Shown: positions 1 through 64,000 of the stretch, in pieces
Numbering within the stretch: the first letter of the stretch is position 1
Layout of the letters: every line of letters begins with the position of its first letter
DNA from: Natrinema sp. SYSU A 869
GTDB lineage: Archaea; Halobacteriota; Halobacteria; Halobacteriales; Natrialbaceae
Length of the DNA stretch: 64,000 bases
Reading direction: 5' to 3'
Assembly: GCF_019879105.1 (NCBI RefSeq)
Contig: NZ_CP082249.1
Coordinates: forward strand, 2,232,001 to 2,296,000
Notes under the pieces: generated by a model
Told to the model about the DNA's origin: nothing
Databases searched by the model: none
Seen by the model: the letters and a program-made list of their open reading frames with translations, nothing else
Position numbers and translations under genes: made by a program

Positions 1-244
1 CCACCGCGAGGTCATCGCCCGCGACGAACTCTCGAGTGTCACTGTCGACTCACCGACCGCCGTCATCCGCGTGACCGGCGGCGAACTCCCCAACCAGCCG
101 GGGATTATCAGCGAAATCGTCAACCCACTCGCCGAGTCCCGGATTCACCTCCAAGACATCATCACCAGCGCGACCAGCGTCGCCCTCTTCGTCAACTGGG
201 ACGACCGCGAGGAGACCCTCGAGTTGACCCAGGACCTGTTCTAG
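1..244 (+). CDS. C-terminal end of an ACT-domain protein, probably aspartate kinase (partial)
   Basis: The window opens inside this gene; 80 residues are visible in the frame starting at base 2, ending at TAG 242-244. The residues form an ACT domain: a beta strand (TAVIRVTGG), a PGIISEIVNPLAE helix, then IHLQDIITSATSVALFVNWDD. The QDIITSATSVA stretch resembles the effector-binding ACT repeats at the end of aspartate kinases, which phosphorylate aspartate as the first step towards lysine, threonine and methionine and are inhibited by those amino acids through this domain. The catalytic kinase domain lies outside the window, so the assignment rests on the tail alone; another ACT-domain amino-acid enzyme or regulator is possible. 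Confidence 0.6.
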   Translation, partial: HREVIARDELSSVTVDSPTAVIRVTGGELPNQPGIISEIVNPLAESRIHLQDIITSATSVALFVNWDDREETLELTQDLF

Positions 245-401
245 CTCGAGCGCCCCGTTCGATTCGTTTCGAGGATGCGCGGTAATCGATCCGTTTCGAT
301 CCGCCGAACTCGAACCGATCCCGATGGTAAGAGGCTGCTATTTCATAGTCACCGAAGTATTGAGTGGGTAATACAGCGGTAATGACATCGTAACGAAGGG
401 G

Positions 402-1028
402 ATGACCGGTGCAGACGGGAGTATGAGCACCGATCCGACAGCGACGGAGGTCTTCGAGGAGGTCGAGGCCGATCCGGACGCGATCCTCGCGGCGTTCGGC
501 GTGGACTCCCCCGCCGACCTCGTCGACGCCGGTGGCGACCACGATCCGATGCCGGACGACGACACCGTTGACACGACGGCGACCGAACTGTTCGCCGACC
601 TTGCGGACGTCGAGACGGCGGACGCGACCTCCATGGGCGCCGATTCCGACGAGACGTGCCAACCCGACGAGGCCGATGGCAGCGCCGCGACGCACGCGGA
701 CCTCGAGTTCGAATTTATCGGTGATTCGGACGTGATTGTCCGGGACGACGGCGACGTGATCGACGCCACGGCGGCGGAACTCGGTGCACTCACCGCGACC
801 GACCCGACCGATCCCGTCTCCACTGAGTCGACTAACCCCGGCGACCCCGATGGCGACGTCGAACCCGCTGCGTCTCCCGATACCAGCTCGACCAATGGTG
901 CCGCCTCGTCCGGTACGCTCACCATTCGCGAGAGCAACACCGACGATCTGGAACTCGTCGGTCCCGAGCCGACGCCGACGCGGATTACCGACGATACCTT
1001 CGGCAGTGACGGAATCGACGCTCACTGA
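402..1028 (+). CDS. Acidic low-complexity hypothetical protein
   Basis: A 208-residue protein very rich in Asp, Glu, Thr, Ala and Ser, with no membrane segment and no cysteine cluster. Two short ordered-looking pieces repeat: ATEVFEEV (about residue 14) and ATELFADL (about residue 60), each followed by acidic linker. The C-terminal third is almost entirely disordered (Asp/Pro/Thr/Ser). An in-frame ATG at 423 (MSTDPT) is an equally good start. I do not recognise a function; coding is supported by the acidic composition and third-position GC bias typical of haloarchaeal proteins, both absent from the opposite-strand frame. Confidence 0.7.
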   Translation: MTGADGSMSTDPTATEVFEEVEADPDAILAAFGVDSPADLVDAGGDHDPMPDDDTVDTTATELFADLADVETADATSMGADSDETCQPDEADGSAATHADLEFEFIGDSDVIVRDDGDVIDATAAELGALTATDPTDPVSTESTNPGDPDGDVEPAASPDTSSTNGAASSGTLTIRESNTDDLELVGPEPTPTRITDDTFGSDGIDAH

Positions 1029-1200
1029 GTCAGTGGACGCGATCGGATCCGACTGTACTGCTGCACCGTCGATCACGTCCGCGACGAGCCCGCCGATTCC
1101 GTCCATCGATGCGCCGATCCGTCCGGAGAGGGGCGTCTCGAGCCATCGACGGTCAGAAGCCGTCAACTAGACTGAACACGCGGCGCGGCGTCGAGCCAGT

Positions 1201-2580
1201 ATGGTCGCCTACAAATCGAAAGTAGTCGAGCGAATTCGCCTCCCCTCGAGAGAGCAGCGAGCACAAGCACTGGAAGAGGCCGGGTACAACGTGTTTAATC
1301 TCGATGCAGACGATGTCTTCATCGACCTCTTGACGGACAGCGGGACGGGCGCGATGAGCGACGACCAGTGGGCCGCGCTGCTTCAGGGGGATGAGGCGTA
1401 CGCCGGCTCGTCGAGCTTCGACCGCCTCGAGTCCGCGGTCGCGGACGTGATGGGGTTCGAACACGTGGTGCCGGCCCATCAGGGCCGCGGCGCTGAGAAC
1501 GTTCTCTACGGCACCTTGCTCTCCGAGGGCGATGTCGCGCTCAACAACACCCATTTCGATACGACGCGAGCGCACGTCTCGAATCAGGGTGCCGATCCGG
1601 TCGACTGTCCCGTGTCGGGCGCTCACGACCCAGAGACGACCGAGCCATTCAAGGGCGATTTTTCGCTCGAGCAGGCCCGTGCGGTCGTCGACGAAGTTGG
1701 GGCGGAGCGCGTCCCGCTGGTGATCCTGACGATCACGAACAACTCGACGGCGGGCCAGCCGGTCAGCGTCGAGAACACCCGTCGCGTTCGGGCGTTCGCC
1801 GACGAGATCGACGCCACGTTCGTGATCGATGCCTGTCGGTTCGCGGAGAACGCCTCCTTCGTGACCCGGCGCGAAGACGAGTTCGCGGACGCGACGGTCG
1901 CCGAGGTGGCACGCGAGCAGCTCGGCTACGCCGACGCGCTCGTCATGAGCGGCAAGAAAGACGGGTTAGCGAACGTCGGCGGCTTCGTCGCGACCGACGA
2001 CGAGGCCCTCTTCGAGCGGTGTAAACAGCGCGCGATCCTCTACGAGGGGTTTCCCACGTACGGCGGTATGGCCGGTCGAGACGTCGCCGCGATGGCGGTC
2101 GGCCTGCGAGAGGCCGTCGAGGAGTCGTACATCGAGGATCGGATCGAACAGGTCCGTGAGTTCGGCGCGATGCTCGAGGAGGCCGGTATCCCGGTATACA
2201 CGCCGATCGGCGGACACGCGGTCTACCTCGACGCGGGGGCGATGTTTCCGGAGATTCCGGCCGACGAATTTCCGGGACAGGTGCTGGTCTGCGAACTGTA
2301 TCGAGAAGGCGGCGTCAGAGGCGTCGAACTCGGGAGCTTCGCGTTCCCCGAGTCCGACCGGCCGGAACTGGTTCGACTCGCGGTCCCGCGCCGGACCTAC
2401 CACCGGGAGCACTTCGAGCACGTCGTCGAGACGGCCGAAGCCGTCCTCGAGAAGCGCCACGAGGTGTCCGGCCTCGAGATCGTTTCCGAGCCCGCGGTCC
2501 CGGAGCTGCGTCACTTTTCGGCGACGCTCGAGCCGCTTTCGACCGAGGTTGCGACCGCTGCTGACGGAGGATCCGAGTGA
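1201..2580 (+). CDS. tnaA: Tryptophanase / tyrosine phenol-lyase family (PLP beta-eliminating lyase)
   Basis: 459 residues, the normal length for tryptophanase. These fold-type I PLP enzymes split L-tryptophan to indole, pyruvate and ammonia, or tyrosine to phenol, pyruvate and ammonia. Visible features: the N-terminal substrate-domain stretch YNVFNLDADDVFIDLLTDSG, the PAHQGRGAEN cofactor loop near residue 92, IDACRFAEN with the PLP-ring aspartate D210 and R213, and the VMSGKKDGLANVGG motif carrying the Schiff-base lysine (K252/K253). The gene stands alone between a hypothetical gene and an oppositely oriented membrane protein gene. Tryptophan versus tyrosine specificity cannot be read with certainty; tryptophanase is the usual haloarchaeal annotation. 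Confidence 0.9.
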   Translation: MVAYKSKVVERIRLPSREQRAQALEEAGYNVFNLDADDVFIDLLTDSGTGAMSDDQWAALLQGDEAYAGSSSFDRLESAVADVMGFEHVVPAHQGRGAENVLYGTLLSEGDVALNNTHFDTTRAHVSNQGADPVDCPVSGAHDPETTEPFKGDFSLEQARAVVDEVGAERVPLVILTITNNSTAGQPVSVENTRRVRAFADEIDATFVIDACRFAENASFVTRREDEFADATVAEVAREQLGYADALVMSGKKDGLANVGGFVATDDEALFERCKQRAILYEGFPTYGGMAGRDVAAMAVGLREAVEESYIEDRIEQVREFGAMLEEAGIPVYTPIGGHAVYLDAGAMFPEIPADEFPGQVLVCELYREGGVRGVELGSFAFPESDRPELVRLAVPRRTYHREHFEHVVETAEAVLEKRHEVSGLEIVSEPAVPELRHFSATLEPLSTEVATAADGGSE

Positions 2581-2610
2581 GAGAAGGGCGCGACCGACGG
2601 CCGGTGAGGG

Positions 2611-2976
2611 TTACCGGTTCGAGAAGACACTGCGAGCCCGGTCTCGAACCGTTTCCGGTTCGGGTTCGGACTGACTCCCGAGCCGCCGCTTCGCGAGCGC
2701 TTCCAGCCCTCGAGAGGCGGATTCGGAGGTTATCATGTCGGCCGCCCAGTCGGGAACCTGAGACTCGAGTTCCTGTCGTTTCTGTGCCTTCATCTTGCTG
2801 AACCGGTGGAGTGCGAATCCGACGCCGAGGAACAGCCCGGCGTCGACTAACTCGTGTCGGAACCGGTCCCGGTCGTTGCGGACCGCGATCGCTTTCACCA
2901 GCGAAAGAAGTCCGATCGCCAGATAGACCTTCGAACTCTTCGACGGATCGCCGCTGAGCATCCGTTGGAGCGCCAT
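2611..2976 (-). CDS. Hypothetical protein with one hydrophobic segment
   Basis: 121 residues. A moderately hydrophobic stretch near residues 17-28 (VYLAIGLLSLVKAIAV) and another near 45-57 (DAGLFLGVGFALHRF) may sit in or on the membrane; the rest is charged, with a basic and Glu-rich C-terminus (RRLGSQSEPEPETVRDRARS). It is convergent with the tryptophanase gene (30 bases apart). No known domain is recognised. The reading frame shows normal haloarchaeal composition, unlike the competing arginine-rich frames of the same region. Confidence 0.65.
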   Translation of the reverse strand: MALQRMLSGDPSKSSKVYLAIGLLSLVKAIAVRNDRDRFRHELVDAGLFLGVGFALHRFSKMKAQKRQELESQVPDWAADMITSESASRGLEALAKRRLGSQSEPEPETVRDRARSVFSNR

Positions 2977-3070
2977 GCGACGACACGTACCACGTTCACG
3001 TCGGATAAAACTACGCTGGCAGGCGACGGGTCCCCATGAGTGGGGCCCGTCAGTTCCCTGAGTGTGGCGG

Positions 3071-3499
3071 TTAGCGCCGTCCGACCGTCACCGCCACGCC
3101 GCGGTGGCGCTGGTCATCGATCGGCTCGATCGAAAACCCCAGCCGTTCATAGAACGGCCTGACGCCGTCATCGAACCGGACCGTGAGCCGCCCCTCTCGC
3201 TCGAGCGCGCGGTCGATCAGTGCCGAGCCGATCCCCTGACCCCGGTGGCGACGGCGGACGCCGATCGCCCCGACGTGGGCCCCCGGCTCGCTCTCGAGGG
3301 GCTCGAGGACGGCCGTGCCGAGGATCCGTTCGCTCCCGCCGGCGTCGCCAGTCGGCTCCGAGCCGCCCCGTCGATCACCCGCAACGAAGACGTCGCTGTC
3401 ACCGATTCGGCGCTCGACGTCGCCCGGCTCGAGCAACGCGGCGTCGAGGATCCGCCGGACCTCGAGGGTGTCGTCGGCGGTGGCGGTGCGGACGAACAT
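3071..3499 (-). CDS. GNAT-family N-acetyltransferase
   Basis: 142 residues. The N-terminal MFVRTATADDTLEVRRILDAALL is the first strand and helix of the GNAT fold. The acetyl-CoA-binding motif A is clear: GAIGVRRRHRGQGIGSALIDRAL (about residues 77-99), with the R-x-x-G-Q-G-I-G pyrophosphate loop. It is followed by FYERLGF, the usual motif B ending. GNAT enzymes transfer acetyl from acetyl-CoA to an amine; the substrate here is unknown. The gene starts 3 bases after the end of the upstream redoxin-like gene on the same strand, so the two are probably co-transcribed. Confidence 0.85.
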   Translation of the reverse strand: MFVRTATADDTLEVRRILDAALLEPGDVERRIGDSDVFVAGDRRGGSEPTGDAGGSERILGTAVLEPLESEPGAHVGAIGVRRRHRGQGIGSALIDRALEREGRLTVRFDDGVRPFYERLGFSIEPIDDQRHRGVAVTVGRR

Positions 3500-3502
3500 T
3501 CG

Positions 3503-4045
3503 TCAGGACTGTCGGCCGGCGTGGGCCAACAACGCGTCGATTTCGGGTCGGTCGAAGATCGTCCGGCCGCGGTCGGCCGCGGCGACCGCCAGCTCGTCGG
3601 CATCGGCGTCTCGTACGTCGAGGACGATCGCAGCGGGCATGCGGCCGACGAGGTCGAAGTGGCGGCCGAGTGCTCCGAGGCGAACGGGCTGATCGAATGC
3701 GTCCCCGAGGATCGCGTTCGGGTCCGCACAGATGGGATAGGGAAGGTCGTACCGCTCTTGCCACTCTCGGACGCGCTCGCGTGGCTCCGGGACGACCGAG
3801 ACGACTGCACAGCCCCGATCACGGAACTCGTCGTAGCGGTCGGCGACGGCCCGGACCTGTCGGCGACACTGCCCGGCGTGGTGATCCCGGTGGAGCAACA
3901 GGACGATGGCCTCGTAGGCGGGAGCCGCCGCCTCGGCGGTCGTCGGATCCGCCGGTGCAATCGGGTCTGTCAGATCCGCGAGTGCGAGCGAATCCGGCCC
4001 CGGACCGACGTTCGGCAGGGTCACCTCGAGCGCAGTTTCGGTCAT
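3503..4045 (-). CDS. Redoxin (AhpC/TSA-like) domain protein
   Basis: 180 residues with a thioredoxin-fold peroxiredoxin layout: AIVLLLHRDHHAGQCRRQVRAVADRYDEF contains a Cys at the start of the first helix, where the peroxidatic cysteine sits, followed by GCAVVSVVPE and YPICADPNAILGDAF. Three cysteines occur in total. It resembles the AhpC/TSA-like proteins that haloarchaea carry in several copies, which would reduce peroxides or act as thiol oxidoreductases in the cytoplasm. The canonical TxxC context is altered (AGQC), so peroxidase activity is not assured. First gene of a two-gene unit with the acetyltransferase. Confidence 0.7.
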   Translation of the reverse strand: MTETALEVTLPNVGPGPDSLALADLTDPIAPADPTTAEAAAPAYEAIVLLLHRDHHAGQCRRQVRAVADRYDEFRDRGCAVVSVVPEPRERVREWQERYDLPYPICADPNAILGDAFDQPVRLGALGRHFDLVGRMPAAIVLDVRDADADELAVAAADRGRTIFDRPEIDALLAHAGRQS

Positions 4046-4359
4046 ACGCGGCGTACCACGTCAGCCGGGAAAGCGGCTAGGCTTTCATTGACCGAGTGGC
4101 TGCCATCGAATGCATCGTCTTACCGGTCGATGCGTTCTCGCGAGACGCGGTTCGCGTACTCTGAGGATCCACAATCAACTGTTACCGATTACAATTCTCG
4201 TTCCGTGTGTGAGGGAACGATTAAGTGATGGTGTGTGGTAACTACTATCAAGATGGGGTACGAATACGGCATTCCCGTTGACAGACGGTCGAAAAATACC
4301 CGATCGGGAGACGATTCCCGAACTGAACAGCGAGACGACAGCCGTCGATGTGAACAGCC

Positions 4360-5004
4360 GTGAGCCTGATTGCAATTCTCGATATTTCGCACCCGGATCT
4401 CGCGCTGACGCCGACGATCCGTGATTGCCCGGCCGCATCCATCGAGGTTGTCCCTCACTCCACGACGGATCCGGAGACCGGCCTGTTCTTCTACCTCGTC
4501 GAGGGCGCGGACGACACGTTCGAGGACGTACTCGAGCGCGATCACACGGTCGCAGACTGGATGCTCATCGACGATCACGGCTCGACGCGCGTCTATCGGC
4601 TCCAGCACACCGAGGACGCCGTGCTTATCTCACCGATGGCGACCGAACTCGGCGGGCTGCTGTTGAAGGCAGAGACCAACGATCGGGGTTGGACCAATCG
4701 CCTTCACCTTCCCGATCGGGAAGCGCTCGCCGCACTCTGGGAACGCTGTGAGGAGACGGACATCTCGTTCGAACTACACCGGATGTTTCGGCAGGACGAG
4801 TGGACCAGCGAGACGGTTCCGGAGTTGACCGACGAACAGCGCGTCGCGCTGGTACGCGCCCACGAGGAAGGCTACTTCGAGGAGCCCCGCGAAACCTCGC
4901 TCGAGGAACTCGCCGAACGCCTCGATATCTCTCCGACGGCCGTCGGCGGACGCATTCGTCGCGGGACCGGGCAACTCGTCGAGACGACGCTCCTCGAGGA
5001 GTGA
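4360..5004 (+). CDS. Bat-type helix-turn-helix transcriptional regulator
   Basis: 214 residues, start GTG. The N-terminal about 155 residues form the mixed alpha/beta sensor region found in haloarchaeal bacterioopsin-activator-like proteins. The C-terminus is the HTH_10 domain: LTDEQRVALVRAHEEGYFEEPRETSLEELAERLDISPTAVGGRIRRG (about 155-202), in which the helix pair ELAERLDIS-PTAVGGRIRRG contacts DNA. Such proteins regulate one or a few genes in response to unknown signals. It is convergent with the small CxxC gene of the Rieske unit, so local regulation of the Rieske gene is possible but unproven. Confidence 0.85.
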   Translation: MSLIAILDISHPDLALTPTIRDCPAASIEVVPHSTTDPETGLFFYLVEGADDTFEDVLERDHTVADWMLIDDHGSTRVYRLQHTEDAVLISPMATELGGLLLKAETNDRGWTNRLHLPDREALAALWERCEETDISFELHRMFRQDEWTSETVPELTDEQRVALVRAHEEGYFEEPRETSLEELAERLDISPTAVGGRIRRGTGQLVETTLLEE

Positions 5005-5051
5005 CTCGCGAGGTCAGGGCAAAACCGGGTGAGCCGGACGGTGCGGTCGTC

Positions 5052-5408
5052 TCAGAACGCGGCGAGGTGATCGTCGCGGGGTTCGTAGAGCGCGCCGGTC
5101 ATTCGCACCTCGTAGATCTCGTCGAGCGTTTCACCGACGGAGAACCCCCGCTCGCTCATCGTCGCGGCGACGATGCCGATCGGGACGCCGTTCTCGTAGC
5201 GGTTCTCGAGGTCGGCGATGACTGTCACGAGGTCGTCGGCAGTTGGGGGCTCGAACTCGAGGTCGGCACGCGTGAGAACCACGTCGTGGCCCGTCTGACG
5301 ACGGTGTCGGCGGTAGAAGTCGACGACCTCGTTCGCCGAGTCGGGTTCCATGTCGACGCTGCACTCCTGACACGCGACCGTAAACGCGGACTGTTGGTGG
5401 TGAGTCAT
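5052..5408 (-). CDS. Small CxxC protein with a winged-helix-like C-terminus
   Basis: 118 residues. A CQEC pair lies near residues 13-16, followed by DSANEVVDFYRRHRRQTGHDVVLTRADLEFEP. The second half (TADDLVTVIADLENRYENGVPIGIVAATMSERGFSVGETLDEIYEVRMTGALYEPRDDHL) has the helix pattern of a winged helix and ends in the GALYEPR type of wing also seen at the end of MCM and replication-type winged helices. It begins 27 bases downstream of the Rieske oxygenase stop codon on the same strand, so it is likely co-transcribed with it. Function unknown; a DNA-binding or adaptor role is inference. Confidence 0.7.
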   Translation of the reverse strand: MTHHQQSAFTVACQECSVDMEPDSANEVVDFYRRHRRQTGHDVVLTRADLEFEPPTADDLVTVIADLENRYENGVPIGIVAATMSERGFSVGETLDEIYEVRMTGALYEPRDDHLAAF

Positions 5409-5435
5409 GAGCGGGAAGGCATTTGAGCGGGGCGA

Positions 5436-6599
5436 TCAGGCCTCGTAGGCCTCCTGTGCGAGCCGGTGGAGCCTGTGGACGGTGTGTTCGTTCGGACCGA
5501 GCCGAGCCTGTGCGATCGCGCCCGAATTGAGGCCGCGTTGCTGGCGCTCGACGAGTTCGATGTCCTCCTCCTGGAGCTGCCTGCTCGTTCGGATGAACGT
5601 CTCCTCCTCTTCAGTCAGGTCAGGATCCCTGAAGTAGTAGTCCGCGACGAGCTGGAAGCGCCCCTCGTCGATGGGGTCGATGATGTAGGTCCCGTAGCCG
5701 TCGGCGGTCCCGTACATGTTGACCGTGAAGTTCGGCCAGAAGTAGTAGAACTTCGCCTCGTGTTCGTCGTGGATGCGCATCTCATCCTCGACGTCCTCCC
5801 TGTGTTTGTAGTGGAGGATCCAGTGGTAGTCGTTGACCTCGAGTTCGGAGTCGAGGAGTTCGAGGTCTTTGACCCAGTCCTGATGGTTGGTCTGGCAGTG
5901 GTCGCACTCGGAGTAGTTGCCAGCGAAGACCTTCCAGTTACACGCCACCTCCGAGACGATGCGCCGGGAGAGGTGGTACTCCTCGAGCGGGAGCGACTCG
6001 AGTTCGGTCTTCATGGTCCCGGCCTGCTCCGCGAGGCTCATCGGCTCCTCGTCGAAGTTGACGAAGACGAACGGGCCGATACGATCGGTGTGGACCGACA
6101 TGAGGCTGTTCTCCTCGGGGTCGACCGGGGAGACGTCCTCGTCCTCGAGGTCGGGGTTCAGTCGCGCGTCCTCGAAACTCTTCGGCGTGCTCGCGAGTTC
6201 CCCCTCGAGATCGTACGTCCAGAGGTGGTACGGACACTGGATTCGGCTCGCGTTGCCCGGGTCGGTCATCGGCGTCTCCTCGACCATCGCCGACCCGCGA
6301 TGCGCGCAGACGTTGTAGAACGCCTCGATATCGCCATCCTGGGTCCGAACGATGATGATCTCCCGATCGCCGATGGATCGGGTGAAGTGATCCCCTGGCT
6401 CCGGAATGCAGTTCGCGTGTCCCGCGTACACCCAGTATCGACCGAACACGTTCTCTTTCTCCATCTCGTGGACGTCCGGATCGGTGAAGTACCGCGCCGG
6501 CAAGGCGTTCGTCTCGTCGGTGATATCGGGGCTGACCGGTTCGACCTCGTCGCGTCCGTTGTTCCACCGGGTCATGCTGTGTGCTATCCCATGTCTCAT
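5436..6599 (-). CDS. Rieske non-haem iron oxygenase, alpha subunit (candidate betaine-type demethylase)
   Basis: 387 residues. The Rieske [2Fe-2S] ligands are C98-x-H100 (NVCAHRG) and C122-x2-H125 (QCPYHLWTYD). The mononuclear iron region has N-Y-S-E-C-D-H-C with H234 and H239 as the facial-triad histidines. This architecture matches the oxygenases that demethylate quaternary amines (GbcA glycine betaine monooxygenase, CntA carnitine oxygenase, stachydrine demethylase). It is divergent from a sarcosine-oxidase-like gene and lies in a cluster with dimethylglycine dehydrogenase and a BCCT transporter, which favours glycine betaine to dimethylglycine plus formaldehyde. No cognate reductase (GbcB-like) is adjacent; electrons may come from a ferredoxin. 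The substrate is inferred from context only. Confidence 0.88.
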   Translation of the reverse strand: MRHGIAHSMTRWNNGRDEVEPVSPDITDETNALPARYFTDPDVHEMEKENVFGRYWVYAGHANCIPEPGDHFTRSIGDREIIIVRTQDGDIEAFYNVCAHRGSAMVEETPMTDPGNASRIQCPYHLWTYDLEGELASTPKSFEDARLNPDLEDEDVSPVDPEENSLMSVHTDRIGPFVFVNFDEEPMSLAEQAGTMKTELESLPLEEYHLSRRIVSEVACNWKVFAGNYSECDHCQTNHQDWVKDLELLDSELEVNDYHWILHYKHREDVEDEMRIHDEHEAKFYYFWPNFTVNMYGTADGYGTYIIDPIDEGRFQLVADYYFRDPDLTEEEETFIRTSRQLQEEDIELVERQQRGLNSGAIAQARLGPNEHTVHRLHRLAQEAYEA

Positions 6600-6611
6600 C
6601 GTTCAATAAGA

Positions 6612-6624
6612 CTTGATCGCAGGT
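6612..6624 (-). promoter_or_regulatory. 13-bp motif shared with the glyA upstream region (candidate operator)
   Basis: CTTGATCGCAGGT on the + strand (ACCTGCGATCAAG towards the gene), 13-25 bases before the Rieske start codon. An identical 13-mer lies 32-44 bases before glyA at 17136-17148 in the same orientation. A TATA-like CTTATACG lies just upstream (about 6633-6640), so the motif would sit between the TATA box and the transcription start, where a repressor could act. Confidence 0.45.
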
Positions 6625-6835
6625 AGTTCGTACGTATAAGTGATGACGGCCGCAGAGCCCGTCGCCGAGGGCCTCGAGCGGCGGCCGACCGAATAGACGG
6701 GACTGAACAGTCGGGACTTAATCACGATGCCGGTCGGCCGGCGGTCCCGACGCCGATCGCTCACCGACGCTTCAAAAAGGGATGATGTGAGACGGACTAA
6801 CAATCAAGGGGCGCGTCGTCGAATCGGTCGGCAGT

Positions 6836-7981
6836 ATGCCTCCGGCAGGAGACCGATACGACGTCGTCGTGATCGGTGTCGGTGGGATGGGCAGTGCGAC
6901 GGCCTTCCACCTCGCTGACCGCGGTCTCGACGTGCTAGGACTCGAGCGCTACGACGTGCCCCATACGAGGGGGTCGTCACACGGTATCACGCGGATCATT
7001 CGTCGCGCGTACTACGAGCACCCCTCCTATATCCCACTCATCGAACGGGCCTACGACCTCTGGGACGACCTCGCGGACGAAACCAGTCGCGAGGTGATTC
7101 ACCGGACGGGGTCGATCGACGCCAGCCCGGAGGACAACATCGTCTTCGAGGGATCGCTGCGTTCCTGCGAGGAACACGACATTCCCCACGAGGTGCTCAC
7201 GAGCGAGGAGGTCACCGAACGGTTCCCCGGCTACGATCTTCCGGCGGGGTACAAAGCCCTCTACCAGCCCGACGGGGGGTTCGTCGTCCCCGAACAGGCG
7301 ATCGTCGGCCACGTCGAGGCGGCACAGGCGGCGGGTGCCGAGGTGCGCGCCCGTGAACAGGTCCTCGAGTGGGAGCCGACGCCCGACGGCGGCGTCCGCG
7401 TCGAGACCGACCGAGGAACGTACGACGCCGAGAACATGGTGCTCGCCGCCGGTGCCTGGAACCGCAAGTTCGCAGACGCACTCGAGGGGCTCGCGGTCCC
7501 CGAACGGCAGGTGCTCGGCTGGTTCCAGCCCGAGCAACCGTCGACGTTCGAACCCGACAACTTCCCCGTCTGGAACCTCAAAGTTCCCGAGGGCCGTTTC
7601 TACGGGCTGCCGATCTACGACGTGCCGGGATTCAAGGTCGGCAAGTACCACCACCGCGACGAGCAGGTCGATCCGGACGACTACGACACCGAACCCGGAC
7701 TCGAGGACGAGCGCTTGCTCCGGGAGGTCACGGCGAACTACTTCCCTGAAGCGGCCGGCCCGACGATGCGGCTCGCGACCTGCATGTTCACGAACTCCCC
7801 CGACGAGCACTTCATCCTCGACACCCTCCCCGACCACCCGCAGGTGGCCGTCGGCGCGGGTTTTTCGGGCCACGGCTTCAAGTTCGCCAGCGTCATCGGC
7901 GAGATTCTCGCCGACCTCGCGGTCGACGGCGACACCGATCGCCAGACCGACATGTTTCGATTGGGTCGATTTGACGACTAG
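6836..7981 (+). CDS. FAD-dependent amine oxidase, monomeric sarcosine oxidase / N-methyltryptophan oxidase family
   Basis: 381 residues, as in monomeric sarcosine oxidase. The N-terminus has the dinucleotide fold GVGGMGSATAFHLADRG, followed by the family hallmark HTRGSSHGITRIIRRAYYEH. The covalent-flavin cysteine is conserved: C316 in TCMFTNSPDEHFI, matching C315 of the bacterial enzyme, followed by GAGFSGHGFKF. These enzymes oxidise sarcosine or other N-methyl amino acids, giving glycine, formaldehyde and hydrogen peroxide. Divergent from the Rieske gene and in one direction with the dimethylglycine dehydrogenase gene. In the proposed pathway it performs sarcosine to glycine; exact substrate unproven. 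Confidence 0.88.
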   Translation: MPPAGDRYDVVVIGVGGMGSATAFHLADRGLDVLGLERYDVPHTRGSSHGITRIIRRAYYEHPSYIPLIERAYDLWDDLADETSREVIHRTGSIDASPEDNIVFEGSLRSCEEHDIPHEVLTSEEVTERFPGYDLPAGYKALYQPDGGFVVPEQAIVGHVEAAQAAGAEVRAREQVLEWEPTPDGGVRVETDRGTYDAENMVLAAGAWNRKFADALEGLAVPERQVLGWFQPEQPSTFEPDNFPVWNLKVPEGRFYGLPIYDVPGFKVGKYHHRDEQVDPDDYDTEPGLEDERLLREVTANYFPEAAGPTMRLATCMFTNSPDEHFILDTLPDHPQVAVGAGFSGHGFKFASVIGEILADLAVDGDTDRQTDMFRLGRFDD

Positions 7982-8116
7982 TTCTCTTGCCGCCCGTTCT
8001 CCGATTGGATGGTGAGGGATTCGGCCCGCTCGAGACCATAGCTACCGCCAATGGGTTCGGACTGCTGTCGGCCGGTCTATCCCGCCGACTGAAACGAATC
8101 GATCGGTGTGATGACG

Positions 8117-9349
8117 TTACTCAGCTGTCTCATACGTAACTGGCAACGATTCGACGCCGTAGATAAGTGAACTCCGGGTCGGCTGTAGTTCGGTGTCGAC
8201 CAGCTCGATGGTCGCCGTTCGCTCGAGGAGTTCTTCGAAAGCGACTGCAGCCTCGAGGCGAGCGAGCGGTGCGCCGAGACAATAGTGGGTCCCATACCCG
8301 AAGCCGAGATGCTGGTTCGGTGTTCTGTCGGGGACAAACGTACCGGGGTCGTCGAATTGTCGTTCGTCACGGTTCGCCGACCCGAGCCAGACGATGATAC
8401 GATCGCCTGCTTCGATCGTCTCATCCTGCATCGTCACGTCCTCGGTCGCAACTCGGGTCATCGCTTGGACCGGTGATCGGTATCGCAATACTTCTTCGAT
8501 CGCCGTCTGTAAGTCGGCGTCGCCGCGAAGTTCCTCGAATAGATCGTGATTGCTGAAGCACCGGACTGCGTTTGTGATGAGGTTCGTTGTTGTAATATTG
8601 CCGGCGACAAGTAATAGAATACTTGTTCCGAGCGCTTCCTCCTCCGAGAGTCGCGATCCGTCCGCGCGTTCACGCGTGACGAGCTGGGTCATGAGGTCGT
8701 CCCGCGGTGTCTCGCGACGATCCTTGATCATCTCGAAGAAGTAGCTGGCCATTTCCATCTGGGCAGCCTGCTGGCGTTCGGTGAATTCCTTAGTGTCCTC
8801 GTCGGTGCTCGCGGCCTCGACGAGCGTGTTAGACCAGCGTTTGAACCGATCGCGGTCCTCGGCTGGGACCCCGAGAAGTTCGGCGATGACGACAACTGGA
8901 AGCGGATACGCAAACGTCTCGACGAGATCCATCGTTCCGTCCTCGCCCGTGACCGCCTCAGAGAGAAGATCGGTTGCGAAGTCGCGGATCTCGGGTTCGA
9001 GTTCCCTGAGGGCTCGCGGTTCGAATGCGTCGTTAACGACGCCACGAAGCTCGTCGTGGCGCGGCGAATCCTGGAACAACATCGTCTCGAAGAGCAGCCC
9101 TTCCTCAGGCCGATCGGGCTCCTGGAACTCGTCGGCCAATCGTGGATTGACGGAGAATGTATCGTCGTCGGCAAGGATCCGCTTGACGTCTTCGTACCGA
9201 AAAACGTCCCAGGTACGACGAGCCGGATCATATCGGACCGGTGCATCCGCACGCATCTCACGGTACCAGTCGAATGGCTCGAGCCACGCCTCTCGAGACG
9301 CGAGTTCGTCAGGGAGTACCTGCAGGCCCTGTGGATCTGTCGAGCTCAT
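8117..9349 (-). CDS. Cytochrome P450 with an atypical I-helix
   Basis: 410 residues from the ATG at 9349 (MSSTDP); a longer frame to 9394 exists but starts with a hydrophobic tail unlike class I P450s. Soluble bacterial-type P450: ExxR motif in EVLRYRSP, haem-binding FGYGTHYCLG with ligand C357. The I-helix reads A249-G-N-I-T-T; the acidic (or His) residue that normally precedes the conserved Thr in the proton-relay motif is Ile252. Codons are visibly AT-richer than in neighbours (for example ATT, CTA and TTA runs), and an 86-bp MITE lies 85 bases before the start, suggesting a transferred gene. It sits inside the methylamine island on the opposite strand; a role in N- or O-demethylation is speculative. 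Confidence 0.9.
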   Translation of the reverse strand: MSSTDPQGLQVLPDELASREAWLEPFDWYREMRADAPVRYDPARRTWDVFRYEDVKRILADDDTFSVNPRLADEFQEPDRPEEGLLFETMLFQDSPRHDELRGVVNDAFEPRALRELEPEIRDFATDLLSEAVTGEDGTMDLVETFAYPLPVVVIAELLGVPAEDRDRFKRWSNTLVEAASTDEDTKEFTERQQAAQMEMASYFFEMIKDRRETPRDDLMTQLVTRERADGSRLSEEEALGTSILLLVAGNITTTNLITNAVRCFSNHDLFEELRGDADLQTAIEEVLRYRSPVQAMTRVATEDVTMQDETIEAGDRIIVWLGSANRDERQFDDPGTFVPDRTPNQHLGFGYGTHYCLGAPLARLEAAVAFEELLERTATIELVDTELQPTRSSLIYGVESLPVTYETAE

Positions 9350-9433
9350 ATTAATTGAACGCCAGATAGAGAGAAAAACGTTCGGGGGTACCACCGTCGA
9401 ATCGGATGACCAGCGAGTCAGTCGGACTGCTGA

Positions 9434-9519
9434 CTATAGTAGTCACTGAAACGATTTACACACTGATTGCATAGCTGTCACGCGATTAGGTGTGCAATGA
9501 CTTTCAGTGGCTGCTATAG
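9434..9519. mobile_element. 86-bp MITE, copy 1
   Basis: Non-coding element with imperfect terminal inverted repeats: CTATAGTAGTCACTGAAA at 9434-9451 and TTTCAGTGGCTGCTATAG at 9502-9519 (16 of 18 positions pair). The same 86-bp element occurs at 44774-44859 in opposite orientation, with high identity through the interior as well. It encodes nothing and has MITE form; it must be moved by a transposase encoded elsewhere. It lies between the P450 gene and the dimethylglycine dehydrogenase gene. Confidence 0.8.
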
Positions 9520-9622
9520 AGCCATCTACTGACCGAGCGTTCCACACTGAGCAGGCCTGAAAAGGGGGTGAAATAGAGCCTCACTCGATCGAATTTCTGA
9601 ATCAAACCAAAGCCCACCGGTT

Positions 9623-9630
9623 GTTATATG
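9623..9630 (+). promoter_or_regulatory. TATA-like element before the dimethylglycine dehydrogenase gene
   Basis: GTTATATG in the otherwise featureless stretch 9520-9686. It predicts a transcription start near 9652 and a short leader of about 35 bases before the ATG at 9687. Confidence 0.35.
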
Positions 9631-9686
9631 CCACAGATTATCCACCCGGATAGCTATGCCCGGCCGTCTGGCAGTATCCATGACAC

Positions 9687-12203
9687 ATGAGTGCAGGGAC
9701 CACACTTCCCGACGACGCGGGAGCCGTTATTGTCGGTGCCGGCTGCGTCGGCTGTAGCGCCGCGTACCACCTCACCCGCCTCGGCCGCGAGGACGTGGTA
9801 GTCGTCGATCGAGGGCCACTGTTCGAGACCGGCGGCTCTACCTCTCACGCCCCCGGGCTAGTGTTCCAGACAGGCGGCAGCAAGCTGATGACGCGGATGG
9901 CGTCGTACACGCGCGAACTGTACGAGGACCTCGAGAGCTTCCGGACGAGCGGCGGCATCGAGGTCGCGTACACCGAGGACCGCTGGGACTACCTGAAACG
10001 AAAGCGCGAACGGGGCCAGGCCTACGGCATCGACGGCGGTGAACTCCTCTCGCCCGCCGAAGTCGCCGACCACGTCCCGCAGATCGACGAGTCGGTCATC
10101 CACGGCGGCTACTACGTCCCGACGGACGGGAAGGCCCACGCCGTCGACGCCTCGGCGACGATGGCCGAGAAGGCTCGAGCGGCGGGTACCGAGTTCTACG
10201 GCGAGACGACGGTGACCGATCTCGAGGTCGAGGACGGCGAAATCCGGGCAGTCGTCACCAACCGCGGGCGCATCGAGGCCGACGAGGTGCTCCTCGCGAC
10301 GAACATCTGGGGCCCGCTGTTCGGCGACATGGTCGACGTCGATATCCCACTGATTCCCTGTGCCCACCAGTATCTCGTCTCGGACGATCTCGAGGAACTT
10401 GCGGGCGCAAACCGCGAGATCGAACAGCCGTTGCTCCGCCACCAGGACCGGTCGCTGTACTTCCGCCAGCACGGCGAGCGCTACGGCGTCGGTTCGTACA
10501 ACCACGAACCGCTGCTGGTCGACCCCGCGGACATCTACGGCCCGGAGAAACTCGAGGATCTGGGCCTCGAGTACCCCTCGCTGCGGGAGTTCACCGCGGA
10601 GCACTTCTACGAGAACACCCACCCCGATCACGAGCAGACGGCCTACGACGCGGCCTGCGAACTCGTCCCGTCGCTGCAGGACGCCGAGTTCGAGTCTGGG
10701 ATCAACGGCATGTTCTGTTTCACCCCCGATGGGATGCCGATCCTCGGCCCGACGGCGGAAATCGACGGGCTCTGGTGGGCGCTCGCGATCTGGGTCACCC
10801 AGTCGGGCGGTGCCGGGAGTATCGTCGCCCACTGGATGGAAGACGGCGTCCCCCGCCTCGACGGCGAGCGCGTCGACGCCACGGGGGCACACATCTCGCG
10901 GTTCCAACCCCACGCCGGCTCGCGGGAGTACACCCGAGGTCGCGGCGCACAGCAGTATCAGGAGGTCTACCAGCTGGTTCACTCGCGCGAACAGCCCCAG
11001 GGCCAGCGCGGCCTCCGGCGAAGTCCCTTCTACCAGCGGCAGGCGGAACTCGGCGCTGAGTTCTATGATTCGGGCGGCTGGGAGACGCCGCAGTGGTACG
11101 AGAGCAACGAATCCCTGCTCGAGGAATACGACGTTCCGGACAGGCCCGACTGGCTCGATCGCAACTGGTCGAAAGCGCAGGGCGTCGAGCATCAGGCGGT
11201 CCGCGACCGCGTCGGGATGGTCGACATGACCACCTACACCGGGATCGAGGTGACCGGCGACGGTGCGACGGAGCTCCTTCAGGGGCTTCTGACGAACGAT
11301 ATCGACGTCTCGCCGGGCCGGATCCGCTACGCGGCGATGTGCAATGAGGACGGCGGGATCCTCGCGGACGTGACGGTCGCCCGGTTCGCGGACGATCGAT
11401 ATGTGGTGTTTACTGGCGGGGGCAACTCCGCGACGCTACACTCCCGATGGATCCGCGAGCACGCGCCCAACGACGGCTCCGTGTCGATAACGACCCACGA
11501 CTCGAGCATGTGCGGGATCGGCGTCTTCGGTCCCGAGGCGCGGAACGTCCTGTCGTCGCTCGTCGAGGCGGACCTCTCGAACGACGCGTTCCCGTTCTAC
11601 ACCGCCCAGGAGAGCTACCTCGAGAGCCTCCCCGTCACGATGCTCCGGCTCTCCTACGCCGGGGAGTTGGGCTGGGAACTGTACACGCCGATGGAGTACG
11701 GCGCGCAACTCTGGGAACGAATCGAAGACGCCGGCGAGGAGTACGGCATCGTCCCGATGGGCTGGGAAGCCCTCGATTCGACGAGCATGGAGAAGGGGTT
11801 CCGGCTGTGGGGGACCGACGTCACTCCCGAATACAATCCCTACGAGGCGGGGATCGGATTTGCGGTCGATCTCGAGACCGATTTCGTCGGCAAGGAGGCG
11901 CTGCTCGAGGCTCGCGACGGCGGGATCGACCGAAAAATTGCCCCGATCACGCTCGACGAGCCGGGTATGGTCGTCGACGCCGGGCATCCGGTGCTCGACC
12001 CCGACAGCGGCAAGGTGCTCGGTGACGTTGCCCGCGCGGATTACGGCTACACGATCGACGCTGGGATCGCGTATGCCTATCTGCCGGCGGCCGACGCCGA
12101 GGCGGGCCGCGACGTCGAGATCAGCTACGAGAACGAACGCCACCCCGCGACGGTCCGAGACGAACCGCTGTTCGATCCCGACCGCGAGAAGATGATCCGT
12201 TGA
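9687..12203 (+). CDS. Dimethylglycine / sarcosine dehydrogenase: FAD oxidoreductase fused to a GcvT-like folate domain
   Basis: 838 residues. N-terminal FAD domain: IVGAGCVGCSAAYHLTRLG (about 14-33) and GGSTSHAPGL, where H54 matches the histidine that carries covalent FAD in dimethylglycine dehydrogenase. Around residue 420 a linker leads into a C-terminal aminomethyltransferase-like domain (VDMTTYTGIEVTGDGATELLQGLLTNDI; SYAGELGWELYTP; WEALDSTSMEKGFRLWGTD). In this family the methyl group is oxidised on FAD and passed to tetrahydrofolate as 5,10-methylene-THF. Fits dimethylglycine to sarcosine (or sarcosine to glycine). The stop codon lies 6 bases before the ATG of the ammonia-lyase gene, indicating one transcript. 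Confidence 0.88.
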   Translation: MSAGTTLPDDAGAVIVGAGCVGCSAAYHLTRLGREDVVVVDRGPLFETGGSTSHAPGLVFQTGGSKLMTRMASYTRELYEDLESFRTSGGIEVAYTEDRWDYLKRKRERGQAYGIDGGELLSPAEVADHVPQIDESVIHGGYYVPTDGKAHAVDASATMAEKARAAGTEFYGETTVTDLEVEDGEIRAVVTNRGRIEADEVLLATNIWGPLFGDMVDVDIPLIPCAHQYLVSDDLEELAGANREIEQPLLRHQDRSLYFRQHGERYGVGSYNHEPLLVDPADIYGPEKLEDLGLEYPSLREFTAEHFYENTHPDHEQTAYDAACELVPSLQDAEFESGINGMFCFTPDGMPILGPTAEIDGLWWALAIWVTQSGGAGSIVAHWMEDGVPRLDGERVDATGAHISRFQPHAGSREYTRGRGAQQYQEVYQLVHSREQPQGQRGLRRSPFYQRQAELGAEFYDSGGWETPQWYESNESLLEEYDVPDRPDWLDRNWSKAQGVEHQAVRDRVGMVDMTTYTGIEVTGDGATELLQGLLTNDIDVSPGRIRYAAMCNEDGGILADVTVARFADDRYVVFTGGGNSATLHSRWIREHAPNDGSVSITTHDSSMCGIGVFGPEARNVLSSLVEADLSNDAFPFYTAQESYLESLPVTMLRLSYAGELGWELYTPMEYGAQLWERIEDAGEEYGIVPMGWEALDSTSMEKGFRLWGTDVTPEYNPYEAGIGFAVDLETDFVGKEALLEARDGGIDRKIAPITLDEPGMVVDAGHPVLDPDSGKVLGDVARADYGYTIDAGIAYAYLPAADAEAGRDVEISYENERHPATVRDEPLFDPDREKMIR

Positions 12204-12208
12204 CAGCC

Positions 12209-13444
12209 ATGAATCAGGAGGAACGAACCGTCGAGTTCGCCGATATCGAAGCGGCCCGCGACCGGCTCGACGACGAGTCGGTCGTCAAACACACACCGGT
12301 CGAACGGAGCACGTCCCTTGACGAACTGACCGGCGGCGAGGTCCACCTCAAGATGGAGCACCTCCAGTGGACGGGCTCGTTCAAGACCCGTGGCGCGTAC
12401 AACAAGATCGCACAGTGCGTCGCCGAGGGCGGGACGGAGCGGGTCGTCGCGGCCAGCGCCGGCAATCACGCACAGGGCGTCGCGCTCGCGGCGACGAAAC
12501 TCGGCGTCGACTCGACGATCGTGATGCCCAAAGGGGCACCCCAAGCGAAAGTCGACGCCACCCGGAGCTACGGTGCTGATGTCGAACTCGTCGGCAGCGA
12601 CTTTCGCGAGGCGATGACACACGCCCAGGGGCTTGTCGACGACGAACGGACGGCGTTCGTTCACGCCTACGACGACCCCGCGATCGTCGCCGGACAGGGG
12701 ACGCTCGGCCTCGAGATGGTCGATGACCTCCCGTCGGTGGAGACCATCGTCGTCCCGATCGGCGGCGGCGGCCTCATCTCGGGGATCGCGACGGCCTTCG
12801 CCGAGCGCTCGCCGGAGACGCGCATCGTCGGCGTGCAGGCGAGCGGCGCGGCGACCGTTTCCGAGAGCCTTCGGAAGGGAACGCCTGTCGCCCTCGACTC
12901 CGTGGACACGATCGCGGACGGCATCGCGACCGGCGGCATCTCGGAGTTGACGCTCTCGCTGATCAATGAACACGTCGACGAAGTCGTTACCGTTACCGAC
13001 GGCGAGATCGCCCGGGCGGTGCTCCTCCTGCTTGAGCGCGCCAAACAGGTCGTCGAGGGTGCCGGCGCGGCGTCGGTCGCCGCGATCATCAGCGACGGAC
13101 TCGACGTGCACGGCGAGACGGTCATGCCGCTGCTGGGCGGCGGAAACCTCGATATGACGATGTTACAGACCGTACTCGTTCACGCGCTGACCGACCGCGA
13201 GCAACTGTTGCGGTTGCGCGTCCGGATCGACGACCAACCCGGCAAGATGGAGGACGTTTCAGGAATCATCGCTGAACATGGCGCCAACATCCAGACCGTC
13301 CGCCATGACCGCTCAGCACCCGAACTCGACGTGGGTGAAGCGTACCTGGTCTTCGAGATCGAAACCAGCGGATCGGGCCAATCGCGGACGATCGTCCGGT
13401 CGATCCGGGATCACGGCTACGAGGTCCGGCACGTCAACGCGTGA
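12209..13444 (+). CDS. ilvA: Threonine/serine ammonia-lyase (PLP) with C-terminal ACT domain
   Basis: 411 residues from the ATG at 12209; a TTG at 12200 would overlap the upstream stop and is less likely. Fold-type II PLP enzyme: K59 in SFKTRGAYNK binds the cofactor, SAGNHAQGVA binds substrate, and GGGGLISG binds phosphate. The C-terminus (from about residue 330: LRVRIDDQPGKMEDVSGIIAEHGANIQTVRHD) is an ACT domain. The enzyme converts threonine to 2-oxobutyrate or serine to pyruvate, each with ammonia. Directly downstream of the dimethylglycine dehydrogenase gene and close to glyA and ridA, so serine deamination at the end of betaine breakdown is a plausible job; isoleucine synthesis is the alternative. 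Confidence 0.9.
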   Translation: MNQEERTVEFADIEAARDRLDDESVVKHTPVERSTSLDELTGGEVHLKMEHLQWTGSFKTRGAYNKIAQCVAEGGTERVVAASAGNHAQGVALAATKLGVDSTIVMPKGAPQAKVDATRSYGADVELVGSDFREAMTHAQGLVDDERTAFVHAYDDPAIVAGQGTLGLEMVDDLPSVETIVVPIGGGGLISGIATAFAERSPETRIVGVQASGAATVSESLRKGTPVALDSVDTIADGIATGGISELTLSLINEHVDEVVTVTDGEIARAVLLLLERAKQVVEGAGAASVAAIISDGLDVHGETVMPLLGGGNLDMTMLQTVLVHALTDREQLLRLRVRIDDQPGKMEDVSGIIAEHGANIQTVRHDRSAPELDVGEAYLVFEIETSGSGQSRTIVRSIRDHGYEVRHVNA

Positions 13445-13481
13445 CCACCTTCGCCTCGCTCGCTAACCGATTCGGGCAACG

Positions 13482-13490
13482 GTATAAAAG
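13482..13490 (+). promoter_or_regulatory. TATA-like element before the BCCT transporter
   Basis: GTATAAAAG about 200 bases before the transporter ATG at 13688. If used, it gives a leader of roughly 175 bases, unusual in haloarchaea where most transcripts are leaderless. A second AT-rich stretch (TTATTAAGATAAAT) follows at 13499-13512. Confidence 0.4.
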
Positions 13491-13557
13491 CGACGCCGGT
13501 TATTAAGATAAATCTTGATTGAGTCACTTGTTATTCTTCACCACGGTGCATGAGATC

Positions 13558-13695
13558 ATGGCTCGTAATGGCGCAAAACCTGTGCTGGTGCGGAACGAGG
13601 GTGCGTTCGTCGATTCGCCCGTGAGCGAACTCGAGACGAACCGAACGAGCGAGGGAGCAACCGGACGCCGATGGCGTGTGATCCGCGATGAGTGA
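13558..13695 (+). other. Possible upstream ORF overlapping the BCCT start codon
   Basis: An ATG at 13558 opens a 45-codon frame that ends at TGA 13693-13695, eight bases inside the transporter gene (ATG 13688). The peptide begins MARNGAKPVLV and ends RWRVIRDE. The stop/start overlap is the geometry of translational coupling, but the peptide has no recognisable family and could be chance. Confidence 0.25.
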
Positions 13696-15313
13696 TCGCG
13701 AACGAGAGGGGGATGGGGCGGTCGAAACCTTCCTCGACGAACTCGATCCCACCGTCTTTGGGATCGGGTTCATCGTTGCCATCCTGGTCGTCGCGGCGTT
13801 TCTCTTCCGCGAGAGCCGAACGCTCGAGATCATGGAGGGGACCAACGAATTCCTGTGGACGAGTCTCGGCTGGGCGTATCTCGTCTCGATGTTCGCCCTC
13901 GTGGCGTTCGTCTTGTACCTGATCTTCGGCCCGTGGGGCAACATCAAGCTGGGGACGGAGGACGAGGATCCGGAGTTCAGCTTCCTCGCGTACTTCGCGA
14001 TGCTGTACTCCGCGGGGATCGCGGCCGGCATCGTCTTCTGGGGCCCGGCGGAAGCGATCTTCCACTACTCGACGCCCTCGCCCTTCTCGGGGGTTGAAGC
14101 GGAGTCGACGGGTGCCGCCGTCAGCGCGCTCCAGTACACGTTCTTCCACTGGGGGCTCTCGGCGTGGTCGGCGTACGTGATCGTCGCGATTCCGATCGCC
14201 TACTTCGCCTACCGCAGGGACGCGCCGATGCGGATCTCGACGATCATCGGTCCGATCATCGGATTCGACAATCTCGACAGTCCTTGGGCGAAGCTCGTGG
14301 ACATCCTCGCCGTCTTCGCCACCATCGGTGGCATCGCGACGACGCTCGGTCTGGTCGGGAACCAGTTCCTCGTCGGCCTCGAGTACGCCGGTGGCGTCGA
14401 GTTCGGCGACGCGGGGACCATCCTCGTGATTACGGGACTAACCGTGGCATTTACCATCTCGGTCGCGCTCGGCGTCGAACGCGGGATCCGCCGCATCTCG
14501 TACTTCAACATGGCGCTGTTCGTCGTCCTGACGGTTGCGGCGTTCATCCTCGGACCGACGGTGTACATCATGACCGTCGGGACCCAGGCGCTGGGGGCGT
14601 ACATCAACGAGTTCGTCTCGATGAGCTTCTTCATGGGCGCGGGTGAAACCGGCGGGCAGGGAGCCGACGCCGGTTTCGTTGGCGCCTGGACCGTCTTCTA
14701 CTGGGCGTGGTGGTTCTCCTGGGCACCGTTCGTCGGCCTGTTCATCGCCCGTATTTCTCGCGGCCGGACCGTTCGACAGGTCGCCGCGACCGGCGTCGTC
14801 GCGTCCACGGCCATCACGATCCCCTGGTTCGCGACGATGGGTGGGACGTCCATCTTCATGCAGTCGAACGGCCAGGCCGACATCCTCGGCACGCTCGAGG
14901 CCTGGGGGTTCAACGAGGCCGTCGCCGGCTACCCGCTGTTCGAGGCGCTGCCGGCCGGCGAGTTGCTCACCGTGCTCTTCTTGGTGCTGGTGACGACGTT
15001 CTTCGTCACGTCGGCGGACTCCTCAACGCTCGCGCTGGGGATGCTCACCACCGGCGGAAAGCAGAAGCCGTCGACGATCAACCGCGTCATCTGGGGCGGT
15101 CTCATGGGCTCGCTGGCCTCGCTGTTGATGGTCGCCGGTGGCACCTCGGCGCTGCAACAGGCTGCGATCATCGCTGGCGGCCCCTTCGCGATCATCACCT
15201 TGATCGCCGTCGGCGTCATGATCTGGGTCTTCGGCAGCCGTCGGGCGGTCTTCTTACGCGAAGAAGATCGTTCCACCACCCCGACCGGGCCGGCCACCTC
15301 CGACGACGACTGA
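13688..15313 (+). CDS. BCCT-family betaine/choline/carnitine transporter
   Basis: 541 residues, about 12 membrane segments, with an acidic cytoplasmic N-terminus. The family signature is present: FYWAWWFSWAPFVGLFIARISRGRTVRQ (about residues 336-363), with the Trp-rich segment that forms the aromatic cage for the trimethylammonium group, followed by the amphipathic-helix sequence. BCCT carriers import quaternary amines, usually with sodium or protons. Within this cluster it most likely supplies the catabolic substrate, and it can also serve osmoprotection. Same strand and downstream of the dehydrogenase and ammonia-lyase genes, with its own apparent promoter. Confidence 0.92.
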   Translation: MSDREREGDGAVETFLDELDPTVFGIGFIVAILVVAAFLFRESRTLEIMEGTNEFLWTSLGWAYLVSMFALVAFVLYLIFGPWGNIKLGTEDEDPEFSFLAYFAMLYSAGIAAGIVFWGPAEAIFHYSTPSPFSGVEAESTGAAVSALQYTFFHWGLSAWSAYVIVAIPIAYFAYRRDAPMRISTIIGPIIGFDNLDSPWAKLVDILAVFATIGGIATTLGLVGNQFLVGLEYAGGVEFGDAGTILVITGLTVAFTISVALGVERGIRRISYFNMALFVVLTVAAFILGPTVYIMTVGTQALGAYINEFVSMSFFMGAGETGGQGADAGFVGAWTVFYWAWWFSWAPFVGLFIARISRGRTVRQVAATGVVASTAITIPWFATMGGTSIFMQSNGQADILGTLEAWGFNEAVAGYPLFEALPAGELLTVLFLVLVTTFFVTSADSSTLALGMLTTGGKQKPSTINRVIWGGLMGSLASLLMVAGGTSALQQAAIIAGGPFAIITLIAVGVMIWVFGSRRAVFLREEDRSTTPTGPATSDDD

Positions 15314-15551
15314 GACGGTCTGCTGTAACTGTGTACCGGCGCACCCGCATGGCGGGTCGCGAATGCGCCGGAACTGACTTACAGTAGTCCGTATGAGGGG
15401 ATGGACGGCTCGAGCCGACGGTTACGAACCCTGCCGGGACACAGTCTTGGCGACTCGACTCAGTCACTGGTCCGGACGATGAAACCGTCGGGCAGTTCGG
15501 AGACGGTTCTCATCACGCAATTCTATGTGGTCGGTCCGCTAGAGACCACGT

Positions 15552-15818
15552 ATGGAATTCGTCTCGACACCGACGCTGTACTGTGCGGAGTGCGGTGAGG
15601 AGATCGAGGACACGGGCTACCTCCCGGCCACCGAACGCGACGGCGAGTACGATCCGCTGTCCGATGCGGCGGTCTGCGAGGCGTGTGGCTTCAACGACAT
15701 CGGAATGATGGGTTGTGCCCCCGAACTCGACGACGTGATCGCGCCGGATCCGGACGATGCCCTCCTCTACGTCCGCGTGACGGACGAGGGGCTCGACGTA
15801 CTGAGCACGAAAGAGTAA
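15552..15818 (+). CDS. Small zinc-ribbon-like protein
   Basis: 88 residues. Two cysteine pairs, CAEC (about residues 10-13) and CEAC (about 42-45), with an acidic loop between them, give a C-x2-C...C-x2-C arrangement typical of a small zinc ribbon. The C-terminal part (ALLYVRVTDEGLDVLSTKE) looks like a short beta-rich tail. It is convergent with glyA (41 bases between stop codons). No specific family recognised; such proteins are common in haloarchaea and may bind nucleic acid or protein. Confidence 0.7.
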   Translation: MEFVSTPTLYCAECGEEIEDTGYLPATERDGEYDPLSDAAVCEACGFNDIGMMGCAPELDDVIAPDPDDALLYVRVTDEGLDVLSTKE

Positions 15819-15859
15819 GCGAGACGGCTGGAAGCGGAGCAAGCGCAGCTCCGACAGCG

Positions 15860-17104
15860 TTATTCGTACACGGGGAACGTTTCACAAAGCTCGTCGACCG
15901 ACTCGGACACTCGCTCGAGCGTCGCGTCGTCCCCGGGCGCGTCGAGCACGTCGGCGATGTGGTGGGCGACCGTCTCGATTTCCTCGGGACCGAACCCGCG
16001 GGTCGTCAGCGCGGGCGTGCCGATCCGGATCCCACTGGTGACGAACGGTGACCGGGTCTCCCCCGGGACGGTGTTCTTGTTGAGGACGATGCCGACTTCC
16101 GAGAGGGCCGCTTCGGCGTCGTCGCCGGTGAGGTCGGGATGCGAATCCCGGAGGTCGACGAGTACGAGGTGCTTGTCGGTGCCGCCGGAGACCAGCGACA
16201 GCCCCCGATCACGGAGGACGTCCGCGAGCGCCGATGCGTTTTCGACGGTCCGGGAGGCGTAATCCTCGAACTCGGGCTGGAGGGCTTCCCCGAAACCGAC
16301 GGCCTTGCCGGCGATGTTGTGCATGAGCGGCCCACCCTGACTCCCGGGGAAGACCGCGCTGTCGACATCGTCGGCGTACCCCTCGTCGCACATGATGATC
16401 CCGCCCCGGCCGGATCGGATGGTTTTGTGCGTGCTGCCGGTGACGAAGTCGGCGTGCTCGATCGGACTCGAGTGAACGCCGGCCGCGACGAGCCCGGTGA
16501 TGTGGGCGATATCGGCGAGGTGGAACGCGTCGACGGTGTCAGCGATCTCTCCGATGCGCTCCCAGTCGAACTCGCGCGGATACGCCGAGGAGCCGCTAAC
16601 AATCATCGCCGGGTCGACCGCGCGAGCCTGGTCGGCGAGTGCGTCGTAGTCGATGTACCCCGTTTCCGGGTCGACTTCGTACTGCTCGACCTCGTAGAGC
16701 TGCCCGGAGAAGTTGACGTGGTGGCCGTGGCTGAGGTGCCCGCCGTGGGTGAGATCCAACGAGAGGATCGTCTCGCCCGGCTCGAGGGCGGCGAAGTAGA
16801 CGCCCATGTTCGCCTGGGTGCCCGAGTGGGGCTGGACGTTGACGTGATCGGCTCCCCACAGCGACGTCGCTCGCTCGATCGCCAACCGTTCGACCTCGTC
16901 GACGTGTTCGCAGCCGCCGTAGTAGCGCGAACCGGGATACCCCTCCGCGTACTTGTTGGTCAGCGCGGTTCCCTGCGCGGCGAGAACGGCTTCGGAAACG
17001 TGGTTCTCCGAGGCGATCATTCCTAGCGTCGACTCCTGGCGCTCGCGTTCGCGTTCGACGGCGTCGGCGACCGCCGGATCGCCCTCTTTGAGGTGGTCCG
17101 ACAT
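15860..17104 (-). CDS. glyA: Serine hydroxymethyltransferase
   Basis: 414 residues. PLP enzyme that interconverts glycine plus 5,10-methylene-THF with serine plus THF. Visible features: SENHVSEAVLAAQGTALTNKYAEGYPGSRYYGGCEHVDEVE (substrate/folate region), QPHSGTQANMGVYFA, DIAHITGLVAAG, and the PLP lysine K227 in GSTHKTIRSGRGG. Transcribed against the rest of the cluster. In betaine breakdown it would consume the methylene-THF produced by the dimethylglycine dehydrogenase and the glycine product, making serine for the ammonia-lyase. A 13-bp upstream motif identical to one before the Rieske gene suggests shared control. It is also a housekeeping one-carbon enzyme. Confidence 0.95.
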   Translation of the reverse strand: MSDHLKEGDPAVADAVERERERQESTLGMIASENHVSEAVLAAQGTALTNKYAEGYPGSRYYGGCEHVDEVERLAIERATSLWGADHVNVQPHSGTQANMGVYFAALEPGETILSLDLTHGGHLSHGHHVNFSGQLYEVEQYEVDPETGYIDYDALADQARAVDPAMIVSGSSAYPREFDWERIGEIADTVDAFHLADIAHITGLVAAGVHSSPIEHADFVTGSTHKTIRSGRGGIIMCDEGYADDVDSAVFPGSQGGPLMHNIAGKAVGFGEALQPEFEDYASRTVENASALADVLRDRGLSLVSGGTDKHLVLVDLRDSHPDLTGDDAEAALSEVGIVLNKNTVPGETRSPFVTSGIRIGTPALTTRGFGPEEIETVAHHIADVLDAPGDDATLERVSESVDELCETFPVYE

Positions 17105-17135
17105 ACCACACTAATCGGGGAATCCGTCCAAGTAT

Positions 17136-17148
17136 CTTGATCGCAGGT
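17136..17148 (-). promoter_or_regulatory. 13-bp motif shared with the Rieske upstream region (candidate operator)
   Basis: CTTGATCGCAGGT, identical to 6612-6624 and in the same orientation relative to the gene, 32-44 bases before the glyA ATG. A TATA-like GGTCTATC (minus strand, about 17149-17156) lies immediately upstream, so here too the motif would fall between the TATA box and the start of transcription. Confidence 0.45.
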
Positions 17149-17280
17149 GATAGACCCGTTCAAGAGTAGTCGACACGCCTCGAGCAGGCATCGCGTTCCG
17201 CTACGGCCGTCGAAATCCGCGACTGTCGGCGTCGAGATCGCACCGCTCGTTGACTTCAGTATCTGTATTGTCGCAGATCG

Positions 17281-17289
17281 TGTTTTACA
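17281..17289 (+). promoter_or_regulatory. TATA-like element for ridA
   Basis: TGTTTTACA centred about 28 bases before the ATG at 17314, the spacing expected for a leaderless transcript. It therefore supports ATG 17314 rather than the GTG at 17299. Confidence 0.5.
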
Positions 17290-17313
17290 CCCGTTCGTGT
17301 GCGAGAAGCTCGC

Positions 17314-17694
17314 ATGAAGCGCAGTATCAGTACGGACGGTGCGCCCGCGGCAGTCGGCGCGTATAGTCAGGTGACCGCCACCGACGACTTCCTGTTCACC
17401 GCCGGGCAGCTCCCACTCACCGCTGACGGCGAACTACTCGACGATGCGTCGGTCGCCGACCAGACTCGCCAGTGTCTCAACAACGTCGCGGCGATCCTCG
17501 AGGCGGAGGGCGCGAGCCTCGAGAACGTCCTGAAGATTACCATCTTCCTGAACGATATCGACGATTTCGAGGCGATGAACGAGACCTACGCCGACTACTT
17601 CGAGGAATCGCCGCCGGCGAGAAGCGCCGTCGAGGTCGGTCACGTCCCAAAGGGTGCCGCCCTCGAGGTTGAGGCTATTGCGACGGTCGAGTAG
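17314..17694 (+). CDS. ridA: RidA enamine/imine deaminase
   Basis: 126 residues, the standard RidA length. RidA hydrolyses 2-aminoacrylate and related enamines released by PLP serine/threonine dehydratases, protecting other PLP enzymes. Conserved features: VGAYSQ near residue 14, TAGQLPL, and the catalytic arginine R103 in PPARSAVEV. GTG 17299 is an alternative start, but ATG 17314 gives the normal family N-terminus and fits the TATA spacing. Divergent from glyA and near the serine/threonine ammonia-lyase gene, whose product is the known source of its substrate. Confidence 0.93.
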   Translation: MKRSISTDGAPAAVGAYSQVTATDDFLFTAGQLPLTADGELLDDASVADQTRQCLNNVAAILEAEGASLENVLKITIFLNDIDDFEAMNETYADYFEESPPARSAVEVGHVPKGAALEVEAIATVE

Positions 17695-17712
17695 CCCTTC
17701 GAGTCGGACGAA

Positions 17713-17967
17713 TTACCCACCCTTGATAAGTCGCAACACCGTCACGTGGTCGGTCTCGACCGGCTGATCCTCGGGAACCGGACGCCCGTCGACGAGGACG
17801 CTCACCTCGTGGGGACTCAACTCGACCTCGCGGAGCAGGTCCGCGTAGGTCGGCGTCGCGTCGGCAGCGGAAGCGCCAATTGCGTCGGCGTCGGCCGCGG
17901 TCCCTGCCACCACCTCGAGATCGAGTTCGTAGGTGTCTTCGCCTTTGACGTCGACGGTGACGTTCAT
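17713..17967 (-). CDS. samp2: SAMP2-type ubiquitin-like small archaeal modifier with an insertion
   Basis: 84 residues, ending in the diglycine LIKGG needed for adenylation by the E1-like UbaA. The N-terminus MNVTVDVKGED and the C-terminal half (TYADLLREVELSPHEVSVLVDGRPVPEDQPVETDHVTVLRLIKGG) follow the Haloferax SAMP2 pattern. SAMP2 attaches to protein lysines and also carries sulfur for tRNA thiolation. The protein is about 18 residues longer than the usual about 66 because of an Ala/Asp-rich insertion (about residues 20-38) between strand 2 and helix 1. Convergent with ridA, 18 bases apart. Confidence 0.85.
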   Translation of the reverse strand: MNVTVDVKGEDTYELDLEVVAGTAADADAIGASAADATPTYADLLREVELSPHEVSVLVDGRPVPEDQPVETDHVTVLRLIKGG

Positions 17968-18029
17968 ACCGCCAGTTACGAGGGACTGGCCTTGAGCGCG
18001 TCGCTCGAGGGTCGCTTCGAGGTGTCCGA

Positions 18030-19136
18030 TCAGTCCGCGGTCGGTTCGTCGGGGCCGGGGCCGACTCGCTGTTCGCGATCACGGTTTCGGGCGGTACGCC
18101 AGTGGCCGTAGAGACCGCGAACGAGCGCGCCGAGTCCCAGCAGGAGGACGAGCAGGTTGATTGCCTCGCCGACGATGGGGACGGGAAGCCGAGACAGGGC
18201 GGCACCGGCAACCAGCCCGACGACGAGTGCGAGCCAACGGTTACCGAGGCCGACCAGCGAGAGGATCCACATGGCGACAGCGAAGCGACCGTAGATGATG
18301 CCGATCCAGAGCAACAGGGCGAACACGAAGCCGCCAACGAACGACAGCGGAATCCCGACGACGGTGATCGCGAGCGCGATCAGGAGGATCGGAATCCCCA
18401 CGAACACGAGCAGCCCGACCAGCCCGGAGCGCAGGGGGCCCGACGCGACGCGGTCGGCAACCCCGTCGGAGAACCGCGGGAATAGCGCGAGCAACACGGC
18501 TCCGAGCAGCAGGTTCACCGCCAGAACATAGGCCGTGAACAGCCACGACGCGAAGGGCTGGATCGTCGGTGCGACGTCGATACCGAGCGAGGAATCCTCT
18601 ACGATGTCGCCCGCGACTGCGTCGGTGTTGCCCTCGAGATCGCCGTCGTACCGCAGATCGCCCGCAATCGAGGCGCTCTCCCCCAGCCGGATCGTCTCGG
18701 CTCCGATTTCGGCGTCGCCCTCGACCGTGCCGTCGATCGTCGCGCTCCCGACGCCGGCCGTGAGAGTGTTGCCGACGGTGCCGGTCTCGGTGATGGTGAG
18801 GCTCCCTGCGCCGACGTTGACGTCACCGCCGGCGGTCCCGGCGATGGTCACACTCCCGCCGGCGGCCTCGAGGTCGCCGCCGACCTCGCCGGTGCGCTCG
18901 ATCCGCACGTCCCCGCCGACGGCGCTAACATCGCTGGTGACAGTCCCGCGGACGACGACGCTCCCGCCGAACGCATCGAGACTGTCGACCGTCTCGCCCT
19001 CCTCGACGACGACCGTCCCGCCGGTCTGGCCGTCGGTCTGGGCGGCGACCGTCACCGGGACGGTGCCGGTGACGACAACGAGGGCGATCAGCAGTGCAAC
19101 AGCGAATCGTGACAGTGAGTCGGTTCCGAACAGCAT
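18030..19136 (-). CDS. Secreted bactofilin-like (polymer-forming) domain plus multi-pass membrane domain
   Basis: 368 residues. A signal peptide or N-terminal anchor (residues about 9-31) precedes a repetitive region (about 38-165) of short Gly-rich strands such as [27 protein letters not shown] and [17 protein letters not shown]. This is the right-handed beta-helix repeat of bactofilins (polymer-forming cytoskeletal domain). About five membrane segments follow (from about 195), then a short charged tail. With an N-terminal signal, the beta-helix would lie outside the membrane, unlike classical cytoplasmic bactofilins. Possibly a cell-envelope scaffold; function not established. Confidence 0.75.
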
Positions 19137-19301
19137 GGATTTCGCTTCCGCGAGCAGGGAGTAAAAATTGTTACTCAGGTATCAAGTCCCGGACCGGTTC
19201 GGACGGGTACATTACTCTCCGTGATGAGCCGTCGCGTGTCGTCGTCGGTACCTCCGCGGATTCCGGTGGCATCGACGGAACTCGAGAACGACCTTCGGTC
19301 G

Positions 19302-19309
19302 TTTTATCT
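19302..19309 (+). promoter_or_regulatory. TATA box for rfcS
   Basis: TTTTATCT centred about 27 bases before ATG 19332. The spacing implies a leaderless transcript and selects ATG 19332 over the in-frame upstream starts at 19221-19224. Confidence 0.55.
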
Positions 19310-19331
19310 TGCGGCCCCACCTTCGACCGGT

Positions 19332-20324
19332 ATGAGCGAGGCCGACGCCGAGGCGGCGGAGCCAACACCCGGCAAGACCGAAGTCTGGATCGAGAAGTAC
19401 CGCCCGGAGCGGCTCGACGATATCAAGGGCCACGAAGATATCATTCCTCGGCTCGAGAACTACGTCGAGCAAGACGATCTCCCCCACCTCCTTTTCGCAG
19501 GCCCAGCAGGCACAGGAAAGACGACAGCAGCGAAGAGCATTGCTCGAGAAGTCTACAACGACGACTGGCGGGAGAACTTCCTCGAGCTCAACGCCTCCGA
19601 CCAGCGCGGGATCGATGTCGTCCGCGACCGGATCAAGGACTTCGCGCGCTCGAGCTTTGGTGGCTACGACCACCGCATCATCTTTCTGGACGAGGCCGAC
19701 GCGCTGACCTCCGACGCCCAGTCCGCGCTGCGCCGAACGATGGAGCAGTTCTCGAACAACACTCGGTTTATCCTCTCGTGTAACTACTCGAGCCAGATCA
19801 TCGACCCCATCCAGTCGCGGTGTGCAGTCTTCCGATTCACCGAACTCACCGAGAGTGCCATCGAGGCACAGGTTCGGGAAATCGCCGCCACCGAGGATAT
19901 CGAGGTGACCGACGACGGCGTCGACGCCCTGGTCTATGCGGCCGACGGCGACATGCGGAAGGCGATCAACGCCCTGCAGGCTGCCGCCGTGATGGGCGAG
20001 ACCGTCGATGAGGAGACCGTCTTCGCGATCACTGCCACCGCCCGTCCCGAGGAGGTCGAGGCGATGGTCGAGCACGCTATCGACGGCGACTTCACCGCAG
20101 CCCGCGCCGCCTTGGAGGATCTCTTGACCGAGCGCGGGCTCGCCGGCGGTGACGTCATCGACCAACTGCATCGGTCGGCCTGGGAGTTCGACATCTCAGA
20201 GGGGGCGACGGTCCGCCTCCTCGAGCGACTCGGCGAAGTGGACTACCGAATCACTGAGGGCGCGAACGAGCGGCTGCAACTCGAGGCAATGCTCGCGTCG
20301 CTGGCGCTCGACGCGGATGACTGA
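19332..20324 (+). CDS. rfcS: Replication factor C small subunit (clamp loader)
   Basis: 330 residues. AAA+ ATPase that, with the large subunit, loads PCNA onto primed DNA. N-terminal [21 protein letters not shown] is the RFC box; Walker [11 protein letters not shown] begins at residue 57; the Walker B DEAD box is D120-E-A-D123; the SRC motif supplying the arginine finger is in [11 protein letters not shown]. The C-terminal collar region is complete. No intein is present, although haloarchaeal rfc genes often carry them. The open frame extends upstream to 19221, but the TATA position and family N-terminus support 19332. Confidence 0.96.
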
Positions 20325-20342
20325 CTGTCGGTCAGTTCCCTT

Positions 20343-22487
20343 TTATTCGCCGTCGCTTGCGTCGACGCCGCGGAACGCGAAGGCGATGCGACCGTCGTTC
20401 TCCGCGACACCGACGTTCCAGCCGTGGGCGTCGGCAATACGTTCGACGGTGCCGAGCTCGAAGCCAGTGCCGTCGGCCGCGGCCAACTGACCGGGAACGG
20501 GATCCGTCGCGATCCCGCTGTCAGCGTCCGGGGCGTCGGTTTCGGGGTCACGTCGAGCGATGTAGAAGCCGTCGTCAGTCGCACCGACGGTGACCACTGT
20601 CGTTTCGTCGGTCGTGCTCGGCGTCTCGTCACCCGCGCCGGCCGTCTCGTCGCCACTCTCGTCTCCGGACTCGCCATCGCTCGCCTCGTCGACCACAGCT
20701 CCCAACAGATGCTCGAACAGTTCCTGCAGCCGCGCTTTGTCCGCCTCGAGCACGCGGTCATCGGAGGCCTGAGTCACGAGCCGTGCATCGCCGGTCTCGA
20801 CGGCGACCCAGGCCCGCCGCGCGACGTCGTGGATGGCGATGGGTTCGGTCTCGACGAGTACGCCGTCCTGCCGAGCGATCGCGACGAGCTGATCGACGAG
20901 TTCCCGTAACCGCTCCTGTGCGTCGTCGACCTCCGCGAAGTGTTCGGCGTCGCCGGTCTCGTTGGCGAGTTCGAGGTAGCCGCGGGCGACGTTCAGCGGC
21001 GTCCGCACGTCCTCGTCGACTAGCTCCGCGATCGTCTCGAGTCGCGCTTCGACGGCGGCTAACTCCCGCTCGCGGCGGTTCGCCTCGGTCACGTCGCTGT
21101 ATACGATCAACCCTTCGGGATTGTGGTCGCCCCGCTCCCCGCCAGCGCTAGTAGCCTCGTCGTCGCTTGCGCCCGCGTCGACCGGCACCAGCGTCAGCAG
21201 GAACTCGCGGACACCGTCGACGGTCTCCCGACGACTGACGAGTTGGCGGCGCTTGCCCGATCGGAGCGACTCGAGCAGCGTCGTCCGCCGTTGCTCGAGT
21301 CCCGGTGGGACGGTGTCCTCGTCGACGGGCTCGCCGACGATCGACTCGGGATCGGTGCCGAAGACCTCGCTGAAGGTGTCGTTGCTGTCCCGGACGATCG
21401 GTCGCCCGTCGTCGATCTCGTAGCGGACCGCCGGTTCCGGGATATTCGCGAACAGGGCCCGGAAGCGATCGCGTTCCTCGGCAAGGCGGTCGCGCTCGGC
21501 CGCTAGCTCGTCGCGTTCGGTTGCCAGCCGGTCTCGCTCCGTTTGCAGTCGGTCGCGTTCCTGACGCAGCTGCTCGCGGGCCGTGCTCTGGCTCGCATCG
21601 GCGTCGATTCGCTCGAGGATCGCAGCAGCGAATCGGCACCACTCGACGAGGGGATCGCAGTCGCGCTCGTCGAACGCTGCCGCCTCCTCGGCGGCGACCT
21701 GAAGGATGCCGATATCGCCGACCGGGAGACTGCACAGCGATGTGACCCCCTCGAGAGGGGCTGCCAGCCGGTCGTCGGTCGCGATATCGTCGATGCGAAG
21801 CGCTTCGCCCGTCCGGAGGGCCTCGTCGAGGGCCCCGTCACGCGGGATTGACTCGAGCTCGTCTTCCGGGACTCCCGGCGCGGTCGCCCGGGGTGTGAAC
21901 TCCCCGAAGTGAACCGTCGACAGCCAGCAGTACTCGCACGCGAGGGAATCGGCTGCGGTCTCGACCAGCAACTCGAAGACTTGGTCTCGGTCGCGGCAGG
22001 CCGCCAGTTCGGGGACCGACTCAAGGAAGCGATCGGCGGGCCCAGGCGACGCCGCGTGTTCGGTGTCTTCTGCGCTCTCGACGCCGCGACAGACCCACTC
22101 GATTTCGTCCGCGAGGTGGGAAACGGCGTCATCGGTGTCCCGGCGGACGTAGCCGTCGATACCGTCGGTTGACCGCGCTGCGGTCGGCGCGAACGACGCG
22201 TCGGTAAAGAGGATCACCGGTGTGGAGCCACAGGCCTCGACGACCTCGAGCAGGGCGGCACCCGCCGCCGTCGTCGGCGTCTCAGCGAAGACGACGCAGT
22301 CGGCCTCGGGGGCCCAGTTACGGACGCGATCGACGGTCGTGATGGCATGGACCGACCGTTCGGGGCCCGATCGGACCCCCTCGAGAGCGGCAGCGCCGTC
22401 GCTGGCATCCGTCTCCGAGTCAGCCACATAGAGCACCGTTCGTGGTCGCTGATCCGCCGGCGCGTCTGTCGTTCCGTCGCCGTTCAA
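20343..22487 (-). CDS. Degenerate sensor histidine kinase (receiver-like, GAF, PAS, HisKA-like)
   Basis: 714 residues. Order: receiver-like N-terminus (RTVLYVADSETDA, about 16-125), GAF (about 160-295; cysteines in SLACEYCWLS), an Arg/Glu coiled coil with near-repeats (RQERDRLQTERDRL, about 300-340), PAS (FRALFANIPEPAVRYEI, about 343-465), then a HisKA/HATPase-like end. The H-box reads VDEDVRTPLNVARG; E492 stands where the phosphorylated His should be. The N-box (LQELFEHLLGAVVDE) lacks its Asn, and no G1 DxGxG box is seen; that region is an acidic Thr/Ser/Glu linker. The protein probably cannot autophosphorylate. Convergent with rfcS (18 bases). Confidence 0.8.
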   Translation of the reverse strand: MNGDGTTDAPADQRPRTVLYVADSETDASDGAAALEGVRSGPERSVHAITTVDRVRNWAPEADCVVFAETPTTAAGAALLEVVEACGSTPVILFTDASFAPTAARSTDGIDGYVRRDTDDAVSHLADEIEWVCRGVESAEDTEHAASPGPADRFLESVPELAACRDRDQVFELLVETAADSLACEYCWLSTVHFGEFTPRATAPGVPEDELESIPRDGALDEALRTGEALRIDDIATDDRLAAPLEGVTSLCSLPVGDIGILQVAAEEAAAFDERDCDPLVEWCRFAAAILERIDADASQSTAREQLRQERDRLQTERDRLATERDELAAERDRLAEERDRFRALFANIPEPAVRYEIDDGRPIVRDSNDTFSEVFGTDPESIVGEPVDEDTVPPGLEQRRTTLLESLRSGKRRQLVSRRETVDGVREFLLTLVPVDAGASDDEATSAGGERGDHNPEGLIVYSDVTEANRRERELAAVEARLETIAELVDEDVRTPLNVARGYLELANETGDAEHFAEVDDAQERLRELVDQLVAIARQDGVLVETEPIAIHDVARRAWVAVETGDARLVTQASDDRVLEADKARLQELFEHLLGAVVDEASDGESGDESGDETAGAGDETPSTTDETTVVTVGATDDGFYIARRDPETDAPDADSGIATDPVPGQLAAADGTGFELGTVERIADAHGWNVGVAENDGRIAFAFRGVDASDGE

Positions 22488-22616
22488 TTGTCTATATGGG
22501 GTGACTGTCTTCCACGATAAAACTTTGCCGTCTGTATCGACCGCTGAGCCGTCCGCGTCGATCGATGGATTCAGGGTCGAAAAGGATGACTGTCTGCCGA
22601 TCGGCGACCGCTCGAG

Positions 22617-23312
22617 CTACGGATCCACAGTCGCGTGATCGTCACTGGTGTGCCACGCCGAACGGATCACGGCGAGCCAGTAGCAGCCGACGACAGCACC
22701 GGTCACGAGCCAGACGCTACCCACCGGTGCGTACCACTCGAGCATGTAGCCGGGTGCGGTGTCGACGAACCGGCCGACGCCGACGGCGGCGGTAATCGCA
22801 CACCCCGTAACGAACAGCAACTGATTCTCGTCGACGGTTCCGGTCCGCCAGAATCGAAGCGAACCCGCTCGCCGGACGTCGGCGGAGACGAGCGCGACTG
22901 CGGCCGCGGCCGCGCCGATGGTCAGCGCGATCGCAATGTCGAGATCGAACACATACGCGCCGGCGACGGCGTCCCCGATGCCGACCGGGACGAGCGGGAG
23001 AACGAACGAGAGCCCCGGGCCGCCGTTCCAGGCCGCATAGCAGAACGGGACGAGCAGGATCGTCGGCGTCACCAGCGCGATGAAAACCATGCTGAGCGCG
23101 TCCAACCCCGTCGTCACCGTACTGCGAAGGGCGTCGGCGATTGGGACCCTCGTTCCGAGATGGCTGGCGAGAAGCGTTGCGATCAGTCCCAGTAAAGAGG
23201 CTACCGTGAGCGCCGTCCGTTGACGCTCGAGGCCGAGCAGCGGGTGCTCGAGGATGGCACCGACGGCCGCTTGTACGCCGATCGATTGGCGGTCGTCCGT
23301 GTCGGAACTCAT
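22617..23312 (-). CDS. Hypothetical multi-pass membrane protein
   Basis: 231 residues from ATG 23312 (MSSDTDDRQS); about six membrane segments (for example LTVASLLGLIATLLASHL, ALVTPTILLVPFCYAAW, IAIALTIGAAAAAVALV). The start overlaps the stop of the upstream Tat-signal gene by four bases (ATGA), so the two are translationally coupled. A longer open frame upstream is out of phase with the real upstream gene and is not used. No known family recognised; the coupling suggests it works with the secreted neighbour. Confidence 0.7.
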   Translation of the reverse strand: MSSDTDDRQSIGVQAAVGAILEHPLLGLERQRTALTVASLLGLIATLLASHLGTRVPIADALRSTVTTGLDALSMVFIALVTPTILLVPFCYAAWNGGPGLSFVLPLVPVGIGDAVAGAYVFDLDIAIALTIGAAAAAVALVSADVRRAGSLRFWRTGTVDENQLLFVTGCAITAAVGVGRFVDTAPGYMLEWYAPVGSVWLVTGAVVGCYWLAVIRSAWHTSDDHATVDP

Positions 23313-23964
23313 GACGTTTCGGCGATGACCGTTGCGAACCCGTCGTGGTCGGGCCCCTTCTCGTTTTGCAGGTCGATCGCACTGGGGGTGATCCCCCAGC
23401 CGTCCGCGGCGAAGATCGCCTCGATGGTGTCCCGCCCGCGCTGATAGGAGGCGATACCGTGTTTCGGGCGAGCGCTCGTGTCCTCGTGAGCCTGCATCGA
23501 GACGACGCTTTCGAACGACCAACAGCGAACGTGTCGCCGGCCGTTGGTCCCATAGTACGTTTGCGCGGCCGTCGCCTGCTGGCGGACGTATTCCTCGTCG
23601 GTTCGATCCCAGGCGAACCGGGTGTACTCCTCGGGATTGCGGACCCACCCTTCGTCCACGAGGACGGACATGACCCGCTCGAGGCCGCGTTCGCCGTCGG
23701 CGTCGGGGAGGAGCACGACGTTGAACGGCGCGGTCGCACGGTAGCCGTTGCTCGTTGAGTCGTAGTGGTAGCGGCCGATCGGCGAGTCAGTTTCCTCGGT
23801 AATCGGCTCGTCGAGCCAGTCGGCGATTTCCTCGGGGGAGCTGCGGCCTCGACCGTGCCGCTTGGATCCGTCGCATCGGGCGGCGACGGGAGGAGGGTGA
23901 TGCCGATAGTCGTTCCGAGACCGGTCAGCCCGGCCTTTCGGAGCACAGACCGTCGCGTCGACAT
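23309..23964 (-). pseudogene. Tat-signal secreted protein, frameshifted
   Basis: The N-terminus [25 protein letters not shown] (from ATG 23964) is a twin-arginine signal. The frame then breaks; a second frame resumes with [24 protein letters not shown] and continues to QNEKGPDHDGFATVIAETS and stop. Adding one C to the C5 run (G5 on + strand, 23834-23838) joins both parts into one protein of about 218 residues. The mature part (VLLPDADGERGLERVMSVLVDEGWVRNPEEY) is a soluble domain I cannot name. Either a recent 1-base deletion or a base-calling error; the downstream gene is coupled to it and intact. Confidence 0.7.
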
Positions 23965-24247
23965 CGTCAGCGTTCGCCCTCGTTCCCCTGCCCGTGACCG
24001 TCCGCGGGGCGATTCGCGATCGACTGATCCCTCCCGCTGGATCGTGTCACCTGTGCACCCATCTGCTGTCGTTCTATTCCCACCATTATCGATGTATTTT
24101 ACCTCGGACTATTTATCATTTTCCTATGGTTTTCTCCGGCAAACACGGTCTCCCGGTGCGCTACGGCCGATCACGTTCGCGTCGGACGATCGTTTTGCGA
24201 CGCCAGTTGCGGAACTGTTTACGCGCTGCAGGGCCAATACACGCGTA

Positions 24248-27025
24248 ATGAGCGAACTAGAGGAGGAGTACCGCCTCGAGTACTTCGAGGAGGAAGGATT
24301 CGAGCGCAAGGAGTGCCCGGAGTGTGGCGCTTACTTCTGGACGCGCGATCAGGATAGGGAGACCTGCGGTGAGCCCCCCTGCGCGGAGTACGACTTCATC
24401 GACAATTCTGGATTCGACGAGTCGTACGACCTGACGGAGATGCGCGAGGCCTTTCTCTCTTACTTCGAGGCCAACGAGCACGAGCGAATCGATCCCTACC
24501 CCGTCGCGGCCAACCGCTGGCGCGACGACGTCCTGTTGACGCAGGCGTCGATCTATGACTTCCAGCCGCTGGTGACCAGCGGCGAGACACCCCCACCAGC
24601 GAACCCGCTGACGGTCTCCCAACCCTGTATTCGGATGCAGGACATCGACAACGTCGGCAAGACGGGTCGACACACCATGGCCTTCGAGATGATGGCCCAC
24701 CACGCGTTCAACACGCGTGAGGATGTCGAGAAAGACGAGTACGCCTACTACGGCGAGGTGTATTGGAAGGACCAGACCGTCGAACTCTGCGACGGCTTCT
24801 TCGAGTCGATGGGCGTCGATCTCGAGGAAGTCATCTACATCGAGGACCCATGGGTCGGCGGCGGGAACGCCGGTCCGGCAATCGAGGTCATCTATCGGGG
24901 CGTCGAACTCGCTACGCTCGTCTTCATGTCGATGGAGCAGGACTCGGACGGCGAGTACGAGATGAAAGACGGGAACCGCTACAGCCCGATGGACACCTAT
25001 ATCGTCGACACGGGCTACGGGCTCGAGCGGTGGACCTGGGTCTCCCAGGGCACCCCGACGGTCTACGAGGCGGTCTACCCCGACATGATTGCGTTCCTCA
25101 AAGAGAACGCGGGGCTCGAGCACACCGACGAGCAGGAGGCACTCATCCACCGGGCCGCCAAGCTCGCGGGCCACATGGATATCGACGAGGCCGAGGACAT
25201 GGAAACCGCCCGCGGCGAGATTGCCGGCGAACTCGATGTCGACGCTGCGGAACTCGAGGAACTCATGGAGCCCCTCGAGGACATCTATGCGATCGCGGAC
25301 CACTGCCGCACGCTCGCCTACATGCTCGGCGACGGCATCGTCCCCTCGAACGTCGGCACGGGCTATCTCGCACGGATGGTCCTTCGCCGAACCAAGCGGC
25401 TCTGTGACACGATCGGCGTCGACGCACCGCTGGACGAACTCGTCGACATGCAGGCTGAGCGCCTCGAGTACGAGAATCGCGACACCATCCGCGACATCGT
25501 CCGCACCGAGGTCGAGAAGTACCGCGAGACCTTAGAGCGGGGCGGTCGACGGGTCGAGACCCTGGCCGAGGAGTACGCGAAGAAGGGCGAACCGATCCCG
25601 ACCGACGAATTGATCGAGCTCTACGACTCTCACGGCATTCAGCCCGATATGGTCGCTGAGATCGCCGAGGAGACCGGCGCAGACGTCGAGGTTCCCGACG
25701 ACTTCTACAGCCTCGTCGCAAAGCGCCACGACACGCCCGAGGCGGTCGCGGAGGCCGAGGAGGACGAGGACGAGCGCTTCGAGGATCTCCCGGAGACGGA
25801 GAAACTCTACTATGACGACCAGCAGCGAACGCAGTTCGAGGCAGTCGTCTTGGATGTCTTCGAGCGCGAGGACGGCTATGATGTCGTCTTAGACCAGACG
25901 ATGTTCTACCCCGAGGGCGGTGGCCAGCCCGCGGACACGGGGACGCTCTCGACCGACGACGCAACCGTCGAAGTCGCGGACGTCCAGATCGAGGACGGCG
26001 TTATCCTCCATCGGACCGATGAGGACCCCGGCAAGGGCGAACTGGTCAACGGGCAGGTCGACGGCGGCCGCCGGCGACAGCTCATGCGCCACCACACGGC
26101 GACCCACATCGTCATCCATGCCGCACGGCAGGTCCTCGGCGAGCACATCCGCCAGGCCGGTGCCCAGAAGGGAGTCAAGAGTTCGCGGATCGACGTTCGC
26201 CACTACGACCGAATCGGCCGCGAGGACGTCAAGCGGATCGAGGACCGCGCGAACGAGATCGTGATGGACAACACCTCGGTCTCCCAGGAGTGGCCCGACC
26301 GCCACGACGCCGAGGCAGAACACGGCTTCGATCTCTACCAGGGCGGGATCCCGCCAGGCGAGCAGATCCGGCTGATCCACGTCGCCGATGACACCCAGGC
26401 CTGTGGTGGCACCCACGTCGCCCGAACCGGCGATATCGGCACGATCAAGGTGCTGAACACCGAGCGCGTCCAGGACGGCGTCGAACGGATCACCTTCGCG
26501 GCCGGCGAGGCCGCCATCGAGGCGACCCAGGTCAAAGAGGACGCGCTCTACGAGGCTGCCGAAATCCTCGACGTCTCACCCGAAGACGTGCCCGAGACCG
26601 CCGAACGGTTCTTCGAAGAGTGGAAGGGCCGCGGCAAACAGATCGAGGACCTGAAAGAACAACTCGCCGAGGCCCGCGCCGGTGGCGGTGGCGGCGGGGA
26701 GGAAGTCGATGTTGGCGACACTACGGCCATCGTCCAGCGCCTCGACGCTGACATGGGCGAACTGCGAGCGACCGCCAACGCCCTCGCCGAGGACGGCAAA
26801 ATCGCCGTGCTAGGCAGCGGCGAGAGCGGTGCCCAGTTCGTCGTCGCCGTCCCCGACGGTGTCGGCGTCAATGCCGGCGAGGTCGTCGGCGAACTCGCCG
26901 CCAAGGTCGGCGGCGGCGGTGGCGGTCCGCCGGACTTCGCACAGGGTGGCGGCCCCAATGTTGACGACTTAGACGACGCGCTCGAGGACGCCCCCGATGT
27001 GTTGCGCCAGGTACTGAACGCCTGA
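24248..27025 (+). CDS. alaS: Alanyl-tRNA synthetase, archaeal type
   Basis: 925 residues from ATG 24248; the frame is open much further upstream, but the family N-terminus is [18 protein letters not shown]. The archaeal N-terminal zinc region is present ([25 protein letters not shown]). Class II motifs: [19 protein letters not shown] (motif 2 region) and GYGLERWTW (motif 3). The editing domain has H615-H-T-A-T-H620 and C719-G-G-T-H723, which bind zinc and hydrolyse mischarged seryl- or glycyl-tRNA(Ala). A Gly-rich linker (AGGGGGGEE) precedes the C-Ala domain ([26 protein letters not shown]). Housekeeping gene; a TGTTTACG element centred about 28 bases before the start fits a leaderless promoter. 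Confidence 0.97.
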
Positions 27026-27100
27026 TCCCCGAGAAACGCTGTCTCCGTCGCTCGAGTCGAAACCATCCCCTTCTTTCACCACCGTCCCGTCGAGTCACCC

Positions 27101-27883
27101 ATGCCGACTGCATCGAACGGATCGGTCTCGCTGTACTACGACCGCGCAGGCGAGGGCGACCCCGTCGTCTTCGTCCCCGAAGCCGGCCTCGGCGGCTGGC
27201 TGTGGGGGTGGCAACACGCCGCCGTTGCCGGTCCCCACGAGGCTGTCGTCTGGGACCTCCGGGGGACGGGTCGCTCCGACGCACCATCCGGCCCCTCCGA
27301 CCTCGAGACGCTCGTCGCCGACCTCGAGGCGGTCCTCGCCGACTGTGACTTCCGCAATGCCCACCTCGTGGGCTGTGGACTCGGCGGTGTGATCGCACTC
27401 GCGGCGGCCCGGACCTCGAGTCGTGTCGAGACGCTGACGCTGTTCGGCACCGCCGCTCAGGGCGAGGCGTTCGACCTCGAGCCGCTCTTCGCGCCGCCGG
27501 ACGATCCGAACGCGCTTCGCCAGTCGCTCGAGGCGGGGTTTTCCGCGGACTTTCTCGAGGCCCAGCCCGACGTGCTGGAGGGGATCGTCGATTGGCGGGC
27601 CGACGGCGACGCGGATCGGGAGGGGTGGGAGGCACAGGTCGCGGCGCTCGAGGGCTTCGACGCGACCGAGTGGCTGGTCGAGGTGACCCAGCCGACGCGG
27701 GTGATTCACGGCGGTTCAGACGAGCTGGTGTCACCGGCGGCTGGGGAGACGTTGGCACGGGGGCTCCCCCGCGGGGAGTTCGAAGTGCTCGAGGGAGCGG
27801 GGCATCTCTGTTTCGTCGAACGCTCGCGGACCGTCAACGATCGGTTGCTCGGCTTTCTCGAGGCCCACATCGACGACGAGTGA
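27101..27883 (+). CDS. Alpha/beta-hydrolase fold protein lacking the nucleophile serine
   Basis: 260 residues. Clear alpha/beta-hydrolase order: oxyanion strand VVFVPEAGLGGWLWGW, VVWDLRGTGRSDAP, nucleophile elbow HLVGCGLGGVIAL, then the acid strand VIHGGSDELVSP and GAGHLCFVERS with the catalytic His. The elbow should read G-x-S-x-G; here it is G91-C-G-L-G95, so residue 93 is Gly instead of Ser (codon GGA). The Asp and His are kept. It may be catalytically dead, use C92 in an unusual way, or act as a binding protein. It follows alaS by 75 bases; a shared transcript is possible. Confidence 0.85.
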   Translation: MPTASNGSVSLYYDRAGEGDPVVFVPEAGLGGWLWGWQHAAVAGPHEAVVWDLRGTGRSDAPSGPSDLETLVADLEAVLADCDFRNAHLVGCGLGGVIALAAARTSSRVETLTLFGTAAQGEAFDLEPLFAPPDDPNALRQSLEAGFSADFLEAQPDVLEGIVDWRADGDADREGWEAQVAALEGFDATEWLVEVTQPTRVIHGGSDELVSPAAGETLARGLPRGEFEVLEGAGHLCFVERSRTVNDRLLGFLEAHIDDE

Positions 27884-27987
27884 GAGAACGGCGTGCTGAA
27901 GTCAGTAGCCGCACCCCGCTGTCGGGCGACCGGGTTCGGCGTGCGGTCGATCGGGTGGGGAGCGGCGACCGAGCGGGCCCGTGGCCG

Positions 27988-30092
27988 CTACTTGAACCGC
28001 AGGAACTGCCGATCGTACTCCGGATCGTCCTCTCGCGGGTGCACCAAGACGAACGATTCCGGTGGGAGTGCCGCCAGTCGGTACGGAAGTTCCGCGAGCG
28101 CTTCGTGCCAGCCCACGCTGCCCTCCTGCGAGGAGACGACGGTGATCAGATCGTCCGCCGTCGCGTCCCGTTCTAACTGTGAGTACAACGCGTTCCACGA
28201 GGGCAGTTCGCGGAACTCCGCGTCGAGCTCCGGCTCGACGAGACCGAAGAGCCGTTCGTACTGGTGAGCCGATCCCTCGACTGCGAGGACCGTGAGTGGG
28301 GCGCCGAGTCGCTCCGCGAGCCGTTTGAGCAGGGAGACGCTCTCGAAGAACCCTTCGTGGTGATCGATTCCCTGCGGAAGCACGACGAAGAGCCGATCGG
28401 TGGTGTTGACCGGATATCCGAGTCGAGCGACGAGCACTGGATCGGTCGTCCGTCTCAACACCTGGTCGATGATGCTCCCGAACAGCCGCCGTCCGATCGA
28501 TTGCTCGGCGTCCCACCCGAGCAAGAGCATGTCGGCTCGCACCTCGACCGCACTGCTGACGATCCCCGAAGCCGGATTGTGATTGACGCGAATCTCGGCA
28601 TCGACGGGAGCGTCGGCTTCGCTCCCGACGGCGGTGAGCGCCTCGAGATCGTCGTAGGCCTCGTCAACTCTCCGTTCAGTCTCGCCAGCCCGATCAGGCT
28701 GGACGACGGTGAGCGTGTGGATCGGCCGGCTTCGTTCCTCGTCTTTGAGAAGCAACGCGAGCTCGAGGAGTCGACGTTGTCGAGTGGCACTTCGGGTAAC
28801 CGGGAGCAGGATCCGGGGATCGGTCGAGGTATTGGAACCCGGTTCGACGTCCTCGGCCAGCGCGAGCCGACGCCCGGCGCGTTTCGTCAGCCAGGGACTG
28901 AGAACTGCAGTCACGAGGAGCATGAGCACGACTGCGTTGAGAATCGCGGCGTCGAACAACCCCGCGTCGTACCCGATCAGCGTGATCGCGAGCGCGGCCG
29001 CGGCCTGCCCGATCGAGAGCCCGAAGATCACGCCGCGTTCGTCGGCGTCGTATCCTTGCAGCCGAGCGACGAGCCACGCCGCGAGCCACTTCAGCGCGAT
29101 CATGACGCCGACGATGACGACTGCGACCTCGAGCGTCCGAACGCCATCGAGGACGACCGTCACGTCCACGAGCATACCGACGTGGAGCAGAAAGAACGGG
29201 ATAAAAAGACGTTGCCCGCGAACTCGACGCGGGAGAGTAGCGTGCCGCCCGCTGGGATCAGCCGGTTGAGTGCGAGACCGGCGACGAACGCGCCGAGGAT
29301 CGGTGCGATATCGAGAAGCGTCGCGATGCTGGCCGCGCCGAAGAAGACCACCGTGACGAAGAGAAATTCGAAATAGCTCTCCTCGCTAAAGTTCTGGAAG
29401 AACCGACGTGCAATTGGAGGCGCGACGAACCAGATTCCAGCGATCAGTACGACCAACGCGATGATTTTCTCGAGAACGACGAAGACGGTCAATCCGCCTT
29501 CGGCCGCGCTCCGAACCAGTGCGAGGACCAACAGCGCCAGCGTATCCGTGAACAGAATGCCACCGAAGACGGCCGTCACCGCTCGATTCTGCGTGATATC
29601 GTACTGATTGACGATCGGATACGCGAGCAACGTGTGCGAGGCGAACACGGCGGCCAGAAGCAACGAGGCGAACAGATCCAGTCCGAGGACAGTCGTCACG
29701 ACGACGGTTCCGACGAGAAACGGTAAGCCAAAGCTGACGAGGCCGAACAGGGCCGCGCTACCGGGATCCTCGGAGAACCGGCGGAGATCGAGTTCGAGAC
29801 CGACGGTGAACAGGAGATAGATCAGTCCGACGTCGCCCAGCAGGACGATCGCGTCGCTGTGTGCGACGAGACCAGTGGCACCCGGTCCGAGTATCGCCCC
29901 GAACAAGACGATGCCGATGATACCCGGCTGACCGAGTCTCCTGACCAGTAGCGGTCCGACCAGAAAGACGGTCAGCGCGAGGGTAAACACGAGAACCGGT
30001 TCCTCGAGCGGGAGTTTCGGAATAGTGACGAGGGCGACTAGCGGGCCATCTATCCACTCGGTCTGCATGCCTCCCCTGAAAATCAGGTTCAT
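27988..30092 (-). pseudogene. CPA2-type cation:proton antiporter with C-terminal USP-like domain, frameshifted
   Basis: Two frames make one protein. The first (from 30092 or the Met at 30068) holds the antiporter helices: LVFTLALTVFLVGPLLVRRLGQPGIIGIVLFGAILGP, then FASHTLLAYPIVNQ and FGAASIATLLDIAPILGAFVAGLALNRLIP. It breaks after FAGNVF. The second frame resumes with IPFFLLHVGMLVDVTVVL, finishes the helices, and adds a soluble region from about residue 430 (DPRILLPVTRSATRQRRLLELALLLKDE) like universal stress protein domains. Adding one base in the A5 run at 29203-29207 restores a protein of about 700 residues. Such antiporters exchange Na+ or K+ for protons. Confidence 0.8.
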
Positions 30093-30208
30093 TTTACTGT
30101 AGCGATCGTTTCCGTATCACGTTGTCTGGAGGGGCACTGGGTGCCGTCCACCTACTGACGACCCGTCGATCCGCACCGGTACGCTTCAACCAGTGGTTCG
30201 TCGCTCGA

Positions 30209-30918
30209 TCATGTCTCCTTCCACTCGCCGAACTTGGTCTCGTCGACCTCGCCTTTGGCCTGTCGCTCGCGCGGCCAGATCGCGATTCCAACGGTGAGTC
30301 CGTAACACAGGACGACGACGCCGATCACGACTGAGCCCGGAATCCCGGGTAGCGACGCGGCTTCCCGCCACGTCTGCCCGGGGTAGTACGCCACGATTCG
30401 AAAGAGCCAGCTAACCAGCATGACGGTCAGCAGCGGGAGATACACTCGCCGGAGCCGACGGGCGACGGCTTCGTGATACGGTAACTTTATCGCCGGATTG
30501 CGGTAGTCTTCGCTCAACTCGGCGCGCCAGCGCGGCCGTTCGACGCCGGCCGACGGATCGAGCGCGTTCGCGAACAGGTTCTCCTGCAGGAGCCGCGCAC
30601 GCGAGCGCCACACGTCGTAACTCTGGTACCGACGCGCCTCGATCCCGAGAAATACAGCGATCACGAGCATTCCGATGAGCAAATCGCGTGAGAGGTTCCG
30701 TCGCTCGAGAACGCGTAGACGAGAATCGCGGCCATGAGGGTGACCGCCCAGTCGGTTGTCCGGTCGAGGCGGTCGCGCCAGGTGGTGACGCGCTCGACCT
30801 CGCCGCGGTAGAGGTGTGCAGCGACCGACCCGAGACCCGTGCTCTGGTCGACCATTTCTCGACCGATCTCCCGCTGTTCGGGAGCCTCCGGGTCGAATTC
30901 GTGTTCATCCCGAGTCAT
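30209..30918 (-). pseudogene. DUF2270-like membrane protein, frameshifted
   Basis: From ATG 30918 (MTRDEHEFDPEAPEQREIGREMVDQSTGLGS) the frame runs through a first membrane segment (WAVTLMAAILVYAFSS) and stops early. A second frame resumes with LLIGMLVIAVFLGIEARRYQSYDVWRSRARLLQENLFANAL and ends KGEVDETKFGEWKET. One extra T in the T3 run (A3 on the + strand, 30681-30683) joins them into about 235 residues with four membrane segments. The RSRARLLQENLFANAL stretch and overall layout are typical of DUF2270 membrane proteins, whose role is unknown. Confidence 0.7.
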
Positions 30919-31035
30919 TACGACAAGAAGAACCGATGACGGCATAACGAGCGCGCCTACACTGCAGGGTATCGGGTTCCGTGCTTGCGACTGACCCCCT
31001 ATCTACTACGTACTCGAGCGTGGGAGTCTCCAATT

Positions 31036-32283
31036 GTGACCCTCTCGTTGGCTCGACGGGCCGAACAGTTCCCGGATCGGACGGCGGTCGTCGATATCTC
31101 CGAGCAGCGGCTGTACGCGCCCGCGGAGACGATTCACGAGGATCGAGTCTCCTACGACGAACTGTCGACGATCGCGACGCGGACGGCAGAGCGACTCGCG
31201 GCGCTGGACATCGGTCCCGGGGACACTGTCTGTCTCGTTACGCGAAACCGGGTCGCCGCGCTCGCATTGTTTTTCGCCTGTCGGCGGCTCGGTGCGACGT
31301 TCGCGCCGATCTCGCACCTGCTGACGCCGGCGTCCGTCGAGCGCCCCTTCGACGTCCTCGAGCCTGATATCGTCGTCTCGGAGGCGGCCCAGCGCGATCT
31401 GGTACGATCGATCCCCTTCGACCGGGCAGTGACGCTCGAGGAATTGGCTGACGCGGACCGCGCCGATATCAACGTCGACGGGCAGCCGTCAGGAGCGAAT
31501 CCGGTGCTGGCCATCCACGGCGATTCGGGCCGCCCGATCACCGGCTACTCGGCCGATACTATCGAACGCAACTGCGAAACGGGTGTCTCGGTGTGGGGGC
31601 TCGCCGCGAACGATACCGTTCCGCTTACCACGCGACTGTCGGCCGTGGACGGTCTCGTTCGGGTTGCGCTGTCGGTGCTGTACGTCGGGGGAACGCTCCT
31701 GCTCGATCGGGCGTTCGACCCCGGCGACGCCACGACCGCGATCGTTGAGGAGGAAGCGACGCTCCTGTTTGGCCGAGAGACTGTCCTCCGCGATATTGCG
31801 GCCGAGTCCGACTTCGACGCGGCCGCCGATTCGATCGAGCGGGCAATCTGTGAGGCCCCGGTCGAAGACGACGTGATCGCAGCGTACCGGGACCGCGATG
31901 TCCCAGTCACGCAGGTCTATGGCCGCCTCGAGTGTCCGACCGCCCTGAGTCAGGAGTTCGAGACCGACGCCGATTCGACCGGAGCCAACACTGACGGAAC
32001 CAGTGTCGGCCGACCGGTTCCAGGCTGTCGCACCCGATTAGTCGACGAGGACGGCACCGTTCTCGAGGGCCAAGCGGACGGCCGACTCCGGCTTTCGGGG
32101 CCAATGGTCGCCGACGGCTACGTCAGCGGTGCCGGTACTGACGACGAGAACTGGTACGAACCGGCCGAACTCGAGAGCGCCGACGACGACGAGACCGAGG
32201 ACCGCGGTCGATTCACGGACGACTGGTTCGATACAGGTGACCAGTTCCGCCGGGACGAGGCGGGAGTCTATTACCGCCGGTGA
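31036..32283 (+). CDS. AMP-binding (acyl-CoA synthetase-like) protein without C-terminal domain
   Basis: 415 residues from GTG 31036 (MTLSLARRAEQFPDRTAVV); a TTG at 30985 is a less likely start. It follows the adenylate-forming fold: YDELSTIATRTAERLAALDIGPGD, RRLGATFAPISHLLTP, and near the end WFDTGDQFRRDEAGVYY (A7-like). The phosphate-binding A3 loop, normally rich in Thr/Ser/Gly with a Lys, reads AIHGDSGRPITGY. The A5 motif is YGRLECPTA. The roughly 100-residue C-terminal domain with the catalytic Lys is missing; TGA comes right after YYRR, and no other frame continues it. Either a truncated gene or a non-catalytic homologue. Confidence 0.7.
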   Translation: MTLSLARRAEQFPDRTAVVDISEQRLYAPAETIHEDRVSYDELSTIATRTAERLAALDIGPGDTVCLVTRNRVAALALFFACRRLGATFAPISHLLTPASVERPFDVLEPDIVVSEAAQRDLVRSIPFDRAVTLEELADADRADINVDGQPSGANPVLAIHGDSGRPITGYSADTIERNCETGVSVWGLAANDTVPLTTRLSAVDGLVRVALSVLYVGGTLLLDRAFDPGDATTAIVEEEATLLFGRETVLRDIAAESDFDAAADSIERAICEAPVEDDVIAAYRDRDVPVTQVYGRLECPTALSQEFETDADSTGANTDGTSVGRPVPGCRTRLVDEDGTVLEGQADGRLRLSGPMVADGYVSGAGTDDENWYEPAELESADDDETEDRGRFTDDWFDTGDQFRRDEAGVYYRR

Positions 32284-32415
32284 GACACAGTGGACAATCG
32301 TGACCGATTTCGATGTCTTCGCCCCGCGCGTCGGCAACGAGCGATCCGTCCGCGATTGCGGCAACCACGGCACCGGGCGGAAGGCCTATTTTCATCGAGT
32401 CGCCACTATGGTGCA

Positions 32416-33141
32416 ATGGATCAACTCCGAGTCGCCGTCCTAAACGCGGCTCACCGGGACGAGAACACGACACGGAACTTCCGGCGCGAACTCGACGCCT
32501 CGCTGGCGGAGTTCGACGCCACCGACGGCACGGTACCGGACGACTTCGACTACGATGGAGCCGTCGTCACCGGCTCCCGGTCGTCGGTCTACTGGGACGA
32601 CGACTGGATGGCACCGGTCAAGAAGTGGGTCGGTGACGCAATCGATCGCGGAATCCCCTTCCTCGGCGTCTGTTGGGGCCACCAGCTACTGGCCGACGTC
32701 CTCGGCGGCACCGTCGCCGACATGGGCGCCTATGAGGTTGGCTACAGCGAGATCGAGCAGACCGCCGACTCGCGGCTGTTCGACGGCATCGACGACACCT
32801 TTACCGCCTTCACCAGCCACTCCGACGCAGTCGCTGCTCTTCCGTCCGGTGCCGAGCCTCTCGCGGAGAACGACTACTCCAACCACGGCTTCCGCAAGGA
32901 TCGGGTCTTCGGCGTCCAGTTTCACCCTGAGTATGACATGCGAACCGCCCGCGAACTCGTCCACCGCAAGGAACTCTCCGACGAACGCCTCGAGTCGATC
33001 CTCGGCGAGATCACCGAGGCGAACTACCGCGAGGCCTGCGAGGCGAAACTCGTCTTCGACAACTTCCTTGAGTTCGTTCGTAACGTGAAGCGGGTCGATA
33101 CCGCTGCCGACGCGTCGGCTTCGGTCGGGCGTTCTGACTAG
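32416..33141 (+). CDS. Class I glutamine amidotransferase (GMP-synthase-like GATase1)
   Basis: 241 residues from ATG 32416; the frame is open further upstream but without homologous sequence. The catalytic triad is visible: C86 in LGVCWGHQLLA, H170 in FGVQFHPEYD and the following Glu172. The Cys-Trp-Gly-His elbow and HSD segment (FTSHSDAVAALPSGAEPLAE) are typical of stand-alone GATase1 proteins related to GuaA and to gamma-glutamyl hydrolase-like enzymes. It would release ammonia from glutamine or cleave a gamma-glutamyl bond. It lacks the synthetase half of GuaA. The stretch 33142-33437 downstream holds no gene or motif I can support. Confidence 0.85.
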   Translation: MDQLRVAVLNAAHRDENTTRNFRRELDASLAEFDATDGTVPDDFDYDGAVVTGSRSSVYWDDDWMAPVKKWVGDAIDRGIPFLGVCWGHQLLADVLGGTVADMGAYEVGYSEIEQTADSRLFDGIDDTFTAFTSHSDAVAALPSGAEPLAENDYSNHGFRKDRVFGVQFHPEYDMRTARELVHRKELSDERLESILGEITEANYREACEAKLVFDNFLEFVRNVKRVDTAADASASVGRSD

Positions 33142-33437
33142 CTACCGAGATAGTAATTCGGCTCGTTCGTCTTTTGACGGCTACTGGCTCTTCAGCAAGA
33201 AAATCAGCGGAAACGGTTTTCCGAGAGTGGTTGGAATACGCACATACGCGCCCGTCGGTCGAGAGCACGGAGATGGCTCGAGCGGATCATTCGAGACGCT
33301 TACGAGTCAACAGACGCGGTAATCGAGCTGTTCGAGATGATTCTACGCCGTAGCTGGACGGCGAACACACGGTCTCGATATCAATCGGTTCGGTACTCAG
33401 GACGGAGAAAACCTCCAACTCGTCGAGATTGATCCGA

Positions 33438-35630
33438 TCAGTCAGCAGCGACTTCGACCTGCGCTTCGTCTTCCTTGCCGATGGCCTCGACGATGAGTTC
33501 GGCGACGTCGACAATCTCGATCTCGTCCTCGTAGTCGCCGGTCTTGCGGCCGTCCTCGTACATCGTCATGCACATCGGACAGGCGACGACGAACTTCTCG
33601 ATGCCGCTGCCGGCATCGGTGTCCTCGAGCGCTTCTCGAATGCGCTCCTCACTGGGTTTGGGCTCTTCCTCGAAGTCCATCCAGAGGCCGCCACCGCCGC
33701 CGCCACAACAGAAGGAGTTGCTGCGGTTGCGGGGCATCTCGTCTAACGTACAGCCTGTCGCTTTGATGAGTTCGCGCGGGGCCTCGTACTCGTCGTTATA
33801 CCGGCCGAGGTGACACGGATCGTGGTAGGTGACCGTGTAATCGAGTTCGGTTCCGTCCAGATCGAGGGTGCCGTCGTCGACGAGCTCTTCGACGGCCTGA
33901 GTCCAGTGGAGCACGTCGATCTCGCCGTCTTCGTTCCACTGGTCTTCGTACTCGAAGGGCATCATCGGGTCGTCGGCGAACTCGTCGAAGTTGACCTCCG
34001 GATACTCGTTCTTGAACGTGTTGTAGGAGTGGGGGTCAGTGCAGACGATTTTATCGAACTCGCAGTCCTCCCACGTTTCGACGTGGTGACCAGCGAGTTC
34101 GACGTAGAGCAACTCCTCGCCGACGCGGCGGATGTCGTTGCCGTCGAACTTCTCGTCGTCGAAGAGGATACCGAAGCTGACGTCGGCCTCCTTGAGGATG
34201 GTCGCCAGCGAACGGGCGACCTGCTTGTTGCGCTCGTCGTAGCTCGGGAAGTCGCCGACGTACCAGAGGTAGTCGACTTCCTCCTCGCGGGCGTCGGTGA
34301 CGTCGAACTCGAGTTCGTCGGCCCAGTCGCCGCGGTTGCGCGGCGAGTTGCCGAACGTGTTGCCGTTTTGCATGACGTTCTGGAAGACGTCCTGCATGTT
34401 GGAGTCGACGTCGCCCTGATCGGTCATCTGTCGGTTGAGTCGGGTAAAGCTCTTGAGATGCTCGATCTCGACGGGGCAGGCGTCCATACAGGCCATACAG
34501 GCCATGCAGGACTCCATGGTCTCCGAGTTGATGACGCTCGTGCCGCCGTCGGCGATGATGGGTTGCTCCTCGCCGCCGGCATCGAGATCCTCGCGGTAGG
34601 ACTTCAAGTCGAGGATGACGTTCCGCGGGTCCAGCGGGCGGTCGGAGGACTTGGCCGGACAGACGGAGGAACAACGGCCGCACTTGGTACAGGCGTCCTG
34701 GTCCAGGATTTCCTTCCAGGTGAAGTCGTCGATGGATTCGGCGTTGGTTGCATCCAGATCCGACGGGACGTTGGGCAGGCGCTGTCCCGCTTTCTCGTCG
34801 CGCGTGACAACGTTCGCGAACGAGGAGATCATATGGAACGGCTTAGCGTAGGGAATCCAGGCGATGAAGAAGAAGGCAAGCAGCGAGTGGGACCACCACG
34901 CGAGCCAGTGGAGGTTCTCGACGTTCAGGCCGCCACCGTTGAGCCCGGCCTCCTGGGCACCCAGTGTCGGGAGCCCGATCGCGTCGAAACCAAGTGCCAT
35001 GCCGTAGGAGACGAAGCTGACGATCTCGTGGTCCGGAATCCCGGCGCTGTAGACGCGCAGCCCCTCGAGGAGGAAGCCACCGACGCCGAGCGCGAACAGG
35101 ATCCAGATGAAGGCGTCATCCTCGGTGGAGGTGTGTCGATCCCAGAGGCGATGGTTGCGGACCCAGTAGCGTCGGTACATCGCCATCCCGATGCCGACGA
35201 CGAAGAGGAGCCCCAGTGCGTCGACCATGAACTGGTAGGCGAGATAGAAATCACCATTCCAAAACGACATATGGAGAATCTTCTCCGCGGCGTACTCTTC
35301 GGCCATCAGGATAAGTGTCGCGACGAATAGCGTCAGGAATCCCCACAGAATAAAGGAATGCATCAGACCACCGTAGAGATCCCTGTTGAACTGTTTCTCG
35401 TTCGAAAGTGCGATCTTGGTCGCGCTCACGATACGGTTCTGCAGGTCGTTGAGCCGCGGGAACGAGTCGTCGTCCCCCTCAGCATAGCGGGAGAACCGCT
35501 GATAGACGCCGTACGTGAAGACGGCGATAGCGGTAAACGCGAGGAGGTAAAACACCGCGTATTCGACGCTGGAAATCCCCCAGTACGTCTCCCTGGCCAC
35601 GTCTGACTGTGCTAAGACGTTCATGTCCAA
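33438..35630 (-). CDS. Heterodisulfide-reductase-like Fe-S membrane oxidoreductase
   Basis: 730 residues. The N-terminal about 290 residues hold six or so membrane helices of the NarI/HdrE cytochrome-b type (YAVFYLLAFTAIAVFTYGVYQRF; HSLLAFFFIAWIPYAKPFH). Then two [4Fe-4S] motifs: CTKCGRCSSVCPA and CMACMACMDACPVEIEHL. Two cysteine-rich CCG-like domains follow; one is degenerate, the other is YHDPCHLGRYNDEYEAPRELIKATG with NSFCCGGGGGGLWMDFEE. It resembles HdrED fusions and the haloarchaeal and bacterial proteins thought to pass electrons between menaquinone and a soluble thiol/disulfide or flavoprotein partner. The partner is unknown; no ETF gene is adjacent. Divergent from the gene at 35805. 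Confidence 0.88.
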   Translation of the reverse strand: MDMNVLAQSDVARETYWGISSVEYAVFYLLAFTAIAVFTYGVYQRFSRYAEGDDDSFPRLNDLQNRIVSATKIALSNEKQFNRDLYGGLMHSFILWGFLTLFVATLILMAEEYAAEKILHMSFWNGDFYLAYQFMVDALGLLFVVGIGMAMYRRYWVRNHRLWDRHTSTEDDAFIWILFALGVGGFLLEGLRVYSAGIPDHEIVSFVSYGMALGFDAIGLPTLGAQEAGLNGGGLNVENLHWLAWWSHSLLAFFFIAWIPYAKPFHMISSFANVVTRDEKAGQRLPNVPSDLDATNAESIDDFTWKEILDQDACTKCGRCSSVCPAKSSDRPLDPRNVILDLKSYREDLDAGGEEQPIIADGGTSVINSETMESCMACMACMDACPVEIEHLKSFTRLNRQMTDQGDVDSNMQDVFQNVMQNGNTFGNSPRNRGDWADELEFDVTDAREEEVDYLWYVGDFPSYDERNKQVARSLATILKEADVSFGILFDDEKFDGNDIRRVGEELLYVELAGHHVETWEDCEFDKIVCTDPHSYNTFKNEYPEVNFDEFADDPMMPFEYEDQWNEDGEIDVLHWTQAVEELVDDGTLDLDGTELDYTVTYHDPCHLGRYNDEYEAPRELIKATGCTLDEMPRNRSNSFCCGGGGGGLWMDFEEEPKPSEERIREALEDTDAGSGIEKFVVACPMCMTMYEDGRKTGDYEDEIEIVDVAELIVEAIGKEDEAQVEVAAD

Positions 35631-35772
35631 TGAGGGGTGGGCTGTAACTTAATTCTTGCCACACCGTCCGGAAGACAACCCCGACGCTGTCTTGCGAAAA
35701 TTTCTCTACTATTTCAAGTTTATAATTGTCGACCATGTTCTATTTGCTGGTCCAACGTGATCTGGCAACAGG

Positions 35773-35780
35773 CTTAAATA
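35773..35780 (+). promoter_or_regulatory. TATA box of the gene at 35805
   Basis: CTTAAATA centred about 28 bases before ATG 35805; a good match to the haloarchaeal TATA consensus with leaderless spacing. Confidence 0.6.
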
Positions 35781-35804
35781 GACTCCCGTCTGGAGTGTCC
35801 ACCC

Positions 35805-36395
35805 ATGAACGACAAAACCGAGGAGCTCCGGGATATCTTCACTGACGTCACCGACGGCGAGGAGACCGTCACCGAATCACAGGAAAATACCCGTGGTTCC
35901 ATCGAGCGAGACGAGCGATCGGACGAGGAACGCCTCGAGAGCGTCGTCCAACAGATGCGCGAGCGGTACGAGTTCGAGACAGCCCTCTCGGACGAGGAGT
36001 TGCTCACGGTCGCCAGAGGCTTCTACGACGACCGGAGTGACGAAGAAATCGCTGATGAACTGAACGTCGACACCGACGAGGTCTTCGAGGCCCGACTGTC
36101 GCTGCATCTCGCGGCCGAGGGCGATGCCGACGAGGTCGACCTCGCGGCGATCCGCGACCGCGAGGAAGACAATACGACGCTGGCCGAGGAGTACGACGTC
36201 ACCGAGGCCCGGATCCGCCGCTATCGACGCGTTGCCGAAGCAAAAGACCAGTCTCGAGCGGCGAACGACCGGTACCGCGACGAGTTCAACAGTATCCTCG
36301 CCGATGCCGACCTCTCCGAGCGGATGACATCCGATCTCCGCGAGGACGGCCTCGAGGACGCGACGGAGGGGATGGAGACTGAGGTAGACTTCTAA
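35805..36395 (+). CDS. Acidic helical protein with HTH-like segments (conditioned-medium-induced-protein-like)
   Basis: 196 residues, strongly acidic and largely helical. Two segments have the spacing of helix-turn-helix units: LLTVARGFYDDRSDEEIADELNVDTDEVFEARLSLHLA (about residues 66-104) and NTTLAEEYDVTEARIRRYRRVAEAKDQSRAANDRY (about 122-157). It resembles the haloarchaeal protein often annotated as conditioned medium-induced protein 4; this name is recalled from general knowledge and not confirmed here. A role in DNA binding is plausible. It has a clear leaderless promoter and stands alone between divergent genes. Confidence 0.7.
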   Translation: MNDKTEELRDIFTDVTDGEETVTESQENTRGSIERDERSDEERLESVVQQMRERYEFETALSDEELLTVARGFYDDRSDEEIADELNVDTDEVFEARLSLHLAAEGDADEVDLAAIRDREEDNTTLAEEYDVTEARIRRYRRVAEAKDQSRAANDRYRDEFNSILADADLSERMTSDLREDGLEDATEGMETEVDF

Positions 36396-36500
36396 GCACC
36401 GAACTTTTTACGGGATCCTCGCTCGCTGTGCTCGCTCGAACCCCGTCTGTATAACGAGCCGAAGGCCCATTCGCACGTCACGGTCGGCGTTCGGACGAGG

Positions 36501-36508
36501 CTTTTTAC
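36501..36508 (+). promoter_or_regulatory. TATA-like element of the Cas4-like gene
   Basis: CTTTTTAC centred about 27 bases before GTG 36532; the spacing supports the GTG as start of a leaderless transcript. Confidence 0.45.
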
Positions 36509-36531
36509 GAGAAGACGCGGCCAGACGTTTC

Positions 36532-37221
36532 GTGACCCGCACTCCCGTCTCGTTTAGCGATCTGCGGACCGCGGCTTACTGCCCGCGGAAGTGTTACTAC
36601 CAACGCAGACAGGCCGACGAGGATCGTGAGCCGCCGCCCGAGGTCGAGTCGATTCGAGCGCTCGCGACTCGGTACGACGAGCTGCTCGAGGCCTCGCCGG
36701 GAGCCCTCGAGTCCGAGCCGATCGCCGTCCCGGCCGTTCGCTACCGTGATCGACTGGGCGCGGCCCGTGATCGACTCGCGGACGCGGGCCAGTGGGACCG
36801 CCTCTCCGAACCTGCCGATCGGGAGGTGTTCGCGACCGGGCGACACTGTCGGGGCATCGTCCACAAAGTGCTCGAAGACCCGCTCGAGCCGTCGCTGATT
36901 TCGTCGGGGAAACCGCCCGAAAACGGCGTCTGGGAGTCCCAGTCGGTCCACGCGGTCGCGGCCGCGAAGGCACTTGCCTGGGAGCACCAGGAGTCGGTCG
37001 ACCGGGCTTGGCTCGAGTATCCGGCCGACGGCGTGATCCGATCGATCGATATGACGACGCGACGGAAGGCACAGTATCGGAGCGCGCTCCGGGCGGTCCG
37101 CGAGTTAGATGGTCCACCGGCGCGGACGAACAACCGCTCGAAGTGTGAATCCTGTGAGTTCGCCGCGGAGTGTGGGGTGAAGACGCGGACCCTGCGGTCG
37201 TTGCTGGGGTTCGGACAGTGA
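36532..37221 (+). CDS. Stand-alone Cas4/RecB-like protein with altered active site
   Basis: 229 residues, start GTG. N-terminal VSFSDLRTAAYCPRKCYYQRR (C17, C21) and C-terminal CESCEFAAEC are the iron-sulfur cysteine positions of Cas4-family PD-(D/E)xK proteins. The expected catalytic D...ExK core aligns with GIVHKVLEDPLEPSLISSGKPPENGVWES: the metal-binding Asp appears as His and the E-x-K strand as S-L-I-S. The fold and cluster seem kept while nuclease residues are lost. No CRISPR array or other cas gene is visible, so a role in repair or regulation rather than spacer acquisition is more likely. The 285 bases downstream (37222-37506) hold nothing I can support. Confidence 0.75.
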   Translation: MTRTPVSFSDLRTAAYCPRKCYYQRRQADEDREPPPEVESIRALATRYDELLEASPGALESEPIAVPAVRYRDRLGAARDRLADAGQWDRLSEPADREVFATGRHCRGIVHKVLEDPLEPSLISSGKPPENGVWESQSVHAVAAAKALAWEHQESVDRAWLEYPADGVIRSIDMTTRRKAQYRSALRAVRELDGPPARTNNRSKCESCEFAAECGVKTRTLRSLLGFGQ

Positions 37222-37506
37222 CGTAGCGCGATTTCGAACGTTGAAACCGGCTCGGTAATGAGGACCGTTCGATAGGTGTCTGAATAGAGCAGGGGGTTCC
37301 GGTGGAAATGAGTAAGACAACGCGTCCTGCTACCGTGGCAACAGGGACTCGCCACGCCCTCCCCAGCCGATTCGCTCACTAGCGTTCACTCATCCCTCGC
37401 ACGATATTGCGCCGCGGTGAACCGCGGCCCAGCGCGCGCCACCGCATGCCGGGTGACCAGTCCGAAGTGAGATATTGGCCCCCTTTTACTGGCCCCATTC
37501 CCCCTG

Positions 37507-38136
37507 TTACGAGTCCTCGAGCCAGGCCTCGATCTCGGCGGCCTGCGCCCCGCGTCGGTGGATCGTCTCGCTCGAGACGTTGACGACGGTGCTTTCGGTG
37601 CCGTCCGTTTCGCAGTCGTCAGACCCCGTCTGACGGGCCGACGAGCCCTGCTCGTCGCCGCCGTCGAGGACGACCGCGGCCGCCTCGCGGATTTCGGGGT
37701 CCAGATCTGCGAGCCGCCGGGCACTCTCCCGGCCGCTGACGTTCGCGCTCGTCGCGGTGATCGGTGTGCCGGCCCGCTCACAGAGTGCAAGCGCGAGGTC
37801 GTGATCCGGCACGCGGACGCCGACGCGGTCGCGGCCCGCCGTGAGTTCGTCCGGGACGGCCTCACGCCGCCGACAGAGGACTGTTACGGGGCCAGGGAGA
37901 AACGTCGCCATGAACCGCCGCTCCCGCTCGGTCGCGCGGACGTACTGCAGCGCCGACGGGACCGAGGGTACCGCGAGGGAGAGCGGTTTCGAGCGGTCGC
38001 GGCCCTTCACCTCGAAGACGCGTTCGACGGCGTTGGGCTCGAGCGCCGCTGCGGCGAGGCCGTAGACGGTCTCGGTGGGATAGACGACGAGGGCCCCCGA
38101 TTCGATCGCGTCGGCCGCGCGGTCGAGTTCGCTCAT
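37507..38136 (-). CDS. Threonylcarbamoyl-AMP synthase (Sua5/YrdC/TsaC family)
   Basis: 209 residues. Makes threonylcarbamoyl-AMP from threonine, bicarbonate and ATP for the t6A modification at tRNA position 37. Visible motifs: VVYPTETVYGLAAAAL (substrate loop, about 17-32), KGRDRSKPLSLAVPS, PGPVTVLCRR, VGVRVPDHDLALALCERAGTPITATSANVSG. The later ST-rich motif GTESTVVNVS is preceded by an acidic/Ser insert (about 16 residues, GDEQGSSARQTGSDD) where most homologues are compact. Length indicates TsaC-type without the Sua5 extension. Last gene of a probable unit with the glutaredoxin and redoxin-fold genes. Confidence 0.9.
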   Translation of the reverse strand: MSELDRAADAIESGALVVYPTETVYGLAAAALEPNAVERVFEVKGRDRSKPLSLAVPSVPSALQYVRATERERRFMATFLPGPVTVLCRRREAVPDELTAGRDRVGVRVPDHDLALALCERAGTPITATSANVSGRESARRLADLDPEIREAAAVVLDGGDEQGSSARQTGSDDCETDGTESTVVNVSSETIHRRGAQAAEIEAWLEDS

Positions 38137-38190
38137 TCGGTTCGAAATCGACGGATGTCGAGCAAAAAGGTATCGTTCGGGTCCGAAACT

Positions 38191-38706
38191 TCACTCGAGG
38201 CCGAGTTCCGCCTCGAGGTCGTCGTAGTCGGGGAAGTCGGGCCAGTCGGTGGCGACCCACGCGCCCTCGACTGTGCGATCGTCGTCGAGCGCGAAGAAGG
38301 CGACGCGTGGTTCGCTGATACCGGTCATCCCGTCGAGATCGTGGTCGACGCCGTAGGACTCCGCGACCCTGTTGCTCGGATCAGAGACAAACGCGAACGG
38401 ATAGTCGTTGTCGTCGAGGAATCGTTTGACGCTGTAGGGGGTCGAGGCCGTGACGCCGACGACCTGCCCTGCGCGGTCGTCCCAGTTTCGGTCCGCGAGT
38501 TCGTCCCAGACGTACTTGGCGAGGAAGGAACCTGTCATCGGGGTGAAGACGAGGATCGTTCGGCTGTCGGCCTCGCTGACGAGTTCCGAGAGGGTTCGGT
38601 CCTCCCAGAACTCGTCGGTGACGAGCGGTCGGGTGAACTCGGGTGCCTCTTCGCCGGGTTCGGGGTGGTCCGTCGGACCGAGTTCGACGACCTCGAAGTC
38701 CGGCAT
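38191..38706 (-). CDS. Peroxiredoxin-fold protein without cysteine
   Basis: 171 residues. AhpC/TSA fold: GEEAPEFTRPLVTDEF, TILVFTPMTGSFLAKYVWDELADR, VVGVTASTPYSVKRFLDDNDYPFAFVSDPSNRVAESYGV. The peroxidatic Cys normally follows a PAAF-x-P-x pattern; here the position is in MTGSFLAK, and the whole protein contains no cysteine. It cannot work as a thiol peroxidase and may be a binding or chaperone-like relative. Its start overlaps the stop of the upstream glutaredoxin gene by one base, so the two are co-expressed. Confidence 0.75.
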   Translation of the reverse strand: MPDFEVVELGPTDHPEPGEEAPEFTRPLVTDEFWEDRTLSELVSEADSRTILVFTPMTGSFLAKYVWDELADRNWDDRAGQVVGVTASTPYSVKRFLDDNDYPFAFVSDPSNRVAESYGVDHDLDGMTGISEPRVAFFALDDDRTVEGAWVATDWPDFPDYDDLEAELGLE

Positions 38707-39011
38707 CAGTCGTCACCTCCCGCGCCCGCGGCGGCCGCGTCGGGACGGTCGCCCTCGCCGTAGGTTGACTCGAGATAGCCTACGATGTTGGCGCTTTCCG
38801 CCATCGTGACGCCAGTGTTCTCGTCGACGATGACGGGAACGGTCCGGACGCCGGCGACGCGTTTGACGATGTCGCGTTCGGAGTGCATCGGTTCGACGAA
38901 CCGCGATCGGTATGCGAGGTCGTACTCGTTCAACAGCCGGGTGACCCGCTCGCAGTACGGACAGCCCTGGAGCCGATAGAACGTGATCGGTGGTTCGGCG
39001 GTCTCGCTCAT
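38706..39011 (-). CDS. Glutaredoxin-like protein (CPYC)
   Basis: 101 residues. Thioredoxin fold with the dithiol active site C17-P-Y-C20 in FYRLQGCPYCERVTRLL, the cis-proline strand VRTVPVIVDENTG, and the GST-N-like ending MAESANIVGYLESTYG. It would reduce disulfides or act in electron transfer using a low-molecular-weight thiol; haloarchaea use gamma-glutamylcysteine. An acidic Ala/Gly tail ends the protein. First gene of a unit with a peroxiredoxin-fold protein and the threonylcarbamoyl-AMP synthase. Confidence 0.88.
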   Translation of the reverse strand: MSETAEPPITFYRLQGCPYCERVTRLLNEYDLAYRSRFVEPMHSERDIVKRVAGVRTVPVIVDENTGVTMAESANIVGYLESTYGEGDRPDAAAAGAGGDD

Positions 39012-39110
39012 GGACGGACGTACGGGAAACGATCGGGTAAACGTGTCGTCGCCGGCGGTGATGACCGTGATCCGGTGTAAAATGGGAAACGGTTAACCGA
39101 TCCAGCTATA

Positions 39111-40538
39111 ATGCTGCCATCAATGGCGTTGTCTCCGCTGTTCGCCGTTCCGTTGGCTGCCTACGAGGTTCCAGTTGTGGGTATCGGGTTCGACCAGTCC
39201 ATAGTGACGACCCTCGGTGTGCTCGCAATTGCCGTCCTCATCGGGCTCTCGGCGTTTTTCTCCTCGTCCGAGATTGCGATGTTCAACCTGCCGAAACACC
39301 GCCTCGAGGGGATGATCGAAGACGATATCCCCGGCGCTGACCTGGTCAAAGGGCTTAAGGACGATCCTCACCGGCTTCTCGTGACGATTCTGGTCGGCAA
39401 CAACATCGTCAACATCGCGATGTCATCGATCGCAACGGCGATTCTGTCGATCCACTTCGGGGGGCTGGTCGGCGTCTTGCTGGCGACGTTCGGGATCACT
39501 GCGCTCGTCCTCCTGTTCGGCGAGAGCGTCCCCAAGTCCTACGCCGTCGAGAACGCGGAGACATGGTCGATTCGTATCGCGAGGCCGCTGAAGGCCACGG
39601 AGTATCTCCTCTTTCCGTTGATCGTCCTCTTCGATTACCTCACACGACAGATCAACAGGCTCATCGGATCGACGGGAGCGATTGAGTCGCCGTACGTCAC
39701 TCGCGACGAGATTCAGGAGATGATCGAGTCCGGCGAGCGCGAGGGCGTCTTAGAGGAGGAGGAACACGAGATGCTCACGCGTATCTTCCGCTTTAACAAC
39801 ACCATCGTCAAGGAGGTGATGACGCCGCGACTCGACATGACGGCGGTTCCGAAAGACGCCGATATCGACGAAGCGATCGAGACCTGTATCCAGAGCGGCC
39901 ACGCCCGGATTCCGGTCTACGAGGGCAGCCTCGACAACGTTCAGGGGGTTGTCCACATTCGTGACCTCGTGCGTGATCTCAACTACGGTGAAACCGGCAA
40001 CGACGAACTCGAGCTCGCGGACCTCATCCAGCCGACGCTGCACGTCCCCGAGTCCAAGAACGTTGACGAACTGCTAACGGAAATGCGGGAAAACCGGATG
40101 CACATGGCGATCGTCATCGACGAGTTCGGCACCACCGAGGGGCTGGTGACGATGGAAGACATGATCGAGGAGATCATCGGCGAAATCTTAGAGGGCGGCG
40201 AGGAACAGCCGATCGAGGAGATCGATGACGAAACCGTCCTCGTCCGCGGCGAGGTCAACATCGAGGACGTCAACGAGGCCCTCGACATCGATCTACCCGA
40301 GGGTCAGGAGTTCGAGACCATCGCCGGCTTCATCTTCAACCGCGCGGGCCGCCTCGTCGAAGAGGGCGAAGAGATTACCTACGACGGTGTCCGCATCACC
40401 GTCGAAGACGTCGAAAACACCCGGATCATGATGGCCCGGTTGACGAAACTCGAGGCGGAAGCGACCGAGTCCGACGAGGACGAGTCGCTTGAAGAAGAAC
40501 CCGATGCTGGCGACGTGACAGATAGTCCGCTCGAGTAG
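39111..40538 (+). CDS. CNNM/CorC-family membrane protein (DUF21, two CBS domains, CorC_HlyC)
   Basis: 475 residues. Three to four N-terminal membrane segments with the DUF21 pattern (VLIGLSAFFSSSEIAMFNLPKHRL; LLVTILVGNNIVNIAMSSIATAI). Then the MTPRLDMTAVPKDADIDEAIETCIQSGHARIPVYEG CBS pair (about 240-360), MHMAIVIDEFGTTEGLVTMEDMIEEIIGEI, and the C-terminal CorC_HlyC transporter-associated domain (GEVNIEDVNEALDIDLPEGQEFETIAGFIF). This family is linked to magnesium or cobalt transport and resistance. An ATG four codons downstream (39123) is an alternative start. Acidic C-terminal tail. Confidence 0.92.
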   Translation: MLPSMALSPLFAVPLAAYEVPVVGIGFDQSIVTTLGVLAIAVLIGLSAFFSSSEIAMFNLPKHRLEGMIEDDIPGADLVKGLKDDPHRLLVTILVGNNIVNIAMSSIATAILSIHFGGLVGVLLATFGITALVLLFGESVPKSYAVENAETWSIRIARPLKATEYLLFPLIVLFDYLTRQINRLIGSTGAIESPYVTRDEIQEMIESGEREGVLEEEEHEMLTRIFRFNNTIVKEVMTPRLDMTAVPKDADIDEAIETCIQSGHARIPVYEGSLDNVQGVVHIRDLVRDLNYGETGNDELELADLIQPTLHVPESKNVDELLTEMRENRMHMAIVIDEFGTTEGLVTMEDMIEEIIGEILEGGEEQPIEEIDDETVLVRGEVNIEDVNEALDIDLPEGQEFETIAGFIFNRAGRLVEEGEEITYDGVRITVEDVENTRIMMARLTKLEAEATESDEDESLEEEPDAGDVTDSPLE

Positions 40539-40654
40539 TTCACGGTGGCCTTTTCACGACGACCTCACAACGGATCTTCTCACGGCGACCATCTTCCGAC
40601 GAGCCGAAACGGAATCGCTGTAACCGCTACATGCCGACACACGGTGCCGGCAAC

Positions 40655-41467
40655 TCACCGTCTCACGACGCTCCGAAGCCGGCGTCCGACGCTCCGTATC
40701 CGCTGTTTGACTCTCTCGGAGAACCTGACCCGACGCGCGTCGATGATCGCTCGAATCTCGCCGGCGATCTCGGGTGGCACGGCGATTCGACGCGGTCCCG
40801 CAACGTATTGGCCGTCGGGCTGTTTGTACTCGAAGGTCATGATGGTCGTATCGCCAAATTGCCGACTGGACACGGCGTTGATCAACGAAAGATCGACCGC
40901 CTGTTCGGGATCGTAGAAGTAGAGCGTTTCCTCCTCGCGGTCGAACGCACCGACCGACTGCAGGAACGAGGCGAGGATGAGCGCGACGAGCGCGATCGGA
41001 ATCAACAGGGTGGCCAGCCCGGTAAACGGACCGGCACCGACGGCCAGCAGTTCGTTGTGCGAGACGTACCGACCGACGCCCATCAGTGCCCCGATGACGA
41101 TCCCCATGACGATCGCGCCGACGGCGGCGTCCATCGCTCGGTCCAGGCTCGTTCCCGTCGGTGCGTCGATGGGAAGCGCACTGGCGACCCGTGCGAGGTG
41201 TGCCTCGGTGTTGCTCGAGGCGGCGAGCGCGAGGACGGTCGCAGCGAATGCCGCGATGAGTGCGAGAACGACGGTCCGGCCGGGGCCACCCACGGCCGAG
41301 CCGGCGATCCTGTACAGTCGCCAGCAGATGACGGTACCGATCGCAGCAAAGAAGGTGCCGACGCCGAACGCCCACAAGAGTCGTACGGTGCGTGAGGTAC
41401 TGGCGTCTCGCCGCCACTGGATCGTCTCGTCGGAGGGGTCGGTGACGTCGACGGCGTCCTCGTCCAT
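40655..41467 (-). CDS. Hypothetical four-helix membrane protein with cytoplasmic C-terminal domain
   Basis: 270 residues. Four membrane segments: LLWAFGVGTFFAAIGTVICW, VVLALIAAFAATVLALAA, AAVGAIVMGIVIGALMGVG and LLIPIALVALILASFLQSV. The C-terminal about 90 residues (YFYDPEQAVDLSLINAVSSRQFGDTTIMTFEYKQPDGQ...ISAVPPEIAGEIRAIID-like) form a beta-rich PH-like region and a basic tail. No named family recognised. It lies 49 bases downstream of the PiT permease gene on the same strand, so the two may be one transcript. Confidence 0.7.
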   Translation of the reverse strand: MDEDAVDVTDPSDETIQWRRDASTSRTVRLLWAFGVGTFFAAIGTVICWRLYRIAGSAVGGPGRTVVLALIAAFAATVLALAASSNTEAHLARVASALPIDAPTGTSLDRAMDAAVGAIVMGIVIGALMGVGRYVSHNELLAVGAGPFTGLATLLIPIALVALILASFLQSVGAFDREEETLYFYDPEQAVDLSLINAVSSRQFGDTTIMTFEYKQPDGQYVAGPRRIAVPPEIAGEIRAIIDARRVRFSERVKQRIRSVGRRLRSVVRR

Positions 41468-41516
41468 GCGTCAAACTCACGACCTCTCGTGTAAAGACTG
41501 TTCGATGTCGCCCGGC

Positions 41517-42710
41517 TCAGAGCAGGATCGCGGCGACGGCAATGTAGCCGATAAAGGAGATGATAATCGCGCCGGCCAGCGAGCCGACCCACGCGAGCAC
41601 GGTAAAGCCCATCTTCCGCGCGCTGACGCCGCCACCGGCGCCGGCTGCGGCGTAACCGCTCCCGATGATCGCACTGACGATGATCTCGTTGAACGAGACC
41701 GGAATGCCGTAGAGGACGGCGGTCTGCGCGATGATGAATGAGGGGATAAGCGCGGCGATCGACCGGCGCGGCCCCAGCGAGGAGTAGTCCTGTGAAATGG
41801 CCTTGATCATTCGCGGTGCGCCGGTCCAGGATCCGATCAGGAGACCGAACCCGCCGCCGACGAGCATCGCAATCAGCGGTAGGTCGAGTTCACCCGACAG
41901 CGGGATCAGCGGGCCGATCGCCAGCCCGACTTGGCTACCGCCAGCGGAGAACGCGACGAGTCCGCCGAGGATGAGCAAGAAATGCCGCTCGCCTCGTTCG
42001 GTTCCATTCCTGAGATCCAGTGCGATTGCCCCAGCCCAGGCCATCGCGATCACGACCGTCGCGGCGACAGTACCCGCGATTGCGGGGCCAGGGATCCAGC
42101 TGCTCGAGGCCTGCGCGATCGACGCCCCGCCGGCGTCTGCTGGGCCGAGAATCGCGAACTCGATGTTACCGACGATCGCGCCGACGATCGCGGCTAAGAC
42201 GATGATGAGATACTCCTCGGCGACCACCTCGGCGCGGAGCGTGCGGGCGACCGCGTAGGCGATGCCGCCGCCGACGAACGGCGTCAGCACCCACAGTGTG
42301 GCGATCTCGGTGTACTTCGCCCACGCCGGGTCGCCGCCCATCGCGAGACCGGTTCCGATTACCGCTCCCGTGACTGTAAACGCCGTCGCGATCGGATACC
42401 CCGTGAAGATGCCGATCGCCACCAACCCGGCCGCGATGAGCAGGGCGATCGTGGCAGCGAGCGACGACAGCGTCACGCCGCCGATCAGTCCGGTCCCGAC
42501 CGCCTCAGAGACGTTCGCGCCCTGAAGCACCGCGCCGGCGAAGCCGAGCAGCCCGACGAGAAAACCGGCTCGCATCACCGAAATCGCGTTCGCGCCGACG
42601 GCCGGCGCGAACGGCGTCGAACCGCTCGAGCCGGCCCCGATTGCCCAGGCCATGAAGAGACTCGCGACTGCGGCCACAGCGAAGGTCCCGAGCGTGGCGA
42701 CATCGACCAT
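41517..42710 (-). CDS. PiT-family inorganic phosphate permease
   Basis: 397 residues with about ten membrane segments. The duplicated PiT signature is visible: GSSGSTPFAPAVGANAISVMRAGFLVG near the N-terminus (the GANDxAN-like motif) and LGGLVAFSAGGSQVGLAIGPLIPL in the second half. TGYPIATAFTVTGAVIGTGLA is also typical. PiT carriers take up phosphate, usually as a metal complex, with protons or sodium. One of three PiT loci in the window (with 59354 and a remnant at 61097). Sequence divergence from the 59354 copy is large, so they are not a recent duplication. Confidence 0.88.
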   Translation of the reverse strand: MVDVATLGTFAVAAVASLFMAWAIGAGSSGSTPFAPAVGANAISVMRAGFLVGLLGFAGAVLQGANVSEAVGTGLIGGVTLSSLAATIALLIAAGLVAIGIFTGYPIATAFTVTGAVIGTGLAMGGDPAWAKYTEIATLWVLTPFVGGGIAYAVARTLRAEVVAEEYLIIVLAAIVGAIVGNIEFAILGPADAGGASIAQASSSWIPGPAIAGTVAATVVIAMAWAGAIALDLRNGTERGERHFLLILGGLVAFSAGGSQVGLAIGPLIPLSGELDLPLIAMLVGGGFGLLIGSWTGAPRMIKAISQDYSSLGPRRSIAALIPSFIIAQTAVLYGIPVSFNEIIVSAIIGSGYAAAGAGGGVSARKMGFTVLAWVGSLAGAIIISFIGYIAVAAILL

Positions 42711-42886
42711 CTACTCGCTTCCTATTAGCGGCCCCTACAAGTGTGTGCCGACCTGCAACTGCTAACGACGGATGGCGTGGATATCGCAATCGCACAGGGC
42801 ACGGTCGAATCTATGTGGTGAGTAGATCCGTGAGTATCTTCCTGATCACCGTATCCGTTTTCCGTCCCGTCGGAAACTCGCCCACA

Positions 42887-43318
42887 TTATTCGACTGGCT
42901 CGGAATCGGTCGCGGCGTGCTCGAGAAAGAAATCACTGCGTCTGTACAGGATCCATAGTCCGGTCAGCCAGAGCGTTGTGGCAGCTCCGATACCCAGTAG
43001 TAGATCGACATCATCTTCGACAGTACCTGAGTTGAGAATCCCCAAAAATCCCGATATAATGTGGACACTCCAAGCAAGGAACCCGCCGGCGAGGCCGATC
43101 GGCCGACCGGTGATGATCGCCCATCCGATAGCGACCGTACACCCACCGAAGACGATTGATGGCCACATCCCGAGAGAGGTCTCCCCACTAATGCATTGAA
43201 TACCGATCCGGATCCCGTTTATGAGGACCAGCCACCCCAATATTCCGACTCTGAGCGGTGCCCCATCGTCGGTCGGCTCGAGGAGCCATTTCGCGGTCGC
43301 GCGTCCGTCGCGCTCCAT
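42887..43318 (-). CDS. Hypothetical small membrane protein
   Basis: 143 residues with four membrane segments (RVGILGWLVLINGIRIGIQ; SIVFGGCTVAIGWAII; GLAGGFLAWSVHIISGFLGIL; LLLGIGAATTLWLTGLWILYRR). N-terminal 20 residues are charged. The DNA is visibly AT-richer than its neighbours, consistent with a recently acquired or fast-changing gene. No family recognised; it stands between the PiT gene and the DUF5828-like gene with spacers of about 90-180 bases. Confidence 0.6.
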   Translation of the reverse strand: MERDGRATAKWLLEPTDDGAPLRVGILGWLVLINGIRIGIQCISGETSLGMWPSIVFGGCTVAIGWAIITGRPIGLAGGFLAWSVHIISGFLGILNSGTVEDDVDLLLGIGAATTLWLTGLWILYRRSDFFLEHAATDSEPVE

Positions 43319-43407
43319 ACGATAGTTCTGTCATTTGAACATATAATTTCAGCTATTCTCGAGCGGATCGCTCCGGAAGCGAGTGGGCGGCGACTCGAAG
43401 GGCTGTC

Positions 43408-44130
43408 TCAGTTCGTCGTCGATCTGGAGTTGTCGTCGGGTTCCGGCGGCGGCTCCGCGCCCTCGATGGCCTCGGCCGCATCAGTGTCCTTCTCGACTTC
43501 GACGTGCCAGCGGTCAACCTCGTCCTCGTAGTCGTCGAGTCGGTCGGAGACGTTCTCCTTGAGGACGTCGTCGTTGACGTTGACCTCGAAGACGAACTGC
43601 TCGCCGTTGCCACCGTTGCGCGTCGACTGCTGGATATTGGCGCTGACGAGTTCGTTGTCGAAGTAGTAGGGCGCGAGTTGAGTCATCACGTTCTGATAGA
43701 CCGTGTCCTCGACGCGGCGCAGTGCCTTGCGGCTCGCGGAGTCGGCCGCCCGCGCGACGTAATCGATCGACTCCTTCCAGTTGTCGACCGCGGCCTCGGC
43801 ATCGTCTTCCTCGAGTTGCTCGTATGACTCCGAGAGTTTCTCGCCGGCGGTTTTGATGTCCTCGTCGGGCTCTTTGCCCGCTTTCTCGCCCTTGCCTTCT
43901 TCGACGCTGGCCTGGTCTGCGGTCTTTTCGCTGACGTCAGAATCGAGGGTTTCGTGGGCCTTGGGACGCCACTCGTCCCACTCCTCGAAGGCGCGCGCGA
44001 AGCGAGCGCCATGCTTCTGGTCAGGATCGTGAACGTCGACGTCTCGAAGCGCGCGCGTGATGCGCTCGCCGTGTTCAACGATGTCGCCCCAGTCACCGCG
44101 AACTTTGAACCCCGAGATGCTCTCTTCCAT
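43408..44130 (-). CDS. DUF5828-like haloarchaeal helical protein
   Basis: 240 residues. N-terminus MEESISGFKVRGDWGDIVEHGERITRALRDVDV, then an acidic/Lys-rich low-complexity stretch (about 70-95), a long helical region (SESYEQLEEDDAEAAVDNWKESIDYVARAADSASRKALRRVEDTVYQNVMTQLAPYYFDNELVSANIQ) and a beta-rich FVFEVNVNDDVLKENVSDRLDDYEDEVDRW. It looks like the haloarchaeal family annotated DUF5828; function unknown, no catalytic motif seen. Adjacent to the MITE-interrupted helical-bundle gene on the same strand. Confidence 0.75.
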   Translation of the reverse strand: MEESISGFKVRGDWGDIVEHGERITRALRDVDVHDPDQKHGARFARAFEEWDEWRPKAHETLDSDVSEKTADQASVEEGKGEKAGKEPDEDIKTAGEKLSESYEQLEEDDAEAAVDNWKESIDYVARAADSASRKALRRVEDTVYQNVMTQLAPYYFDNELVSANIQQSTRNGGNGEQFVFEVNVNDDVLKENVSDRLDDYEDEVDRWHVEVEKDTDAAEAIEGAEPPPEPDDNSRSTTN

Positions 44131-44211
44131 TCGGCTGGCCGAGTGATAGCGTGCGGATAGGTATAAACTTCTCTGCCGTCGTCCGCTTGGACGGGGGTGG
44201 TCGGCGGGGAA

Positions 44212-44991
44212 CTAGCGCTGCCCGCTCGTTCCCTGGCCACCCATCTGCTGACCGCTCATCTGTTGACTTTCCATCTGCTGACCGCCGGTCATCCCCGGTC
44301 CCATCCGGTCGCTGGGCTGTTGTGCTCCCATCTGCTGGCCACCCATTTGTGCCCGCCCGCTCCCTGGCCGTCGCCGACCATCTCGAGCAGCGTCAGACTG
44401 GAGTCGATGGTGCGGTCGATTGCCGAAATCGTCTCGGCGACGTGGGGGTGTTGCTGGAACTGCTGGAGTTCGGGCAGGCTCTCCTCGGCGATCCGGACGA
44501 ACGTGTCCACAATCTCGGGGCCGAACATCGAGTCGCGCGCGATCAGCTTCTCGTTGAACTCGGCCAGTTCCGCAATGTCGCGACAGATCGCCGCACACGT
44601 CGCGAGCTGTGGTCCCTCCGATGCGCACATCTTCGCACACCACTCGGCGATGTGGGACAGTTCGGTGAAGTCCTCGAGCGCGATCCGCAGTTCGTTGGTG
44701 AGGTGATTCTCGAATGACTGCCGGCCCTGAATTCCCTGTCCGGCCATCCCTTGGCCGGACGGCTGTTGACTGCCTATAGTAGCCACTGAAAGTCAATGTA
44801 CACCTGATCGCATGACAGCTGTGCGATCAGTGTGTAAATCGTTTCAGTGGCTACTATATTTGCTGCGGATTCCCCTGTTGACCGCCGCTCATCGATTGCT
44901 GTCCACCACCCATCGACTGCTCGCCAGACATCCGTGTCGGCTGCTGTCCGGTTCGTTCCTGCCGCGGCTGTTGGTTATACTGGTGACTCAT
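44212..44991 (-). pseudogene. Gln/Met-rich, cysteine-containing helical-bundle protein gene, split by a MITE and frameshifted
   Basis: The start is ATG 44991 (MSHQYNQQPRQERTGQQ). After 45 codons the frame enters an inserted 86-bp MITE (44774-44859) and hits a TAG at 44854-44856. Past the element the same frame sense resumes: GSQQPSGQGMAGQG, then a helical core with HIAEWCAKMCASEGPQLATCAAICRDIAEL, like four-helix Cys-rich copper-binding proteins. Near 44352-44354 a missing G shifts the frame; the next frame gives AQMGGQQMGAQQPSD...GGQGTSGQR, the matching Gln/Met/Gly tail. The undisturbed protein would be about 230 residues. A GTG inside the MITE (44786) could start a truncated core protein. 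Confidence 0.75.
44774..44859. mobile_element. 86-bp MITE, copy 2
   Basis: Terminal inverted repeats CTATAGTAGCCACTGAAA (44774-44791) and TTTCAGTGGCTACTATAT (44842-44859), 17 of 18 pairing. Its reverse complement matches copy 1 (9434-9519) along the full length with few differences. It interrupts a Gln-rich coding sequence, which shows that it moved in. A clear target-site duplication cannot be fixed by eye; GCA on both sides is possible. Confidence 0.85.
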
Positions 44992-45264
44992 TGGAACTTA
45001 TCGCCCGCGATGGGGAGTCGAGAGCTACGCTGATCGATCGATTAAACCGAGTCCACTGTTACGACCGTTCCGGTAGCCAAGCAGTGTTTCACTTCGCCGC
45101 GACGACACTCGAGTTCGACCCGTCTCTCCCCTCACGATCCGGTAACCTCGAGTTAGCGATCTCAAGACCGGATTTCGCGAGTTGCCGCCAGTTCAAATCG
45201 CGAGCCGACGAGCGGGTCGCCGCTGATCGACACTGTGAACTACCCGGCGAGTGGCTGTAGGGAT

Positions 45265-45942
45265 ATGCCGATCGAAGACCGGGACAACGCCTATCTCATT
45301 ACGCATGCATTGGCGAAGGACACGCTCTCGCGCCTACGCGACGTCGAGACCGAGCAGGTCAGCTTCCGTAAGGGGCTGGTCAAACTCGGTCGGATCTGTG
45401 GCTACGAGATCATTGACGGCCGGATGGAGACCGAGTATGTCGAGATCGAGACGCCTTTAGAACCGACGATGGGCGAGCGCGTCCGCGGACTCGACGACGT
45501 GGTCATCATCAACGTCTTGCGCGCGGCGACGCCGTTCGTCGAGGGACTGTTGAAGGCCTTCCCGCGAGCGCGTCAGGGAGTCATCAGCGCGAGCCGAGAC
45601 GAGGAAGCCGGCCGTGCCGAGGACGGTTCGTTCCCCATCTCGGTCGACTACGTGAAACTGCCCGAGATCCACGAGGAGGACACGGTCATCATCGCCGATC
45701 CGATGCTCGCGACGGGGAGTACGATGTGTACCGTCCTCGAGCACGTCGTCGAGAACGCGGTCCAACCGGAGAACCTGATCGTCCTCTCTGCGGTGTCGGC
45801 ACCGGAGGGGCTGCTCCGGGTCAATGAGGAGTTCGACGTGGCCGACCTGCTGACGGTCTCGATCGACGACCGCCTCGACGAGGATGGCTTCATCGTGCCC
45901 GGCCTCGGCGACGCCGGCGACCGGGCGTTCCGGACGACATAA
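45265..45942 (+). CDS. upp: Uracil phosphoribosyltransferase
   Basis: 225 residues from ATG 45265 ([26 protein letters not shown]); the frame extends slightly upstream without homology. Converts uracil and PRPP to UMP in pyrimidine salvage. Visible: [35 protein letters not shown] and the PRPP loop [21 protein letters not shown] (about 140-160), then [24 protein letters not shown], the uracil-binding tail typical of Upp. The 270 bases upstream (44992-45264) contain no gene I can support. Confidence 0.95.
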
Positions 45943-46018
45943 CCACTCGCTCCAGCCGGCTGTCAGGACGGAAACGGGTGCCGACGGACTTTTGCGGATC
46001 CCCACGAGTCAACCGTCT

Positions 46019-46393
46019 ATGGACTACAGCGTCGTCGATCCGGACGACCTCGAACGAGTCGATGATCGACCCTGCGATCTTCGCCAACTAAGCGAGGCCG
46101 CCGGGATGGACAACGTCGCGATCAACCGGTTCGACGCGGAGCCGGGCGAGCAGCTGCCGCTGGCCTATCACGTCCACGATACCCAGGAGGAGGCGTTCCT
46201 CGTCCTCTCGGGTACCCTCCACGTCGAGACGCCCGAGGGCGAACTCGTCGTCCCGGACGGGTCGATGTTCGCGGCGCAGCCGAACTCTCCGCACCGAGCA
46301 TACAATCCCGACGACGCCGACGAATCGGTCTCGGTCGTCGCGATCGGTGCCCCATCGGTTGACGACGTCGCGCCGTACGATCCCGAGGAGTAA
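46019..46393 (+). CDS. Cupin-domain protein
   Basis: 124 residues from ATG 46019 (MDYSVVDPDDLERVDDRPCDLRQLSEAAG). Single cupin barrel: motif 1 PLAYHVHDTQEEAFLVLSGTLHV (metal ligands His/His and Glu) and motif 2 VPDGSMFAAQPNSPHRAYN with the second-strand His. Small haloarchaeal cupins of this type are uncharacterised; they may bind a metal and a small ligand. The upstream extension of the frame to 45884 overlaps upp and is not used. Confidence 0.85.
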   Translation: MDYSVVDPDDLERVDDRPCDLRQLSEAAGMDNVAINRFDAEPGEQLPLAYHVHDTQEEAFLVLSGTLHVETPEGELVVPDGSMFAAQPNSPHRAYNPDDADESVSVVAIGAPSVDDVAPYDPEE

Positions 46394-46463
46394 TCGGCCG
46401 ACCGTTCTCGAGCGATCCTCTCGTAACGCCTCGAGTGCCTCGCTCGTATCGTTCCGGGTACCG

Positions 46464-46667
46464 CTACTGATCAGTCCTACAAGTGTCGATTCCCAGCAAC
46501 GCGTTCACCGGACATCGCTGGATGAACGCGGTTGCGAGGATGTCGCTTCCAGCGATGAACGCCAGCGCGCCGAGCGTTCGATTTCGGTTCCGGTAGCCGA
46601 CGACGAGGAGTATCGCTGCCAGGACGAACCGGCCGAGACGGTCGAGTCCGCCGACGTTTCTGTCCAC
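46464..46667 (-). CDS. DUF2892 (YgaP-type) membrane protein
   Basis: 67 residues from GTG 46667 (MDRNVGGLDRLGRFVLAAILLVVGYRNR...). The family signature is clear: N-terminal V-G-x-x-DR-x-x-R, two membrane segments (FVLAAILLVVGY; LGALAFIAGSDILATAFI) and the closing CPVNALLGIDTC. A longer frame starts at 46748, but a TATA-like CTTAAATA (minus, 46755-46762) only 10 bases from that ATG places the transcript start downstream of it, favouring the GTG. DUF2892 domains accompany rhodanese-like sulfur proteins; function of the stand-alone form is unclear. Confidence 0.75.
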   Translation of the reverse strand: MDRNVGGLDRLGRFVLAAILLVVGYRNRNRTLGALAFIAGSDILATAFIQRCPVNALLGIDTCRTDQ

Positions 46668-46870
46668 GAGCGGCGGGACGACCTCGATGCAAGTATATCT
46701 GGTCCCGAACTCTTGTTTCTGATCGCGTTCGGTCCGTTGTATGATCATAATACATATTTAAGGGTACAAGGATATGAAAACAGATTTATTAGTGAACGAA
46801 CACCTGATAATAAAATCTGATTGTACGTGTCTCCGGAGTGTTATCCGGATTCTAATTAACAATTAAAAAT

Positions 46871-46880
46871 CTATATATGA
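46871..46880 (+). promoter_or_regulatory. TATA box of the TAXI-TRAP operon
   Basis: CTATATATGA centred about 28 bases before ATG 46903, in an AT-rich intergenic stretch (46750-46900). Leaderless spacing. Probably drives the three-gene transporter operon. Confidence 0.65.
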
Positions 46881-46902
46881 CTCCGTTACTACGCCTCGGA
46901 GT

Positions 46903-47850
46903 ATGTCATACGATTTCAACCGACGATCTTTCGTGAAGGCGGCAGGTATTACTGGTATTGCCGGTCTCGCCGGCTGTCTCGGTGGCGAAGGAGGTAACAC
47001 CCTCTCGTGGCACGCCGGCGGCACCGGTGGGACGTATTACCCGCTCTCGGGGAATTTCAAGACCATCGCCGAGGAAAACACGGACTACTCCCTGCAGGTA
47101 GAGTCGACCGGGGCCAGCGTCGAGAACGTCAGTAACCTCAACCGAGAGGAGGCTGACTTCGCGCTGATCCAGAACGACATCGCATACTTCGCGGTGAACG
47201 GAACCGGTATCGAGCAACTTCAGGGTGAGGGAATGGATAACATCCGCGGCGTCGCGACGCTGTACCCCGAGACGATCCACGTCATCACGCAGGCCGATTC
47301 GGGGATCGAGTCCGTCGAGGACCTCGGCGACGCGACGGTCAACACCGGTGCTCCCGGTAGCGGGACGCAGGTCAACGCCCTCCAGATCCTCGAGACCGCC
47401 GGGATCACGGAAGACGACTTCAACGAGCAAAACGCCGACTTCGAGACAGCGGCCGACCAGATCCGAGACGGCGACATCGACGCGGCGTTCGTCGTCGCCG
47501 GCTGGCCGGCCGGTTCCATCGAGGACCTCGCGACGACCAACGACATCAGTCTGGTCGAAATCTCGGGCGACCTCCGAGACGATATCCGAGCCGAGGCCGA
47601 GTGGTTCGCCAACGATACCGTTCCGGCCGGTACCTACGACGGAATCGACTCCGATGTCGAGACCGTCTCCGTCCAAGCGATGATCGCGACCCACGACGGC
47701 GTCGAGGACGAAGTCGTCGAAGCGATAACGGCGGCGATCTTCGATCATACTGACGATCTCGACTACAAGACGGACTTCATCAGCGCCGACTCGGCCCAGG
47801 ACGGGATGCCGATCGACCTCCACCCCGGAGCCAAAGCGTACTTCGGATAA
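46903..47850 (+). CDS. TAXI-family TRAP transporter substrate-binding lipoprotein
   Basis: 315 residues. Tat signal (NRRSFVKAAG) and lipobox LAGC at residues about 22-25 place it on the outer face of the membrane. TAXI family pattern: TLSWHAGGTGGTYYPLSGNFKTIAEE, STGASVENVSNLNREEADFALIQNDIAY, TLYPETIHVITQADSGIESVEDL, and NTGAPGSGTQVNALQILETAGI. TAXI proteins commonly bind glutamate, glutarate or other carboxylates and hand them to the TRAP permease. First gene of an operon with DUF1850 (27 bases downstream) and the fused permease. Confidence 0.94.
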   Translation: MSYDFNRRSFVKAAGITGIAGLAGCLGGEGGNTLSWHAGGTGGTYYPLSGNFKTIAEENTDYSLQVESTGASVENVSNLNREEADFALIQNDIAYFAVNGTGIEQLQGEGMDNIRGVATLYPETIHVITQADSGIESVEDLGDATVNTGAPGSGTQVNALQILETAGITEDDFNEQNADFETAADQIRDGDIDAAFVVAGWPAGSIEDLATTNDISLVEISGDLRDDIRAEAEWFANDTVPAGTYDGIDSDVETVSVQAMIATHDGVEDEVVEAITAAIFDHTDDLDYKTDFISADSAQDGMPIDLHPGAKAYFG

Positions 47851-47877
47851 CGGATCGATTCACCTTCGATAATTCAT

Positions 47878-48429
47878 ATGCAACGACCGACCAGACGGTC
47901 CGTCGCTATCGCCGCGCTCGTGGTGTTTGCCGCCCTCCTCGGATCGGCAGCCGTTGTAGCGTCGACCTCGGGCGGACAGACGCTTGTCGTCGCCGACGCC
48001 GATTCGGGCGAGCGCCTGCTCGAGGTTCCCGTCGACGACGGTGACGAGGTGACGCTTGCGTACACGCACAGTGTCGAGAAGACACCGGTCGAGGACGTGT
48101 ACGTCGTGGACGGTGCCGAACTGCGGATGGACCGGATGGTGTTCCATTCCCACGGTGCGGGGCTCCCGGCCGCCGAACCGATGGAACGGACCGACGAGGG
48201 ACTCGTCGTGACGCGCAACGATACATACGAGGCGGTTCCGGTCGTTCCCGGCTCGATCGCCGGCCACGAACTTGTGATCAACGGCGAGCGGTACGATCTG
48301 GTCGAGCGATCCGACGGTCCCGTCGCCATCTCCGTCGACGACCGATTGTTTGGCACCCCGCTCCTGACGGACCGATCCGCTGCGGCCGATTTGGAATCCG
48401 ACAACGCACAATATTCTGACTCGCTATGA
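47878..48429 (+). CDS. DUF1850 protein of the TRAP operon
   Basis: 183 residues with an N-terminal signal or anchor (about 8-28). The mature part has the DUF1850 pattern: LTVVADADSGERLLEVPVDDGDEVTLAYTHSVEKTPVEDVYVVDGAELRMDRMVFHSHGAGLP. DUF1850 proteins occur almost only between TAXI binding proteins and fused TRAP permeases, so a role in the transport complex is inferred. Its stop overlaps the permease start by four bases (ATGA), giving translational coupling. Confidence 0.88.
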   Translation: MQRPTRRSVAIAALVVFAALLGSAAVVASTSGGQTLVVADADSGERLLEVPVDDGDEVTLAYTHSVEKTPVEDVYVVDGAELRMDRMVFHSHGAGLPAAEPMERTDEGLVVTRNDTYEAVPVVPGSIAGHELVINGERYDLVERSDGPVAISVDDRLFGTPLLTDRSAAADLESDNAQYSDSL

Positions 48430-51131
48430 GCATTGATACGAATACGGACGCGGTTTCGGAGGAAGAGCAAGAAGAGATCATGCAGGAAGTCGAGCGCCGC
48501 CGCACCCTTCAGGGCCCCGCGGTCGTCGCCGTCGCGCTGGTCGGCATCCTGTTTTCGGCGTTTCAACTGTGGCTCGCCGCACGCAGCCGTGAGTTCGGCG
48601 CGACGCTGCCGGTCGTCGGCGAATTCACTCTCGGTTCGCTCCAGCAGCTACAGGTCAACGCGATCCACGTCACGTTCGCGTTGATCCTCGCGTTCCTGCT
48701 CTTCCCGGGGAGCCGGGGAGACGGGTTCGTCGCCAGACGGCTCGGTCGGATCCCGCCCGCCGCCCGATCGATATTCGGGCCGGACCACCCGCTCTCGAGG
48801 GCGGCGACGCGACTCGCGGACGGGGCGCGCTGGGCCGCCGTCGATCCCGAGATGGATCGGATCACGCCGGTGGACATCGCGCTCGTCGTCCTCTCGATCC
48901 TTCCCACGTACTACATCGTCACTGAGATCGATGAGATTCAGGAGCTCGCGGTCCTCGGGATCCACGGTGCCCGCCCGATACACGAGATGTATCCCGCGCT
49001 CGAGCCGCTGGTCACGGCCGTCACGATGGTCGGCATTCCACTCGACAGTGTCTCGTACGCGTTCCTCCTCGGAGCGCTCGGCATCCTGCTGGTACTCGAG
49101 GCGACCAGACGGACCCTCGGTGTGCACCTCATGTCGCTGGTCGGTCTGTTCATCGTCTACGCCCGATGGGGCTACATCATCCCGAGCGATTCGCCGATCG
49201 GTGCGCTCTCGGTCCTCCCCGAAACATGGGGCGGCATCGTCTATAACCTCTGGTACACGGTCAACGCGGGCATCTTCAGCGTCCCGGTCACCGTCAGTGT
49301 CAGGTACATCTACATCTTCGTCCTCTTCGGCGCGTTCCTCGAGATGAGCGGTGCCGGCAAGTGGTTCATCGACCTCGCCTACTCGGCGACCGGGACCCGA
49401 AAGGGCGGTCCGGCGAAGGCGAGTGTCGTCTCGAGTGGGTTCATGGGGATGCTCAGCGGCTCGTCGATCGCGAACACGGTGACGACGGGCGCGTTCACGA
49501 TCCCGCTGATGAAGCGGTCCGGCTACTCGCCCGAATTCTCCGGTGCCGTGGAGTCCTCCGCCTCGTCGGGCGGACAGATCCTGCCCCCGGTGATGGGGGC
49601 GGCCGCGTTCCTCATCGTCGAGTACACCGGGACGCCGTACCCGGACGTGATCGTGGCCGCGACCCTGCCCGCCATCGCCTTCTTCTTCGGGATGTGGGTG
49701 ATGGTCCACTTCGAAGCCGTCCGCGGTGGTATCGGTGGACTGCCGCGTGCGGAACTGCCGGACGCCCTCGATGCGCTCCGGACCGGCTGGTTCTATCTGG
49801 TTCCGATCGCACTTCTGATCTACTTCCTGGTCTTCGCTCGCCTCTCGATCGGTCGCGCCGGCTGGTACACGATCATCGCCATCGTCGCGTTGATCGCAGT
49901 CGTTGCCGCCTATAACGAGCGGACTGGCGTCCCCCTGCTGGGATCGATCGCCGCGCTCTTCGTCGCTCAGACCACGGCCCTCGCAAGCTACGGGGTCGGA
50001 CTCGGGAGCGCGATACAGGTCGCGTTCGGCCTCGAGACGGCAGCGAACCCCTACTCGCTCGGTGCCGCAGCGTCCGCCGCAGTGTCGGACCTGGGGATGA
50101 TCGCGATCCTCGTCAGCGTGGCCTTCCTGTTCGCTCGACCGCACTCGGACTCGCCGTTGCTCGAGTTAGACGAAGCGGCCGACGATTCCGCACGCCGGGC
50201 CGCGGCGGCGATCAACCGGCCGTCACTCGCCGATCACACCGGGTATCGACTCGGTGCGTTTGTGCTGAAATCGATGGAGTCCGGTGCGCGAACCGCCACG
50301 ACGGTCGTCATCGCGGTCGCTGCGGCGGGTGTCGTACCCGGAGTCATCAGCGTCTCTGGACTGGGGCCGAACCTCGCCGCACTCATCTCGGCCGTCAGCG
50401 GCGGTTCGATACTGCTCCTGCTCGTCCTGACGGGGATCGCGTCGATCATCTTCGGAATGGGGATGCCCACGACCGCGATGTATATCATCCTGATCGCGAT
50501 GCTCGGCGGACCGATCGAAGAAGCCGTCGGCGCGGTACTCGCTGCCCACCTCTTCGTGCTCTACTTCGGACTCATGGCGGACGTTACGCCGCCCGTCGCC
50601 GTTGCCGCCTTCGCCGGTGCAGGTATCGCTAAGGCTGACGAGCTCAAGACTGCGATCAGCGCGTTCCTCCTCTCGCTGAACAAGATCCTCGTCCCCTTCG
50701 CCTTCGTCTTCTCGCCGGGCATCCTGCTCGTCCGGGAAACGGGCGACGTGTGGAGCGTTATCGGCTGGGCCGACGTCTCGGATCTCGGCTTCTTCCTCCC
50801 CGAAGTCGTAGTCCCGGTCCTCGGGATGTTTCTCGGGGTGTACGCCCTCGGCGTGACGATCATCGGGTGCCAGTATTCGCCGGTCGACTCCGGCAATCGC
50901 ACGCTGTACGCGATCGCGTCGATCCTGCTGATGGTCCCCGAGATTCCTCTGCTCATCGTCGAGGCGGTGTTCTCGCTTGCCGGCGCGTCCGTCGGCCTTA
51001 CTGGCCTCGCGGTAACGCTCCTGTTGCGGGCCGTCGGACTGGTGATCCTCGTCGCGCTGTCCCAGCGCAATCGCTCCCGGTTGTCGGGGTCCGAGATGGA
51101 CGTGTCCGCTCCGACTCCGAGCGACGCGTAA
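48426..51131 (+). CDS. Fused TRAP transporter permease (small 4TM plus large 12TM subunits)
   Basis: 901 residues with many membrane helices. The N-terminal about 300 residues supply the small DctQ-like part; from about residue 300 the DctM-like core appears: SGFMGMLSGSSIANTVTTGAFTIPLMKRSGYSPEFSGAVESSASSGGQILPPVMGAAAF, and later GMGMPTTAMYIILIAML and ADVTPPVAVAAFAGAGIA. These are the sodium-coupled elevator parts of TRAP carriers. It pairs with the TAXI protein and DUF1850 in one operon. The substrate is unknown, most likely a carboxylate. Confidence 0.94.
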   Translation: MSIDTNTDAVSEEEQEEIMQEVERRRTLQGPAVVAVALVGILFSAFQLWLAARSREFGATLPVVGEFTLGSLQQLQVNAIHVTFALILAFLLFPGSRGDGFVARRLGRIPPAARSIFGPDHPLSRAATRLADGARWAAVDPEMDRITPVDIALVVLSILPTYYIVTEIDEIQELAVLGIHGARPIHEMYPALEPLVTAVTMVGIPLDSVSYAFLLGALGILLVLEATRRTLGVHLMSLVGLFIVYARWGYIIPSDSPIGALSVLPETWGGIVYNLWYTVNAGIFSVPVTVSVRYIYIFVLFGAFLEMSGAGKWFIDLAYSATGTRKGGPAKASVVSSGFMGMLSGSSIANTVTTGAFTIPLMKRSGYSPEFSGAVESSASSGGQILPPVMGAAAFLIVEYTGTPYPDVIVAATLPAIAFFFGMWVMVHFEAVRGGIGGLPRAELPDALDALRTGWFYLVPIALLIYFLVFARLSIGRAGWYTIIAIVALIAVVAAYNERTGVPLLGSIAALFVAQTTALASYGVGLGSAIQVAFGLETAANPYSLGAAASAAVSDLGMIAILVSVAFLFARPHSDSPLLELDEAADDSARRAAAAINRPSLADHTGYRLGAFVLKSMESGARTATTVVIAVAAAGVVPGVISVSGLGPNLAALISAVSGGSILLLLVLTGIASIIFGMGMPTTAMYIILIAMLGGPIEEAVGAVLAAHLFVLYFGLMADVTPPVAVAAFAGAGIAKADELKTAISAFLLSLNKILVPFAFVFSPGILLVRETGDVWSVIGWADVSDLGFFLPEVVVPVLGMFLGVYALGVTIIGCQYSPVDSGNRTLYAIASILLMVPEIPLLIVEAVFSLAGASVGLTGLAVTLLLRAVGLVILVALSQRNRSRLSGSEMDVSAPTPSDA

Positions 51132-51191
51132 TTCGTTCTCGATCCCCGCGATTCAGTTACAATTTTAACACAACCGGGTGAACGTTTGCTC

Positions 51192-52073
51192 GTGCCCGAC
51201 CGAAATTCGGCCGACTCGAGCGACACTACTGGCTACACCGATGAGCCGCCGGACACGCCATTTCGACTCGCGTTCGGCGGCTACGTTGGCGCTCTCGTCG
51301 CGAGCTTCGTGGCGGTCGTCGCCGCGCTCACTGACGCGTCTTCAGTCGCCATTCTTGGCACGGTCGCTGCCGGGTTCTCGAGCGGCTGTCTCGTCGGTAT
51401 CGCGCTCGCGGGACGCGTCCGCGGACTCGCGGTTCGGAGCGGCCGAACCCGTCGCCGCCGGGCGGCGGTCGTCCTGCTGGCCGCTCCGTTCGGGACAGCG
51501 GTCATCGCATCGCTGCTGGTGCCCCTCGAGTCGCGATTCGTGCTCGTTGCACTCATCTCGACGGTCGCCGTCGCCGTCACCGGCTCGCTGCTGGGGTGGT
51601 CGGCCCAGACCCGGTACGTCGACGCGATCACGGGCGACGAGCCCGTGACTGCATGGCGGTGGGACCCGCCGAGCACCCCGATACTGGACGCGGTCGTTCT
51701 CGCTCTGTGGCTCCTGTTGAGTGCGGGAAACGCCTCCGCCGGTGACTGGACGGCGTCGATCGTGTGGATCGGGCTGGCGATACTCTGGGCGTGCAGCGGC
51801 CTCGCCGAGGGCCGATGGCGCGTAGGACCGCTCGGCGACACGCCCGAAGTCCGCGTTCACGACGCCGGTCTCGTCATGCAACGGCCGTACACGCGCTCGA
51901 TCGTCCTGTGGACCGACGTCTCGCACGTTCGGCTGCGCGAGAACGAACTCGTGTTGGATCGCGGCCTCTTCGACGTTCGCTTCGACCGCGATGAACTCGC
52001 GGACCTCGAGGACGCCCTGACGGAAATCGAGCGCCGTCTGCCGAACGATGCGTCTCTCGTTTCCACTCAGTAA
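51192..52073 (+). CDS. Membrane protein with C-terminal PH-like domain
   Basis: 293 residues from GTG 51192; a TTG at 51186 is possible, but the ATTTTAACA element (about 51162-51170) gives leaderless spacing to the GTG. Six membrane segments (for example FGGYVGALVASFVAVVAAL; AAVVLLAAPFGTAVIASLLV; VALISTVAVAVTGSLLGW). The C-terminal about 85 residues (VRVHDAGLVMQRPYTRSIVLWTDVSHVRLRENELVLDRGLFDVRFDRDELADLEDALTEIERRL) have the beta-strand pattern of bacterial PH domains. No specific function recognised. Confidence 0.7.
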   Translation: MPDRNSADSSDTTGYTDEPPDTPFRLAFGGYVGALVASFVAVVAALTDASSVAILGTVAAGFSSGCLVGIALAGRVRGLAVRSGRTRRRRAAVVLLAAPFGTAVIASLLVPLESRFVLVALISTVAVAVTGSLLGWSAQTRYVDAITGDEPVTAWRWDPPSTPILDAVVLALWLLLSAGNASAGDWTASIVWIGLAILWACSGLAEGRWRVGPLGDTPEVRVHDAGLVMQRPYTRSIVLWTDVSHVRLRENELVLDRGLFDVRFDRDELADLEDALTEIERRLPNDASLVSTQ

Positions 52074-52118
52074 CAAGCTGCTGGCGGCGGCCACTGGGTT
52101 CCCGTCGTTCTCCGACGG

Positions 52119-52742
52119 TCACTCGAGATCGGCCCGGTCGCTCGTCGCGCTCCGAATCCGGTCCCGTAACGCCTCGCCCTCCGCGAGCGGGACGCGAACG
52201 TCGAAGCTGACCGCGGCCTCGTAGTCGGCCTCGAATTCGTAGCCCTCGCTCTCCAGAATCGAGCGAACGGTCCCCGAGTCGTCGTATTTGACAGTAATAT
52301 CCAGCCGCTCGTGAGGCTGCTCCTCGACGATACCGGCTTTCTCGACCGCCTCTTTCACCGCGCGGGAGTACGCCCTGACGAGGCCGCCGACGCCGAGGTT
52401 CGTGCCGCCGTAGTAACGGGTCACGACGACCGCACAGTTCTCGAGGTCCTGCTGAGTCAGGACGTTTAGCGCCGGTTTTCCGGCCGAACTGGAGGGCTCG
52501 CCGTCGTCGCTCGAGTACTCCCGGAGAAAGTGGCCGTCCGTCTCCTCGTCGCCAGTTCGGACTCGATAGGCGGGGACGTTGTGGGTCGCGTCGGCGTACT
52601 CCTCGCGGACGGCGTCGACGAACGTCTCGGCCGCGTCGACGGATTCGACGGGCCGGACGTGTCCGATGAACTCCGAGCCCTGGATGACGAACTCGGCGGT
52701 GGCCGGCTCCGTAACGGTGCGATATGCCTGGCTCACGGCCAT
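52119..52742 (-). CDS. YigZ/IMPACT-family protein
   Basis: 207 residues. N-terminal UPF0029 (IMPACT) domain: FVIQGSEFIGHVRPVESVDAAETFVDAVREEYADATHNVPAYRVRTGDEET, then FLREYSSDDGEPSSSAGKPALNVLTQQDLENCAVVVTRYYGGTNLGVGGLVRAYSRAVKEAVEKAG, the most conserved family block. A C-terminal DUF1949-like alpha/beta domain follows. In bacteria and eukaryotes IMPACT proteins contact the translation machinery; archaeal function is unknown. Convergent with the PH-domain membrane protein gene. Confidence 0.9.
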   Translation of the reverse strand: MAVSQAYRTVTEPATAEFVIQGSEFIGHVRPVESVDAAETFVDAVREEYADATHNVPAYRVRTGDEETDGHFLREYSSDDGEPSSSAGKPALNVLTQQDLENCAVVVTRYYGGTNLGVGGLVRAYSRAVKEAVEKAGIVEEQPHERLDITVKYDDSGTVRSILESEGYEFEADYEAAVSFDVRVPLAEGEALRDRIRSATSDRADLE

Positions 52743-52935
52743 CCCTTTCCCTTGGATTGCCGCTGGACGTATCGCCGTGGGTGTGGCGTCTCGACGCAGG
52801 CCATAGCGGCGATACGTCGGGCCGCGAAAAGAGCCCGTCGGTCCCCTCTATCCACGTACAGAGCGTGGTCCGGCCGCCAGTGTCCGTTTCGCCCGGACCC
52901 TTACGCTATTACTCCTCCGTGCGTAGTGTGCACAC

Positions 52936-53355
52936 ATGGACGGCGAAACCATCGACTCTGAACTGGCGGACGAGATATACAGTGTCTGCCGGACGACAGT
53001 AGGAGACGAACTGCGCAGTATTACCTACTTCACCGAAGACGACGTCGAGCAGCTCTACCTCCGGTCTGATTTGGAACAGACCGCCGATCTGATCGGTTTC
53101 GCCGAACACGAGCGACTGGGCTTTCGCTCGCAGTCGGCCTACCGGAATACGCAACTCGGCGAGTACCAGGCGACGATCCGCATGTTCGAGAACGGCTACC
53201 TCTCGCGGGTCATTCGTGGGCCACACGGCGTCTGGGTGACGACCGACGACATGTCGATGGAGCGCTTCGAGGAACTCACCAGCGCGCTCGAGTCGGTGCT
53301 CGACGACTTCGCAGACACCGTTGATGTCGATGTCGAGAGCGAGAGTGACGACTGA
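52936..53355 (+). CDS. Hypothetical haloarchaeal protein
   Basis: 139 residues. Compact alpha/beta sequence: ELADEIYSVCRTTVGDELRSITYFTEDDVEQLYLRSDLEQTADLIGFAEHERLGFRSQSAYRNTQLGEYQATIRMFENGYLSRVIRGPHGVWVTTDDMSMERFEELTSALESVLDDF, then a short acidic tail. It resembles a widespread uncharacterised haloarchaeal family whose core looks like a small sensor domain. No enzymatic motif. Start ATG 52936 follows a CTTACGCTATTA element about 30 bases upstream. Convergent with the ACT regulator. Confidence 0.7.
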   Translation: MDGETIDSELADEIYSVCRTTVGDELRSITYFTEDDVEQLYLRSDLEQTADLIGFAEHERLGFRSQSAYRNTQLGEYQATIRMFENGYLSRVIRGPHGVWVTTDDMSMERFEELTSALESVLDDFADTVDVDVESESDD

Positions 53356-53362
53356 CCGTCGG

Positions 53363-53866
53363 TTACTGGATCTCGATTTTCCGGACGAACGAGAGATCGC
53401 GGATCGCAGTGATTACTTCCCCCGATAGCTCCTCATCGGTGATCAGGTAGAGTCGCGGCTCGTCGGTGAACTCAGGATCCTCACTGATCGTCTGACGAAT
53501 CGAGATCCCGTTTGCTGCCAGCGTCCCCGTGACTTCGGAGACGATTCCCTCCTGTTCGGCGTTGGTCACTTCGACGGAGAGCACCGTCAGATCCAAAACC
53601 GGTGCCAGATCCATCAGGCTCGGCACCTGCGAGATGTTCTGGAAGATCCGTCGTAGCTCGGGATCCTCAAGGATGACATCGGTCGTCGAGTCAACGACAC
53701 GTCGGTCGACGCCGATCTCGCGGGCGATCCCCGTGTTCGGAATTTCGATCCCGCCGGAGACGACTCGGCCGTCGTCGTTGACGGAAAACCCTCGCTCGAG
53801 TAGCAGCCGGATTACCGCCTGCTGGCTCGGCGATCCCTCGAATTTCTCCATAATCTCGTCGAACAT
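53363..53866 (-). CDS. HTH plus ACT-domain amino-acid-responsive regulator
   Basis: 167 residues. N-terminal winged-helix-like region (SPSQQAVIRLLLERGFSVNDDGRVVSGGIEIPNTGIAREIGVDRRVVDSTTDVIL, about 12-66), then two ACT-like units: LSVEVTNAEQEGIVSEVTGTLAANGISIRQTISEDPEF and RLYLITDEELSGEVITAIRDLSFVRKIEIQ. Typical of the archaeal amino-acid-binding regulators sometimes found with aromatic or branched-chain amino acid genes. Its effector is unknown; no biosynthetic operon is adjacent. Confidence 0.88.
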   Translation of the reverse strand: MFDEIMEKFEGSPSQQAVIRLLLERGFSVNDDGRVVSGGIEIPNTGIAREIGVDRRVVDSTTDVILEDPELRRIFQNISQVPSLMDLAPVLDLTVLSVEVTNAEQEGIVSEVTGTLAANGISIRQTISEDPEFTDEPRLYLITDEELSGEVITAIRDLSFVRKIEIQ

Positions 53867-54016
53867 TCGGTGTCGAGTGTACGGCCGCCCCGGTATAATG
53901 TCCGGTGATCGGTCTCGTTGGGCGTCACCGCCGACTCACTCGCGGTCGGAAGTAGTCGCCTGCCCGGAACGCCGTCTGACGGATGATTTTTCACTGTCCC
54001 CGTGCAGGCCGACACT

Positions 54017-54847
54017 ATGCGCGAACTCCGGAGCTGTGATTTCTGTGGTGCCGAGTCGATCGGCGCGTTCGAGATCGTCCCGCCCGAACTCGAGCCGACC
54101 GAGACCGAACAGCGCCGCGTCGTTCCCTGTCGCGACTGCAAGGAGCGACTCGAGACGCTGCTCGAACCGCTGCTCGCCCGTGCCGGTGCCGAGCACAGAA
54201 CCGACGTTGCGGATCGGGATCAGGACGCGACTGCCGACGACGAACCCGACGGATCGGGAGCCGTCGTCGCCAGCGCCGACGAATCGACGGAGAAGCGACG
54301 GCGGACCACCAGCCCGAACGCGACCGTCTCGGATGCGCCGACGGAGCCCGACGAGCGGGTGACCGCTCGAGACGACGAGAGGACTGAGGCCAATCCTGGC
54401 TCTGAATCCGGATCGCAGTTGGAATCGGCATCCGACTCGGTTCTCGAGGACGGAATCACCTTCGAGCGCAATGAGAAAGCGGGCAGCGACGAGAAAGCGG
54501 GCAGCGATGCGACCGAGGGAACAGACGCGGCCGGGTCAGAAGACGCAAGGACCGAGCCCGAGACGGCGGCCGTCGACGACTCGACTGATCAGCCGGAGCA
54601 GACTTCGGACGCCGAGTCACCGAACGATGCGGACGCCCCAACAGAGTCACCGACCCGCCCGCCGTCGGCCTACAACAAGGCCATCCGACTCCTTCGAAAC
54701 CGCGAATTCCCCATGAAACGGAGCGCCGTCGAAGAATTGGCTGCGGGTGCCTACGACCTCGAGAGCCACGAGGTCGAGGCGATCGTCGACTACGCCGTCG
54801 CAGACGGCGAGTTCATCGAAGAGGGAGACAAACTCCGTCGCTCGTAA
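54017..54847 (+). CDS. Zinc-finger / disordered linker / winged-helix protein
   Basis: 276 residues from ATG 54017 (MRELRSCDFCGAESIG). The N-terminus has two Cys pairs, CDFC (7-10) and CRDC (about 38-41), forming a zinc finger. A Ser/Asp/Glu/Thr linker of about 140 residues follows and contains a tandem short repeat (EKAGSD twice, near 156-170). The C-terminus (RPPSAYNKAIRLLRNREFPMKRSAVEELAAGAYDLESHEVEAIVDYAVADGEFIEEGDKLRRS) is a winged-helix-like domain. Both ends could bind nucleic acid. No family name is assigned. Confidence 0.75.
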   Translation: MRELRSCDFCGAESIGAFEIVPPELEPTETEQRRVVPCRDCKERLETLLEPLLARAGAEHRTDVADRDQDATADDEPDGSGAVVASADESTEKRRRTTSPNATVSDAPTEPDERVTARDDERTEANPGSESGSQLESASDSVLEDGITFERNEKAGSDEKAGSDATEGTDAAGSEDARTEPETAAVDDSTDQPEQTSDAESPNDADAPTESPTRPPSAYNKAIRLLRNREFPMKRSAVEELAAGAYDLESHEVEAIVDYAVADGEFIEEGDKLRRS

Positions 54848-54918
54848 GACGACGCGTGAAAACGCCCTCGAGTCTCGCGTCGATCTGCCTCTTGGCGTCG
54901 TGCTGTATCGGTCGACGG

Positions 54919-55506
54919 CTATAGCGTGCCTTTCGTACTCGGCGTCCCCTCCCGTCGCTCGTCAAGCCGTGTCGCGTCGTCGAGGCTTCGGGCGAGCGCC
55001 TTGAACAGCGCCTCGACCTCGTGGTGAGCGTTCTCACCGTCGACCTCGAGGTGGAGCGTCAGTCCGGCATTCATCGCCAGTGATTCCCCGAAGTGTCGGG
55101 CCATGTCGCTGGTGAATTCGCCAATCTGTGCTTGCGAGAAGCTGCCGTCGAAATAGAATCGTGGCCGCCCGCTCACGTCGATGACGGTCCCTGCGACGGC
55201 CTCGTCCAGCGGGACCCGTCGGTCGGCGTAGCGGACGATCCCCGACCGGTCGCCCAGCGCCTCGTCGATGGCCTCGCCGAGCACGATCGCGACGTCCTCG
55301 ACTGTGTGGTGATCGTCAATCTCGAGGTCGCCGTCACAGTCGATCTCGAGGTCGAACAGGCCGTGTTTGGCGAACGACGTCAGCATGTGGTCGAAGAAGC
55401 CGATACCGGTGTCGACTGCGGCCGTTCCGCTCCCGTCTATCTCGAGCGTACACTCGATTGTCGTCTCGGCCGTCGCACGGGTGACAGTCGCCGTTCGCTC
55501 GCTCAT
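54919..55506 (-). CDS. hisB: Imidazoleglycerol-phosphate dehydratase
   Basis: 195 residues from ATG 55506 ([27 protein letters not shown]), the family N-terminus; the upstream extension is not homologous. Performs the dehydration of IGP to imidazole acetol phosphate in histidine synthesis. The duplicated metal-binding motifs are seen: [16 protein letters not shown] and [11 protein letters not shown] in the first half, and [34 protein letters not shown] in the second. Stand-alone archaeal form without the phosphatase domain. hisA lies about 940 bases further on the same strand, separated by two small genes. Confidence 0.95.
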
Positions 55507-55781
55507 AGGAGAGTCATGCCGCCCCCGATACAAGGAGATTCCGCTCGTCGCCGTCGGCGAACCGTCGACCGGGGTCGACCGATCCGATCTCACGCGTCCC
55601 ATTCCAATTCTGGAATATCTATTGAGAAAGAGTTATAAAATGTCTACGTAGTTATGAGGGCGTATCAAACGTCGTTCATCTCTCATTACTGGGGTGAAAC
55701 GGACCGAAACGGCGCCAATCTTCAGCCGATTATATGATGCAGTGGGTGAATGTTATAGTTGAGAAGAGGTGTCCCGTTCCG

Positions 55782-56047
55782 ATGTCCAATCCCTCCCCCG
55801 TTTCGAACGAATCGATCGCTCCGTCGAGCCCTGACGCGGAGCCGAGCCACGACTACTACGAGCAGTTCGTCCGTTCGCTCAAAGGTCCCGTCCAGTTCCT
55901 ATCGTTCTGGATTGCCATCGCCTTGCCCTTCGTGCATCTCCCCTCCTCGCACAGGGACTCGGCGATTCGGCCGTCACGCTGACGTTCGTCTTCCTGTTGG
56001 TGGCCAACGCCTTCGCCCTCTACGTCGGTCACGGCTACAACAGCTAA
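55782..56047 (+). pseudogene. Small membrane protein, frameshifted
   Basis: From ATG 55782 (MSNPSPVSNESIAPSSPDAEPSHDYYEQFVRSLKGPVQFLSFWIAIALPFVHLP) the frame is lost, then resumes as LLAQGLGDSAVTLTFVFLLVANAFALYVGHGYNS ending at TAA 56045-56047. Adding one C to the C4 run at 55940-55943 gives a protein of about 88 residues with two membrane segments. A common haloarchaeal small membrane protein pattern; function unknown. Either a recent lesion or a base-calling error. Confidence 0.65.
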
Positions 56048-56222
56048 GTTCGCTGATTCCCCGTTGAGTCCCACGTCGGTCTCTTACTCTCTCGATATCG
56101 TTGCGTCTCCCGTCCGAACCGGTATTTCGTCCTCCCGCTACATTACGGGTATTTGACGCTGATTCGGTTAATTAGCGCTCGAGCCGTGCTCTTGGCCACC
56201 GAAATGGTCTGCTCTTGATCGC

Positions 56223-56396
56223 TTACGCCGTTCCGGTTGGATTACCGTTGCTTGACTCGTCCTCGGGAAGGGCGAAGAGCACGATTGCGAGCCCGAGAAT
56301 CGCGGTGAGCGGTCCGATGAACGCCATCGCTGGCAGGAGGGCGAAGACGGCGGCCATCCGGACGTGATCTGTCCAATGGTAGTCGTGGTCAGCCAT
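56223..56396 (-). CDS. Small two-helix membrane protein
   Basis: 57 residues from ATG 56396: MADHDYHWTDHVRMAAVFAL, then LPAMAFIGPLTAILGLAIVLFAL and a short polar tail PEDESSNGNPTGTA. One long or two short membrane segments. Codon use is normal for the genome. It lies about 50 bases downstream of hisA on the same strand and may share its transcript. Function unknown. Confidence 0.6.
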   Translation of the reverse strand: MADHDYHWTDHVRMAAVFALLPAMAFIGPLTAILGLAIVLFALPEDESSNGNPTGTA

Positions 56397-56449
56397 TGGC
56401 GTCTGGTTTGACGGCCGACACCTTCAATCCCGGCCGTCGCTCGAGCGGA

Positions 56450-57202
56450 CTACTCGCCGGCGTCGACCGTAGCCTGTGCTTGCGCGAGTGTGAAGTTGCC
56501 CTCGTACAGCGCGCTCCCGACGACGACCGCGGCCGCGCCTGCGTCTTCGAGGTCCCGCACATCCTCGAGCGTCGCGACGCCGCCGCTGGCGATCACAGGG
56601 ATATCGGTCGCATCGACCAGTTCCTGTACGGGCTCGGTCGCGACGCCCTCGAGTCGGCCCTCGACGTCGACGTTCGTAAAGAGGATCGCGGCAGCCCCGA
56701 GGTCCTCGTACCGCTGGGCGGCCTCGACGGGGCTGATCCCCGCGCCTTCGGTCCACCCCTCGACGACGACTTCGCCGTCTTTCGCGTCGAGGCTGACGAC
56801 GACGCTGTCGGGATGATCGTCGCTAATCTCGGCCACAATGTCGGGGTTCTCGACCGCTGCAGTGCCGAGGATGACCCGATCGACGCCGCGCTCGAGGAGG
56901 TCGGTCGCGTCCTCGGCGGTGCGGATCCCGCCACCTAGTTGCGTCGGCACGTCGACGGCGTCGATCACCGCATCGATGGCCCCTGCGTTCCCCCGTTCGC
57001 CCTCGAACGCGCCGTCGAGGTCGATGAGGTGCAGCGTTTCCGCACCCGCGTCGATCCACCGCTGGGCAGCCTCGATGGGGTCGCCGTAGGTCTTTTCGGT
57101 GCCGCGTTCCCCTTGGACGAGCTGGACGACCTCGCCGTTCTGGATGTCGACCGCCGGAATTACCTCGAACTCGTCGAATCCGCCGCTCGCGTCGTCGGTC
57201 AT
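56450..57202 (-). CDS. hisA: ProFAR isomerase (HisA)
   Basis: 250 residues from ATG 57202 (MTDDASGGFDEFEVIPAVDIQNGEVVQLVQGE); the frame is open well beyond, but without homology. (Beta/alpha)8 barrel with two phosphate-binding sites: GGGIRTAEDATDLLERGVDRVILGTAA and IASGGVATLEDVRDLEDAGAAAVVVGSALYEG. The catalytic aspartates sit in AVDIQNG and in the VVSLDAKDGEV/ILFTNVDVEG half. Converts ProFAR to PRFAR in histidine synthesis. Confidence 0.96.
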   Translation of the reverse strand: MTDDASGGFDEFEVIPAVDIQNGEVVQLVQGERGTEKTYGDPIEAAQRWIDAGAETLHLIDLDGAFEGERGNAGAIDAVIDAVDVPTQLGGGIRTAEDATDLLERGVDRVILGTAAVENPDIVAEISDDHPDSVVVSLDAKDGEVVVEGWTEGAGISPVEAAQRYEDLGAAAILFTNVDVEGRLEGVATEPVQELVDATDIPVIASGGVATLEDVRDLEDAGAAAVVVGSALYEGNFTLAQAQATVDAGE

Positions 57203-57320
57203 ACTCGAGTGCGCGAGGCCGGCGCGAGTAAAGGCGACGGTTTCACCGAACGACCATCGCCGCGACACTATTCCCTTTCTCAACAGAATCGTTACATGTG
57301 TGGTCGGTGTGGGTCGTTCC

Positions 57321-59180
57321 ATGCCGCTGTCGGCGTGCGATTTCCTCGCACAAGCAACTGTAACTCGACCCGATGTCACGACGGACATACTCGTTGTCTT
57401 CGGCGTCGTTGCCCTCGCGCTCGTTCTTTTTCTCACCGAACGCCTGCCGATCGACGTGACCGCGATCCTGTTGATCGTCGTGTTGGTCGTGCTCGAGCCG
57501 TGGACGGGCATCGATCCCGAGACCGGTATCTCGGGCTTCGCGAACGAGGCGACGATCACCGTGCTGGCGATGTTGATTCTCAGCGGCGGGATCAGCCGGA
57601 CCGGAATCGTTCAAGAGCTGGGACGACGAATGGCCGACTTCGCGGGCGAAAGCACACGCAAACAGGTGTTCGCGACCGTCGCCGCGACCGCCCCCGTCTC
57701 CGGCTTCCTGAACAACACGCCGGTCGTCGCGTTGCTGGTGCCGGTCGTCACCGACGTGGCGAACCGGGGGAACACGTCGCCGTCGAAGCTGTTGATCCCC
57801 CTCTCGTACGCGTCGCAACTGGGCGGGATGCTCACGCTCATCGGCACCTCGACGAACATCCTCGCGAGCGACGTCAGCGCCCGCCTCGGCTCCGAGTATC
57901 CCGAACTCCACCGGTTCTCGATGTTCGAATTTACGAAACTGGGTGCAATCGTCGTCGTTGTCGGCTCTCTCTACCTTATCTTCGTCGGTCACTACCTCCT
58001 TCCCGAGCGGGTCCCGCCGCGTGCGGACTACCTCGAGGAGTACGACGTGGGGGATTACATCGCCGACGTCGCCGTCGTTCCCGGTTCGCCGCTCGTCGGC
58101 GAAACGGTCCGCGACGCGACCGCGGCGCTCGGGCCCGATATCGACGTGGTTCAGGTGGTTCACGGCGGGGAGCGGTCGGTCGCCCCGCGGCAGGGGACGA
58201 CCCTCGGAGAGGGTGACATCCTCGTGGTTCGGACGGGCCGTCACGCGATAACAGCCTTCGAGGACGCCGTTGGGGTCGAACCGGTCGGCCGTCCGGGTAG
58301 AGTCGCCACACTCTCGGAATCGACTGACGGCGTACTCACGGAACTGGTCGTCTCGCTGGACTCGCGGCTCGTCGGCGAGCGCCTCGATCCCGAGTCGTTT
58401 CGCGAGGAGTTCGACGCCGCCGTGCTCGGGTTGCGAAGCCGGGGCGAACTCATGGACGAGCGCATCGTCGGCAGACGCCTCAGCGTCGGCGACACGTTGC
58501 TCGTTCAGGCGCTGCCAGATACGCTCGACCAGCTCGCCCGTAGCGACGACGTGATCGTCGCCCGCGAGCCGCACCGGCCGGACTACCGGACGGACAAGGC
58601 ACCGATCGCCGTTGCCATCATGCTCGGCGTCGTCGCCGTGGCCGCCCTCGAGATCTATCCGATCCTGATAGCCGCGCTCGCGGGCGTCGTCGCGATGGTA
58701 CTCACGGGTGTGCTCGATCCCAACGAACTCTACGACGCCGTCGAGTGGGACATCATCTTCCTGCTCGCGGGGGTAATCCCGCTGGGGATCGCGCTCGAGC
58801 GAACCGGTGCGGCGACGCTGCTCGCGTTCGCGGTCGTCGAGACTGCGGGAGCGCTTCCCACGATCGTGGTCCTTTGGCTCTTCTACCTTCTCACTGCGCT
58901 TCTGACCAACGTCATCAGTAACAACGCCAGCGTCGTCCTGCTGATTCCGGTGGCGGCGGCCGCAGCGGCGGGGATTGACGCGAACCCGTTCGCGTTCGTG
59001 CTGGCAGTGACCTTCGCCGCGAGCACTGCCTTCCTGGGCCCGATCGGCTATCAGACGAACCTGTTCGTCTACGGCCCCGGTGGCTACCGCTTTACCGACT
59101 ACGCTCGGATCGGCGCGCCCCTGCAACTGATTCTGTCGGTCGTCACCGTGCTCGGGATCGCTGTCTTTTGGAGCGTGTGA
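57321..59180 (+). CDS. SLC13-family permease with two RCK/TrkA_C domains
   Basis: 619 residues from ATG 57321 (MPLSACDFLAQ). N- and C-terminal membrane halves of the DASS type: GFANEATITVLAMLILSGGISRTGIVQELGRR, then SGFLNNTPVVALLVPVV with the N-N-T-P sodium/carboxylate motif, and a second LLTNVISNNASVVLLIPVAAAA near the end. Two TrkA_C-like cytoplasmic domains (about 235-330 and 340-415) lie between the halves. Such fusions are typical of divalent anion:Na+ symporters and related sulfate transporters in bacteria and archaea; the substrate is unknown. Divergent from hisA. Confidence 0.88.
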   Translation: MPLSACDFLAQATVTRPDVTTDILVVFGVVALALVLFLTERLPIDVTAILLIVVLVVLEPWTGIDPETGISGFANEATITVLAMLILSGGISRTGIVQELGRRMADFAGESTRKQVFATVAATAPVSGFLNNTPVVALLVPVVTDVANRGNTSPSKLLIPLSYASQLGGMLTLIGTSTNILASDVSARLGSEYPELHRFSMFEFTKLGAIVVVVGSLYLIFVGHYLLPERVPPRADYLEEYDVGDYIADVAVVPGSPLVGETVRDATAALGPDIDVVQVVHGGERSVAPRQGTTLGEGDILVVRTGRHAITAFEDAVGVEPVGRPGRVATLSESTDGVLTELVVSLDSRLVGERLDPESFREEFDAAVLGLRSRGELMDERIVGRRLSVGDTLLVQALPDTLDQLARSDDVIVAREPHRPDYRTDKAPIAVAIMLGVVAVAALEIYPILIAALAGVVAMVLTGVLDPNELYDAVEWDIIFLLAGVIPLGIALERTGAATLLAFAVVETAGALPTIVVLWLFYLLTALLTNVISNNASVVLLIPVAAAAAAGIDANPFAFVLAVTFAASTAFLGPIGYQTNLFVYGPGGYRFTDYARIGAPLQLILSVVTVLGIAVFWSV

Positions 59181-59320
59181 ACCGCCCGTCGGCTCGGGGA
59201 CGAGCCGTCCGTGTCCGTGTATTCGAGGGCGTGATACCCGTCTCTTCCTTCGTTTCGATCGCCGTCTCGAGTGACACCCTGCTCCTGACTAGCGCTTCTC
59301 GGCCGGTTCCTGAACAGCGT

Positions 59321-59329
59321 TCTTTTTAG
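59321..59329 (+). promoter_or_regulatory. TATA-like element of the second PiT gene
   Basis: TCTTTTTAG centred about 29 bases before GTG 59354; supports that GTG as the start. Confidence 0.5.
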
Positions 59330-59353
59330 GGTCGGCTCACGTGACTTCTGAAT

Positions 59354-60534
59354 GTGCCGGAAGTACTGCTTATCGTAGGGATCGTCGTCGCCATCTTCGT
59401 CGGGTTCAACATCGGCGGCTCGACGACGGGACCCGCGTTCGGGCCGGCCGTCGGTGCCAACGTGATCACGAAACTGATGGCGGCGGCGCTAATGTCGATT
59501 TTCTTCTTCCTCGGAGCGATCACGATCGGCCCGCAGGTCGTCGACACGCTCGGACGAGAACTGGTACAGGATACCAGCATCTTCACCATGCGGTCGAACG
59601 TCGCCGTTCTCTTCTTCATCGGCGGCGCGCTGTTCATCGGTAACTATGCCGGCGTCCCCGCTTCGACGTCGATGACCGCGGTCGGTGCTATCGCCGCGCT
59701 CGGGCTCGCGACCGGCGAACTCAACTGGGCGGTGATGGGCGAGATCGTCGTCTGGTGGATCGTCGCGCCGATCATCGGCTTCTGGGTGGCGGGCGTCGTC
59801 GGCCGATACTTCTACCCACGAATCAACGCGTGGATCGCGATCGAGGGGAACCGGGGCGGCCAACAGATGATCCGTATCGACTACTCGGGTATCGTTCCGC
59901 AGTTCCAGTTCGGGGAGAATTCGACGCGACGAGAGATTACCGGCGCGTTCGCCGTCGTCGGGATCGGCTGTCTGATGGCGTTCTCCTCGGGGACGAGTAA
60001 CATTGCCAACGCCATCGCGCCGATCTACGGCACCGGCGACGTCGACATGATCCCGCTCATCCTCATTGGGTCGGTGGCGGTTACCGTCGGCTGTTTCACC
60101 ATCGCTCGCCGAACGCTCGACACGCTCGGCAACGACATCACGAATCTCCCGCTGACCGCGGCGATCGTCGTCGCCGTCGTCGCGTCGACGATCGTGATCT
60201 CGCTGTCGGCGATCGGTATCCCCGCGAGTTTCGTCGTGGTGGCGACGATGAGCATTATCGGTCTCGGCTGGGGACGGGCGACTCGGACGACGACGCTGTC
60301 GGGCGTCAGGGCCGGCGAGGAGACCCGCGTTTCGGTCGGCGCGCTGACCGCCGAGGAGGAGGGCGAACAATCCCCGAGATCGGCGAGGAGGAACCCGAAG
60401 ACATCCCGAAGGCGTCGGACCTGTTCGACCCCTCGACGACGGCCCGCGTGATCCTCATGCAGAACGTCGTGCCGGCCATCTCGACGGTCGGTGCCTATCT
60501 CACGTTCCGGTTCATCCCGATTTTCGGGTTCTGA
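59354..60534 (+). pseudogene. PiT-family phosphate permease, frameshifted near the C-terminus
   Basis: Start GTG 59354 (MPEVLLIVGIVVAIFVGFNIGGSTTGPAFGPAVGANVITKLMA). The PiT signature repeats as FSSGTSNIANAIAPIYG in the second half. The frame runs to EEEGEQ at about 60370 and then goes out of phase; a second frame gives PEIGEEEPEDIPKASDLFDPSTTARVILMQNVVPAISTVGAYLTFRFIPIFGF and a stop at 60532-60534. One extra base in AA (60369-60370) or C4 (60372-60375) restores about 393 residues. The C-terminal block matches the remnant at 61097, confirming the corrected frame. Confidence 0.8.
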
Positions 60535-60604
60535 TTGGACGGGCAGTGTTTGACTGGATAACAGCCGTCTCTGTCGTCCGGTTGGCGGCCCCCGAATCAG
60601 GGAG

Positions 60605-60922
60605 TTACATATATACGTCATATGCCTTTGCTGCAGTTACGGCTACGCATGCAGCAACAGCTCCGGAAATTAATGTTTTCTCGATAATCAATGTGGTAGT
60701 TATAACGCTGTATACTAGCACTAACGGTAACTCAATTAGCGGTCTTAGTGACATCGTATCGACCAAATACAATGCTGTACCTAATCCGAAACCGAAAATA
60801 ATGGCGATCCAGCTTACGTATAGACCTTTTTTAAACCAAACGAATCCGACTACTATTGTTACTACTAGGAATATGAAAACCACTGGCCACCCTTCGCGTC
60901 GTATTGATTTTGCACCACCCAC
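60605..60922 (-). CDS. AT-rich orphan membrane protein
   Basis: 105 residues with four membrane segments (WPVVFIFLVVTIVVGFVWF; VSWIAIIFGFGLGTALYL; LIELPLVLVYSVITTTLII; SGAVAACVAVTAAKAYDVY). The DNA 60600-60960 is clearly AT-richer than the rest of the window, suggesting acquisition from another source. No family recognised. It lies between the PiT gene and the PiT remnant. Confidence 0.55.
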   Translation of the reverse strand: MGGAKSIRREGWPVVFIFLVVTIVVGFVWFKKGLYVSWIAIIFGFGLGTALYLVDTMSLRPLIELPLVLVYSVITTTLIIEKTLISGAVAACVAVTAAKAYDVYM

Positions 60923-61096
60923 TATTTCATAATCTAAAATACAGTTTAAAACTATTTTGATTACGCTATCATATTCTTGGATAGAGAGCTACAATTCTGG
61001 TCGAACGGTCCTCTCTGACTGGTCTCATACTACTGTCTTTTCACTCTCCTTCGGTACCAGATGCGACCCTCGGTTCAGTGTCCCAGGAAATTGTAT

Positions 61097-61372
61097 CACC
61101 GTGGTCGCTACTTCTATCCATACCTCGATCGACACTTCGAGATCCGCCAGTCTAGTGGCCCCCTGCTCACGCTCGAGCTCTCGACGAACGTCCTCACCCA
61201 GGAGACGCCCGAACAGGTTCCCAAGATTGGCGGGGAAGAGCCCGAGGACATCCTCGAGTCGAATGACCTAGTCAGACCGGACGCTGTCGCGTGGTTCGTT
61301 ACATTTTGGATCATCGGGCCGTCCGCATCGGCCGGACTGGCGTATGTGTTCTTTCTCGTCGTGCCGCTGTGA
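61097..61372 (+). pseudogene. Remnant of a further PiT phosphate permease
   Basis: A short open frame gives HRGRYFYPYLDRHFEIRQSSGPLLTLE, which matches the middle of a PiT permease (the neighbour at 59354 has VGRYFYPRINAWIAIE). It then jumps to EQVPKIGGEEPEDILESNDLVRPDAVAWFVTFWIIGPSASAGLAYVFFLVVPL, which matches that neighbour's C-terminus (PEIGEEEPEDIPKASDL). About half of the protein between these parts and all of the N-terminal part are missing, so this is an internally deleted fragment, not a working carrier. The 120 bases before it and the 61373-61619 stretch hold no gene I can support. Confidence 0.7.
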
Positions 61373-61619
61373 CGACCGTCCGGCATCGACCTCTCGGAGT
61401 AGGGACACCGCTGGCGGGACGATGCCGTTGATTTTGGCTCCGGCAACAAACGCACCAGTCCTGCGAATACGTTCGGACATTTCTTTTTCCTCTTCCATTT
61501 GATCACCGATCTTGTAACGAACAAGGGCATTCTTTCCTCCGAATTGGTCAATTCTGACTCAAAGACAATTTAGGACTGAACAGCAAGCTATACCAGTGCG
61601 GGACTCGAATCGCCGAGTG

Positions 61620-62009
61620 ATGCCCACGGTAGAATACCTCAACTACGAAGTACTGGACGATCAGGGCTGGGAGATGGACGACGACGACCTCTTCGCGGAG
61701 GCCGCCGACGCCGGCCTCGACGACGAGGACTACGGCACGCTCGATGTTGCCGAGGGCGAATACATCCTTGAGGCGGCCGAGGCGCAGGGCTACGACTGGC
61801 CCTTCTCGTGTCGCGCCGGTGCCTGTGCGAACTGCGCCGCGATTGTCTTCGAGGGCGAGATCGACATGGACATGCAGCAGATCCTCTCCGACGAGGAAGT
61901 CGAGGAGAAAGACGTCCGCCTGACCTGTATCGGATCGGCCGAAACCGACGAGGTCAAGATCGTCTACAACGCCAAGCACCTCGACTACCTGCAGAACCGC
62001 GTCATTTAA
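61620..62009 (+). CDS. Halophilic plant-type [2Fe-2S] ferredoxin
   Basis: 129 residues from ATG 61620 ([46 protein letters not shown]). The acidic N-terminal insertion is the feature of halophilic ferredoxins. Cluster ligands: C-x4-C-x2-C in [20 protein letters not shown] and the fourth Cys in [10 protein letters not shown]. It carries one low-potential electron for 2-oxoacid oxidoreductases and other partners. As the only ferredoxin in the window it is a candidate electron donor for the Rieske oxygenase and P450, but the distance (about 55 kb) gives no direct link. Confidence 0.95.
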
Positions 62010-62267
62010 ACTGACAGACAGCGTTTCGACGCGAAATTATCGGACCCCGTTTCCGGGGTCGAATTTTCACTCCTTCCGACGAGTCGCAGTACTCGAGCAG
62101 TGCGGCCTCTCTGCGTTCGGATTCGCGACTTCCGAATCGATTTCCCCGCAAGTGTCCCGGACCGGTTTGGAGCGCCGGCTCGCCAGCGAGTAGCGATCGA
62201 TTCGCGTAGTCACGTCGGTCCGCATACCGCTTGCCGAACGTGACGGTTCCGTCGTTCACCTCATCTT

Positions 62268-62388
62268 TATACTTGAAAATCTCTTCAAGTATCATATCGC
62301 AATTACTGCTAGATCTCCGATCTAATTGTCCTATATCGCTCTATCGGGCCTATATAGATTCCTACCGCAACTATTAATTGAATAGTTC
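62268..62388. promoter_or_regulatory. Four stacked inverted repeats before arsR
   Basis: Perfect or near-perfect short palindromes in the 394-base gap between ferredoxin and arsR: ATACTTGAA-N6-TTCAAGTAT (62269-62292), TAGATC-TCC-GATCTA (62310-62324), CTATAT...ATATAG (62331-62357), AACTATT-N5-AATAGTT (62369-62387). The last overlaps the expected TATA position (about 28 bases before ATG 62404), so a repressor bound there would block transcription. The first half of the gap (62010-62260) holds nothing I can support. Confidence 0.55.
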
Positions 62389-62403
62389 TGCAACTCACTG
62401 CCG

Positions 62404-62814
62404 ATGGCACAAGCGACGGAACGGTTACAACGGTATCTCGAGGACGAACTCGAGGCATGCCGAGACGAGGACGTCGATCGACGTGTCGACGAACTCGAAG
62501 CGCTCGAGGCGGCCCTCGGCCCGGAGCGGGTATCGGCCGAACTCGACGTGCTCTCGGCACTGGGGAACGAGACGCGATATCGGCTGGTCCGGGTCCTCGT
62601 CGCGGCTCGAGAGGAACTCTGCGTTTGCGAGCTTCACGCGGTCGTCGACGTGACCGAGAGCGGGCTCAGTCACGCGCTCTCGCGGCTCGTCGATGCGGGC
62701 TTGGCCGATGGCCGGAAGGACGGCCGCTGGAAGAAGTATCGAGCGACCAATCGAGCGGTGGCTCTCGTAACCGTCCTCGGGGGAAGCGTCACGGGGGACG
62801 GGACCGATGAGTAA
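62404..62814 (+). CDS. arsR: ArsR/SmtB-family metalloregulator
   Basis: 136 residues. N-terminal helix (LQRYLEDELEACRDEDVDRRVDELEALEAALGPERVSAELDVLSALGNETRYRLVRVLVAAREE), then the alpha-3 arsenic motif with C73-V-C75 in ELCVCELHAVVDVTESGLSHALSRLVDAGLADGRKDGRWKKYRATNRAV. The Cys pair binds As(III) or Sb(III); release from DNA de-represses the operon. An extra Cys near residue 19 may be a third ligand. Its 3' end overlaps the Acr3 gene by eight bases. Confidence 0.93.
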   Translation: MAQATERLQRYLEDELEACRDEDVDRRVDELEALEAALGPERVSAELDVLSALGNETRYRLVRVLVAAREELCVCELHAVVDVTESGLSHALSRLVDAGLADGRKDGRWKKYRATNRAVALVTVLGGSVTGDGTDE

Positions 62815-63967
62815 CGTGACCCACGAGCACGGGCCGAACTGCGGCTGTGAGAGCTGTGGCGATCCGCAGTCGATGGACTTTCTGGACAAGTATCTGACCG
62901 TGTGGATCTTCGCGGCGATGGCCGTCGGCGTCGGGCTTGGCTACGTCGCGCCGTCGGTGACTGCACCGATTCGTGACCTCCACTTCGTGGAGATCGGGCT
63001 GGTGGTGATGATGTACCCACCGCTGGCGAAGGCGGACTACTCGCGGCTCCCGACAGTGTTCAGCAACTGGCGGGTGCTCGGCCTGAGCCTCGTTCAGAAC
63101 TGGCTCATCGGGCCGACGCTGATGTTCGGGCTGGCGGTGTTTTTCTTTAGCGGGCTCGTGCCCGGTCTGCCGGCCCGTCCCGAGTACTTCCTCGGACTCG
63201 TCTTCATCGGAATGGCCCGGTGTATCGCGATGGTGCTCGTCTGGAACGAGCTTGCGGAGGGCTCAACCGAGTACGTGACCGGGCTGGTCGCGTTCAACAG
63301 CCTCTTTCAGATCGTCACCTACGGCGTGTACGTCTGGTTCTTCGGCCTGGTCCTCCCCCCGCTACTGGGGATGGAGACGCTCGTGGCCGGGATCACGACG
63401 TTCAACGTCTCGCCTGAGCAGGTGTTCTTCGCCATCGTCGTCTTTCTCGGTATCCCCTTTGCGGGCGGGATTCTTACCCGCTACGTCGGCACTCGGACCA
63501 AGGGTGAGGAGTGGTACGACGAGGAGTTCGTCCCGAAGATCGACCCCCTGACGCTGGTCGCACTGCTGTTTACCATCGTCGTGATGTTCGCCACGCAGGG
63601 AGAACATATCGTCGCCGCACCGGGCGATGTCCTCCTGATCGCCGTCCCGCTGACGATCTACTTCGTCGTCATGTTCCTCGTGAGCTTCGGCATGGGTCGC
63701 GGCATCGGTGCCGACTACTCGACGACGACCGCGATCGGCTTCACCGCGGCCTCGAACAACTTCGAACTGGCCATCGCCGTCGCCGTCGCCGTCTTCGGCG
63801 TCGGCTCGAGTGTCGCCTTCGCGACCGTTGTCGGCCCGCTCATCGAGGTGCCCGTCTTGCTCGCGCTGGTCCACGTCGCGCTGTACTTCCAGCGGAAATT
63901 CGACTGGCGCGGACTCGATACCGGCAGCCTCGACGAGACACCGTCCGAAGTGGCCACCGACGACTAA
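62807..63967 (+). CDS. acr3: Acr3-type arsenite efflux permease
   Basis: 386 residues, ten membrane segments. The Acr3 signature GMARCIAMVLVWNEL (the conserved Cys of the fourth helix) and FTAASNNFELAIAVAVAVFG are present. It exports As(OH)3 using the proton motive force. The cytoplasmic N-terminus carries a His/Cys cluster, HEHGPNCGCESCGDPQS, which could bind As(III) before transport; most Acr3 proteins lack it. Overlaps arsR by eight bases (one transcript), and a further gene starts right after it. Confidence 0.93.
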   Translation: MSNVTHEHGPNCGCESCGDPQSMDFLDKYLTVWIFAAMAVGVGLGYVAPSVTAPIRDLHFVEIGLVVMMYPPLAKADYSRLPTVFSNWRVLGLSLVQNWLIGPTLMFGLAVFFFSGLVPGLPARPEYFLGLVFIGMARCIAMVLVWNELAEGSTEYVTGLVAFNSLFQIVTYGVYVWFFGLVLPPLLGMETLVAGITTFNVSPEQVFFAIVVFLGIPFAGGILTRYVGTRTKGEEWYDEEFVPKIDPLTLVALLFTIVVMFATQGEHIVAAPGDVLLIAVPLTIYFVVMFLVSFGMGRGIGADYSTTTAIGFTAASNNFELAIAVAVAVFGVGSSVAFATVVGPLIEVPVLLALVHVALYFQRKFDWRGLDTGSLDETPSEVATDD

Positions 63968-63985
63968 CCATTACAGAACCACAGC

Positions 63986-64000
63986 ATGTCTTCCAACGCC
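63986..64000 (+). CDS. Start of a further gene of the ars operon (partial)
   Basis: ATG at 63986 begins MSSNA, 18 bases after the Acr3 stop. Only five codons are inside the window. Position suggests an arsenic-detoxification partner (for example a reductase or ArsM), but the sequence is too short to tell. Confidence 0.35.

Follow-up and report, generated by a model that had tools for sequence, protein, structure and literature searches.

A CYP109-like cytochrome P450 of Natrinema with isoleucine in place of the I-helix acid, and the acid site of its archaeal relatives

The P450 gene, the insertion that carries it and its neighbourhood

The analysed window is a 64,000-nucleotide stretch of Natrinema sp. 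SYSU A 869 DNA (contig NZ_CP082249.1, positions 2,232,001 to 2,296,000), which lies on the largest contig of the genome (3.9 Mb). It contains a P450 gene with an ATG start at position 9349, read on the minus strand to 8117, and surrounded by genes encoding a Rieske oxygenase, an FAD oxidoreductase (DAO), a DAO+GCV_T protein, a PALP protein and a BCCT transporter. The P450 gene is placed between the DAO+GCV_T gene, which is of the dimethylglycine dehydrogenase type, and the DAO-type gene. As a statement of location, the first-pass annotation was therefore right to put it inside a methylamine island. The following features are referred to below (archaeal and bacterial rows are those of the phylogenetic tree).

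8117..9349, minus strand: P450 coding sequence, 410 aa, CYP109 and most likely CYP109G (translation; Pfam PF00067, E 1.3e-29)
8588..8605, minus strand: I-helix motif A249-G-N-I252-T253-T254 (translation)
8483..8494, minus strand: ExxR motif, E286 to R289 (E and R in 69/69 archaeal rows)
8273..8302, minus strand: haem-binding motif, F350 to G359, with Cys357 (Cys in 69/69 archaeal rows)
8771..8773, minus strand: Gln193, in the column of CYP109E1 Lys187 and CYP109A2 Arg186 (column comparison)
8252..8254, minus strand: Glu366 (Cys+9), in the column of CYP109E1 Glu361 (E in 65/69 archaeal and 9/9 bacterial CYP109 rows)
8077..9612, no strand: 1,536-base insertion with the P450 gene and a MITE-like repeat (same-genus comparison)
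9434-9519, no strand: MITE-like palindromic repeat, ~86 bp (at least 40 places in the genome)

The site before the I-helix threonine is normally occupied by Asp or Glu, as part of the standard P450 machinery. In the window P450 the I-helix reads LLLVAGNITTTNLITN, with Thr253-Thr254-Thr255 directly after Ile252, whose codon (ATT) occupies positions 8594-8596. Translation of the coding sequence thus bore out the AGNITT motif with Ile252 that had been read at first pass, and the ExxR and haem motifs, described there as intact, are indeed represented by E286, R289 and Cys357. An alignment artefact was rejected, since five phmmer alignments (with CYP109E1, CYP109A2, two YjiB/CYP109B4 chains and CYP109B1) run without gaps across the motif and place Glu opposite Ile252. 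The AlphaFold2 model of the protein has a confident fold (mean pLDDT 90.3, pTM 0.90), and in this predicted structure helix 236-267 is unbroken around Ile252.

The third codon positions of the P450 gene have a GC content (GC3) of 0.67, compared to 0.84-0.88 in five flanking genes, in agreement with the AT-richer codons claimed for it earlier. In another genome of the genus (G008), 37 bases replace window positions 8077-9612 between the same two flanking genes. The GC content of the inserted segment is 0.57. Among the matches listed, the two flanks were found adjacent to each other in at least six same-genus genomes (G008, G011, G013, G015, G021 and G022), at 83-93% DNA identity and separated by 37 to 679 bases, too little to accommodate the P450 gene; weaker flank matches may exist in other genomes of the genus. 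No other P450 match above 50% identity was detected among the 29 genomes of the genus. The nearest relatives belong to other genera, the closest being a homologue of Halorussus marinus (84%).

The MITE that had been reported nearby corresponds to the palindromic repeat, which shares the insert with the P450 gene. Its genomic count is based on scoring 40 of 69 candidates, and copies are present in many same-genus genomes. A comparison of the Halorussus marinus locus (L009:176-5689) with window positions 18033-27022 identified genes for alanyl-tRNA synthetase and RFC and a third gene in common, whose order and orientation with respect to the P450 gene agree between the two; in the window the betaine genes are interposed.

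The surroundings of CYP109G-like genes were scanned at 36 loci, over as much as 8 kb to either side and over shorter stretches where a contig ended. Homologues of the Rieske, DAO and BCCT genes were found at none of them (0/36), while SHMT was present at two, a PALP homologue at one, and a weak DMGDH/GCV_T match at one. With this result, and with at least six same-genus genomes in which the gene would not fit, the P450 shows no conserved linkage to the betaine/methylamine gene set. The neighbourhood varies between genera, with small groups such as Natronococcus sharing one, so the island gives no pointer to the substrate. Among the outcomes first proposed, that of a transferred enzyme of other use is supported by the insertion, the low GC3, the relatives in other genera and the unconserved neighbourhood.

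Family assignment and loss of the acid

Membership in the P450 superfamily follows from the PF00067 match, the ExxR and haem Cys motifs and the P450 fold. The best PDB sequence matches (phmmer) were all CYP109 structures (CYP109E1, CYP109A2, CYP109B4/YjiB and CYP109B1), and CYP109 chains occupied Foldseek ranks 1-17 when the model was used as the query. The top structural match was CYP109A2 (5ofq_D; Z 52.2, rmsd 1.7 over 382 residues, 43% identity; VIA-align). Assignment of a P450 to a family requires identity above about 40% to its members, and to a subfamily above about 55% to those already named. The window P450 is 42-43% identical to CYP109A2 and CYP109E1, which, together with its position in the tree, places it in CYP109. 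It is also 67.6-71.3% identical to six plasmid P450s, one match each in records NZ_MN918443, NZ_CP035120, NZ_CP083664, NZ_CP083667, NZ_KX906370 and NZ_CP099994. These records are named CYP109G22, G24-G27 and G32 in Table 2 of PMC9962201; the link was made via the record accessions, not via the named sequences themselves, and on sequence identity the protein most likely belongs to the CYP109G subfamily. It departs from the bacterial CYP109 signature AGNETTT in having Ile252 instead of Glu, a trait that lies outside the naming rule. Assignment to CYP152 was rejected, since Ile252-Thr253 stands where that family has Arg-Pro, and the NCBIfam CypC model scored 19.9 bits, far short of its cut-off of 600.

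A search of genome contigs with the P450 as query yielded 48 loci, and 83 of 391 genomes of the same class contained a match at E <= 1e-30; two of those places were left out, one with an inner stop (G260 C63) and one partial (G279 C33). The residue at the acid column was then tabulated for the 140 distinct archaeal CYP109-like sequences that reached at least 225 bits. Neither Asp nor Glu was present in 137 of them, which instead have I (97), V (20), A, S and G (4 each), L (3), H (2) and N, Q and T (1 each); the remaining 3 have E. At 500 bits or more, 54/55 archaeal sequences carry I and 1/55 carries V. The column of Thr253 is far more uniform, with T or S in 139/140. Sixteen archaeal sequences scored below 225 bits. 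Fifteen of these are distant (34-54 bits) and all carry E or D, which indicates that distant haloarchaeal P450s keep the acid, and the sixteenth, a partial CYP109-like copy (206 bits), has I. A sequencing error or a mutation of a single strain was rejected on the grounds of the 137 acid-less sequences.

Bacterial sequences gave a different picture. Each bacterial CYP109 row has Glu at the acid column (9/9; Paenibacillus, Deinococcus, Synechocystis, Bacillus, Priestia and four PDB chains). As a base rate, 29 distinct bacterial P450s (best Pfam matches from 7 genomes) comprised 22 with an acidic residue, 5 with His, 1 with Ile (AGHITT) and 1 that was unplaced; the motif search behind this count is itself biased towards E/D. 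An actinobacterial AGHITT P450 from a Parafrankia genome (L232) shows Ile at this position separately from the archaeal sequences. In the tree, 21 of the 24 bacterial rows are acidic and three are not (V, V and G), so acid-less P450s arise elsewhere too.

A phylogenetic tree of 97 rows was constructed with the motif columns excluded. Rows without the full haem motif, rows at 75 bits or less and, by hand, L055 and L056 were omitted from the input; thinning at 76% identity reduced 161 rows to 90, to which four PDB chains and three distant rows were added. The 69 archaeal CYP109-like rows formed one clade (SH-aLRT 99). In a bootstrap tree from which six long or distant rows had been dropped, the archaeal clade was recovered with UFBoot 99 and SH-aLRT 92, and was present in 200/200 bootstrap trees checked. 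In the 97-row tree it formed a 79-row branch together with the bacterial CYP109 rows and one Streptomyces row (SH-aLRT 98).

The acid is missing in 68 of the 69 rows of the archaeal clade. The single row with Glu (L160) is nested inside it, and its place on the record matches WP_247995870.1, which is named CYP109BK1 in PMC12250468. Two further archaeal sequences with Glu (L183 and L184) scored above 225 bits; the first falls outside the clade, grouped with a Myxococcota row (SH-aLRT 91), and the second, which has the same motif, was thinned out of the tree. A minimum of five changes between acid and no acid is required on the tree. These were read as a single loss at the archaeal clade, a Glu appearing once within it and three scattered bacterial losses.

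Judged from these sequences, the missing acid is a trait of the family and not a local oddity, and the meaning first given to it was too local. The early remark that ATT is not one base away from GAA is of no consequence, the change being older than the archaeal clade as a whole.

Several other P450s with unusual acid sites were recorded during the survey. The Natrinema genome contains a second acid-less CYP109-like P450 (L151:3001-4176, minus strand; G000 C2:338413-339588) with the motif AGNITTTNLL, 46% identical to the window P450 and of a group common in the family. The paralogue group L178, L181 and L187 has an I-helix that is one residue short at the motif in the alignment (GG-LSTTHLIDN); it contains a Ser-Thr pair, and an Asp follows at some distance. 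In further paralogues (L146:4492-5682, L156:2986-4188, L160:13021-14436 and L172:3001-4173) the acid site is occupied by Ser (AGHSTT), His (AGSHTT) or Gln (AGSQTT), and these represent natural variants usable for proton-relay tests. A genome of the same order (G043) has 18 matches to the window P450, of which seven have an E-value below 1e-70, and is a case of local expansion of CYP109-like genes.

Possible proton and electron supply without the acid

Five Ala variants of CYP109E1 are reported in a 2025 review of CYP109 (PMC12250468), which treats the I helix for bacterial structures. T246A lost activity, V169A and I241A lost all of it and K187A lost some, while the Ala variant of residue 245 showed unchanged production of 16beta-hydroxytestosterone; the last is printed as 'G245A' and is taken here as E245A, since the listed mutated residue is Glu245. 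The water network of the CYP109E1 crystal is described there as involving the carbonyls of A242 and G243, the hydroxyls of T246 and T247 and the amide of T248. These residues map to A249, G250, T253, T254 and T255 of the window P450 and are identical in 16/16 CYP109G-like rows, so Ile252 takes nothing away from the reported network. With the only reported bacterial relative active without the acid, according to that literature and not to the present analysis, the replacement by Ile252 is probably harmless.

Such tolerance cannot be presumed for all P450s. The matching acid mutant of aromatase, D309N, lost 95% of its activity, and for P450cam D251N an uncoupling of 95% is printed, in a passage on threonine (both PMC9366932). 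By this comparison, tolerance of acid loss looks like a CYP109 trait and not a general one.

A second difference from the bacterial enzymes was found in the pocket. The column of CYP109E1 Lys187 holds R or K in 7/7 bacterial CYP109 rows that have a residue there (two more are gapped) and Q in 15/16 CYP109G-like rows, including Gln193 of the window P450. This basic residue and the I-helix acid may form an acid-base pair, both partners of which would then be absent from CYP109G. The pairing is not strict, as 16/68 acid-less archaeal rows carry R/K at position 193. A compensating acid in the distal pocket was sought in the column comparison and none was found; the acidic gains are D62, D99 and D316 only, which would be surface residues. 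The mapped pocket columns are mostly hydrophobic (L91, L176, V177, L245, V248, V294 and M297).

Six matches to 2Fe-2S ferredoxin domains (PF00111) were detected in the genome, one of them in the window itself (61737-61931; 56.8 bits), far from the P450 gene. Four of the six loci passed a Cys-motif filter and were used as queries, for the 2Fe-2S type only. These queries matched a control ferredoxin locus but gave no hit around the CYP109G-like genes of 33 loci (502 kb). Fusion to a redox domain was considered for two long reading frames (L122 and L123) and rejected, since Pfam shows P450 only.

We consider it likely that the gene encodes a stand-alone CYP109 haem monooxygenase, most likely a CYP109G, that was horizontally acquired and has an acid-independent relay of threonines and water. 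Horizontal transfer would have inserted the gene between two betaine-catabolism genes. Turnover would be driven by O2 and electrons from a general ferredoxin, and the reaction would be hydroxylation of a hydrophobic compound, perhaps a terpenoid or a steroid-like or fatty-acid-like molecule. Protons would reach the Fe-O2 unit via Thr253, Thr254, the backbone carbonyls of A249 and G250 and ordered water, and by this route the neighbouring acid would be dispensable. The relay might be fed by bulk solvent or by Glu366, a possible alternative proton source. A single loss of the acid, no later than the base of the archaeal CYP109 radiation, would have been followed by drift of the position among I, V and other residues.

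Several observations count against this reading: the effects of the acid mutants of aromatase and P450cam; Gln193, in place of the pocket-lining basic residue of bacterial CYP109, whose Ala variant lost some activity in CYP109E1; the lack of a linked 2Fe-2S ferredoxin gene at the 33 loci; an acid-less CYP109-like relative on a Haloarcula plasmid (L205:9718-11182; 48.5%) with Rieske/ring-dioxygenase genes ~3.5 kb away, though this relative is more distant; and the literature searched, which in the parts available gave no report of an active archaeal CYP109.

A bolder proposal is that archaeal CYP109 enzymes represent a second independent acid-free class of P450s besides CYP152, in which the acid was dropped once around a bacteria-to-archaea transfer and has been kept out by selection, with another route to Compound I, either a peroxide shunt or protons from Glu366 or from water on the haem-propionate side. 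We regard this as doubtful. If it were true, the descendants would amount to a natural allelic series in the relay residue (I, V, L, A, G, S, T, N, Q and H), with Glu back in one nested member, CYP109BK1.

Still less probable is that the clade is simply peroxide-driven, with Compound I formed from H2O2 and with poor or uncoupled reduction of O2. The CYP152 peroxygenases likewise do without the acid-alcohol pair (PMC5818669), and the ferredoxin result at the 33 loci points the same way. However, the CYP152 enzymes have Arg-Pro, binding the substrate carboxylate, while the window P450 keeps Thr253 and has no such Arg; its CypC score is far under the cut-off; and peroxide use is not required, given the reported activity of CYP109E1 with Ala at residue 245 (PMC12250468).

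It is quite improbable that the clade performs a reaction without delivery of a second proton, such as isomerisation, dehydration or ferric-peroxo chemistry. The acid site appears free to vary over the ten residues listed above, and certain paralogues also change the Thr or shorten the motif, as might be expected in that case; yet Thr253, Thr254 and Thr255 and the haem Cys are identical in 16/16 CYP109G-like rows, as O2 activation predicts.

Finally, we give hardly any credence to the early idea that a substrate carboxylate, e.g. that of betaine, supplies the proton and ties the P450 to the island: the position between DAO-type and dimethylglycine-dehydrogenase-type genes, the Haloarcula plasmid relative and the substrate-assisted protonation described for CYP152 (PMC5818669) speak for it, but it is left unsupported by the absence of the insertion from at least six same-genus genomes and by the 0/36 linkage, the mapped pocket is mostly hydrophobic, and the clade is acid-less whatever the gene context.

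The observation made at first pass is real and reflects a family trait, for which a plain explanation, the relay of threonines and water, is likely. Nearly all of this archaeal CYP109 radiation has been without the textbook acid since one ancestral change. It thus offers a natural series in which to test whether the acid serves coupling or is kept for substrate or salt-bridge reasons only, in a family with one bacterial member reported to tolerate its loss. The interest lies in the clade-wide loss, the varied replacements and the one nested Glu, of which no prior description was found in a literature search that covered few subscription papers; in the available text of PMC9962201 the term 'I-helix' gives no match.

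Comparison with known systems

CYP109E1 of Bacillus megaterium (PDB 5l90, 5l91, 5l92 and 5l94) is 42% identical to the window P450 and has the same fold (Z 50.3 for 5l91_B). The two share the A-G-x-x-T-T-T network residues, and Val169 and Leu238 of the CYP109E1 pocket are identical here. They differ in that Glu245 of CYP109E1 is Ile252, Lys187 is Gln193, and Phe351, before the haem Cys, is Tyr356. CYP109A2 (PDB 5ofq, 8abr and 8abs), the best structural match (Z 52.2, 43% identity), has Glu244 (AGNETT) and Arg186 where the window P450 has Ile252 and Gln193.

The plasmid CYP109G proteins (G22, G24-G27 and G32; 67.6-71.3% identical) are the closest named group, and AGNITT is present in the three that were fetched (L202, L203 and L204). 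Their gene neighbours are different, the window copy being located in a betaine island on a 3.9-Mb contig.

The CYP152 fatty-acid peroxygenases resemble the window P450 in having no acid in the acid-alcohol pair. Unlike it, they have Arg-Pro for Ile-Thr, a carboxylate-bound substrate and a distant sequence (PMC5818669). Human CYP2D6 belongs to a remote family and is named just as a precedent for an ordinary monooxygenase with Val at the acid site. The residue concerned, Val308, occupies the acid position, before Thr309. This hydrophobic residue is among the ligand contacts of the enzyme (PMC6104999).
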